DNA from: Deltaproteobacteria bacterium
GTDB lineage: Bacteria > Desulfobacterota > DSM-4660 > Desulfatiglandales > HGW-15
Length of the DNA: 39,402 nucleotides
Assembly: GCA_016931115.1 (NCBI GenBank)
Contig: JAFGFM010000225.1
Location: forward strand, 1-39,402
Direction of reading: 5' to 3'
This document shows positions 1 to 39,402 of this stretch, piece by piece (the first letter of the stretch is position 1; each line of letters starts with the position of its first letter). The notes under the pieces were generated by a model, which saw only the letters and a program-made list of their open reading frames with translations, had not been told where the DNA came from and ran no database searches. The translations under genes were made by a program, and so were the position numbers.

Positions 1-75
1 ATAATGATTCAAACATGAGTATTTACCCCTCAAAAATGACTATTCATAAGTATGCTATTATGACATAATGCGCAA

Positions 76-891
76 ATGGAAAAAATATCTCGTAAAATAA
101 TAACCGGATTGTTTCTCCTTGTTTTTATCCTACCGCTCTTTTTTCCTGTGCAAAATGCATTTGCCGGTGATTATGAAAGGCTGTTGATTCAAGGAATCGA
201 AACCTTTAACAATGGCTATAATGAGTGGGATAAAAATAAATTCCAATCAAGCCTTTCCCTTTTTAACGAGGCCATTAAGTCCGGGAAAGAGGATGGCCTT
301 GCAGAATACTGGGCAGGCACTGTTTATTTTTTTCTTTCGCAGCACGATCTTTTTACCGAGAAAGAGCCTACAAACAAAAAACAAGGGGTGGAGAATGCGA
401 AAAGGGGTATTGAGATCCTTTCAAAGGCCATTGAACTATCACCTGACTTCAGTGAAAGCTATGCGCTCAGAGGGGTTTTAAGAGGTATTCTTATTAAGAT
501 GAAACCCTCTTCGGTCTTTTCACAGGGGCCAAGGGTGGGCAAGGATCGCGACAGGGCACTTGCCCTTGATAAATTAAACCCCCGTGTACATTACCTGACC
601 GGTACCAGCCTGTGGAATGCCCCGGAGATACTGGGTGGCCGTGACAAGGCTCTTGAGCACCTGCTTGAGGCAGAAAGATTATTTAAGATTGAAGCGCAGA
701 ACTCAAAGGACAAGCTTCTTCCATTATGGGGCAGGAGCACATGTTTGGCATTTATAGGTGATATATTCTTTAACCAGAAACAACATAACAGGGCATATGA
801 ATATTATAAGAAGGCCCTAGATGTAAATCCCTCAGATCCTCTGGCCTTAAGGGGTATGAAAATATTGGAATCATCAAATTCAAATAAATGA
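76..891 (+). CDS. Secreted tetratricopeptide-repeat protein
   Basis: The 271-residue product begins with a basic, hydrophobic signal peptide that ends near residue 30 (NAFAG), so it is probably exported to the periplasm. TPR-like helical pairs follow: one around residues 55-130 and a clear C-terminal unit near 235-265 with the A-x-E-Y-Y-K-K-A-L-D-x-N-P pattern. TPR proteins act as assembly or docking scaffolds; no enzymatic motif is visible. The start at 76 has no strong ribosome binding site, but it is the only one that gives a proper signal peptide. The desaturase gene begins 13 bases downstream on the same strand, so the two are likely co-transcribed. A role in organising carotenoid or cell-envelope modification is inferred from position only. 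Confidence 0.8.
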   Translation: MEKISRKIITGLFLLVFILPLFFPVQNAFAGDYERLLIQGIETFNNGYNEWDKNKFQSSLSLFNEAIKSGKEDGLAEYWAGTVYFFLSQHDLFTEKEPTNKKQGVENAKRGIEILSKAIELSPDFSESYALRGVLRGILIKMKPSSVFSQGPRVGKDRDRALALDKLNPRVHYLTGTSLWNAPEILGGRDKALEHLLEAERLFKIEAQNSKDKLLPLWGRSTCLAFIGDIFFNQKQHNRAYEYYKKALDVNPSDPLALRGMKILESSNSNK

Positions 892-904
892 AAGGTTCAA
901 TATT

Positions 905-2410
905 ATGGCTTCAAACATCAGTAAAAAGGTTATTGTAATAGGTGCAGGTCTGGGTGGTCTTTCTGCTGCAATATCCCTGGCCCTCAAGGGATTTCCCGTG
1001 CATCTTTTTGAAAAAAACGACAAAGTGGGGGGGAAGCTCAATGTCCTAAAAAAGGATGGCTTTTCTTTTGACCTTGGGCCATCGATTCTGACCCTTCCCC
1101 ATTACTTCAGACGCCTCTGGACAAGGACGGGCCGGAGAATGGAGGAGGATGTAACCATTGAAACAGTTACACCTCACTGGAGAAATTTCTTTGAGGATGG
1201 CACGGTTGTTGACCTTCACATGGACCCTGTTGAGATGAAAAGGGAGCTCACAAAACTTTCTGACCCTGGGCTTGAAAAACGATTTTTTGAATATTTAGAA
1301 TATTCAGCAGAACAGTATGACCTGATTGAAAAGGGATATTTTGAAAATGGGCTTGATACAAAACAGGATTTTGTATCCTTTTACAAACTTAAAAATTTAC
1401 TGAAGATAGACTACTGGACAACCATGCATAAGCGCAACAAAAGGCGTTTAAAGAATCCCTACCTCATCGATATCATGGATTACTTTATAAAATATGTGGG
1501 CTCATCCGCACTTAATTCCCCTGCATTTATGAACCTCATGCCTACCATTCAGTTCAGGTATGATCTCTGGTATGTGAAGGGCGGCATGTATAACCTGGCT
1601 ATAGGCATGGAGCGTCTGGCAAAAGGGCTTGGTGTTGAAATAAGTTTGAACGCAGAGGTTACTGAGATTGAAAGGGATGAAAATCGTGTTAAGGGGATCA
1701 GGCTTGCTGATGGTTCATTCCATGCCTCTGATATTATTGTTTCAAACATGGAGGTTATACCTGCCTATGAAAAACTTCTTAAAGAGGATGATGTTTTCAT
1801 GGACAAATTGAAACCATTTGAACCTGCATGCTCAGGCCTTGTTCTTCATCTTGGGACAAACAGGCCATTCCCTCAGCTTGCACACCACAACTTCTTTTTT
1901 GCAAAGGATCAGGAGAAGCATTTCCGCACTGTTTTTGATGAAGGGCGAATACCTGAAGACCCTACCCTATATGTGGTTGCGCCTTCACGAACAGATACTT
2001 CAGTATGCCCTGAGGGGTGCGACAACATAAAGATACTTCCCCATATTCCACATCTGAAAAAAGAGGGCAACCCTTCCAGAGAGGATTATATAGCCCTGAG
2101 AAACAGGATACTTGAAAAGATGGAACGAACCGCCCTTCCGGGGTTAAGGGAGAGTATTATCACAGAGGATATGTGGACGCCTGAGGATATCCAAAGGCGC
2201 TATTACTCAAATGGCGGTTCCATATATGGTGTGGTTTCTGACAGAAAAAAGAATTTTGCCATGAAATGCCCTAAAAAAAGTACAAAATACACAAACCTTT
2301 ATTTTACCGGAGGCTCTGTAAACCCGGGCGGTGGCATGCCGATGGTTGTTCTATCCGGCCAGAATGTTGCTGATATGATAGATGAGGATCTTTCAGGTAG
2401 AGATGTATAG
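905..2410 (+). CDS. Phytoene desaturase (CrtI/CrtN/CrtP)-family FAD oxidoreductase
   Basis: The 501-residue flavoprotein belongs to the carotenoid desaturase/oxidase family. The N-terminal Rossmann fold is typical (VIGAGLGGLSAAISL followed by an acidic FEKNDKVGGK segment that binds FAD ribose). The C-terminal family signature lies near residues 465-490 (LYFTGGSVNPGGGMPMVVLSG). Family members introduce double bonds into phytoene or diapophytoene, or oxidise terminal methyls (CrtP type); sequence alone does not tell which. A GAAAGG ribosome binding site precedes the ATG. The next gene, a glycosyltransferase resembling the staphyloxanthin-pathway CrtQ, starts 2 bases after the stop, which favours a carotenoid or carotenoid-acid route. 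No carotenoid synthase is in the window, so the substrate is unknown. Confidence 0.85.
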   Translation: MASNISKKVIVIGAGLGGLSAAISLALKGFPVHLFEKNDKVGGKLNVLKKDGFSFDLGPSILTLPHYFRRLWTRTGRRMEEDVTIETVTPHWRNFFEDGTVVDLHMDPVEMKRELTKLSDPGLEKRFFEYLEYSAEQYDLIEKGYFENGLDTKQDFVSFYKLKNLLKIDYWTTMHKRNKRRLKNPYLIDIMDYFIKYVGSSALNSPAFMNLMPTIQFRYDLWYVKGGMYNLAIGMERLAKGLGVEISLNAEVTEIERDENRVKGIRLADGSFHASDIIVSNMEVIPAYEKLLKEDDVFMDKLKPFEPACSGLVLHLGTNRPFPQLAHHNFFFAKDQEKHFRTVFDEGRIPEDPTLYVVAPSRTDTSVCPEGCDNIKILPHIPHLKKEGNPSREDYIALRNRILEKMERTALPGLRESIITEDMWTPEDIQRRYYSNGGSIYGVVSDRKKNFAMKCPKKSTKYTNLYFTGGSVNPGGGMPMVVLSGQNVADMIDEDLSGRDV

Positions 2411-2412
2411 CT

Positions 2413-3498
2413 ATGTTATGGTTAGGGGCATATCTGGTTATATCGCTGCTTGCAGGTATTTTCCTTTTTTATGGGTTTCCTTCACTGGTGATAAAAAAAA
2501 AGAGCCCTGCCCTTAACCCCAAAATCAGCATCATTATCCCTGCAAGAAATGAAGAAAATAACCTCCCGGTGCTCCTGGCATCATTAAAGGATCAGTCTCT
2601 CAGTCCATTTGAAATTATTGTTGTTAATGACAATTCGACTGATGGAACCGCCAGAATAGCTAAGGAAAATGGTGCACATGTTATATATTCAGCCCCTCTT
2701 CCAGATGGATGGCTCGGAAAACCCTGGGGCTGTTATCAGGGGGCACAGCAGGCAAAGGGTGATATCTTTATTTTCCTTGATGCCGATACCTTTTTGGCGC
2801 CGGATGGCCTTGAAAGGATTATGGCTAATTATGATGGCTCAGGTGTAATTTCCATATTTCCTTATCACAGGATTAAAAAACCCTATGAGGCCTTTTCTGC
2901 TATCTTTAATCTGATGCAGCTTGCAGGTATGTATTGTTTATCCCTTTCTGGTAAACGCCAATCAAAGGGTCTTTTCGGCCCATGCCTTGTGATATCAAGA
3001 GGGGATTATTACCGCACTGGAGGGCATGTGGCGGTTAAAGACCGGGTGCTGGAACACTATTCTATGGGAGCCATACTTATTAAATATAATATTCCTATTG
3101 CTCTTTTCAGGGGTAAAGGCGTTCTCAATGTAAGGATGTACCCCGAAGGGTTCAGCTCCCTTATAAATGGCTGGCGAAAATCCTTTACCCTTGGTGCAGA
3201 TGAGACTCACCCTCTGAACATGACAATTGCTACTACCTGGATATCAGGGCTGATTGCTGCCACTGTCTATTTCATGGTTTCGCTGTTTAATGGCAATAAT
3301 ATGGATATCTGTTCCGGAGGTTTCATTTATCTCATTTGCGGACTTCAACTCTTTATCCATTTACGCCGTATAGGCACTTTCCCTGCCTGGTCGGCCCTGT
3401 TTTATCCTGCTGTATTGATATTTTTTCTTTCTTTATTTGCCTTTGCTGCCTTCAGCTCAAATAAACCGGTTGAATGGAAGGGTAGAAGAATTAATTGA
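2413..3498 (+). CDS. Membrane-bound family 2 glycosyltransferase (CrtQ-like)
   Basis: The 361-residue protein has an N-terminal membrane helix (residues 1-25), a GT-A catalytic domain and about three C-terminal membrane helices (about 275-350). GT2 hallmarks are visible: ISIIIPARNEENNLP at the start of the fold, VNDNSTDGT for nucleotide-sugar binding, and the metal-binding DAD in IFLDADTF. PLPDGWLGKPWGC resembles CrtQ-type 4,4'-diaponeurosporenoate glycosyltransferases and related lipid glycosyltransferases. It would transfer a sugar from a nucleotide donor to a hydrophobic acceptor at the cytoplasmic membrane. It is tightly coupled to the desaturase, so a glycosylated carotenoid is the likeliest product; the acceptor is not proven. 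Confidence 0.8.
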   Translation: MLWLGAYLVISLLAGIFLFYGFPSLVIKKKSPALNPKISIIIPARNEENNLPVLLASLKDQSLSPFEIIVVNDNSTDGTARIAKENGAHVIYSAPLPDGWLGKPWGCYQGAQQAKGDIFIFLDADTFLAPDGLERIMANYDGSGVISIFPYHRIKKPYEAFSAIFNLMQLAGMYCLSLSGKRQSKGLFGPCLVISRGDYYRTGGHVAVKDRVLEHYSMGAILIKYNIPIALFRGKGVLNVRMYPEGFSSLINGWRKSFTLGADETHPLNMTIATTWISGLIAATVYFMVSLFNGNNMDICSGGFIYLICGLQLFIHLRRIGTFPAWSALFYPAVLIFFLSLFAFAAFSSNKPVEWKGRRIN

Positions 3499-3563
3499 AA
3501 GAATAGATATTAAAGCCTTTAAATAAACCACTATTCTATACACAGGTAAATAATCATTTTCAA

Positions 3564-3593
3564 TTGACACTGTTCACTTCAGCGGGCTATTGT
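3564..3593 (+). promoter_or_regulatory. Predicted sigma-70 promoter of the corrinoid activator gene
   Basis: A perfect -35 box TTGACA (3564-3569) is followed after 18 bases by TATTGT (3588-3593), about 30 bases before the ATG at 3625. The stretch ATTTTCAATTGACA also occurs, identically, at the porin promoter near 12885-12898. The putative transcript start would leave a short leader with a GGAGTG ribosome binding site. Confidence 0.5.
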
Positions 3594-3624
3594 AACCACC
3601 TTAATGAAAAATATGGAGTGAAAA

Positions 3625-5265
3625 ATGGCTGAATATCACGAGATTACTGTATTGCCCGAAGGTAAGAAAATAATGGCTGAGGCGGGTAAAACCCTTATGG
3701 ATGCGCTATCTGAACATGTTGAGCTCAGGGCAGACTGCGGGGGCAATGGCGTCTGCGGCAAATGCCGGATTATTGTAGTTACAAAGGGGATGCCTGACCT
3801 TAATGATGTTGAAACAGAACATCTTTCATCCGGCCTTATTACATCAGGTTACAGGCTAGCATGCCAGGTAGTGGTTGACAGGCCCATGATGGTGCGCCTA
3901 CCTGAATCAGGTCAGGATAAAGGGCATGTGGAGGCAAAAAAGGTCTTTCCAGGGCCTTACCCTGTGAACCCATACCTTGAACTGAAAGCGGATAAACGAT
4001 ATCTGGGGCTTGCCGTAGACCTTGGCACCACCACGGTTGCAGGATACCTGTGTGACCTTAAGACAGGTCATATACTTGCCTCCAGGGCAACCATTAACCC
4101 GCAGAGGCGGTACGGGGATGATGTGATAAGCCGAATCAACTTTGCCGGTAAGAGTCCTGCAAACCTGAAAAAGCTTCAGGGGCTTGCGCTTGAGGCGATA
4201 TCATACCTTGCGGATACCTGCCTGAAGGAGGTAAAGGCTTCACGTGATGATATATATGGGTTTACTGTTGCAGGCAACAGCACCATGGAACATATACTTG
4301 CCGGGCTGGATGTGAGCAGGCTTGGAAGAACGCCTTTTGTACCTGCCACCCTGTCTGAGATAAAACTCACCACAGACGAACTCGGGCTCAAATTCAGGGC
4401 CGGTACAAGTTTTACTATACTCCCCATAATAGCTGCATTTGTGGGCGGCGACACCCTTGCCTGCGTGCTTGCAAACAAACCCTACATGCGTGATGAGATG
4501 ACCCTTATTGTTGACCTCGGCACCAATGGCGAAATAGTCCTTGGCAATAAAAAGGGCATGTGGACAACGAGCTGTGCAACAGGCCCTGCCCTTGAGGGGG
4601 CACAACTATCATGCGGCATGAGGGCGACTTTAGGCGCCATAAGCGCATGCGCAATTGAACCTTCTACATATAAATTCAGCTATAAAACTATCGGTGAAGA
4701 TACCGAGCCCCCTCTGGGGTTTTGCGGTTCAGGAATACTTGACCTTATTGCTGCAATGATCAAAAGCGGCATGGTAAAATCAGGCGGTAATTTTAATAAA
4801 AATGCCCCGGGGTTTACCACCTCTGACAAGGATGGTGGAGTGGCCAGGGTGGTCTTTGTGCCCGAAGAAAACAACCCGGCCAAGGTGGAGATATTTGTGT
4901 CCCAGCATGATATAAGGCAGGTGCAGCTTGCAAAGGCAGCGGTTGTGACAGGCATAAGGGAACTTATGAGCAAGGTTGGGATAAAAAAGATAGACCGTAC
5001 CATACTGACCGGGGCATTTGGAAACGCCTTTAACTGGAGAAGCGCGGTTACTATTGGTATGCTCCCTGACCTGGAAACACTCGGAGAGGTTATTTCTACA
5101 GATAACCTGGCAGGGGAAGGAGCAGTATTGGCACTGCTGGATAAGAATACCCGCCTTGAGGCTGAGGAGATAAAGAGTAAGACCCAGTATATGAACCTTG
5201 CTGAACAGCCCGACTTTATGCAGAAGTTTGTAGAAAACACGGGGTTTGATGAGGCAAAGGAGTAA
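3625..5265 (+). CDS. Reductive activator of corrinoid proteins (2Fe-2S plus ASKHA ATPase)
   Basis: The 546-residue protein matches the RACE/AcsV-like family (DUF4445, ASKHA fold). These enzymes use ATP to return an oxidised cob(II)alamin cofactor to cob(I)alamin, and so reactivate corrinoid methyl carriers. Residues 1-90 form a plant-type [2Fe-2S] ferredoxin domain with ligands Cys38, Cys44, Cys47 and Cys80. A linker leads to the actin-like ATPase region from about residue 130, with phosphate-loop motifs YLGLAVDLGTTTVAGYL and LIVDLGTNGEIVLG and a C-terminal ILTGAFGNAFNW element. The length is slightly below that of the longest family members. The two methyltransferases, corrinoid protein and AcsE-like enzyme elsewhere in the window are its natural clients. 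It is transcribed alone from its own predicted promoter. Confidence 0.88.
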   Translation: MAEYHEITVLPEGKKIMAEAGKTLMDALSEHVELRADCGGNGVCGKCRIIVVTKGMPDLNDVETEHLSSGLITSGYRLACQVVVDRPMMVRLPESGQDKGHVEAKKVFPGPYPVNPYLELKADKRYLGLAVDLGTTTVAGYLCDLKTGHILASRATINPQRRYGDDVISRINFAGKSPANLKKLQGLALEAISYLADTCLKEVKASRDDIYGFTVAGNSTMEHILAGLDVSRLGRTPFVPATLSEIKLTTDELGLKFRAGTSFTILPIIAAFVGGDTLACVLANKPYMRDEMTLIVDLGTNGEIVLGNKKGMWTTSCATGPALEGAQLSCGMRATLGAISACAIEPSTYKFSYKTIGEDTEPPLGFCGSGILDLIAAMIKSGMVKSGGNFNKNAPGFTTSDKDGGVARVVFVPEENNPAKVEIFVSQHDIRQVQLAKAAVVTGIRELMSKVGIKKIDRTILTGAFGNAFNWRSAVTIGMLPDLETLGEVISTDNLAGEGAVLALLDKNTRLEAEEIKSKTQYMNLAEQPDFMQKFVENTGFDEAKE

Positions 5266-5335
5266 GCTGGAAGCTCAAAGCTTAAGGCTCAAGGCTCAAA
5301 GCTTAAGGCTCAAGGCTCAAAGCTGGAAGGTGAAA
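5266..5335. repeat. Tandem heptamer array (GCTYAAR type)
   Basis: Ten consecutive 7-base units start one base after the stop codon of the activator gene. Units are GCTGGAA, GCTCAAA, GCTTAAG, GCTCAAG, GCTCAAA, GCTTAAG, GCTCAAG, GCTCAAA, GCTGGAA and GGTGAAA. The internal units form a 21-base higher-order period (GCTCAAA-GCTTAAG-GCTCAAG). An open reading frame passes through because 21 is a multiple of three, but the predicted peptide is only a repeat of K/S-L-R-L-K-A-Q and is not credible as protein. Related heptamers lie at 7721-7755 and 37751-37813. Confidence 0.9.
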
Positions 5336-5626
5336 AAGCTACTAGGGCAGAGGGTGGGTTCGAGCCTGAATGAAGCCAGGGTGTATCAGTGGGTGACAGA
5401 AGGCGGTCATAATGTGCCTTCAGACAAGATCCATTCCCGCATAATAAGGACAATGGAGAACATGAAAACAGCGTTAACCCTGGTGGATGAGGCGTGGATT
5501 TTGGATAACTCTTCAGAACAAAACCGATTTAAACAAATAGCTGTGATGAAATCCGGAAGATATGAAATAAAGACCGATCCAATCCCTGATTGGGTCAGGA
5601 CTATTCTGCCTGTTGAGATCAAATAA
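5336..5626 (+). pseudogene. C-terminal relic of a zeta-toxin-like P-loop kinase
   Basis: About 95 codons encode RVYQWVTEGGHNVPSDKIHSR followed by RIIRTMENMKTALTLVDEAW and LDNSSE. This pattern is characteristic of the C-terminal half of zeta-toxin-like or COG4185-type predicted kinases, where a GGHNVP segment and an R-x3-R helix precede a W-x-L-D/F-D-N-S strand. The N-terminal half, including the Walker A motif, is absent; the heptamer array sits in its place. The reading frame has no start or ribosome binding site of its own. I interpret it as the surviving 3' end of a gene whose 5' part was lost. Family assignment is by motif memory only. Confidence 0.6.
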
Positions 5627-5643
5627 ACCTTACATTACCCCCC

Positions 5644-5922
5644 TCAAATATAAGCTGTATCAAAAAATGTTACCCCTGAATCCAAAACTTCCTCAAGATA
5701 ACCGAGCAGTTTATCTGCATCGGTCGTATCAGTAACCATACCGTCTGCGCCAAGGCCGAGAATAGGTACTTCTACACCTGTTTTTCCTAAAACACGCTTT
5801 GGTAATTTTGAAACGGGAGGAGAGTCCAACCCAAACGATTCAAGTGATGACAAGGCGATTGCACCAGTAGCAAAGCCAGCAGCTTTTACAATAAATTCAC
5901 GACCGGTAGATTTATTATCCAT
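5644..5922 (-). pseudogene. 5' fragment of an aldo/keto reductase gene with a Tat-like leader
   Basis: The 92-codon fragment starts with a good ribosome binding site (GGAAGGGG, seven bases before the ATG at 5922). It encodes MDNKSTGREFIVKAAGFATG, a leader like those of secreted aldo/keto reductases, then LPKRVLGKTGVEVPILGLGADG and GVTFFDTAYI. These correspond to the first beta strands and the catalytic Asp-Thr-Ala-Tyr region of the family. A TGA then replaces the expected continuation; two Gly codons follow, as in the normal family motif, before another stop. About 200 further residues, including catalytic Lys and His, are missing. Homology stops where the zeta-like relic ends on the opposite strand, so two truncated genes abut tail to tail. 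Confidence 0.7.
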
Positions 5923-5988
5923 ATTAAATTCCCCTTCCAATGATTTTTGAGTTACGAAATAGTTTTGTGAAATCGGATAACAGGTAGA

Positions 5989-6011
5989 AGGTTGGGTCAA
6001 TGACCCAACCT
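5989..6011. promoter_or_regulatory. Perfect 11-base inverted repeat upstream of the reductase relic
   Basis: The arms AGGTTGGGTCA and TGACCCAACCT are exact reverse complements separated by one base. The site lies about 70 bases upstream of the aldo/keto reductase start and about 40 bases from the end of the CoiA-like gene. The near-zero loop fits a protein-binding operator better than an RNA hairpin, and no T run follows. It may be an operator left behind with the truncated reductase, or a recombination site; neither is shown. Confidence 0.45.
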
Positions 6012-6050
6012 GACTGACTGTCAACGGTATAGGTCAGACACCAAAGGCTT

Positions 6051-7010
6051 CTACAACATTCCACTGTATTCTGCATAAGCAGCTATTGCCATCATATCTT
6101 GCTCAAACGAAAGTGACGAATCTTCCTGGCAATCTAGCGCGAAAAATGGGCCATCTGGTTCACTATACAAGTAGAAATCCCCTTGAATGGAATGACAATA
6201 AGGACATGTGTTTACCCAATACTTATCTCCCACAGTTTTTGAGAAACGATATTGAACAGTCTTGGGAGGTGGTTTCACTTTAGGAGCCATATCATCGTGC
6301 ATCCCCTCTTTAGGCCAGGCAAAAACGATAATATCTCTCTCGCATTTCCAGCAATTACATAACCCATAACGATAGTAGGTTGAGGGGAGTTCTAAACCAG
6401 TGGCTTGAGCAAATCTTTTTACTTTCGTCATAAATTTTGTATATTTCTGCTTGCATTTTTCACAGGTGCATGGCTTGAAACCATCACGTATAGGGTTCCA
6501 AATTGTTGGATCGTCTATTACTGCATAACCATCCAATTCGATTAAAGGTATTTGTAATTTATCGGCTTTGATACTGTCCACTGCATGTGCAACTTTGATC
6601 TCCACCGCCGCATGTGCCACATCACCCACCATTAAAGCTACATCGACAATAGAACCATCAGATAATCTATGCTCTAAAATGGCTTTATCCACCTTTTCCG
6701 GCAAAGGCTGACTGACAGGTAAATGACAGATATGGCACGCTCTCGCTAGATTCGGGGGATTACTTTTTCCTGATTTCCAGTCTTGAACCATTTTCTGCAC
6801 TAACAGTTTAGCGGTTTTATGTGTAATAGTTTCCTGATTACATGTATCACTTATTTTATGTGCGAAGTGAGTTGTCTTGATTTCGCCTTGTTTAAGGATA
6901 ACTTTCTCACCACAACAAGGACAGAAATAGTTTTTGCTTTTTTCTGCTGTTGTAGGTCTACATAATTTCAATTCATCGTCTATAGCAAATGGAATACGTA
7001 ATTCTAGCAT
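6051..7010 (-). CDS. CoiA-like zinc-ribbon nuclease (orphan)
   Basis: The product is about 319 residues with the start at 7010; a GTG two codons earlier is an alternative and neither has a strong ribosome binding site. The N-terminal part resembles competence CoiA proteins: a C-x2-C zinc knuckle (CPCCGEKVILKQGEIK) followed by HFAHK. A PD-(D/E)xK-like core lies around residues 113-142, with Glu115, Asp125 and Glu139-x-Lys141 in DVALMV and AAVEIKVAH, expected to bind metal and cut DNA. Further C-x2-C pairs (CHIC, CTCEKC, CNCWKC, CPYC) give up to five zinc knuckles, more than a minimal CoiA. Neighbours are gene relics and repeats, which suggests an accessory or transferred gene. A role in DNA uptake or defence is inference. 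Confidence 0.65.
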   Translation of the reverse strand: MLELRIPFAIDDELKLCRPTTAEKSKNYFCPCCGEKVILKQGEIKTTHFAHKISDTCNQETITHKTAKLLVQKMVQDWKSGKSNPPNLARACHICHLPVSQPLPEKVDKAILEHRLSDGSIVDVALMVGDVAHAAVEIKVAHAVDSIKADKLQIPLIELDGYAVIDDPTIWNPIRDGFKPCTCEKCKQKYTKFMTKVKRFAQATGLELPSTYYRYGLCNCWKCERDIIVFAWPKEGMHDDMAPKVKPPPKTVQYRFSKTVGDKYWVNTCPYCHSIQGDFYLYSEPDGPFFALDCQEDSSLSFEQDMMAIAAYAEYSGML

Positions 7011-7118
7011 AATCACTTATCTCGTTATTTGGAAAGCACACAATGAAAAGTTTACAAGCCAGCACTGCTTTCCTTTAAAGTTCATTAATAGAATACATTT
7101 TTCGCCTTAATGTAAATG

Positions 7119-7313
7119 TTAGCACTTTATGTCAAACATTGTGACAACTGAATAGTCCCCATCATACTTTTGTTCGATAATTTCAATAGCCGCTACTAAA
7201 TCCTTATTTTGAATTACCTTATTTTTCTCCGAGATTATTTTTTTCTCTATAATGGCATCCTTATTAATTAACCTATATAGATTATCTTTAATAATTTCTG
7301 CATTTCCTATCAA
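7119..7313 (-). CDS. Small hypothetical ORF, doubtful
   Basis: A 64-codon AT-rich frame encodes a Lys/Ile-rich helical peptide ending in YDGDYSVVTMFDIKC. It starts with TTG, has no ribosome binding site, and I recognise no family. The C-terminal segment looks protein-like, so it may be the tail of a decayed gene. Confidence 0.2.
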   Translation of the reverse strand: MIGNAEIIKDNLYRLINKDAIIEKKIISEKNKVIQNKDLVAAIEIIEQKYDGDYSVVTMFDIKC

Positions 7314-7792
7314 AACTAATAAAATTATTACTGTTTATCATTCCCTTATAAAAAGGGCAAAAGATTGGCAACAAAAAGGGTAAAGCCTGCCGTTTTGCTA
7401 ACTGTTTATCATGAAAATATTCATGTTAAAATAAAACCTTTTTATTACAACAGAGACAGAAGCGTGAATCGGAAACTTATATCTGCCATCCGAAGTTACA
7501 AAGGGAAATCAGCCGTAAATGGATTCCCCGATAAACCGGGATAAATGACCCGCTTTCGTAGAAATGATTGGTAGATATTTATGTACTGATAGAGGCAACC
7601 CCCTGTGGCTGCCCGAAATTACTGGCCCTTGCAATATCTCAAGAGCAGGCACAGAGGCCTGCCCCTACATTAACATCAATCAATTTCTACTTTACTATGC
7701 GACATGGTCTCTTACAACGCAAACCGAAAACCTTAAACCTTAAACCGCATACCTTTTGCATCTCACCAGTTTAGAAATGCAACAGGATTAAA
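7314..7792. other. Gene-free stretch with degenerate repeats
   Basis: About 480 bases without a credible gene. Around 7500-7560 the text ATGGATTCCCCGATAAACCG resembles the widespread intergenic repeats built on TGGATTCCCG. Around 7640-7672 GAGCAGGCACAGAGGCCTGC followed by CCCTAC resembles another dispersed palindrome (GCAGGC...GCCTGC). A heptamer array follows at 7721-7755. This looks like an accumulation site for small repeats downstream of the methyltransferase operon. Confidence 0.4.
7721..7755. repeat. Tandem heptamer array (AAACCTT type)
   Basis: Five heptamers run in tandem: AAACCGA, AAACCTT, AAACCTT, AAACCGC, ATACCTT. The unit is related to the TTAAACC/TTTAGGC units at 37751-37813. 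The array lies some 40 bases beyond the 3' end of the UroD-like methyltransferase gene, again next to a gene end. Confidence 0.75.
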
Positions 7793-8842
7793 TCAGGCCA
7801 GTCTGTTCAGCGCTATCCTGCTCAGCTTGTATATGGCCTCACCCAGCTTCGGGTGTGTTTTCTTATGCATAGACATGGCAAATACTGCAACTGGCGGTTT
7901 ATTGGGCCTACAGTAGTAGTCTATAAAATCCTTGAGCGCAGCATAGAGCTCTTCCTCGGATATCTCCGGGTCAATATCCGGCGGGGAGATACCCAAAAAG
8001 AGTTTGTCACCATAGTTTTCATAAAGCTTTTTGTGGTTGTTCATGGGCTGTGGTGTCCAGGTCTGTACGCCAGCTTCTATGTACAAAGGCGCAAGGGTCT
8101 CGGTCTTTCCGCAGGAGTGCATATCAACAAAGGCACCCCTTTTCTGGATATGGAAAAGCACCCTTTTAAGTGACGGGAGGATCATCCTCCTGATTGTGTC
8201 AGCAGAAAAGAAGGGCGCCATCTGTGAGCCCCAGTCATCATGAAATGATATTATCCTGGGGCTACCATATTCCATGTATTTATCAACAAGCTTTATGTAA
8301 AAATCGGCCTGCTTATCAAAGAACTCAAGTATTGCCGCCTCCTGATCCTCATCAATAATGGCCATGGCAGCGTTTGCAAAATCCATGAACGAGATCAGGC
8401 GTTCAAATATCCCGTTCAGTATTGTAACATGGGATATCCTGTCTTCTTCAGGCTTTATACTATCCTTATAGGATTTCCAATCGTATTGATCAAGGTCAGG
8501 GAAGGTGATCGTCTCTTTCCATGTGTTCATGTCTGTAATGTAGGGTTTACCCGGTTTGCGTGTGGCACCGCCTGCAACAGGTACAAAGACCCATTCAAGG
8601 CCGAAAAAGTCCTTGCCGCCCTTGAGCCTGGCCTCATTATCAGGTAGAAACCCGCCCATAGACATACTGATGTCACTCATGGTCGGGAGCCAGAACGGTC
8701 TTTCACCCCTTATTACCATCTCATAGTTCTGTGCGGGTGTGATAGGTGTATTGTATTTTAATAGCAGCGGCATCCCGGGAAAGGGCACGGGATATTCGCC
8801 AATTACCTTCAACTCATTATCTGAAAATGGTATTCTGTTCAT
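7793..8842 (-). CDS. UroD-fold corrinoid methyltransferase, paralogue A
   Basis: With the ATG at 8842, preceded by AGGAGAG, the product is 349 residues; an upstream extension of the frame overlaps the neighbouring gene and is not credible. It belongs to the uroporphyrinogen decarboxylase-like family that includes MtaA, MtbA and the O-demethylase component MtvB/OdmB. Visible elements are SFHDDWGSQMAPFFS and the zinc-site signature DMHSCGK, in which His-x-Cys would bind the zinc that activates the methyl group or acceptor thiolate, plus a Cys near the C-terminus (YYC). It probably moves a methyl group from a methylated substrate to the nearby corrinoid protein. It follows its paralogue by 22 bases, so both share a transcript. 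The substrate is not readable from sequence. Confidence 0.82.
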   Translation of the reverse strand: MNRIPFSDNELKVIGEYPVPFPGMPLLLKYNTPITPAQNYEMVIRGERPFWLPTMSDISMSMGGFLPDNEARLKGGKDFFGLEWVFVPVAGGATRKPGKPYITDMNTWKETITFPDLDQYDWKSYKDSIKPEEDRISHVTILNGIFERLISFMDFANAAMAIIDEDQEAAILEFFDKQADFYIKLVDKYMEYGSPRIISFHDDWGSQMAPFFSADTIRRMILPSLKRVLFHIQKRGAFVDMHSCGKTETLAPLYIEAGVQTWTPQPMNNHKKLYENYGDKLFLGISPPDIDPEISEEELYAALKDFIDYYCRPNKPPVAVFAMSMHKKTHPKLGEAIYKLSRIALNRLA

Positions 8843-8864
8843 AACAATCTCTCCTGTATAATTA

Positions 8865-9944
8865 CTATCCCCCAAACTTTTTCCTGGAAAGCCTGTAAAG
8901 CTCTTCCCTGAATGCAGGGGTGAGCAGTGGCATTGCATAAAAATTGAGCATTGCAGGTTTATCCCTGTTGCAGTATTTTTCAACAAAGTCTGCGGCAGCT
9001 GCACGCTGTTCGTCCTCGGTTGCATCCGGTGGAAGAGGAGGCGGATTAATGCCTATAATCAGTTTATCTCCATATTTTTCATAGAGCATCAGTGAGTCAT
9101 TCATGAGCTGCGGGCCCCATGAATCCCAGCCTGCTTCAATAAGCTGTGGCACCATCAGCTCGATCTTGCCGCAACTGTGAAGATCGGCAAAGATACCCCT
9201 GTCATGGAGATGGTCTGTAAGCCTTCTCATTGCAGGGACAATCATCTCCTGTGCCGTTGCTGGTGAAAAGAATGGAGCCCTCTGAGCGCCCCAGTCATCA
9301 TGTATGGTGATGCCATCTATGCCATAATAATCTATCATCCGGTCAATAATGCCGATATAAAGATCAGTGAGTCTTTCAAACAGTGCCTTTACCGCCTCTT
9401 TCTGGTCTTCATCAATCAGGGCAACAACCGCATTGTCAAAGTCCATAAAGGAGATAAGCCTTTCATAAAAACCTGTAAGAAAAAATGGCTGAACAAAGCG
9501 ATTCGCTTTCTTAATGTGCTCCCTGTTTGATTCAGCAGAACCTATCCAGTCCCATTTATCTATATCAGGGAAGATGAGTTTATCTTCCCATTCATTGGCA
9601 TCTTTTAAAATGGGTGAACCGGGTTTAACCATTGAGCCGGTCGCAACCTCCACATATTCCCATTCAACACCGAACATGTCCTTTCCGCCGTAATCTTTGC
9701 GATCAAGCACATAGCTCTCTATCACAAAGGCCCTTGCTATATTATCAGGGATGATCTTCGGGTTAAACATCAGGGTATCTGATGGCAGAATCTGCCAGAT
9801 CGGGTCTCTTTTATAAAATGAGCGATATGCCTCTCTTTGTGTTACAGGATAGTTAAAAACAGGGACACCGGGCGTACCGGGGAAAAAGCCGGGGATTTCG
9901 CCAACAATCTTCAGTTCATCTTCAGAAAAGGGGATTTTAACCAT
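8865..9944 (-). CDS. UroD-fold corrinoid methyltransferase, paralogue B
   Basis: The 359-residue protein begins at an ATG with AGGAGAC upstream. It is clearly homologous to the downstream paralogue, sharing the N-terminal IPFS(E/D)(D/N)ELK start, the HDDWG(A/S)Q...PFFS element, the HSCGK zinc motif (DLHSCGK here) and the YGDKL...GI(N/S)PP segment. It differs in the region that shapes the substrate pocket (GIDGITIHDDWG versus GSPRIISFHDDWG), so the pair may handle different methyl donors or form a heteromer. It would act as the first methyltransferase of an O-demethylase-like system. A strong terminator-like hairpin separates it from the corrinoid gene upstream, so expression may be uncoupled from that gene. 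Confidence 0.82.
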   Translation of the reverse strand: MVKIPFSEDELKIVGEIPGFFPGTPGVPVFNYPVTQREAYRSFYKRDPIWQILPSDTLMFNPKIIPDNIARAFVIESYVLDRKDYGGKDMFGVEWEYVEVATGSMVKPGSPILKDANEWEDKLIFPDIDKWDWIGSAESNREHIKKANRFVQPFFLTGFYERLISFMDFDNAVVALIDEDQKEAVKALFERLTDLYIGIIDRMIDYYGIDGITIHDDWGAQRAPFFSPATAQEMIVPAMRRLTDHLHDRGIFADLHSCGKIELMVPQLIEAGWDSWGPQLMNDSLMLYEKYGDKLIIGINPPPLPPDATEDEQRAAAADFVEKYCNRDKPAMLNFYAMPLLTPAFREELYRLSRKKFGG

Positions 9945-9995
9945 AGGAAGTCTCCTCAGTATGATCAGTATAAAAGGAAGGGTAAAACAATAAAA

Positions 9996-10030
9996 AAATC
10001 TGTCCCGCCAGTTATAAACGGGACAGATTT
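9996..10030 (-). terminator. Intrinsic terminator after the corrinoid protein gene
   Basis: Perfect 12-base arms (AAATCTGTCCCG at 9996-10007 and CGGGACAGATTT at 10019-10030) flank an 11-base loop. Read on the minus strand the stem is followed by a run of seven T. It lies 19 bases after the corrinoid gene stop and before the paralogue B methyltransferase, so it should cut or reduce read-through into the methyltransferases. Confidence 0.85.
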
Positions 10031-10048
10031 AAATAAAAATATTCCAGA

Positions 10049-10681
10049 CTAGGCAATAATACTTTTTGCCAGGTCGGCTGCAGATGCTGCATCCTCTGCA
10101 TAGCCGTGAGCGCCTATTTCATCAGCATAAGCCTTTGTGATCGGGGCGCCGCCAACAATTATCTTTACCTTCTCCTTGAGACCTGCATCAATAAGACCCT
10201 TTACTGTATCTAACAGGGCCGGCATGGTTGTGGTAAGAAGACATGAAAGGGCAACAATCTTGCACTCAGGGGTTGAGTTGATGGCTTCGATAAACTTGTC
10301 TGTTGATACGTCAACGCCAAGGTCTATCACCTTGAAACCTGCTGATTCGATCATCAGTGTTACGAGGTTCTTGCCTATATCATGAAGGTCACCTGCTACT
10401 GTACCGATTATGCATGTTCCTAATGATACAGAGGCCTGGCTTGCAAGCAGTGGCTGTAATACCTCAACACCCTTCTTCATTGTATGGGCTGCCATAAGCA
10501 TTTCAGGAACAAATATCTCTGACCTCTTGAATTTGTCACCAACAATAGCCATTGCGGCTATCATGGTATCAAGTATCAGTGTTGCTTCGTTGCCTTCTGC
10601 AAGAGCGCCTTTTACAGCCTCAGCTATCAGTTTCTGTTTTCCTTTTTCGGTAAGTTCTTTTACTTCTGCTAATTTAGACAT
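10049..10681 (-). CDS. Corrinoid (methyl-carrier) protein, MtaC/MtvC type
   Basis: The 210-residue protein has the two-domain layout of methyltransferase corrinoid carriers. A helical cap (residues 1-85) is followed by a Rossmann-like B12-binding domain. The cobalamin signature D-x-H-x-x-G is present as Asp98-Leu-His100-Asp-Ile-Gly103 (GDLHDIGKNLV); His100 is the expected lower axial cobalt ligand. The accompanying S-x-L (VALSCLL) and GG (IIVGGAP) motifs are also present. It would accept a methyl group from the UroD-fold enzymes and give it to the AcsE-like methyltransferase; the ferredoxin-ASKHA activator would repair oxidised cobalt. A GGGAGG site precedes the start. Its leader contains the relic of a second AcsE-like gene. 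Confidence 0.92.
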   Translation of the reverse strand: MSKLAEVKELTEKGKQKLIAEAVKGALAEGNEATLILDTMIAAMAIVGDKFKRSEIFVPEMLMAAHTMKKGVEVLQPLLASQASVSLGTCIIGTVAGDLHDIGKNLVTLMIESAGFKVIDLGVDVSTDKFIEAINSTPECKIVALSCLLTTTMPALLDTVKGLIDAGLKEKVKIIVGGAPITKAYADEIGAHGYAEDAASAADLAKSIIA

Positions 10682-10682
10682 T

Positions 10683-10975
10683 TAATGCCTCCCTTTTCTA
10701 TTATTGTTTTTTAAACTGAACAATTCTGCTCTGTACGCATTGATAAATTCCAGACAGAAATCATCCTTCTTAAGCAGTATCTCTCTAGCGTAAACAGACC
10801 CGGCATATCCCTGGTGGGCGGGTCTGGAATTGCGCTGTGCATTCCCGTGTTCATTGCCAGCATAAGAAATGCCTGATTAATATTTTCCTGCTGGCAGAGC
10901 GAATGAGATACTGCTCAATCCGCCGGTTACATGTATCCTTGGATACATTTCCTCAAAATTATTTAGTCCATTACA
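10683..10975 (-). pseudogene. Decayed 3' end of a methyl-THF:corrinoid methyltransferase
   Basis: The minus-strand text upstream of the corrinoid gene can be read, with at least two frame changes, as a damaged AcsE-like C-terminus. One frame gives YPRIHVTGGLSSISFALPAG, a second gives NQAFLMLAMNTGMHSAIPDP then RDMPGLFT, and the first frame resumes with AREILLKKDDFCLEFINAYR. These line up in order with YPTIHVTGAASNVSFNLPAR, NQAFVVVAMTAGMDSVILDP, KDMRGMIF and FCIDYINAYR of the intact gene at 13856-14671. Stops interrupt every frame. The relic ends at a stop that directly abuts the corrinoid ATG, which suggests an ancestral methyltransferase-corrinoid gene pair. Confidence 0.8.
10931..10948. promoter_or_regulatory. 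Perfect 8-2-8 dyad near the predicted transcript start
   Basis: ATGTATCC and GGATACAT are exact inverted repeats separated by TT. The centre lies about 20 bases downstream of the predicted -10 box on the minus strand, where a repressor could block initiation. The same bases also encode the YPRIH stretch of the relic gene, so the symmetry could be a coding accident. Confidence 0.4.
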
Positions 10976-10988
10976 TCAATAATGTCAA
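10960..10988 (-). promoter_or_regulatory. Predicted promoter of the corrinoid gene
   Basis: On the minus strand TTGACA (10988-10983) is followed after exactly 17 bases by TAAATA (10965-10960). The -10 box overlaps the upstream end of the decayed methyltransferase, so the transcript would carry about 270 bases of relic sequence as leader. I saw no cobalamin riboswitch signature in this leader. Confidence 0.55.
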
Positions 10989-11143
10989 CGTTTTAAGATA
11001 TACAAGAAACACTTTTACATGTAAGGCATTAAATTTTTAAATATAGGCACATAACTTATTTAAAAAACCCATATCTTGTATAGATGATTATCATGATGAT
11101 ACCATCTATGGAAAAACCTGAAAAAGGTTTTACTGATAACCCC

Positions 11144-11172
11144 TTGACGGAGTTAATATTTTTACCTATTGT
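11144..11172 (+). promoter_or_regulatory. Predicted promoter of the DUF1573-yqeB operon
   Basis: TTGACG (11144-11149), a 17-base AT-rich spacer and TATTGT (11167-11172) form a plausible sigma-70 promoter about 100 bases before the ATG at 11271. The surrounding 230 bases are AT-rich and contain nothing else recognised. Confidence 0.45.
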
Positions 11173-11270
11173 TTAAAAAAAATGATCCCCATATGAAAAA
11201 AATAGATTAACATATTATTAGATGCTATGTTTGAACAAGGTTTTCATAGTTTGGAAAAGGAATTTTTAAG

Positions 11271-11984
11271 ATGAAAAAACTCAATATGAAACTTAATATC
11301 AGTTATTTTTTATATACCCTTATGATATTCAGTATTTTACTGACAGCAGGTGTTCCGGGTACCACCTTTTCGGCACCTGCCGGTTTTGTTGATGAAAAGC
11401 TCTTTAATTTCGGAACAATCCTTGAAGGTACAGATGTGCCTCATAATTTTATTATTGAAAATCGTGGTGATTCAACCCTAAGGGTGTTAAAGGTAAAATC
11501 CAATTGTGCATGTGCAGTTGCATCCTTCACCGAAGAGGTAGCACCGGGCAGTAAAGGCACTATCTCCGTGATTTTTGACAGCAGGGGATCAGGCGGCCAG
11601 GATGTGGAACATAAGATACGCGTGGAAACTGATGACCCGGATAAAGGGGAGATAGACCTTGCGATTGCAGGGCATGTAGACCCCATATTGATTATCAGGC
11701 CTGATGTGGTAATCCTTTCTGGCAGGGAGGGTGAAGATCTGAAAGCTGAGGTTTTGATAACTCATGACATCAGGCATCCTTTAAGGGTAATCTCAGCCGA
11801 ATCAAAAAGGGGAAATATCTCTGTTAAACTCACCGAGGAAAAGGATTCTGACCAGAACAAATATATGGTTAAGGTTACAAGCTTAAAAAAGGAAAAAGGG
11901 AAATTCGGAGATTATATATCACTGAAAACAGACAGCAACGTATATCCCAGCAAACAGATAAGGGTTAAAATAGAGATAAATTAA
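11271..11984 (+). CDS. Secreted DUF1573 (Ig-like) protein
   Basis: The 237-residue product has a long hydrophobic signal sequence (about residues 8-35, ending TTFSA) and then a DUF1573/HYDIN-like immunoglobulin-fold domain. The pattern is typical: FNFGTILEG near the domain start, FIIENRGDSTLRVLKV, a Cys-rich SNCACAV where family members carry C-x-C, PG(S)KGTISV, and VETDDPD near the end. A second, less conserved beta domain fills the C-terminal half. Such proteins are periplasmic or surface-exposed and their function is mostly unknown. AAAAGG precedes the start. The yqeB gene follows after 5 bases, so the two are co-transcribed although no functional link is known. Confidence 0.8.
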   Translation: MKKLNMKLNISYFLYTLMIFSILLTAGVPGTTFSAPAGFVDEKLFNFGTILEGTDVPHNFIIENRGDSTLRVLKVKSNCACAVASFTEEVAPGSKGTISVIFDSRGSGGQDVEHKIRVETDDPDKGEIDLAIAGHVDPILIIRPDVVILSGREGEDLKAEVLITHDIRHPLRVISAESKRGNISVKLTEEKDSDQNKYMVKVTSLKKEKGKFGDYISLKTDSNVYPSKQIRVKIEIN

Positions 11985-11989
11985 AGGTA

Positions 11990-12793
11990 ATGAATAAAAA
12001 CAATACAATCTTAATAAAAGGTGCCGGAGAAAAGGCAAGCGCTGTGGCATGGGGGCTCTTCTCCCATGGGTTTAAAAGGCTTATAATGACAGATATAGAA
12101 AATCCCCTGGCAGAAAGAAGGGGTGTCTGTTTTTCCGAGGCGGCATTTGAGCAGGGAAAAGAGATAGAGGGGGTCAGGGTTGAAAGATCCGACCTCTCTA
12201 TTGATTCCATAAATTCTATTTTTTCAAAGGGGATAATACCTCTCCTTGTATCCCCCGATGAGACGCTGTTACAGGGTATACACCCCGACATTATTGTTGA
12301 CAGCATCATGGCAAAAAGGAACACAGGTACATCCATAGAGCAGGCGCCACTTGTGATAGCCCTTGGCCCGGGCTTTAATGCCGGAAAAGAGGCGCATTAT
12401 GTCATTGAAACAAACCCCAATATCCCGGCCCTTGGCACTATCATAGAATCAGGATATGCGGAACAACACACAGGCATACCCACAGAGGTGCGTGGTAAAT
12501 CGGTTGAAAGGCTTTTATTAGGCCCCGGAACCGGCGTGCTTTATGCCCTTATGGATATTGGAGACCCGGTAAAAAAAGGAGATACAATAGGGTATGTGGG
12601 AGACAAAAAACTCCTTTCGCCCATTTCTGGTATAGTGTGGGGGCTTATACGTACCCCTGCCACCGTAAAAGAGGGGCAGAAACTCGGGGATATACACCCG
12701 GGTAATGACAGCCAGATATGTTTCAAGATTACACCCCAGGCAAAAAAAATCACTGCCGGGGTGATCGGCGCTATCGTAAGAAGATATCTTTAG
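11990..12793 (+). CDS. yqeB: YqeB, selenium-dependent molybdenum hydroxylase maturation protein
   Basis: The 267-residue protein matches the YqeB/EF2563 family, which marks genomes with selenium-dependent molybdenum hydroxylases. The N-terminal part is a nucleotide-binding-like fold (ILIKGAGEKASAVAWGLF). The middle carries ALGPGFNAGKEAHYVIET and the ALGTIIESG segment. The C-terminal half looks like a biotinyl-lipoyl-type beta barrel (GDPVKKGDTIGYVG...SPISGIVWGLI). Genes usually found with yqeB (yqeC, mocA-like, selD) are absent here. A molybdenum hydroxylase operon lies about 24 kb away on the other strand and is a possible client. The exact biochemical step is not established. Confidence 0.85.
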   Translation: MNKNNTILIKGAGEKASAVAWGLFSHGFKRLIMTDIENPLAERRGVCFSEAAFEQGKEIEGVRVERSDLSIDSINSIFSKGIIPLLVSPDETLLQGIHPDIIVDSIMAKRNTGTSIEQAPLVIALGPGFNAGKEAHYVIETNPNIPALGTIIESGYAEQHTGIPTEVRGKSVERLLLGPGTGVLYALMDIGDPVKKGDTIGYVGDKKLLSPISGIVWGLIRTPATVKEGQKLGDIHPGNDSQICFKITPQAKKITAGVIGAIVRRYL

Positions 12794-12892
12794 ATTTTGA
12801 TTCATACGACATGGCAGAAGCCTGGTGCAGGTAGACTATCCAGAAATGTCATATATTTTAATAAAACAACAATAAATTGGAGTTATTTTCAA

Positions 12893-12921
12893 TTGACATA
12901 CAACTCCGAACTCCATATACT
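12893..12921 (+). promoter_or_regulatory. Strong predicted promoter of the porin-like gene
   Basis: TTGACA (12893-12898), an exact 17-base spacer and TATACT (12916-12921) make a near-consensus promoter about 65 bases before the ATG. The -35 region shares ATTTTCAATTGACA with the activator-gene promoter at 3564. The ribosome binding site is a full AGGAGG. Confidence 0.7.
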
Positions 12922-12986
12922 TCATCCAATTCAACCGAAGACTTGACCTATCGGCAAATTTAAACACGTATAACTAGGAGGAAAAA

Positions 12987-13718
12987 ATGTACAAAAAATT
13001 GTTAAAAAATTTAGTTATGGTTGGTCTTGTTGTTCTTACTCTTGGATCTTTGCCTGCATTTGCAGAGGATGATGACTCCCTCTCAATATCAACTGATGTA
13101 GGTGTTTTTTCTCAGTATGTATGGCGTGGCTATGCTTTAAGTGATGAGAGCATAGTTATCCAACCGTCAGTCAGTTTAGGATACAAAGGTTTTGGCTTAA
13201 ATGTTTGGGGAAACTACGATACGGATTATTTTGATACAGGAACTGATTACAATGAAACCGATATTACATTATCATATGACTGGACATATGAAATAATCAA
13301 ATTGGGAGTAGGCTACATTTATTATGATCTCGATTTTGAGGATACTCAGGAGTTTTATTTATCAGCAACTTTTGAAGGCTACCTGAATCCAAGCTTTACA
13401 TTCTACAAGGATATTGAAGCAGCGGAAGGTTGGTATGTCAATTTCGGCGTATCACATTCTTATGCTATTACAACCCTGTACAACCTGGATCTGTCAGCAT
13501 CGATTGGATACTATGATCTTAATGATGATTCCTACACTGAACTGCATGATGGAAATATTACCGCATCAATGGTTCTTCCTATTAATGACAATTTAAGCCT
13601 GACACCTTCTCTTTCATACGTTATTGGGATTTCAGAAGATGCCAAAGATAGAATAAGAGATTATAAGGGGAATTCTGATCACTTTGTTGGTGGTTTTACC
13701 TGTACCTATTCTTTTTAA
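12987..13718 (+). CDS. TorF-like outer-membrane beta-barrel protein (Gcw_chp family)
   Basis: The 243-residue product has a signal peptide ending at PAFAED, then a repeated alternation of hydrophobic and aromatic residues typical of beta strands. The opening SISTDVGVFSQYVWRGYALS matches the TorF/Gcw_chp family, in which an R-G motif follows the first strand, and the chain ends in Phe (FTCTYSF) as outer-membrane barrels do. Acidic Asp/Glu-rich turns would form the loops. Family members are putative porins of unknown specificity. Strong promoter and AGGAGG signals suggest high expression. It is monocistronic, bounded downstream by two strong hairpins. Confidence 0.82.
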   Translation: MYKKLLKNLVMVGLVVLTLGSLPAFAEDDDSLSISTDVGVFSQYVWRGYALSDESIVIQPSVSLGYKGFGLNVWGNYDTDYFDTGTDYNETDITLSYDWTYEIIKLGVGYIYYDLDFEDTQEFYLSATFEGYLNPSFTFYKDIEAAEGWYVNFGVSHSYAITTLYNLDLSASIGYYDLNDDSYTELHDGNITASMVLPINDNLSLTPSLSYVIGISEDAKDRIRDYKGNSDHFVGGFTCTYSF

Positions 13719-13749
13719 ATAGAACAGCCTAAACGCTGGCTCAATATTG

Positions 13750-13783
13750 AAACCCTTTCTGATATTTCAGGAAGGGTTTTTTT
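13750..13783 (+). terminator. Intrinsic terminator of the porin-like gene
   Basis: AAACCCTTTCTGA pairs with TCAGGAAGGGTTT (13 base pairs with one G-T wobble) around a short loop and is followed by a run of seven T. It lies 31 bases after the stop codon at 13718. Confidence 0.9.
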
Positions 13784-13803
13784 CAATCCTTCCAGGGATG
13801 TAA

Positions 13804-13844
13804 AATAAAAGGTGTCAGAGTTTTCAACCCTGACACCTTTTATT
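13804..13844. terminator. Bidirectional terminator between convergent genes
   Basis: Perfect 15-base arms (AATAAAAGGTGTCAG and CTGACACCTTTTATT) flank an 11-base loop. Runs of A and T on both sides let it work in both directions. It lies 11 bases after the stop of the minus-strand AcsE-like gene and downstream of the porin terminator. Confidence 0.9.
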
Positions 13845-13855
13845 ATTAAATAAGA

Positions 13856-14671
13856 CTATTTTTTTACTGGTGGGACGCCAAATATACCTTCTCTGTAGGC
13901 ATTTATGTAATCTATGCAGAACATATCGTTGCCAAGCAGGGCATCTGTAGCGAAAATCATGCCCCTCATATCCTTGTTCAATGGATCAAGAATTACGCTG
14001 TCCATACCGGCGGTCATGGCTACAACAACAAATGCCTGATTCATCACCTTGCGGGCAGGAAGGTTAAACGAGACATTGCTCGCGGCCCCTGTCACATGAA
14101 TAGTGGGGTAGCGAACCTTTATCTCTTTAATTACCTCAATCAGCATATTTATGCCATTTTCTGATGCGCAAAGCATTTCCACCAGGGGGTCAATGTGAAG
14201 ACGGGAAGGATCAATATTATATTTCTTTGCCTTTGCCATAAGGTCTTCCAGTATCTTAATGCGTATTGCAGCGGTCTTTGGGATTCCGTTGGCGTCGTCA
14301 CATAAGAGGGCAGCAACCTCCCATTTAGTATCTGCAATAACAGGAAAGACATCTTCTACCTTGGTCCCTTCCATAGATACTGAATTGATCAGGCCTGGTT
14401 TTTTACAAAATTTGGATATCTCTGCACAAAGTTTGGCATTGGGGCTGTCTACCGCTATAGGGGTATCTGTAGCCTCCTGAACCTGCTCTACCATCCATTT
14501 AAGGGTTTCAAATTCAATAGCCGGGGCAACTGAGGCGCACACATCAATATAAGTAGCACCTGCTGCTGATTGAACCTTTGCCAGGTTCTTTATAAACTCT
14601 GCGTCCCTCGCTTCTATCGCCTTGGCTACAGAAGGGATAGATCCATTTATTTTTTCGCCAATAATAATCAT
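13856..14671 (-). CDS. AcsE-type methyltetrahydrofolate:corrinoid methyltransferase
   Basis: Starting at the ATG at 14671 (GGAG upstream) the product is 271 residues, normal for the family; the longer frame only adds non-homologous residues. It folds as the pterin-binding TIM barrel of AcsE/MeTr and the MTII component of O-demethylases. Residues seen where AcsE has its folate-binding set are Asp43 (IDVCAS), Asp75 (AVDSPN), Asn96 (GLINSVS), Asp161 (HIDPL) and Asn199 (GAASNVSF). It would transfer the methyl group between corrinoid protein and tetrahydrofolate. It stands alone, 3.2 kb from the corrinoid gene, whereas a dead homologue abuts that gene. It probably now serves the same system from a distance. 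Confidence 0.88.
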   Translation of the reverse strand: MIIIGEKINGSIPSVAKAIEARDAEFIKNLAKVQSAAGATYIDVCASVAPAIEFETLKWMVEQVQEATDTPIAVDSPNAKLCAEISKFCKKPGLINSVSMEGTKVEDVFPVIADTKWEVAALLCDDANGIPKTAAIRIKILEDLMAKAKKYNIDPSRLHIDPLVEMLCASENGINMLIEVIKEIKVRYPTIHVTGAASNVSFNLPARKVMNQAFVVVAMTAGMDSVILDPLNKDMRGMIFATDALLGNDMFCIDYINAYREGIFGVPPVKK

Positions 14672-15167
14672 TGTTATTTCTCCGTTTACTATAAGTTTAA
14701 ATAAATATAAAACATTAAATATTAAACATACGGCTGATAATTTTGCAGGGGAAATATGCCAATTGAACCGGCAAACCTTGGAAATAACCAGCCTTTCTAG
14801 GGTCCTGTAAAGACTTCCTGTTCCTGTTTTCAGGCAATGCACTATAAAATTTCTGATAAAGGATGTCAAACCAAAATAAACTCCCCCAAGGCTGGCTTAT
14901 ACTATAATATTATCAAGCATACGAAGGTGTTGGCTGAAAAAGTCACCTTTTTCATCACCTTGACAAGGCTCTATCCGGTCAAGATTTTGACATATTTTCG
15001 CTTGGTTATTCCATTTTTATCTGTTTTTCCAAATCCCTACTCAAATCAACATGGTAAAGAATTGATTTAATTAATTAAAAACTCCAAGTCACCCCTATGG
15101 CAGGAATCTTGCTATATTATGTTTATTTACCCTTATATGGCAAATGGCAGAGGGATGAATAGTCAAT
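14672..15167. other. Divergent intergenic region between AcsE-like gene and sensor kinase
   Basis: About 500 bases with no credible gene. It must hold the promoters of both flanking genes, though no convincing pair of boxes is clear for either. Two small inverted repeats stand out: AAGGTG...CACCTT around 14923-14960, and CTTGAC...GTCAAG around 14960-14987. These could be regulator sites. Confidence 0.4.
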
Positions 15168-17462
15168 ATGATGGGAACTCAATTAGCAGACAACAATATT
15201 ACATTTAACTTCAATATGTTATTGAACAAAGAGATATTCAGGGAGCCTGTTTTCCTGTCTGCTGTAATCTTAGCCCTTTTTCTGATCCTTGGTGATTACC
15301 TGATTCATGGCAGTATATCGCCTCTATTCCTGTTTAGCATCTTTATTGCTGTTTTACTGCTGTTTATCCTTTTGGGGATGATAATCAGGCTGAAAAAGAT
15401 ACAGCAGCATAGCAGGGCGCTTGAAGCAAGGTTAAGGGAGATCGAGGATGCAAACAGGTATAAATCCAGGTTTCTGGCAAACATGTCCCATGAACTGCGC
15501 ACCCCGCTTAACAGCATCATCCTTTTGTCGCAGCTCCTTGCTGAAAACAAGGGAAAAAACCTTACAGATAAGCAGGTTGAGTATGCCCGCTGTGTCCAGA
15601 GTTCAGGACATGACCTGCTGGGTCTCATTAACGAGATTCTGGACCTCTCAAAGATAGAATCAGGGAAGATGGAGCTTAATGTTGAGGATGTAACACTGGA
15701 TCAGATAGCCACTGCCATCAGGAGAAACTTCAGTCATGTTGCCGAAGAAAAAGGCCTTAAGTTTTATGTAATTAAAGAGGCAAATCTCCCTGGAACAATC
15801 GTGTCTGACTGGCAGAGGATAGAGCAGATACTGAATAATCTCCTGTCCAATGCATTCAAGTTCACATCGGAAGGTGAAGTAATCCTCAGGATAAGCAGGG
15901 CAGATAAAAAAGCAGACCTCTCTGAAAGCGGTTTAACACATGATCAGACCATCGCCTTTTCTGTCACTGATACTGGCATAGGCATCCCCGAAGATAAGAT
16001 ACAGTTTATCTTTGAACCATTCCGGCAGGTAGATGGCGCCATAAGCCGTAAATACGGGGGAACCGGCCTTGGCCTCTCAATATCCAGGGAGCTTGCAAGG
16101 TTACTCAAGGGAGAGATACAGGTGACAAGCATTGAAGGCAAGGGTTCAGAATTCACACTCTATCTCCCTGAATCCTGTGAAGCGGGTGAATTGCATGGTC
16201 AGCAAGGGAATGCGGCCCCTCTTCAAAGAGATGGAAAAACCGGTATGGCTATCTCTCTGATCCATGCTGGCTTAAAGGATATAAAAGAAGATGACACCCC
16301 GGTTCTATTAATTGAAGATGACCCCATTTTTTCAGGGATATTTAAGGATTATGCCAGTGCAAGCGGTTTTAAGACCATAATTGCCCGGGATGGTGAGAAA
16401 GGGCTTGCCTACGCAGGTAAATATAACCTTAAGGCAATAGTACTTGATATAAATCTCCAGGGCATCAATGGTTGGACAGTGATGTCAAGGCTTAAGGAGG
16501 ATCTTAAAACCAGGCATATACCTGTCTATCTGGTCTCTGCTAATGATAGCCCCCGTGAAGCGACGCGTATGGGGGCCGCAGGTTATATATTAAAACCTGT
16601 TACTGTGGATAAATTTGAAAGACTCTTTTCAGATATAAAAAAATCAATTGCAAAATCCGGGAAAAAACTTCTTGTTGTAGAGGATAATGAGGTAACAAGA
16701 AAGCTGATAGAAAAGCTGTTTGACTGCACAGAGGTAGAAATAATCTATACATCCACAGGCAAAGAGGCCATAGAAAAGCTATCTGTCATGCACTTTGATT
16801 GTGTTATCCTTGATCTTTCACTCCCGGACATATCCGGTTTTGAGATACTATCAAGGATAAAAAACAATGAATCGTCCTTTTCATCCCCGATCATTGTATA
16901 TACAGGGAAAAGGCTTTCCGCCCGTGAGAGGGCTATCCTTGATGAATATACAGAGTGCATCGTTGTAAAAGGGGTGAACTCTCCTGCAAAGCTCCTGGAT
17001 GAGGTAACTCTCTTCCTCCACATTAATGAATCGGAACTGCCTGAAGAGAGAAGAAAGATGCTCAGGATAATACATGACAATGATGCGATTCTTAAGGGTA
17101 AAAAAATACTTATTGCAGATGATGACATGCGGAATCTTTTTGTTCTCACCAATATACTGGAGAGTAAAGGGGTAAACGTCATCGTTGCAAAAAACGGCAT
17201 AGAGGCCATGAATTTACTTAAAGACAACCTGGGGATTGATCTTATAATTATGGACATGATGATGCCGGAAAAGGATGGCTTTATGGCGGTTAAAGAGATC
17301 AGGGAGCAGCCCGACTTTGCTGAACTGCCTGTAATAGCGCTCACAGCAAGGGCAATGAAAGGTGACCGTGCCAGATGCATAGAGGCTGGCGCAAGCGATT
17401 ACCTTTCAAAGCCCTTTGAGAAAGAGCGGCTTTTTTCAATGCTGAGCGCATGGCTCTATTAG
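15168..17462 (+). CDS. Membrane hybrid histidine kinase with three receiver domains
   Basis: The 764-residue protein has two N-terminal membrane helices (about residues 27-47 and 52-72) with almost no periplasmic loop, so it may sense membrane or cytoplasmic cues. The DHp domain carries the phospho-acceptor His108 in FLANMSHELRTPLNS. The ATP-binding domain has the N box NLLSNAFKFT, DTGIGIP and GGTGLGLSIS. Three receiver domains follow, near residues 376-495 (VLLIEDD, VLDINLQG), 498-620 (LLVVEDNE, LDLSLPDISG) and 644-762 (ILIADDD, MDMMMPEKDG), each keeping the phospho-acceptor Asp. No Hpt domain is present. The partner gene begins 18 bases downstream, so the two form a phosphorelay-like pair. 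The stimulus and output genes are unknown. Confidence 0.88.
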   Translation: MMGTQLADNNITFNFNMLLNKEIFREPVFLSAVILALFLILGDYLIHGSISPLFLFSIFIAVLLLFILLGMIIRLKKIQQHSRALEARLREIEDANRYKSRFLANMSHELRTPLNSIILLSQLLAENKGKNLTDKQVEYARCVQSSGHDLLGLINEILDLSKIESGKMELNVEDVTLDQIATAIRRNFSHVAEEKGLKFYVIKEANLPGTIVSDWQRIEQILNNLLSNAFKFTSEGEVILRISRADKKADLSESGLTHDQTIAFSVTDTGIGIPEDKIQFIFEPFRQVDGAISRKYGGTGLGLSISRELARLLKGEIQVTSIEGKGSEFTLYLPESCEAGELHGQQGNAAPLQRDGKTGMAISLIHAGLKDIKEDDTPVLLIEDDPIFSGIFKDYASASGFKTIIARDGEKGLAYAGKYNLKAIVLDINLQGINGWTVMSRLKEDLKTRHIPVYLVSANDSPREATRMGAAGYILKPVTVDKFERLFSDIKKSIAKSGKKLLVVEDNEVTRKLIEKLFDCTEVEIIYTSTGKEAIEKLSVMHFDCVILDLSLPDISGFEILSRIKNNESSFSSPIIVYTGKRLSARERAILDEYTECIVVKGVNSPAKLLDEVTLFLHINESELPEERRKMLRIIHDNDAILKGKKILIADDDMRNLFVLTNILESKGVNVIVAKNGIEAMNLLKDNLGIDLIIMDMMMPEKDGFMAVKEIREQPDFAELPVIALTARAMKGDRARCIEAGASDYLSKPFEKERLFSMLSAWLY

Positions 17463-17480
17463 ACAGGAAAGGACAGGATA

Positions 17481-19115
17481 ATGACAGGACATGAAAAACC
17501 AAATATACTTATAGTGGATGACCTCCCGACCAATCTTACTGTACTGGAAGCCCTTCTGAAGGAGCTTGATATTAATATAGTAAAGGTACTCTCAGGAAGC
17601 GAGGCGCTCTCCCGTATGATAGAAGATGATTTTGCACTTGTTCTTCTTGATGTGCAGATGCCCGAAATGGATGGCTTTGAGACAGCCGAGCTGATGCGCG
17701 GTAGCGCAAAGACCAGGCATGTACCCATAATCTTTGTCACTGCCATTAATAAAGACCAGGAACACATATTCAGGGGATATGAGGCAGGCGCTGTGGATTA
17801 TATTTTCAAGCCTTTCAAACCACAGATACTCAAGGGAAAGGTAAAGATATTCATAGACCTCTACAATCAGAAAAAAAGGCTTGAAAATATAAATAATGGT
17901 CTGAGGGAGGCAAACAGGAAGATACTTGACCAGCAGAGGTCTGTTATAGAGGAGGAAAGATTAAAGGTGCTGCTGCAGCTTTCAGGGGCCACTGCCCATG
18001 AACTCAACCAGCCGCTCATGGGGCTCCAGGGATATATAGACCTTATAAAAAGAGAAAAGGACCCTTCCCTGATCTTGCAGTATGCCTCGAAACTTGAGGA
18101 GGCATCTGCGAGGATTTCAGGCATAATCCAGAAGATACAGACTATCCGTTATGATGAGGTGGTGCAATATTCACCCGGCACATCCATCATTGATATTGAT
18201 CAGAAGATAAATATCCTAATCATTGAAGACTCAGACCATGATTATGAGGTAATCCGCGATATCTTAAAGGAAAATAAAAAAATCCATATTTACAGGGCAA
18301 CAGGCATTGAAAACTCAATCAATTTCATAAAACAGAAGGGCGCTGACCTGCTGCTGCTCGATTACTATCTTACAGACGGCAATGCCTTTGATCTCCTTGA
18401 GAGGATGAAAAACGAACAGCAGGAGATCCCTGTTGTAATAATTACCGCACAGGGGAACGAGGTGATAGCATCAAAGATCATACAGGCCGGGGCATATGAT
18501 TACCTGCCCAGGGACAGCCTTAACAGCAATTCACTCTCAAGGGCCATAATGAATACCCTTGAAAAATCCCAGCTCAAAAAACAGGTAAAGGAGACCTATA
18601 ACAGGATGGTGGATATGTCTGTCCGTGATGCCCTTACAGGCCTCTTTAACAGAAGATATTTTATAGAGGCCCTAGATCGTGAAATTTCAAGATCCCAGAG
18701 GTATAAAACCGACCTGGTGCTGTGTATGCTGGATATTGATCATTTCAAAAACATCAATGACTGTTACGGGCACACTGCCGGGGACACGGTTCTGGCAAAG
18801 ATCGGCATATTACTGAAGGAGAGCATCAGGGATAACGATATTGCCTGCCGCTATGGCGGTGAGGAGTTTGCCCTTCTGCTCCCACACACCAATATAGAAG
18901 AGGCGAGTATCATGAGTGAAAGGTTCAGGGAAAAGGTGGCCTTAAATGATTTTCAGCACGAGTCATCCCGCATGAAGATTACTGTAAGCATCGGTATTGC
19001 CCAGTATCAGAGGGGGGGAGAAGAACCCGGAAATATGTTTGTTGAACAGGCTGACAGGGCACTTTACCAGGCAAAGGAGGAGGGCAGAAACAGATCTGTA
19101 ATCTTTCTTGAATGA
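17481..19115 (+). CDS. REC-DHp-REC-GGEEF diguanylate cyclase
   Basis: The 544-residue soluble protein combines four modules. A receiver domain (residues about 8-125) has ILIVDD and acceptor Asp in VLLDVQMPEMDG. A coiled coil leads to a HisKA-like segment (about 160-225) with a candidate His in ATAHELNQPLMG, but no ATP-binding domain follows. A second receiver (about 241-360) has ILIIEDSDHD and LLLDYYLTDG. The C-terminal cyclase domain (about 380-544) has DALTGLFNRR and the catalytic GGEEF near residue 458. An RxxD inhibitory site for c-di-GMP (RDND) lies five residues before GGEEF. The upstream hybrid kinase is the obvious phosphodonor. Output is expected to be c-di-GMP. The stranded DHp segment is unusual. 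Confidence 0.87.
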   Translation: MTGHEKPNILIVDDLPTNLTVLEALLKELDINIVKVLSGSEALSRMIEDDFALVLLDVQMPEMDGFETAELMRGSAKTRHVPIIFVTAINKDQEHIFRGYEAGAVDYIFKPFKPQILKGKVKIFIDLYNQKKRLENINNGLREANRKILDQQRSVIEEERLKVLLQLSGATAHELNQPLMGLQGYIDLIKREKDPSLILQYASKLEEASARISGIIQKIQTIRYDEVVQYSPGTSIIDIDQKINILIIEDSDHDYEVIRDILKENKKIHIYRATGIENSINFIKQKGADLLLLDYYLTDGNAFDLLERMKNEQQEIPVVIITAQGNEVIASKIIQAGAYDYLPRDSLNSNSLSRAIMNTLEKSQLKKQVKETYNRMVDMSVRDALTGLFNRRYFIEALDREISRSQRYKTDLVLCMLDIDHFKNINDCYGHTAGDTVLAKIGILLKESIRDNDIACRYGGEEFALLLPHTNIEEASIMSERFREKVALNDFQHESSRMKITVSIGIAQYQRGGEEPGNMFVEQADRALYQAKEEGRNRSVIFLE

Positions 19116-19139
19116 TAAAGAGATGGTTATAAAAAACTG

Positions 19140-19940
19140 CTATTGCCTTTGTTTATCATACCTGCCCCTTGCCATAACAGCCGCTCCAAGGGCACCTGTT
19201 ATCTGGGGGTCTACTGAAAGGGAAACAAACACGATACCCAGATAATCCTCAAGCGCCTTTCTCATCCCTGCGTTTTTTGAAACACCTCCTACAAAGGCGG
19301 TATTTTGGGCAATACCAAGCCTTTTTGCCATGTTTCCAACCCTTCTGGCTATGCTCTGATGAAGTCCCGCAGCAATGTCTGTCTTTGTGTTCCCCTGGGC
19401 TACAAGGGATATGACCTCTGATTCGGCAAACACTATGCATGTGCTGTTGACAGGGCAAGGGTTTATGGATTTTTCGTAGAGGGCGCTGAATTCCTCAATA
19501 TTGAGTCTCAGAGTCCTTGCCATTACCTCCAGAAAACGCCCTGTTCCGGCAGCACACCTGTCATTAAGGATAAAATCCATGATAGTGCCATCCGGTTTCA
19601 GCTTTATTGCCTTGCTGTCCTGTCCACCAATATCTATTATCCCCTCAACCCCAGGGTTTATGTGCCTGACACCTGTGGCATGGCAGGTAATCTCTGTTGC
19701 CGTGTGGTCAAAAAAATCAAGGGATATCCTTCCATATCCTGTCCCTACTGCGTATGAGATATCTTCTCTATTAGCCCCTATCATGCCCAGCACAGAGTCA
19801 AGGATAGCAACACCTGCCTTTTTGGGCTCGGCATCCGTATAGATCACTGTACTGGCAAGGATATTCTCGCTGTCTATGATAACGCATTTGGTGGTCATTG
19901 ATCCGACATCAATACCGGCAAATAAATTTCTATTATCCAT
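19140..19940 (-). CDS. HgdC/BadFG-type ASKHA activase (2-hydroxyacyl-CoA dehydratase activator)
   Basis: The 266-residue ATPase matches the activator component of 2-hydroxyacyl-CoA dehydratases and benzoyl-CoA reductases. ASKHA motifs are clear (AGIDVGSMTTKCVIID; IIDIGGQDSKAI; FVGGVSKNAGM). Cys129 in NDRCAAGTGRF and Cys168 in NSTCIVFAESE match the two cysteines per subunit that hold the intersubunit [4Fe-4S] cluster in HgdC dimers. It would hydrolyse ATP to push one low-potential electron into a partner iron-sulfur enzyme. No dehydratase or reductase subunit gene is in the window. It starts 7 bases after the upstream secreted protein gene, an unexpected partner. It might instead drive an unknown reductase. 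Confidence 0.85.
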   Translation of the reverse strand: MDNRNLFAGIDVGSMTTKCVIIDSENILASTVIYTDAEPKKAGVAILDSVLGMIGANREDISYAVGTGYGRISLDFFDHTATEITCHATGVRHINPGVEGIIDIGGQDSKAIKLKPDGTIMDFILNDRCAAGTGRFLEVMARTLRLNIEEFSALYEKSINPCPVNSTCIVFAESEVISLVAQGNTKTDIAAGLHQSIARRVGNMAKRLGIAQNTAFVGGVSKNAGMRKALEDYLGIVFVSLSVDPQITGALGAAVMARGRYDKQRQ

Positions 19941-19947
19941 ATAATCC

Positions 19948-21813
19948 CTATTCCACGCTTAACACCCTGAATGAATGGGGCTTTACAGTCAGTTCAAAGG
20001 TCTTTTCAGTTGATGGCCTGCCCCAGAAGCCTTGAATATCCTTGCCCCTGAGGGCCTCTCCTGTCTCAATATCCTTGATATTTTTACCCTTCGGGGCAAC
20101 AAGCCTGATATCCGCAGGCGTATCCCCGAATGAATGCACCACAGCGGTATTGTTGTCATAGAGGAAAATGGATACCTTTGCAGGGCCGTGCAGCCGTACA
20201 AACTGGTTTTTCAAAAGGGTATCCCTTATTTTATTAAGCACCTCATCAGGCATGTCATATATATCTGCAAAATTATCCGGTATGGTGAGCACATAAAGAT
20301 TTCCATCCGCATAATCGGCCCTGTGAAGAATAGGCCATCCAAGACCGTTATCAAGGGCAGAGACCTCTTCCCATGAATCATTGGTCAGGTACTGTATCTG
20401 GGGTATGATCATCTCCTTTTCGCCCTTTATAATGCCGCCCCATCCTGCCTTGAAATCCTTAACAATGGCCTTCCTGTTTGTATACTGGAGCTCAACGATC
20501 TCCTCAATGCCTTTACCCATAAGGGCGCATAAAAAGCCTGACGTGATCACAACATCCTTTCCATTAATAAGTTGACCTTTTATTTTATTAATGATCTCAG
20601 CATCAAATTTTGCTGATTCTGTAAGAAGGATTATCTTTTCACCTGAAGGAAACTCAGGATAGAGATCAATGGGGATGCCTGCCATGCCCAAAAAATTATG
20701 GAGAAAATCCTCACCGGTGGAATGATAGGGCTTATAGCCTTTAATGCCGATCGGTCTTCCAAGATACCCGATCACATTATCTATCTGCTCAAGTGCTGTT
20801 GCGGCTATGAGGGCCATATTGGCATCCTTTTTATATTTATCCCCATCCAGGTAGGGTTTTATCATTGCATCAAAATCAAAACTGGTTTCTGTGCCCTGCC
20901 ATGGGCCACGGAGCTGTTTTGTGACAGGAAGCCCCATCTGCATATAATCAAACATGGTCATCTCAGGCGCCTTTGCAAGAAGCGTAAGCCATAGCTGCTC
21001 CGCATACCTGTCGGCTGTGTTGGATGCATATGTATCCACCCATCCACCGCCGTTTCTGCCAGGGGCGATATTCTCGAAATACCTGATTATCTGGTAGCTC
21101 TGGTACTCCTGGAGGTGCTGGTCTGTCATTACGCTGTCACGGGTCTCTGTGCCTGTATAGATCCCGTCGAATATCTTTGGTCCACGCTCAAGATCAAAGC
21201 CCAGCCCCTGAAAATGCTCATACCAGTTGGGATACTTGATAACCACCTTAATCTTGGGGTTAACTGCCTTTGCAGGGCCGACTATTAATGTTTTCGCTGC
21301 CTCTGCAAGAAGATCCATCCTGAACTGTGACCAGCTTTTATCACCTTTGGCGGCTATACATTTTTTACACTTGCAGCTTGTATAGAAAAAGTCATCCAGT
21401 ATCAGCTCATCAAAATGGCGGGCAGTCATCTCAACAATCTGTTTCAGTTTTTTACGGTGCTCTTCATTGGTATAGCAGTAGGTCTCAAAATTGTTGGACT
21501 CGCTTACAGTTATGGTAATACCGCCTGCGGTTTTAATACCCTTTGATTTAAAGAACCTGATAATGGGCTCAAGTGCCGCTTCATCAATAACTGTCATGTC
21601 CCTGTGGGTTTCAAGGTATATCTTATCTATGTTCAGGTGCTGATCCATCTGTTCAAATGTGGTTTTAAGCCACACAGGGTCCTTCATCTTTATCACCTCA
21701 AAGACCCTTGCATATACAGAGACATCAAAGTTTTTATACCCGTCATCAGCAAGGGTAGAAAGGGAACATATTGTGACAAGTGGCAGTAAAAGCATTGTCT
21801 GTACAGTATTCAT
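19948..21813 (-). CDS. Secreted TIM-barrel-like protein of unknown function, possible glycoside hydrolase
   Basis: With the ATG at 21813 (GGAGG eight bases upstream) the product is 621 residues and has a signal peptide (MNTVQTMLLLPLVTICSLS...LADDG). The N-terminal 350 residues look like a TIM barrel: alternating strands and helices, an early YLETHRD, IKTAGGITITV, an acidic strand ELILDDFFYTS followed by C-K-C-x2-C, then VVIKYPNW and a GTETRD segment. The LDDFF motif resembles barrel-type hydrolases with an acidic catalytic residue on a strand end. The middle (about 380-470) resembles a trimerisation or glutamine-amidotransferase-like domain of large glycosidases, and the C-terminus is a beta sandwich (HSFRVLSVE). 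I cannot assign a known family. It shares an operon with the activase. Confidence 0.6.
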   Translation of the reverse strand: MNTVQTMLLLPLVTICSLSTLADDGYKNFDVSVYARVFEVIKMKDPVWLKTTFEQMDQHLNIDKIYLETHRDMTVIDEAALEPIIRFFKSKGIKTAGGITITVSESNNFETYCYTNEEHRKKLKQIVEMTARHFDELILDDFFYTSCKCKKCIAAKGDKSWSQFRMDLLAEAAKTLIVGPAKAVNPKIKVVIKYPNWYEHFQGLGFDLERGPKIFDGIYTGTETRDSVMTDQHLQEYQSYQIIRYFENIAPGRNGGGWVDTYASNTADRYAEQLWLTLLAKAPEMTMFDYMQMGLPVTKQLRGPWQGTETSFDFDAMIKPYLDGDKYKKDANMALIAATALEQIDNVIGYLGRPIGIKGYKPYHSTGEDFLHNFLGMAGIPIDLYPEFPSGEKIILLTESAKFDAEIINKIKGQLINGKDVVITSGFLCALMGKGIEEIVELQYTNRKAIVKDFKAGWGGIIKGEKEMIIPQIQYLTNDSWEEVSALDNGLGWPILHRADYADGNLYVLTIPDNFADIYDMPDEVLNKIRDTLLKNQFVRLHGPAKVSIFLYDNNTAVVHSFGDTPADIRLVAPKGKNIKDIETGEALRGKDIQGFWGRPSTEKTFELTVKPHSFRVLSVE

Positions 21814-21860
21814 AAAAACCTCCGAATTATGGACATGAAGCCATTTTTTGATTTCTGGCA

Positions 21861-21889
21861 ATACTATTTGGGGTGAATTCCTTTGTCAA
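21861..21889 (-). promoter_or_regulatory. Predicted promoter of the secreted protein-activase operon
   Basis: On the minus strand TTGACA (21889-21884), an exact 17-base spacer and TAGTAT (21866-21861) sit about 50 bases upstream of the ATG at 21813. This supports the downstream start choice, because the longer frame would begin at the predicted -10 box. Confidence 0.55.
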
Positions 21890-21916
21890 GGATGCATATG
21901 ACCCCGATAATAAAAT

Positions 21917-21944
21917 GTAGAGACGCCCGGCCGGGCGTCTCTAC
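21917..21944. repeat. Perfect 28-base palindrome
   Basis: The arms GTAGAGACGCCCGG and CCGGGCGTCTCTAC are exact reverse complements with no spacer. It resembles the short GC-rich palindromic intergenic repeats that occur in many copies in diverse bacterial genomes. It lies about 30 bases upstream of the predicted promoter of the secreted protein gene. Confidence 0.8.
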
Positions 21945-21995
21945 CCATATATCCTTAACAATCATTGAAAAATGAAGGTGACTCAGGCCTTTTCT

Positions 21996-22035
21996 TTTTC
22001 CCTCCCCTGGTGGGAGGGATCAGGGAGGGGGTTAT
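21996..22035. repeat. CCCTCCC/GGGAGGG hairpin repeat
   Basis: CCCTCCC (22000-22006) and GGGAGGG (22012-22018) form a hairpin with a five-base loop, followed by another GGGAGGGGG tract. Such pyrimidine/purine-skewed units are common dispersed intergenic repeats. The rest of 21945-22182 shows no gene. Confidence 0.55.
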
Positions 22036-22182
22036 GTATGTCTCTTTTCTTCGCAGTTACTGTGGCAACATCTTATTTCACACTCTGTGTCTTGTCCCAA
22101 AAAATGATGACCACTGCTAAAAAATTGAATTTTTCAACAAACCCTATGAAAATAAAAGCGGTTCTATTACGATCTTCTGCCC

Positions 22183-22845
22183 TTAATCCTCTTCCATTTG
22201 TGAAAGCGCCCCACCAGGCCCTCTAAGACTAACAGCGAACACGGTCATATCTTTCGTTAAATAAAATGTAATATCCTGATCTATGTAAACTGTATGCCCG
22301 CCTTTTTCCGGTTGCGGTTCTTTAATATCATATTTTGGTTTCATTCCAAACCTTACCATATAGTACTTTTCAGACTTTTCAACTATTCCTTTACCTCCTA
22401 ATGCTAACCCCAATTTAGCATTTACAATGTTTACCTTTTCAAGGGCTTGCTGGCGTTCTTTTAATTCATCTAGAATATATGTATAATTATGATTATGCAT
22501 TTCTATGTAGACTTTTTCTTTCATAGGGTAAAAAGAGATGAGATTTCTTTTTTTATCAAACCTGATTGAATAGGGTATGGAGTCTTCATTATTATATTTC
22601 AGATATGCTTCACAAACATAATAGGTATAATTCATTACTCTGTTTTTCTCGCACTTATAAATAGGTTTATCATAAATCATACCAGTGACATCACAAAGCT
22701 CCTGTATCCGTGATGACATTTCTTTAACAATCTCAGAATCTATTTGAATTGTTTCAACATCGATTTTAGGAAAATCTACACCGTTTGCTTTATCCAATAA
22801 ACAGGTCATAAAAATAATGGTACAGAATAATAATAGATGTTTCAT
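22183..22845 (-). CDS. Hypothetical secreted protein
   Basis: With the ATG at 22845 (AAAGGTGAG upstream) the product is 220 residues and has a signal peptide (MKHLLLFCTIIFMTCLLDKANG). The Cys near residue 15 lacks a clear lipobox context, so lipidation is uncertain. The mature part is charged, with two Cys (LCDVTG and YKCEKN) that could pair in the periplasm, a central helical segment (DELKERQQALEKVN) and a C-terminal beta-rich region with PGGALSQMEED at the end. I recognise no family. It is AT-rich compared with the surrounding glycosidase genes and lies next to a gene relic and a toxin-antitoxin pair, so it may be accessory. Confidence 0.6.
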   Translation of the reverse strand: MKHLLLFCTIIFMTCLLDKANGVDFPKIDVETIQIDSEIVKEMSSRIQELCDVTGMIYDKPIYKCEKNRVMNYTYYVCEAYLKYNNEDSIPYSIRFDKKRNLISFYPMKEKVYIEMHNHNYTYILDELKERQQALEKVNIVNAKLGLALGGKGIVEKSEKYYMVRFGMKPKYDIKEPQPEKGGHTVYIDQDITFYLTKDMTVFAVSLRGPGGALSQMEED

Positions 22846-22913
22846 ATTCTCACCTTTCTTGTCGATAGTAGCCAATACAACAATATGACAAATATCCGCC
22901 AGTCCCGGCATCC

Positions 22914-23132
22914 TCACTTTAAATTACCCTTTATTATCTTTAACCTTTCTTTAACACCCCCGGCGCTTGTAAAGGCGTCAGGGGGTGTATTTGTTACATA
23001 ATCAACGAGAGTCTCCACATCTGTCTCAGCTACACGAACACGTGTATCTGATGATGCGTAATAAATTAGCACCCTTTCATCCAGGTCTTTGATCCAGCCG
23101 TTGGTAAAGACCACATTACTTACATCCCCTAC
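22914..23132 (-). pseudogene. 3' relic of a second GH130 mannoside phosphorylase gene
   Basis: About 72 codons encode [16 protein letters not shown] and then [20 protein letters not shown] to the stop, nearly matching the last residues of the intact GH130 gene at 24320-25489 ([36 protein letters not shown]). The nucleotide sequence is also closely similar with scattered substitutions, so this is a diverged paralogue rather than a fresh duplication. Homology ends abruptly near 23132. The relic and the intact copy are in the same orientation, about 1.2 kb apart, with the toxin-antitoxin module between them. Confidence 0.85.
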
Positions 23133-23298
23133 ATCTGAAAAGGGGTCTGCCGTTGACTCTTAGCCGCACCCCAAAATCATAAATTAAAGACAACTAGATT
23201 CCCCATTGCTCCAGGTTAAATGATGCTCCATTTCCCGCGGCTCGTATTTAATAGGGTAAAAATGTCAACAGAAACTATTCAGATAGGAAACAGTGGAT

Positions 23299-23772
23299 TT
23301 AGATATATTCGTCAAGTTTTTCAACAGGAGAGAAGTATCCCCACTTAATAAAATGCTTTAAAATATTGTTTCCTTTTTTAAGGGTTATTACCTTTTTATG
23401 AATAAGCTCTATAAGAATACCGATGCTTCCTGATACCCTTAACCCTTCCCTAAGTGCTAATTTCCGAGCCATCATGTCATCACTTAAAAAATCATACCTT
23501 CTATGAATAGCAACAGCGAGACAGGACGCCTCACCTGCACCAAATTTTTTATGTAAAAAATTGAACATATTTCGTTCTGTTTCATTTTCAAAATCCAGTT
23601 TGACAACCCAGGTAAAATGGACTTTTTTAAACAGACCTGCTTCAACTCCTTGTTCAAATTCATCGAGAACATATAAAGTTGAAGCCGCTGAGTCTCCGCA
23701 AAATTGCTTAAGCAAAGAAAGTTCGTCGACCAGCACAAAGTTTGACAGGACTGTATTGTCCAGCAATATCAT
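23299..23772 (-). CDS. PIN-domain toxin, DUF3368 family
   Basis: The 157-residue protein has the acidic residues of a PIN-fold ribonuclease: Asp5 in LLDNTVLSNF, Glu in GAGEASCLAVA near residue 80, and the Asp pair in FLSDDMMARKLA near residue 97. The C-terminal part GLRVSGSIGILIELIHKKVI is typical of DUF3368 proteins, in which a conserved G-x2-V-x-G-T/S-x-G segment follows the last acidic residue. As a toxin it would cleave RNA using divalent metal. Its start codon overlaps the upstream antitoxin stop by 4 bases, giving translational coupling. Confidence 0.8.
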   Translation of the reverse strand: MILLDNTVLSNFVLVDELSLLKQFCGDSAASTLYVLDEFEQGVEAGLFKKVHFTWVVKLDFENETERNMFNFLHKKFGAGEASCLAVAIHRRYDFLSDDMMARKLALREGLRVSGSIGILIELIHKKVITLKKGNNILKHFIKWGYFSPVEKLDEYI

Positions 23773-24065
23773 TTACTCTTATCCTGTATCTTTCTCGCTG
23801 AAACAGTTTCTGCAAGTATTTCTTCATTGGATGAAATACCAATTTTTACTGGAATACCCATGGATAAAAAGCGTTCTCTCAATTTGACAGGATGAATTTT
23901 CAATAATTCAGCGGTCTTGCTGAAATTAATGTCTCCATCCATATAGGCGCCAATAATCAGCTTTTCATTTAGTGCAATCTCTCTTTCCAGAAACATTTGA
24001 ATAGCACCATCAACTACATCCGGTTCGAGTTCTCGTAATTTTTCAAGTTGTTTCAATTGCCACAT
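23769..24065 (-). CDS. UPF0175-family antitoxin
   Basis: The 98-residue protein carries a helix-turn-helix-like segment (INFSKTAELLKIHPVKLRERFLSMGIPV) that matches UPF0175 proteins, where G/N-x2-K-A-A-E-L-L-G-x-P-x2-x-F is followed by a short strand. This family is regularly encoded directly upstream of DUF3368 PIN toxins. It should bind the toxin and repress its own promoter. AGAGGG precedes the ATG. A consensus-like promoter lies 30-60 bases upstream. Confidence 0.8.
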   Translation of the reverse strand: MWQLKQLEKLRELEPDVVDGAIQMFLEREIALNEKLIIGAYMDGDINFSKTAELLKIHPVKLRERFLSMGIPVKIGISSNEEILAETVSARKIQDKSK

Positions 24066-24096
24066 ATAAACCCTCTTTTATAAAATAAACGAGTTG

Positions 24097-24125
24097 ATTA
24101 TATTACCTATGGTTTATAACGTCAA
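24097..24125 (-). promoter_or_regulatory. Predicted promoter of the toxin-antitoxin operon
   Basis: On the minus strand TTGACG (24125-24120), an exact 17-base spacer and a perfect TATAAT (24102-24097) lie about 30 bases before the antitoxin start. It is one of the best promoter matches in the window, which suits a self-regulated toxin-antitoxin unit. The rest of 24126-24319 holds no recognised gene. Confidence 0.7.
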
Positions 24126-24319
24126 TCGAACAGATCATGAAAATTTAATATGGGTATATTAAAAGGGAAACTAGAGGACATCCTAAAATTTCCTTCTTAA
24201 TTTTCAAGAAAGTAATAAATTTCTTATGATATAGATTCTCCCTTTTATTCAGAAAATTCAATAGCAGCACGGCTCAACTCGGCATAGGAGATGCTCAGTT
24301 CTCTGATAGGCCGTAAGCT

Positions 24320-25489
24320 TTACCTTAAATTACCTTTTATTATCTTCATTCTTTCTTTTACACTGCCGGCGCTTGTAAGGACGTCAGGGGGTGTGTTAAC
24401 CGCACAATCTACAAGGGTGTCCACATCTGTCTCTGCCACATGGACACGTGTATCTGATGATGCATAATATATCAGGACCCTTCCGTCAGGGTCTTTGATC
24501 CAGCCATTCGAAAACACCACATTACTTACATCCCCTACCCGCTCTTCATCCTGCGGGGCAATCAGGTAACCGCCCGGGGTATATGTTTGTACCCACGGTC
24601 TATTGAGCTCTGTCATAAAGAGATAAAGCACATAACGAAGACCCGCAGCAGTTCCCCGCACACCATGTGCCAGGTGTAACCAGCCCTTGTCTGTCTTTAT
24701 AGGCGCTGGCCCCTGCCCGTTCTTTGCCTCCTTGATTGTGTGGTAGATGCGTTCATCTATAATGAATTCCTCATCGATAGAGGCATTTTCTATGGATGTG
24801 GAGAGTCCCCACCCTATTCCGCTCCCTGAACCTGCCTCAATAAAACCATCCTGTGGCCTTGTGTAAAAGGCATATTTGCCATCTAAAAATTCAGGATGCA
24901 GCACCACGTTTCTCTGCTGGTTAGAAACGGTTTTCAGGTCTTTTAACCTTACCCATATTATAAGATCTTTTGTCCGTGCAATGACTGCCTTTGCAATCGC
25001 TGATGAAAGGTCATGGGGCGCTGCATCAGGATCTTTGCGCTCCGTGCAGAATACACCGTATATCCACCCGTCTTCATGTTGTGTAAGCCTCATGTCATAC
25101 ACATTAACATCGGGGTCATCCGTCTCAGGCATTAATACGGGTTCAGGCCAGAATTGAAAGTTATTGATTCCATCAGGGCTCTCAGCCACAGCAAAAAATG
25201 ATTTTCTATCCCACCCTTCAACCCGTACCACAAGGCAGTATTTTCCATTATGGAATATTACACCGGGATTAAATGCGGAGTTGATGCCCATGCGCTCTAA
25301 TAACCTCGGGTTGCAGTCAGGGTTAAGGTCAAAACGCCATTCAAGGGGGATATGCTCTGCTGTTATTACCGGGTATTTATACCTCCGGTAAATCCCATGT
25401 ATGCTGAACAGGGGTTCATTTTTCTGCTCAAGGATTTTTTCATGATACCCCTGAATCTGGCTCAATCTATCATCAAAATATGATTTCAT
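24320..25489 (-). CDS. GH130 4-O-beta-D-mannosyl-D-glucose phosphorylase
   Basis: The 389-residue cytoplasmic protein closely follows the GH130 subfamily 1 mannosylglucose phosphorylase pattern: [61 protein letters not shown] (with the Asp that acts as general acid in the family), [42 protein letters not shown] and [11 protein letters not shown]. It would convert mannosyl-glucose plus phosphate to mannose-1-phosphate and glucose. No signal peptide is seen. The 2-epimerase gene upstream, which can make mannosyl-glucose from mannobiose, completes the known mannan route. A 259-base gap with an inverted repeat separates the two genes, so it may have its own promoter. Confidence 0.92.
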
Positions 25490-25570
25490 TTTTCATCCTT
25501 CACAGGGTTGCCCTTCATGCCTGCCAGCATTGGCGTCAAATTTACAAAAATATCGTAACGAAAAATCATT

Positions 25571-25670
25571 TCTCACACAAAGTCACAAAGCTCACAAAGT
25601 CAAGAACCAAAAAAAATATTATGTAAAAAGCATTTGATTCTCTTAGTGTTCTTTGCGCCTCTGTGTGAGA
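25571..25670. repeat. Inverted-repeat element with CACAAAG units
   Basis: TCTCACACAAAGTCACAAAG and a following CTCACAAAG form the left arm; CTTTGCGCCTCTGTGTGAGA (25651-25670) forms the complementary right arm, with about 50 AT-rich bases between. The arms are built from short units resembling CACAAAG. It resembles dispersed non-coding elements seen in many environmental genomes. It sits between the epimerase and GH130 genes and would form a large RNA hairpin in a read-through transcript. Confidence 0.65.
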
Positions 25671-25748
25671 TATTGTTTTAGGCTTTTGCTTTTCGCCTTA
25701 GCCTGACAACAATTTTCCTGCCCGGGAATGCCAGATAAATATTATTTT

Positions 25749-26981
25749 TTAACCTTTAATCAACCTGTTTAGCCTTCCCGCTATCTCAAGGCATGCCCTG
25801 CTGTTGTGATAGGGGCCTTTCCATTCCGAGATCTTGAACTCCTTCTCATCCACCTTTTCATCATGAAGCCTTTTATAAAACCACTCACCATTTTCTGTAT
25901 CAATAAGATTTGCCTGAATATATTGCCACACATCCTTCATGGCCCTGAAGAACTTATCATCTCCAGTAAGCTCATATGCATTAAGAAAACCTACCATTGC
26001 CTCTGCCTGCACCCACCAGTGTTTTTCCATATTCATGGTACCATCAGGGTGTATTTCATAGACGAGGCTTCCATCATGATCCAGGCATCGGTCAAGTACA
26101 GCGGTTGCCTGAAGAACAGCAATCTTTTTAAACTCATTTTTAAGTTCAAGATCATTAATGAGTTCTGCTGATTCCCACAAAAGCCAGCTACCCTCTATGT
26201 CATGCCCTGACGAGACCTGTCCGCTTTTTATCTGCCACGCCTCATCAAAAAAAAGGTTAAAGTGCCCTGTATCAGGATTAATTATATGATCCCTAAATAT
26301 TTTTAACAGGTTTACAATCTGTTCCTTAAGGGTCGGACCCCTCCACACACGCAGGAGATTTGTATATGCCTCAAGGATGTGCAGATGTGCATTCATGGAT
26401 TTCTTTTCATTCATGTCAATGGCGCTTAGCCGCATATCCTCTGCGACACCCCAGTCCCTTAAGGCTGCCTCAAAATATCCGCCATTCTCTTTATCAAGAA
26501 AATGCCTTTCAATTAGATTAAATACCCCGACAGCACTGTCAAGCGCAGCCCTTTTACCTGTAACTCTGTAGTAGGAGGCAAGGGCATAAATCATAAAGGC
26601 ATGGCCATATGCCTTTTTTTTGTCATCAAGAGGGACACCCTGACTGTCTAAAAGCCAATAGACACCGCCGAACTCCCTGTCATAGAAATATTCCAGGAGG
26701 TACTCATAGGCACGGTCGGCCATCTTAAGATATTCCATGTTACCAAATGCGGAATAGGCCTCTGAAAAGGTCCAGAGTATCCTGGTGTTAAGGATAAGGG
26801 ATTTAGGCGCATCAGGTATGGCATTGCCAAGGTTATCCACCCTGCCATAAAATCCACCATTTTTATTATCAACGCTGAACTTAAGCCAGAAGGGGAGTAT
26901 CCCATGCCCGATTTCATCTATAAACTCCTTTATCAGGCACCTGCACTCCTCTTTTTTTTCATTGTCTGATATTTTTTCCAT
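25749..26981 (-). CDS. Mannobiose/cellobiose 2-epimerase (AGE family)
   Basis: With the ATG at 26981 the protein is 410 residues, the usual family length. It has the alpha/alpha-barrel repeat pattern and family motifs: GGFYGRVDNLGN near the N-terminus, SMNAHLHILEAYTNLLR, SSGHDIEGSWLLWESA and EKHWWVQAEAMVGFLNAY, which carry the conserved histidines and the Trp pair of the active site. It interconverts the reducing-end glucose and mannose of beta-1,4 disaccharides. Next to a GH130 phosphorylase and a mannanase it most likely turns beta-1,4-mannobiose into mannosyl-glucose. The start codon shares one base with the mannanase stop (TAATG), so translation is coupled. No signal peptide, so it acts in the cytoplasm. 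Confidence 0.9.
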   Translation of the reverse strand: MEKISDNEKKEECRCLIKEFIDEIGHGILPFWLKFSVDNKNGGFYGRVDNLGNAIPDAPKSLILNTRILWTFSEAYSAFGNMEYLKMADRAYEYLLEYFYDREFGGVYWLLDSQGVPLDDKKKAYGHAFMIYALASYYRVTGKRAALDSAVGVFNLIERHFLDKENGGYFEAALRDWGVAEDMRLSAIDMNEKKSMNAHLHILEAYTNLLRVWRGPTLKEQIVNLLKIFRDHIINPDTGHFNLFFDEAWQIKSGQVSSGHDIEGSWLLWESAELINDLELKNEFKKIAVLQATAVLDRCLDHDGSLVYEIHPDGTMNMEKHWWVQAEAMVGFLNAYELTGDDKFFRAMKDVWQYIQANLIDTENGEWFYKRLHDEKVDEKEFKISEWKGPYHNSRACLEIAGRLNRLIKG

Positions 26982-28807
26982 TACGGACCTACATTCGTAT
27001 GGGCTATATGCATAGGGCACTTCCATGTGATCTTAAGATATTTTGCATCAAGCCCCTGCTGTTTGTAACTGTACCTTACCGGTTTGAAATACCCGTATGC
27101 CTTGTCTTCAACAAAATAATTTTGTGATGTGATTGTGAGCCCAGTGTAATTGATACTATCTTTGCTAACCTCTATTTTGGGGGCGCTCACCTCTTCAGGG
27201 AAAAAACAGTCTACCTGAAACTGATCAAATGGGTCATTGAGATAATATACTATAAATGCATCCTTTTCCCCTGAAAGGCGATAGATATCCTCCTTTGCCT
27301 GCCTGGAATTTTTAACTGTAAACTCTAATTTTCCGCCACTAGTGAAAATTTGAGCCTTACGCATCATGGGGTCAGATATGATCTCACCAATACCATTTAC
27401 AGGCCCATTAGCCACTGACCATTCTGATTCGCCTGCGGAATTTATTGCCCTTACACGGTATTCATAACTCTTACCGGGTATGGTTTCTTTATCTGTATAA
27501 AGCGGGCGGTATGCCTCCTCTGCATCCGATAACCCTGCTTCAAGGGTAGTCCACACACCCTTTGGCAGCTCCCTTCTCTGGATATCATATCCTGATGCCC
27601 CTGTGCTACCCTGCCAGTTGATGGAAGCTGGAGAGGTAATGGCAATAAATACCGGCACCTTTGGAGGATGTATGGGTGGCAGCTTTTCACCCCTGATCTC
27701 AAATGCCTTTTTACGCATCATCTTCATGACATTCTTTTCATCATAGTCTTTACCTGAATCAAAACCGGGCCAGTGAAATGCCTTATACAAGCCAAGGCCA
27801 AGCATCTCAGAATGCCAGTAAAATCCGCCGTCACGGCTGTGAAAACGCAGGCTCCATGAAAGCCCTCCTGATGCGCCGGAATCGATTATGGCCTGGATAG
27901 CAGCCTCAAGGCCTGCTGTGCTTATAAAACCAAACTCACCAACAAAATAGGGCTTTTTGTCCCTTGCCATATCCATGTTTGACTGGATATTCCTTGCCAT
28001 CAGTCCGGGGTCCTGCTCATAATGGTGCGTGGTGACAAGGCTGATATTGGGGTCAGTAAGGGATGACTCCCTTAAGATGTTTGAGTGAAAGCCATCTATT
28101 ATGAGGTGATTTTTATCAAGGCTCTTTATGTATGCCGCAATATCAGCGACCCACTCCGGTGTGCTTGTGAGTTCATTACCTGTCTCCCATGCAAGGATGG
28201 CCATGTCATCACGGTATTTTACACCTGTTACTGTGTTTGTGCGGTTGACAATAAAACTTATGGTCTTTTTAAAATCCTCTCTGAGTTCAGGGTCAGTCCA
28301 GAAATCATCCTTCAGCTTTCCCCTGAAGCCTGCATATTCCTCCCGGCCACCCATCCATGGCCAGTTATCCATAAGAGGTATTATCACCCTGATCCCATGT
28401 TTTGAGGCGATTGCCAGCATGTTGTCAAGTGCCTGAAACGTCTCTTCATTAAACTCGTTAGGCGCAAGCACATGCTTCGGGGTGCCAGGGAGATCATCAG
28501 GCCTTCTTACTGTTATAGCGTAGATCCTCACTGCCTGCCCGCCCATCTGGGCAACGGTCTCAAGGGCATCGTTAAGTTCATAAATATCAGGTAACCGCCA
28601 GGGGTTCATCTCACTGAATAGCATCTGGTCTTCTATCATGTGGAGGTTAGGGATATTAAAGGAGAGAAACCTGTACTCCCTGTCACCATCCATGAGCCGG
28701 TCTCCTTCGGCTCTGACGAAATTGTTAAAACCGGCCTCAGCACTGTTCACAGATAAAAAGAGAAAAATAAGAGTAAAGAGATATAGGATTATCCTTTTAT
28801 TAATCAT
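26981..28807 (-). CDS. Secreted GH5-type endo-beta-1,4-mannanase with fibronectin III domain
   Basis: From the ATG at 28807 the product is 608 residues with a signal peptide ending at NSAEAG. The catalytic TIM barrel spans about residues 25-340: LSFNIPNLHMIED, AVRIYAI, the acid/base Glu in ILAWETGNEL near residue 208, and the nucleophile Glu in YFVGEFGF near 288. This layout is typical of GH5 mannanases. A fibronectin type III domain follows (about 378-470; VPVFIAITSPASINWQGS and YEYRVRAINSAGESEWS), then a C-terminal beta domain of unknown role. It would cut mannan or glucomannan outside the cytoplasm. The start overlaps the symporter stop by 8 bases. Substrate specificity (mannan versus another beta-glycan) is inferred from the epimerase and GH130 genes. 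Confidence 0.82.
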   Translation of the reverse strand: MINKRIILYLFTLIFLFLSVNSAEAGFNNFVRAEGDRLMDGDREYRFLSFNIPNLHMIEDQMLFSEMNPWRLPDIYELNDALETVAQMGGQAVRIYAITVRRPDDLPGTPKHVLAPNEFNEETFQALDNMLAIASKHGIRVIIPLMDNWPWMGGREEYAGFRGKLKDDFWTDPELREDFKKTISFIVNRTNTVTGVKYRDDMAILAWETGNELTSTPEWVADIAAYIKSLDKNHLIIDGFHSNILRESSLTDPNISLVTTHHYEQDPGLMARNIQSNMDMARDKKPYFVGEFGFISTAGLEAAIQAIIDSGASGGLSWSLRFHSRDGGFYWHSEMLGLGLYKAFHWPGFDSGKDYDEKNVMKMMRKKAFEIRGEKLPPIHPPKVPVFIAITSPASINWQGSTGASGYDIQRRELPKGVWTTLEAGLSDAEEAYRPLYTDKETIPGKSYEYRVRAINSAGESEWSVANGPVNGIGEIISDPMMRKAQIFTSGGKLEFTVKNSRQAKEDIYRLSGEKDAFIVYYLNDPFDQFQVDCFFPEEVSAPKIEVSKDSINYTGLTITSQNYFVEDKAYGYFKPVRYSYKQQGLDAKYLKITWKCPMHIAHTNVGP

Positions 28808-30590
28808 TATTGAGCCTCTCATACCAGTTTTTCTTTAAAAAGATGGAGGTCACAATCATCACAATAATGGCGATGATCATCCATTTAAATGACTTCATCA
28901 CAAGAAGTATGGGTACAAAGACAAAGGTCATCTGCCAGATTATCCCCACAAGGACATTCAGCAGATCCCTTCCTGCGCTTATCTCCGAGGCAAAGGATGA
29001 ATCTATCTTCATTGCCTTTTCCCTTATCGGCCCCCAGAAACCCCATGGCCTTACTGTTGTATAGAATCTTATCAGCACCTCTTCATTATCCTTTTCTGTT
29101 AAAAGGCTCCCTGCAACAGAGGCAACCGCTGATGCCCCCATGATATATGGAAAGGCATACAGGGGGTCCATACCCGGGAATAGAACCGGGCAGACCAGGG
29201 CAGACACAATGCCGAAGAGCATACCCCAGAAATAGCCATAGCCGTTAAGCCGCCACCAGTGCCATTTCAGGATATTCGGCATTGCAAACCCGCCGCCCAG
29301 GCCTGAGACAAGCCACTGCATGATAGAGTGTATGGATGTGGCATAGGCCCCAAAGGTAACACCCACAATCACTATGACGATGGAGGCAATATAGCTCATT
29401 CGTATAATGCTTTTATTGTCTGCATCAGGGTTAATATATCTCTTGTAAATATCATTAACGATATAGGCTGCACCGGAGTTTACTGTTGAATCAAATGTAG
29501 ACATGAACGCTGCAAGGAGCCCTGCTATTGCCAGCCCCATGATACCCACAGGGACATAATTGGTTATCACATAGGGCATGATCTTTTCAAAATCGAGAGC
29601 TGTGCCCATGTCCCTGAGTTCACCGCTGAAAAAGACAAGCCCCAGCAGAGTGAGACCTGTTATCATAAGCCAGCGCGGGAACAGGGCAACCGAGACTAGC
29701 CCGCTCATCAGGGCCGCCTCTCTGGGTGATTTTGCTGCAAGCACCCGCTGCATGTCATAATTGGGAGCTGTGCCTGCCATGCTGTTCAGTATCCCCTTGA
29801 AGATGATCATCATCATGACAAAGGTAAAGAGGCTGTACCCGTCCGAGGCAATCTTGCCATTAACCGCAGGGATAAGATTGCCCCAGTCCATGTTAAGGCG
29901 CCATCCGAATGCAAGGGAGGTCCAGCCCTCCGGGATAACCGCATTGAGCATCTCAGGGCTTATCTTATTCATTGCTATAACCGCAAGGGCAATAGAAACC
30001 ACTGCCATTATCAGAAACTGGATGAAGTCTGTGAGTACAACGCTGTACATACCTCCCAGGATCACATATATGGTGGTGACAGACATGATCATGATTGCAT
30101 AGGTGTTGTGAGAAAACCCCCACGGTAACACAACAGAGAAAAATCTGCCCACCCCCTGAAATGAATAGATGAGAAACCCTGTTACAGAGATGATGGCAAA
30201 CAGTGTTACAATCAGGCGGCTCAGCTCAGCGCCGCGGCCTGTACCAAAACGTGTGCCTATCCATTCGGCGCCTGTAAGGACGTTTGATCGTCTTATCCAG
30301 CGCGATAGATATATCATGAGAAATATCTGGTTGAATGTGGGCCAGAGCCATGGAAGCAGGGTCCCCTTGAAGCCGTAGACAAAGAGGATTGTTACAAGCC
30401 ACATGGTTCCTGTTATATCAAACATGGAACTCGCATTGGATAGGCCAAGTAGATACCAAGGCATATTTCTGCCGCCGAGAAAGTAGCTGGTTATGCCTTC
30501 GCTCGCCTTTTTCCGGATCAACACTCCAATGACAATCACTATTACCAGGTAACCAATTATTATTCCAATATCGATCGCATGAAGATTCAT
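28800..30590 (-). CDS. Sodium:solute symporter (SSS family)
   Basis: The 596-residue membrane protein (ATG at 30590 after GGGGAG) has about 13 hydrophobic helices. SSS features include an N-terminal FLGGRNMPWYLLGLSNASSM segment, the GGMYSVVLTDFIQFLIM segment found in SSS helix 5, and a mid-protein AGLLAAFMSTFDSTVNSGAAYIVNDIY signature that holds sodium-site serines. It would import sugars or sugar acids with sodium. It is 19 bases downstream of the alpha-glucuronidase and overlaps the mannanase gene, so it likely imports products of these enzymes such as mannobiose, aldouronate or methylglucuronate. The substrate cannot be read from the sequence. Confidence 0.87.
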   Translation of the reverse strand: MNLHAIDIGIIIGYLVIVIVIGVLIRKKASEGITSYFLGGRNMPWYLLGLSNASSMFDITGTMWLVTILFVYGFKGTLLPWLWPTFNQIFLMIYLSRWIRRSNVLTGAEWIGTRFGTGRGAELSRLIVTLFAIISVTGFLIYSFQGVGRFFSVVLPWGFSHNTYAIMIMSVTTIYVILGGMYSVVLTDFIQFLIMAVVSIALAVIAMNKISPEMLNAVIPEGWTSLAFGWRLNMDWGNLIPAVNGKIASDGYSLFTFVMMMIIFKGILNSMAGTAPNYDMQRVLAAKSPREAALMSGLVSVALFPRWLMITGLTLLGLVFFSGELRDMGTALDFEKIMPYVITNYVPVGIMGLAIAGLLAAFMSTFDSTVNSGAAYIVNDIYKRYINPDADNKSIIRMSYIASIVIVIVGVTFGAYATSIHSIMQWLVSGLGGGFAMPNILKWHWWRLNGYGYFWGMLFGIVSALVCPVLFPGMDPLYAFPYIMGASAVASVAGSLLTEKDNEEVLIRFYTTVRPWGFWGPIREKAMKIDSSFASEISAGRDLLNVLVGIIWQMTFVFVPILLVMKSFKWMIIAIIVMIVTSIFLKKNWYERLNND

Positions 30591-30609
30591 ATACAAGTCT
30601 CCCCTTTAA

Positions 30610-32697
30610 TTATTTTTCTACAAATCCACCAAAGTACTTAATGCACACATCCCGCCATTCCCTTGCATTTTCAAGTTGCATGGCAAGCCTTTCAGCTACA
30701 TGATCAAAGCGCTCCTGGTCAATCTTCCCTTTAAGCGAGGCCCAATCCTGCTGCATGACAATTACCTCATCAACACCCCTGTTATAGCGGAAATCTATCT
30801 CTTCCCATAGAGTTCGTCCTGATGACATGGGGAATGTCCAGGGCAGGTGGTGAAACCATAAGAGATATTTCTCAGGGCATGTTTGGGGCAAATCCCACAT
30901 GGTTTTAAGGGGCTCAGCATACTGTCCTGTCCCTTTTGTGCCTGTTGAACTCCTGTTAAACCCTATGCCGTTCTGATCCGCCTTGTGGTAATAGGTGGAA
31001 CTCCAGTCATCCCTGATGGGGTTCACATGATCAGGCCCTGGCCCGTAGTGGTGGCCTTCGGCCATTAGGTGATGCAGCCCAAGCGGGGTCATGTAATCAA
31101 CGCATGCCTCCCAGGCGCCTGCCATGATTTTTGCGATTGTATTGACAACACCCGGGTCATTTGACCATGTCATCCTGATCCATTCATCTGCAATGTCAGC
31201 GGATGTGAGGTATGGGTTCCATGCAAGCCTGCCATATGCATACCAGTTTGCCTGTGAAAAATGGTGGCCTGACCAGTTTCTGTCTGAACCTATACCTGAT
31301 ACTCCCGCTATGCCTGAAAGGGTGTGCCCTTCTGTTGAACCATCAACTATTTTCGCAACGGTTGTATCTTTCCCCTTTGCATAGGTGTCAGAATCAAGCA
31401 CCTCCTTCCACTGCGGCGCAAGATAAACAAGGTGCCTTGCCTGGCCTGTGTATTCCTGTGTTATCTGGAGCTCCATCATCAGGGGTGTTTTGGGCATGGC
31501 CCCGAAGAGCGGGTTAAAGGGTTCCCTTGGCTGAAAGTCCACAGGGCCGTTCTTGGTCTGAACAAGGACATTATCATTAAACTTGCCATCAAGCGGCACA
31601 AACTCAAGATAGGCGCACTTTGTGCGGTCAGAGTCAATGGAAAGGTCATAGACAAATGAGCGCCACATGACTATGCCGCCATATGGTGCAAGGGCCTTAG
31701 CAAGCATGTTTGCCCCATCCGCATGGGTGCGCCCGTATTTCTGCGGGCCGGGCTGGCCTTCGGAATATGCCTTTACCAGGAAACCGCCAAAATCGGGGAT
31801 CTTTTTATATATCTCGCCGGCCTTTTCCTGCCACCATTTTTGAACACCAGGGTCAAGCGGGTCGGATGTTGTTAACCCCCCTATCTCAACAGGTGCTGAA
31901 AATTTAACGCTGAAGTATACATGTATCCCGTATGGGCGCAGCACATCAGCAATTTTAGCGGCCTTTTTAATGTATTTATCAGTCAATATCTCAGCCTGAC
32001 TATTTACATTATTCAGGGCTGTGCCATTAATACCAATTGATGCATTTGCACGCGCATAGTCTTTGTACCTTTTATCCACCTTTTCAGGCAGCTCATCCCA
32101 TTTCCAGATGGAATTGCCTGCATAACCCCGCTCAACACTCCCATTAAGGTTATCCCAGTGGTTTAGGAGCCTCCTCTGAACACGGGGTGCCTCGGTGATG
32201 GACAATCTGTCGATTGGCTTCCTGGTCTGTATGAGCCGCAAAAAATGGAATGCCCCGTATAAAACCCCCACTGGCCTGTTTGCGGCTATTAATGTTACAG
32301 GATGGTTATCATGTACAATTGACCTTATAATATAGCCTTCATCACCCATGAGCCTTATATCTGTCCGGCTGACCAATCGCCTGATAATTGAAGAGCCTTC
32401 AGGGGTGCCGATAATAATCGCACCGCCCTTTAAACCCCTCTCTTTGACACTGATTTTTTCTCCGAGCATGCCATTTAACCCCTCCATTAACTCATCCTTT
32501 GCAGCGGTTATAGCAGGGGCCTTTTCCTCAATAATCAACTGGGTTGTATGCCCTTTATATTGTGCGACAAGCTCATGTTCCGTGATCCTGTCATACCTCA
32601 GCCAGAGCCTGTAGCCATCCTTCGCCGCAGCATTGGCAGCAATAAATGATACCAGTGCCAAAACAATTAAGCCGACCTTTTTCGAATATACCTTCAT
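30610..32697 (-). CDS. aguA: Secreted GH67 alpha-glucuronidase
   Basis: The 695-residue product is of full family length and has a signal peptide ending at ANAAAKD. An N-terminal beta domain (about residues 27-150) precedes the TIM barrel. GH67 features are obvious: RRLLNHWDNLNGSVERGYAG, IGINGTALNNVN, DFGGFLVKAYSEGQPGPQKYG with a conserved Glu near residue 311, PVDFQPREPFNPLFG near 386 and LMMELQITQEYTG near 414. The last two carry the other conserved acidic residues. The enzyme removes glucuronic or 4-O-methylglucuronic acid from xylo-oligosaccharides. GH67 enzymes are often intracellular, so a signal peptide is notable. It leads the hemicellulose operon behind a strong promoter. Confidence 0.93.
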   Translation of the reverse strand: MKVYSKKVGLIVLALVSFIAANAAAKDGYRLWLRYDRITEHELVAQYKGHTTQLIIEEKAPAITAAKDELMEGLNGMLGEKISVKERGLKGGAIIIGTPEGSSIIRRLVSRTDIRLMGDEGYIIRSIVHDNHPVTLIAANRPVGVLYGAFHFLRLIQTRKPIDRLSITEAPRVQRRLLNHWDNLNGSVERGYAGNSIWKWDELPEKVDKRYKDYARANASIGINGTALNNVNSQAEILTDKYIKKAAKIADVLRPYGIHVYFSVKFSAPVEIGGLTTSDPLDPGVQKWWQEKAGEIYKKIPDFGGFLVKAYSEGQPGPQKYGRTHADGANMLAKALAPYGGIVMWRSFVYDLSIDSDRTKCAYLEFVPLDGKFNDNVLVQTKNGPVDFQPREPFNPLFGAMPKTPLMMELQITQEYTGQARHLVYLAPQWKEVLDSDTYAKGKDTTVAKIVDGSTEGHTLSGIAGVSGIGSDRNWSGHHFSQANWYAYGRLAWNPYLTSADIADEWIRMTWSNDPGVVNTIAKIMAGAWEACVDYMTPLGLHHLMAEGHHYGPGPDHVNPIRDDWSSTYYHKADQNGIGFNRSSTGTKGTGQYAEPLKTMWDLPQTCPEKYLLWFHHLPWTFPMSSGRTLWEEIDFRYNRGVDEVIVMQQDWASLKGKIDQERFDHVAERLAMQLENAREWRDVCIKYFGGFVEK

Positions 32698-32814
32698 ATG
32701 GTTTGTTCCTTTTTTAACCTGCCAAGTTAATCATGTTATTACGGAGGGACAGGGTCATTTAAAAAAAGACCCTGAGACAATAATACCACTTTGACAAGAT
32801 GATATTGGTTGCAC

Positions 32815-32843
32815 ATAATATTGTCGCTATCACCTGTTGTCAA
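32815..32843 (-). promoter_or_regulatory. Predicted promoter of the hemicellulose operon
   Basis: On the minus strand TTGACA (32843-32838), an exact 17-base spacer and TATTAT (32820-32815) lie about 120 bases upstream of the GH67 start. Between promoter and start a 7-base hairpin (CAGGGTC/GACCCTG, 32750-32774) could influence the leader. I saw no regulator gene for the operon in the window. Confidence 0.6.
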
Positions 32844-32935
32844 GATTCTGATATTTTTCTGTTTTTATTAATTGTATTTATGAATGTAAAAGGCCATATT
32901 TCAGGCTTATGATGGCATGATAATGCAGGTATTGA

Positions 32936-34261
32936 TTAAAATGTACCACTGTTTTTCAATGATGCAAGTGCCTTTTTATAAAAGCTCTTTTTGTTTTCAT
33001 CCATGGCATATTTTATTGCCTGGTTGATACTTGCCTCCGCCTTTTTCATGTTTCCGCTCTTAAGATAGGCAAGGGCAATGCCATAATAAAACAGGTGCTC
33101 ATCCTTTTTTAAGCGGATCGCCTCCCTGAAAAACCCAACCGATTTTTCATAAAATGCATCCTGATATGCGCTCTTTCCCGCTGCATAATGGTAATAGGGG
33201 TTTTTATTCCTGAAGGATTCCACCTGCTCTTTATAAAAAGCAGCATTCTCCATATCACCCTTGGCATCATACAGGTGCGCGAGGTTATTCATTATGGATA
33301 AAAGGCTGGTATCCCTTGGTCCGCGGGTCACTGTAAGCCCGTGGAGATATGCTGCCTCTGCCGCCTCAAGCTGGTTGTTTCTTTTGTACACCACCCCGAG
33401 GTTAGACCATGCATAACTGAGGCCGGGATCAACCTTGATCGCCTTGATAAAATAGCTATATGCATCCTTTGGATTACCCTCAGCAAGGTGCTTACTTCCG
33501 ATATTATTATAATACTGCGCAAAGGCACGGCTGTCTGATATTGCCTCATTCCAATATGCGCTGATCCTGGAATTTTCAGGGGTAAGATCTGAGGGTGAAA
33601 AAAAATACCTGACAGAATCCTCAACTGTCACCAGTCTTTCTTTATCGTCGACCATTCTGAGCTGGATCATCTGGGTAAAGATAAATCGGATATCAACAGA
33701 GGCCCCAATGTGTTTTGTAAAAAACAGTGTTTCCCCATCCCTTGACCAGTTGGGCAATGTAGGTACTTCCAAAAACCTTGATGGCAGTCCTGCATACCTG
33801 GCAGCCGCAACAAACAGGTTACTGAATGAAAGACAGTTTCCAGTGCCTGTATCAAAGGTCTGCTGTGCTGTCTTTACACCGTACAGGTCACTTGTAGTGT
33901 CATACTTCACTACCTTTGAAAGTCCCTCTGCAAGTTTAACAAGGCGTCTCTCCTGATCCCTGATTCCACCTGTCTTTTCATCAATGAACCTTTTTATCTC
34001 ATCGTTGATTGCGAGTATATCAACATCAGGTATGGTCTCAGTAACAGATTGAGGTGATATGAATGATCCGTCTTCCATTTCATAAGCAGGAAACAGCTTT
34101 ATACTTAGAGGATCACCCTTTTTTACAGGTATGGTTGAACAGCCGGAATTTAAAAAGATAAAAAGAAAAATAATAAAAAAGAGTAACCATGTCCCAGCCA
34201 ATTGGATTGGTGGAGAGCCTTTGTTTAATATCTTGATATCCTTTAAATATTTCAAAATCAT
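32936..34261 (-). CDS. Lipoprotein with transglutaminase-like domain and TPR repeats
   Basis: The 441-residue protein has an N-terminal membrane segment ending in a lipobox-like LNSGC, so it is probably lipidated at that Cys. A transglutaminase/protease-like domain spans about residues 90-190, with the catalytic Cys in GTGNCLSFSNLFVAAARYAGLPSR and a candidate His in FTKHIGASVDI. From about residue 250 there are TPR units (NNIGSKHLAEGNPKDAYSYF, AWSNLGVVYKRNNQLEAAEA and further copies to the end). Similar proteins are found in many Gram-negative bacteria with no settled function; cleavage or cross-linking of envelope proteins is possible. It is a single gene between the hemicellulose promoter and a repeat-rich gap. 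Confidence 0.75.
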   Translation of the reverse strand: MILKYLKDIKILNKGSPPIQLAGTWLLFFIIFLFIFLNSGCSTIPVKKGDPLSIKLFPAYEMEDGSFISPQSVTETIPDVDILAINDEIKRFIDEKTGGIRDQERRLVKLAEGLSKVVKYDTTSDLYGVKTAQQTFDTGTGNCLSFSNLFVAAARYAGLPSRFLEVPTLPNWSRDGETLFFTKHIGASVDIRFIFTQMIQLRMVDDKERLVTVEDSVRYFFSPSDLTPENSRISAYWNEAISDSRAFAQYYNNIGSKHLAEGNPKDAYSYFIKAIKVDPGLSYAWSNLGVVYKRNNQLEAAEAAYLHGLTVTRGPRDTSLLSIMNNLAHLYDAKGDMENAAFYKEQVESFRNKNPYYHYAAGKSAYQDAFYEKSVGFFREAIRLKKDEHLFYYGIALAYLKSGNMKKAEASINQAIKYAMDENKKSFYKKALASLKNSGTF

Positions 34262-34408
34262 TTTAATCCCCTTCTAAAAACCTCTGAACTTTTAAAGACG
34301 AAATATTTTCCATAAAATAATGCCTTTTTTTGCTGTTTCAATATGATTGGAGAAAAAGGGTGAAGGGTGGGTGCTTAAAACTTTAGAATAAGAATCATAA
34401 AAACAGTT

Positions 34409-34557
34409 AACCACGAAACACACGAAATACACGAAAAATTATTAATCTTTTTCTTTTTGTTTTTTCTTTCGTGCATTTAGTGTGTTTCGCCTGTCCCGCC
34501 TTAGCTTCAAGCGACGGCGAAAGCTTTAGCCGCGATGGTTGGCGACGGCGGATGGTT
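34409..34557. repeat. Inverted-repeat element with CACGAAA units plus a GC-rich repeat
   Basis: AACCACGAAACACACGAAAT and a following ACACGAAAAA form the left arm; TTTCGTGCATTTAGTGTGTT TCG forms the right arm (34467-34489), around a T-rich centre. Immediately after comes a GC-rich segment (about 34490-34557) with GTCCCGCCTTAGC and GCGACGGCG motifs, unlike the surrounding AT-rich DNA. This resembles another class of dispersed intergenic repeat. The whole gap 34262-34655 has no gene. Confidence 0.6.
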
Positions 34558-34655
34558 AAATAAACTTCTTTCGATTTTTAGTCTTTCGCGATCAATGGAT
34601 ATAGAAGTTGCACATAAAAATATCAATTGAGATATTCCTATCAGCATTTGCCTCT

Positions 34656-35252
34656 TTACCCCTGATCACAATAGGGCAGTGATGCCGGGTTTTTCACACC
34701 TCTTCTAAACATCAGCCCGGCAAACAACAAATATAATGCAGGGATGAGCAGCAGGGAGTCACGGGCAATGGTATGGGGAGATATGGGGTCATCAAAGCTG
34801 AAGCATCCGCAATCAGCCTCTATCCCCCGAAGATAGGTAATAATGAGTATAACTGTAAAAAACAGGAGTAGCAGGCTAGCAGCCCCTGCCAGATATTTTA
34901 TCTTTCGCCTGAAACCAATCAGGAGCGCAAGGCCGAGCCCCATCTCCACCCAGGGGAAAAAGCGCGCCATAGCAGGGATATATGCATTCGGAAAGAGATC
35001 ATAGCCATAAAGCACCGCCTCGAACAAAAGCGGGCTATCCCATTTGATATAGCCGCTATACAAAAAGATACCGGAAAGGATAAAGCGGGAGAGCCAGTGC
35101 AGGAGGCAGGGGATATGGATACAGACTTTATACTGATGAAGACATGGGAAAAGCCATTGTATAATGCGTACAATCATGATCTGTAATATAGATATAATAT
35201 TGCCCAAATGGATACGACTAAGGATGGGATGATATCTGAATATATGCCTCAT
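34656..35252 (-). CDS. MauE/DoxX-like integral membrane protein
   Basis: Up to 198 residues if it starts at 35252; a start at 35177 (MIVRIIQ) is also possible, and neither has a strong ribosome binding site. Four membrane helices can be drawn in the conserved part: LLHWLSRFILSGIFLYSGYI, FFPWVEMGLGLALLIG, LAGAASLLLLFFTVILIITY and DSLLLIPALYLLFAGL. The D-C-G-C-F motif after the third helix is typical of MauE/DoxX-related proteins, some of which work with thiol-disulfide factors. The role here is unknown. It follows the Asp-box gene behind a strong hairpin. Confidence 0.7.
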   Translation of the reverse strand: MRHIFRYHPILSRIHLGNIISILQIMIVRIIQWLFPCLHQYKVCIHIPCLLHWLSRFILSGIFLYSGYIKWDSPLLFEAVLYGYDLFPNAYIPAMARFFPWVEMGLGLALLIGFRRKIKYLAGAASLLLLFFTVILIITYLRGIEADCGCFSFDDPISPHTIARDSLLLIPALYLLFAGLMFRRGVKNPASLPYCDQG

Positions 35253-35268
35253 CCTTATTACTCAAACA

Positions 35269-35309
35269 ATCAAAAGGCTTTCACTTTGTAAGAGTGAAAG
35301 CCTTTTGAT
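35269..35309 (-). terminator. Long perfect hairpin between Asp-box and MauE-like genes
   Basis: Arms ATCAAAAGGCTTTCACT and AGTGAAAGCCTTTTGAT are perfectly complementary over 17 bases around a 7-base loop. It lies 8 bases after the stop of the upstream minus-strand gene. The following T run on the minus strand is weak (TGTTTG), so it could be a terminator or a processing or attenuation hairpin for the downstream gene. Confidence 0.75.
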
Positions 35310-35317
35310 CTATAAAT

Positions 35318-36196
35318 CTATTTTGCCTTGAGCAGCGTGAGCCCTTCCAGCCACTTGGCTACTGTCAGGAACCTGCCGTCACGGGAGATAAAGGGTTTAC
35401 CTAATTTAGCAGGCACAGCCTCCTCTTTCCAGCTCTTACCGCCATCAGCAGTACGCAGGGCGATCATGCTGGCCTTACCGGAAAGGCCTAAAACAACCAG
35501 GCCGTTATTGGCGTCTGTAAAACGTATAGCAGCCTCTGGGGTCTCGTTGATCCATCCGCCGCTGCCAAACCCCTGAATAACAGGGTCTTTAAGCCCAAGG
35601 GGACATGATGTCCAGCTCTTGCCGCCATCCTGGGTAACGTACAGGATGCCGCTCTTATCTAACAGGTAACCGTCTGCAGGGGTGCGGAGTGAAACTGCGG
35701 CTACAGCAGTAACACCGTTGGGCAGAGCCATATCTGTCCATGTTGCGCCGCCATCTGTGGTCATCTTGAATTTTACACCTGAACCGACCCATCCTGTTTT
35801 CTCATCTGCAAATGCCAGTATGCTTGCCATACCGCCCACATCCTTTGAAATGACCTTCCAGTTTTTCCCGCCGTCTGTGGTCAGGCTGGTTCCACTGATA
35901 CATGATTGCCAGATAATGTTGACATCCACAACATCCACGGAGAACATGCAGCCCCCGGTCTTGGCCATTGTCCATGTCTTGCCGCCATCCAGGGTATAGT
36001 GCTGCGCCCCATCGTCTCCAGCCCCGCCCCATACACCAAAGTTTTCATCATGAAAGGCAGCCATACGTACCTTAATCCCTTCAATAGCCTTGGGAATTAC
36101 CACCTCCCACTGCCCCTGAGCGGATGCTAAACTAACACCAATGGAAAGAATTGAGATCAATACGCCCGACAAAATGGCTGATTTAACATGTTTCAT
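35318..36196 (-). CDS. Secreted Asp-box (BNR/Ycf48-like) beta-propeller protein
   Basis: The 292-residue product has a signal peptide ending at SLASAQ and five Asp-box motifs of the form D-G-G-x-x-W at about residues 70-75, 108-113, 148-153, 190-195 and 251-256. The spacing fits a beta propeller like those of Ycf48, sialidases or Vps10-type domains. Sialidase catalytic residues are not apparent, so it is more likely a binding or assembly factor in the periplasm. AGGAGG precedes the ATG. Four Cys (two in GGCMFS and QSCISG) may form disulfides, which fits a neighbour of the MauE/DoxX type. Confidence 0.8.
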   Translation of the reverse strand: MKHVKSAILSGVLISILSIGVSLASAQGQWEVVIPKAIEGIKVRMAAFHDENFGVWGGAGDDGAQHYTLDGGKTWTMAKTGGCMFSVDVVDVNIIWQSCISGTSLTTDGGKNWKVISKDVGGMASILAFADEKTGWVGSGVKFKMTTDGGATWTDMALPNGVTAVAAVSLRTPADGYLLDKSGILYVTQDGGKSWTSCPLGLKDPVIQGFGSGGWINETPEAAIRFTDANNGLVVLGLSGKASMIALRTADGGKSWKEEAVPAKLGKPFISRDGRFLTVAKWLEGLTLLKAK

Positions 36197-36455
36197 CTTT
36201 TTTACCCTCCTGATAAAATTTAAATTAATAAAAACCTTTTTATTGCGGAATTATTCCCTAACAATGTGCTATTCCATCTCTTATATGGCATTGCACCTCC
36301 AAAACAAAGGTCTTATTACCATATTCACAAGATATTTAAAATATTTTTCGGAAATATTCTGGTTCATGCAGCCAGAGGCAGAAAAGGTTAGAACCCCACT
36401 CAAACGTCAGAATTTTAACCTTTCTTGTGCCCTGCAAACGGTGGGAATTAAATCA

Positions 36456-36770
36456 TTAACAGCCTGAACAGGAGCTGCATCCCTCTCCCTTTGGCAGACT
36501 CGATGATATTGAAAAGCCGGAGCCCCTGTCGCTCTCAATAAAGTCAATGCTTATTGGCCTGGCCTTATCCAGCAGATCCTTGTCTATAAGATAGTTGACT
36601 CCATTCTCCTTAATAACCTCATCATTTTCTTCAGGTTCATCAAGCCCCATTCCCAGAGAAGGGCCGGAACAGCCCCCTTCTGACAAAAAAAGCCTTATGT
36701 ATGAGGGCTCTTTCTGTGCCTTTAAAAATGCTGTTATCTTTTCGTTTGCCTTTGCTGTTACTGTTAACAT
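36456..36770 (-). CDS. HesB/IscA-like iron-sulfur protein with Cys-rich tail
   Basis: The 104-residue protein resembles the HesB/IscA A-type carrier fold (MLTVTAKANEKITAFLK, IRLFLSEGGCSGPSLGMGL, YLIDKDLL, IDFIE). The first ligand Cys lies in GGCSG near residue 34, and the C-terminus ends in C-S-S-C-S-G-C, more Cys-rich than the usual C-G-C. It would bind or deliver iron-sulfur clusters. It follows the FAD subunit of the molybdenum hydroxylase by 17 bases on the same strand, so it may mature that enzyme's clusters. A gene-free stretch of 260 bases follows up to 36196 and holds nothing I recognise. Confidence 0.78.
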   Translation of the reverse strand: MLTVTAKANEKITAFLKAQKEPSYIRLFLSEGGCSGPSLGMGLDEPEENDEVIKENGVNYLIDKDLLDKARPISIDFIESDRGSGFSISSSLPKGEGCSSCSGC

Positions 36771-36787
36771 TTTATTCTCCTGATCAT

Positions 36788-37732
36788 TTAACTGGCAGCC
36801 AAAATGGCCCTTTTTACCATTACCCTGGCTATCTGCACCTTGAATTTTGTCGCATTAAGCGGCCTTGCATCAGCAACCGCTGCTGTACCTGCCTCTTCTG
36901 CAATCTTTTCACTGATCTTTTTTCCTTTAATAACCTCTTCCGCCTTTATTGCCCTGTATGGTTTTGGTGCAACAGCATTGAGGCATACCCTGGGGTTTTT
37001 CCCGGTCATAACCGCACAGTTTACAATTGGGAAATCTATGGATTTCCTTAATGCAAACTTGATAAAGGCACTTTTTGCGCCTTTAGGAGGCGCAGGTATC
37101 TGAATCTCGGTGATGACTTCATCCTTTTCAAGCACGGTATTTCCTGGCTGTTTTACATCAAAGAAATTTTCCGCCTCGATTTGCCTTCTGTCTGTAACAA
37201 CCTTTGCGTTAAGGGCAATCAGCGCTGGCGCAGTATCGCTCGGATGCACTGCAATACAGCCACCTACCGCCCCGAATATGGAGTGGTACCTGTTATCGCC
37301 TGTCATTGCAAAGCATGTGTTTCCACCCTTGCGCTTGCAGTCAAAGCGGTTTTCAGGCTTTCTGAAATACCAGCATCGGTGGAGTTGAGCAATATTGCCG
37401 GCTATGGTGCCCATGTCACGTATATGAGGCGTTGCAACACGTGATGCCGCCTGTGCCAGTGCAGTGTATTTTTTCTGGATGTTTGGATCAGCAGCAATAT
37501 CGGCCAGGTGCGTAGCCGCCCCTATCTTAAGTACGCCCCCCTCTTCCTTTATATAATCCATGCCGGGAACAGTCTTGAGATTAATTACTGTAGAGGGATA
37601 GTCCCTCAGGATATTATCCTTAAGTGTGCCAACAAGATCAGTCCCTCCGGCTATCAGTGTTGTCTTGCCATCAGCAAGGGCTGTTTTGATCTCTGCAATT
37701 GATGTTGCATTTGTATGATTAAATGGTCTCAT
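36788..37732 (-). CDS. Xanthine dehydrogenase-family FAD subunit with extra four-Cys loop
   Basis: The 314-residue protein matches the FAD-binding subunit of molybdenum hydroxylases (CoxM/XdhB/HcrB). The FAD-binding motifs LIAGGTDLVG and TIAGNIAQ are clear. An insertion after the second motif holds four Cys: HRCWYF, then Cys 12, 20 and 39 residues further (FDCKRKGGNTC ... VGGCIAVHPSD). 4-Hydroxybenzoyl-CoA reductase beta subunits hold an additional [4Fe-4S] cluster in an equivalent loop, so the same is likely here. The subunit passes electrons between FAD and the iron-sulfur subunit. It lies between the molybdenum subunit and the IscA-like gene. The [2Fe-2S] subunit is not in the window. Confidence 0.9.
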   Translation of the reverse strand: MRPFNHTNATSIAEIKTALADGKTTLIAGGTDLVGTLKDNILRDYPSTVINLKTVPGMDYIKEEGGVLKIGAATHLADIAADPNIQKKYTALAQAASRVATPHIRDMGTIAGNIAQLHRCWYFRKPENRFDCKRKGGNTCFAMTGDNRYHSIFGAVGGCIAVHPSDTAPALIALNAKVVTDRRQIEAENFFDVKQPGNTVLEKDEVITEIQIPAPPKGAKSAFIKFALRKSIDFPIVNCAVMTGKNPRVCLNAVAPKPYRAIKAEEVIKGKKISEKIAEEAGTAAVADARPLNATKFKVQIARVMVKRAILAAS

Positions 37733-37750
37733 TTTTTCTCCTTTATGTCG

Positions 37751-37813
37751 TTAGGTCTTTAGGCTTTAGTCTTTAGGCTATAGGCTTAAACCATAAACCT
37801 CAGACCTCAAACC
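37751..37813. repeat. Tandem heptamer array with internal inversion
   Basis: Nine heptamers run without a break: TTAGGTC, TTTAGGC, TTTAGTC, TTTAGGC, TATAGGC, TTAAACC, ATAAACC, TCAGACC, TCAAACC. The first five are the TTTAGGC type, the last four a TTAAACC type that is roughly their reverse complement, so the array can fold on itself. It fills nearly the whole gap between the molybdenum subunit and FAD subunit genes and ends 4 bases from the upstream gene's stop codon. Confidence 0.85.
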
Positions 37814-37817
37814 GTTT

Positions 37818-39402
37818 TTAAATTTTCCCAAGCGCCTTAAGCACCTTGTCAGGTGTGGCAGGCGGATCCACCCATTTGCCAATCGCATTGTAAATAGCGC
37901 AGATTATAAGATGCGTATTTGCCATTGAATGGCTGATACCGTTAGCACCGTATACACCGTTTCCGGCGCGGGTTTCTATTAATTCAGGCTCCTTAACATC
38001 AGTTACATCCAGCATACCCGCTTTCTTGTACTCAATATAGTTATGGTTAAGTTTTACACCTGTTTTTGGATCGTAGAAATAGTCCTCATAGAGCTGGCAT
38101 CCTTGGCTGAAGATCGCAACCTGGTTAAGCTGACTTTCAAGGGAGGTAAGCCTTATTACCTTGCCGGAGTCAACAGCCGCTTCGTATCTCAAGACTTCTA
38201 CTACCCCGGTTTCTTCATCCACTGCTACTTCACAATAAAGGGTATTTAAAAGATCATACTTGCTTGGCCATAAAGGATTTGGCGCACAGCCCGCAAATGT
38301 CGCGTATACATTTGACGTAAGGCTCTTAAGCGGAACACCCTTTGAGTTATCTGACTTAAGCACTATCATACCGTCTATTATATCAAGATCTTCAGGCTTT
38401 TTACCTTTTAATGGGTTTGGAGCGGCCTTTTTGGGCGGGCCAAATCCGAATCCTCCCATTGCCGGTTTTTCGGCCTCGGCAATAGCTGCCTCAAAGATTT
38501 CCTTTCTTAATTTGTGAGCGCATTGTTTTAAAACCCAGCCGGTATTTACAAGTCCGTCTGCCCCTCCGCTTATGGAGACAAACATTGCATTGGGATCATA
38601 ATCAATGCTGATATCCTCGAACCTGAGGCCGAGTTCTTCAGCAGCGATCATTGTAACCCCTTCAACTGAAAATACCCCTGCATGAGGTCCCTGAATAGGC
38701 AAATGAACTACACCGTCCCTGAGTTCCAGTACGGCATGAAAATCCGAACCCATTGAGTGTCTCGGGCACATCTGGTAACGGAAACCGGCACCGTGGAGCC
38801 TTCCGTCTTTAAGCCTCTTTGCACCGTTTTTATGCCACTTCCAGTTCATCATCTTCTTTCCGGCTTCGATACACGCGTCAAAGCTTGGAACAGGCCTGTT
38901 GTCATCCTGACCGTCAGGACCGTGAAGATTGATTCTTGCGATATCAATGGGGTCTTTTCCGAGTTTTTCGGCTATGGCATGTATTGCCATTGTGACAGCG
39001 TCCCAGTTAAAGGGACAGAACTGTGAGCTGAAGGCCATAAGACCGCGATTGCTGTCTACAATATCCATGTTCTGTCTTATATTCTTACATTTTGTGCCAA
39101 TGTACGGACTGTAGCCCTGGTCGCCCGAGGTACCGAAGAATGAATTGCCCGGGGTCCCGCCATCAGCTATGGAGAAGTCATCAAATGCGGTAATTGTACC
39201 GTCTTTTTTAAAGCCGACCTTCAGGTGCATAAAACGCTGGGAGACCATAAAGTCAAAGGTATCCTTGCGCTCATTTATACAGCGGACAGGTCTTCTGACT
39301 CTCTTTGAAAGAAAGGGAGTGATTTTCTGTGATCTTCGTATTGTCCAGTCACAGTATTTACCGCCCTGGAAGAGACCTTCCTGTACTGTTTTTTCAGGCG
39401 GC
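37818..39402 (-). CDS. Molybdopterin-binding subunit of a xanthine dehydrogenase-family enzyme (5' truncated by window edge)
   Basis: The frame stays open to the right edge, so only about the last 528 codons are present; the internal ATG at 39248 is not the true start. The edge-proximal residues (EGLFQGGKYCDWTIRRSQKI) and FGTSGDQGYSPYIGTKCKNI fit the molybdopterin domain of the family, as do SQFCPFNWDAVTMAIHAIAEKLGKDPIDI and the C-terminal VYGANGISHSMANTH. In typical members the last segment reads GAKGVGE, with the Glu as catalytic base; here His occupies that place. A Gly/Pro/Lys-rich linker (GFGFGPPKKAAPNPLKGKKP) interrupts the domain. The natural substrate is unknown. The FAD subunit and the IscA-like gene follow in the operon. 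Confidence 0.85.
   Translation of the reverse strand, partial: PPEKTVQEGLFQGGKYCDWTIRRSQKITPFLSKRVRRPVRCINERKDTFDFMVSQRFMHLKVGFKKDGTITAFDDFSIADGGTPGNSFFGTSGDQGYSPYIGTKCKNIRQNMDIVDSNRGLMAFSSQFCPFNWDAVTMAIHAIAEKLGKDPIDIARINLHGPDGQDDNRPVPSFDACIEAGKKMMNWKWHKNGAKRLKDGRLHGAGFRYQMCPRHSMGSDFHAVLELRDGVVHLPIQGPHAGVFSVEGVTMIAAEELGLRFEDISIDYDPNAMFVSISGGADGLVNTGWVLKQCAHKLRKEIFEAAIAEAEKPAMGGFGFGPPKKAAPNPLKGKKPEDLDIIDGMIVLKSDNSKGVPLKSLTSNVYATFAGCAPNPLWPSKYDLLNTLYCEVAVDEETGVVEVLRYEAAVDSGKVIRLTSLESQLNQVAIFSQGCQLYEDYFYDPKTGVKLNHNYIEYKKAGMLDVTDVKEPELIETRAGNGVYGANGISHSMANTHLIICAIYNAIGKWVDPPATPDKVLKALGKI

Follow-up and report, generated by a model that had tools for sequence, protein, structure and literature searches.

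A large subunit of the xanthine oxidase structural family, encoded at the end of a deltaproteobacterial contig, carries a histidine at the position of the catalytic glutamate. It belongs to a divergent, single-origin subfamily, here called GISH-type after its motif, in which this His is invariant and several other active-site motifs have been rebuilt. The best overall explanation, to which we assign a probability of about 0.5, is that GISH-type proteins are molybdenum enzymes that act mainly reductively on plant-derived aromatic compounds, with His in place of Glu. In the following, "the window" denotes the whole stretch of 39,402 nucleotides that was analysed (contig C48 of genome G000).

A histidine at the catalytic glutamate position

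The gene lies at the end of the window. Its minus-strand ORF comprises 527 codons, remains open up to the contig end and terminates ...GNGVYGANGISHSMANTHLIICAIYNAIGKWVDPPATPDKVLKALGKI. Contig C48 stops at 39402 and thus truncates the gene. In the encoded fragment, both MoCoBD_1 and MoCoBD_2 scored above the Pfam cut-off.

37818 to 39401, minus strand: 3' two thirds of the gene for a GISH-type large (Mo-cofactor-binding) subunit of the xanthine oxidase family, from the ORF and the Pfam domains MoCoBD_1 and MoCoBD_2
37929 to 37931, minus strand: CAT codon for the His found in place of the catalytic Glu, from the translation, within the motif GANGISH at 37929 to 37949

In the xanthine oxidase family, a conserved Glu has been described as the base that starts catalysis, and a review has proposed that it can also serve as a proton donor in oxygen abstraction (PMC10420851). 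Exchange of this Glu for Gln abolished the activity of mouse AOX1 (PMC2671166). A reading of the sequence alone had proposed that His replaces this Glu in the window protein, and the codon that it named was exact. The His occupies position 491 in the fragment, the surrounding segment reads GANGISHSMAN, and profile alignment places it opposite the catalytic Glu of the alpha subunit of 4-hydroxybenzoyl-CoA reductase (4-HBCR; GAKEASEG), of Mycobacterium CoxL (GAKGIGES) and of quinoline oxidoreductase (GIKGMGES). A paralogue on contig C98 of the same genome has the same His.

The sequence-only reading had also predicted a clade of homologues with a conserved GISH motif, and such a clade was found. 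In the survey, each clade member that covers the site reads G[IV][SA]H. In the joint alignment, the clade has His in 92 of 92 rows that extend across the site, and the other relatives compared have Glu in 20 of 20. One extra His among the low-scoring rows was taken to be a GISH gene fragment (L049 5285-6220). The clade therefore lacks the catalytic Glu of the C-terminal GxxGxGE segment that is typical of the family. A conserved Glu from another segment would speak against the replacement, but the active-site motifs of the clade yielded no substitute. A clade-specific Glu at position 241 (93/95) lies about four residues from the usual apical-Gln segment, a placement taken from the alignment and not from coordinates.

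The missing N-terminus, about 140 residues, was located at G000:C107:1-432(-) by a search of the window's own genome with the same-genus orthologue as query. The gap between the C48 and C107 parts is about 120 residues. Two further genes lie upstream of the N-terminus on C107.

C107:425 to 1144, minus strand: [2Fe-2S] subunit with a twin-arginine (Tat) motif
C107:1180 to 2229, minus strand: 349-aa protein without family match

In a genome of the same genus (G001, locus L028), the accessory protein and the [2Fe-2S] (S), large (L) and FAD (M) subunits are encoded in this order without interruption.

Two broken genes of the same type were also observed. A GISH-type large-subunit remnant with four stops is present at G000:C64:2446-2607(-) (locus L014), and an intact copy occupies the same place in the same-genus locus L027 (2485-4881). 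In L049, a second GISH-type gene consists of two well-matching halves (3857-5281 and 5285-6220(+)) with one in-frame stop between them.

Pocket motifs and extent of the subfamily

The sequence-only reading had described the rest of the subunit as intact. This was wrong, as two cofactor-contacting motifs are altered in the window protein.

39345 to 39365, minus strand: GGKYCDW in place of the canonical GGGFGG(K), from the alignment; Y, C, D and W are invariant in the clade
39018 to 39029, minus strand: SSQF, an altered RGxG loop that has lost its Arg, from the alignment; the Gln is invariant in the clade

The canonical form of both motifs is absent throughout the clade. In GG[K/R]YCDW, the residues Y, C, D and W are each present in 96/96 members, a conservation that is partly by construction because this motif was among the scan patterns; the His was in none of the patterns. 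Members recovered by whole-genome searches also have both the His and the GG[K/R]YCDW motif. The RGxG loop has become S/G-S/G-Gln, with the Arg gone and a new Gln in 96/96, and the GQG and GSR motifs are also replaced. The Asp of GG[K/R]YCDW is the sole new invariant acid within the active-site motifs, and it and the Cys occupy places that are mostly Gly in relatives. The FGG stretch packs against the Mo ligands in the xanthine oxidase family. The mapping of the active site relies on sequence and profile alignments together with fold matches, and the positions of residues relative to Mo are not from coordinates.

The fold itself is retained. The AlphaFold2 model of the Acidobacteriota orthologue L078 (pLDDT 84.6, pTM 0.86) had 4-HBCR (1rm6) as its top Foldseek match, with a TM of 0.78 over nearly the full length, and likewise gave near full-length VIA matches, with Z scores of about 28-34, to many large subunits of the family. 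Pfam, Foldseek and VIA thus all identified the fold with its MoCoBD domains. When the query profile A2, built from 68 homologues, was compared with the PDB, 4-HBCR alpha ranked first (E 1.2e-51), followed by quinoline oxidoreductase and CO dehydrogenase. The top NCBIfam match was TIGR03194, with 137.4 bits for L078 and 79.7 bits for the window fragment; as the cut-off is 994.55 bits, equivalog-level similarity to the 4-HBCR large subunit was not reached.

A scan of genome contigs gave 170 confirmed relatives and 80 loci. These loci belong to Bacillota (55, including 40 Oscillospiraceae), Acidobacteriota (22), "Deltaproteobacteria" (2) and Spirochaetota (1), and the clade includes Sporobacter termitidis and deltaproteobacterial metagenome-assembled genomes (MAGs). 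Full-length clade members scored at least 1292 bits against A2 and the best Glu-type protein 448 bits, and no intermediates between the two types were seen by A2 score. In the tree, one branch with an SH-aLRT of 100 separated 73 GISH rows from 18 Glu rows, so that a single Glu-to-His change is required; the tree program warned that long branches meet between deep groups. The rows of Acidobacteriota, Bacillota, Spirochaetota and deltaproteobacteria are interleaved, which suggests lateral transfer. The host genomes are MAGs from gut, rumen, digester and similar habitats with several copies apiece, for example six full-length copies each in the Acidobacteriota MAGs G443 and G444; Sporobacter termitidis has three. 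A plasmid collection contained distant relatives only, with at most 28% identity among the matches listed. The open-access literature searched, a scope mostly outside subscription papers and preprints, held no earlier description of the subfamily. Because the catalytic Glu is absent, the GISH-type proteins should not be filed as ordinary molybdenum hydroxylases; they are best classed within the xanthine oxidase structural family as a new variant.

Partner subunits, cofactor and neighbouring genes

Two genes follow the large-subunit gene in the window.

36788 to 37732, minus strand: FAD subunit (FAD_binding_5 and CO_deh_flav_C), with Cys 120, 132, 140 and 159 at the position of the [4Fe-4S] loop
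36456 to 36770, minus strand: IscA/HesB-type protein, above the cut-off of NF038090, 18 bases after the FAD gene and probably co-transcribed with it

The partner subunits of the family are thus present: the window encodes the FAD subunit, and an S subunit that has the two [2Fe-2S] domains is encoded on C107 as well as in relatives. Of the L genes that could be tested, 32 of 72 had an S gene directly upstream and 28 of 71 an M gene directly downstream, and many L genes stand without an S or M neighbour. Twenty of 31 adjacent M genes are long. The long M that was scanned, L039 9066-11411(+), contains a GltD-like NAD(P)H/FeS module of about 470 aa (Fer4_20 and Pyr_redox_2) immediately ahead of Cys number four in the [4Fe-4S] loop, and about 19 genes resemble this FAD subunit with its insert. 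A clostridial neighbour of about 780 aa had been considered a separate HdrA-like protein; this was rejected, as it is an FAD subunit with the GltD-like insert.

The FAD subunit has the [4Fe-4S]-binding Cys loop known from 4-HBCR, a feature that is not diagnostic of a reductase. Its best matches were 5y6q_B and PaoB; the loop is common to 5y6q_B, and 1rm6_B aligns through the region. Because the two best matches belong to oxidative enzymes, the loop was dropped as a marker of reductive direction. The Tat motif is present in the S subunits of Acidobacteriota and deltaproteobacteria and was not found in those of clostridia, so that the location of the enzyme differs between branches. The S subunits, for example L160 425-1144(-), L078 7040-7876(+) and L039 6013-6699(+), carry an N-terminal C2H2-like CPxC...H..H motif before the [2Fe-2S] domains.

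XdhC has been described as the chaperone usually needed by molybdoenzymes of the xanthine oxidase family (PMC2997495). In five genomes (G440, G451, G452, G453 and G454), the sole detected MoCoBD_2 proteins are GISH-type, and XdhC is encoded in 5/5, a circumstantial argument from genomes that are mostly MAGs and maybe incomplete. XdhC is about 2.5 kb from a GISH gene in G447. A MocA-like gene adjoins XdhC in G440, and G446 and G441 have MocA-like genes near GISH genes; the MocA-like genes score below the family cut-off. In our assessment, GISH-type proteins very probably bind an XdhC-matured molybdenum cofactor, with electrons passing along Mo, two [2Fe-2S] clusters, FAD and [4Fe-4S]. Cofactor binding itself carries some uncertainty because the Moco-contacting motifs GQG, RGxG and GGGFGG are altered. 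The sequence-only reading had left a choice between a different chemistry and a non-hydroxylase role; since the electron-transfer subunits and XdhC are kept, we infer that a change of chemistry is more probable than a non-enzymatic role.

Several neighbouring genes are of interest in their own right. A protein family of about 350 aa without Pfam or NCBIfam match is repeatedly encoded beside GISH-type genes and may be a dedicated chaperone.

Accessory family of about 350 aa: L160 1180-2229(-); L078 8895-9935(+); L064 8763-9902(+); L028 5602-6669(+); L027 167-1210(-); L014 127-1215(-)

For members of 346-349 aa, neither Pfam nor NCBIfam gave a match, and the structural model, built from two sequences, was poor (pLDDT 54.5). 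Genes named by eye as URO-D-type methyltransferase-like occur in 11 GISH loci, and FadH-like reductases in five. The window also encodes a RACo-like ferredoxin/ATPase, two URO-D-type methyltransferase-like proteins, a corrinoid-binding protein and a pterin methyltransferase-like protein (3625-5265, 7793-9944, 10049-10681 and 13856-14869); named by eye, the genes at 3625-14869 look like a corrinoid O-demethylation set. In L027 5046-6809(-) (G001:C48) and L014 2675-4441(-) (G000:C64), a conserved gene seems to be translated through an in-frame stop (GVSG-stop-DSCTSAV) in both genomes. This gene, possibly encoding a putative new selenoprotein, adjoins genes for an aldehyde-ferredoxin-oxidoreductase-like protein and a Tat FeS protein.

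Proposed reaction, alternatives and known enzymes

Our analysis gives about even odds that the GISH-type enzymes of anaerobes work mainly in the reductive direction, on aromatic or phenolic compounds of plant origin. In the clostridial forms, NAD(P)H would supply the electrons via the GltD-like module; in Tat-exported forms such as that of the window, a periplasmic donor would do so. The His, perhaps together with the invariant Asp or Cys, would take over from Glu. With the Asp as a possible partner, it would relay protons to or from a Mo-bound oxygen or a leaving group, and this relay would replace the carboxylate base that activates Mo-OH for hydroxylation. The proton-donor role proposed for Glu in oxygen abstraction could also be filled by His. 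A reductive precedent exists within the family, as 4-HBCR and Ucdh catalyse reductive dehydroxylations (PMC12771579).

We counted 4-HBCR as the closest match, the NAD(P)H-type modules and the anaerobic hosts as support for the reductive direction. However, 4-HBCR dehydroxylates reductively with its Glu in place, so that His is not needed for such a reaction; oxidative aldehyde oxidoreductases have a [4Fe-4S]-type loop as well; and GltD-type modules can run either way. The plant-aromatic substrate is the weakest step and is suggested by host ecology and by neighbouring genes named by eye. As for the hosts, methoxylated aromatics or cinnamate serve as substrates for Sporobacter and Papillibacter.

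The strongest competitor, which we consider distinctly less probable, is an oxidative molybdenum hydroxylase in which the His, the YCDW Asp or an Asp-His pair serves as the base and NAD(P)+ or a periplasmic compound as the acceptor. The subunit make-up and fold are of the hydroxylase type, the FAD subunit is most like those of aldehyde oxidases, His is in principle a competent general base, and a new invariant Asp lies inside an active-site motif. Yet Glu is the reported hydroxylation-starting base, its exchange for Gln kills mouse AOX1 (PMC2671166), and it is kept in all other relatives compared. In addition, the changes in other cofactor-contacting motifs suggest more than a base swap.

Somewhat further down the scale is a Mo centre without precedent in the xanthine oxidase family, in which the Cys of YCDW or the His would be close enough to ligate or directly protonate the metal site, coupled with reductive reactions on many plant aromatics and a lineage-specific expansion like that of the catechol dehydroxylases; we regard this as rather unlikely. 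Still less credence is given to a large subunit that no longer binds the Mo cofactor and now serves a structural or different purpose, or has taken on another ligand. The altered GQG, RGxG and GGGFGG motifs and the L genes lacking an adjacent S or M would fit such a loss, but the pocket motifs have been swapped for other invariant polar residues and have not decayed, S and M are retained in many operons, XdhC persists in genomes with no other detected family member, and the fold is intact. Finally, although the contig end cuts the gene and a decayed related fragment with internal stops exists elsewhere in the genome (C64), a sequencing error, frameshift artefact or decaying pseudogene can practically be dismissed, given a same-genus orthologue with 84% identity and the same His, two Acidobacteriota orthologues with 81-82% identity, an operon that carries on across C107, and the His of the C98 paralogue and about 90 further homologues (92/92 in the alignment), which rule out a sequencing error as its source.

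In a large uncharacterised bacterial family of oxygen-free habitats, the change from Glu to His together with the rebuilt motifs suggests that a metal site which has been studied in detail carries out a different chemistry here. As the His is natural and clade-wide, about 100 related enzymes are available for probing the role of the Glu position and a switch of chemistry within one fold. The multi-copy hosts from gut, rumen and digesters imply that these enzymes may cover a substantial, still uncharted area of anaerobic metabolism, perhaps that of plant aromatics.

Among known enzymes, 4-HBCR (HcrABC of Thauera aromatica, PDB 1RM6) is the best PDB-profile and NCBIfam match and has the same fold, and both it and the GISH-type enzymes occur in anaerobic hosts and have a [4Fe-4S]-type Cys loop in their FAD subunit. 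In contrast to the GISH-type, 4-HBCR has kept the catalytic Glu and GGGFGAR, and the identity is about 19-20%; the S subunit of the window enzyme differs by its Tat signal and its CPxC...H..H motif. Ucdh (UcdCFO) of Enterocloster bolteae, an enzyme of the xanthine oxidase family from an anaerobic gut clostridium that reduces a polyphenol, offers a functional precedent (PMC12771579). Its reported identity to 4-HBCR is 32.7%, and it is likened to the GISH-type by description and not by sequence. PaoABC of E. coli and the Methylobacillus aldehyde oxidase (5Y6Q) are heterotrimers whose FAD subunit shares this Cys-rich loop; unlike the GISH-type, they are oxidative aldehyde enzymes with the canonical Glu, and their large subunits share 17-20% identity with it. 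The S subunit PaoA is Tat-exported. The nearest relatives in the tree are a Glu-type sister group (G000:C219, L019, L033 and L144-L148) from the same kinds of genomes, and several genomes, including that of the window, encode both types. The small subunits of the sisters L019 and L033 also start with CPxC...H..H, as do GISH S subunits, whereas the large subunits of the group, with about 33% identity, have kept GIGE, GVGE or GLGE and have QG..[FY]GG or NGGMYGG where the GISH-type has GG[K/R]YCDW.
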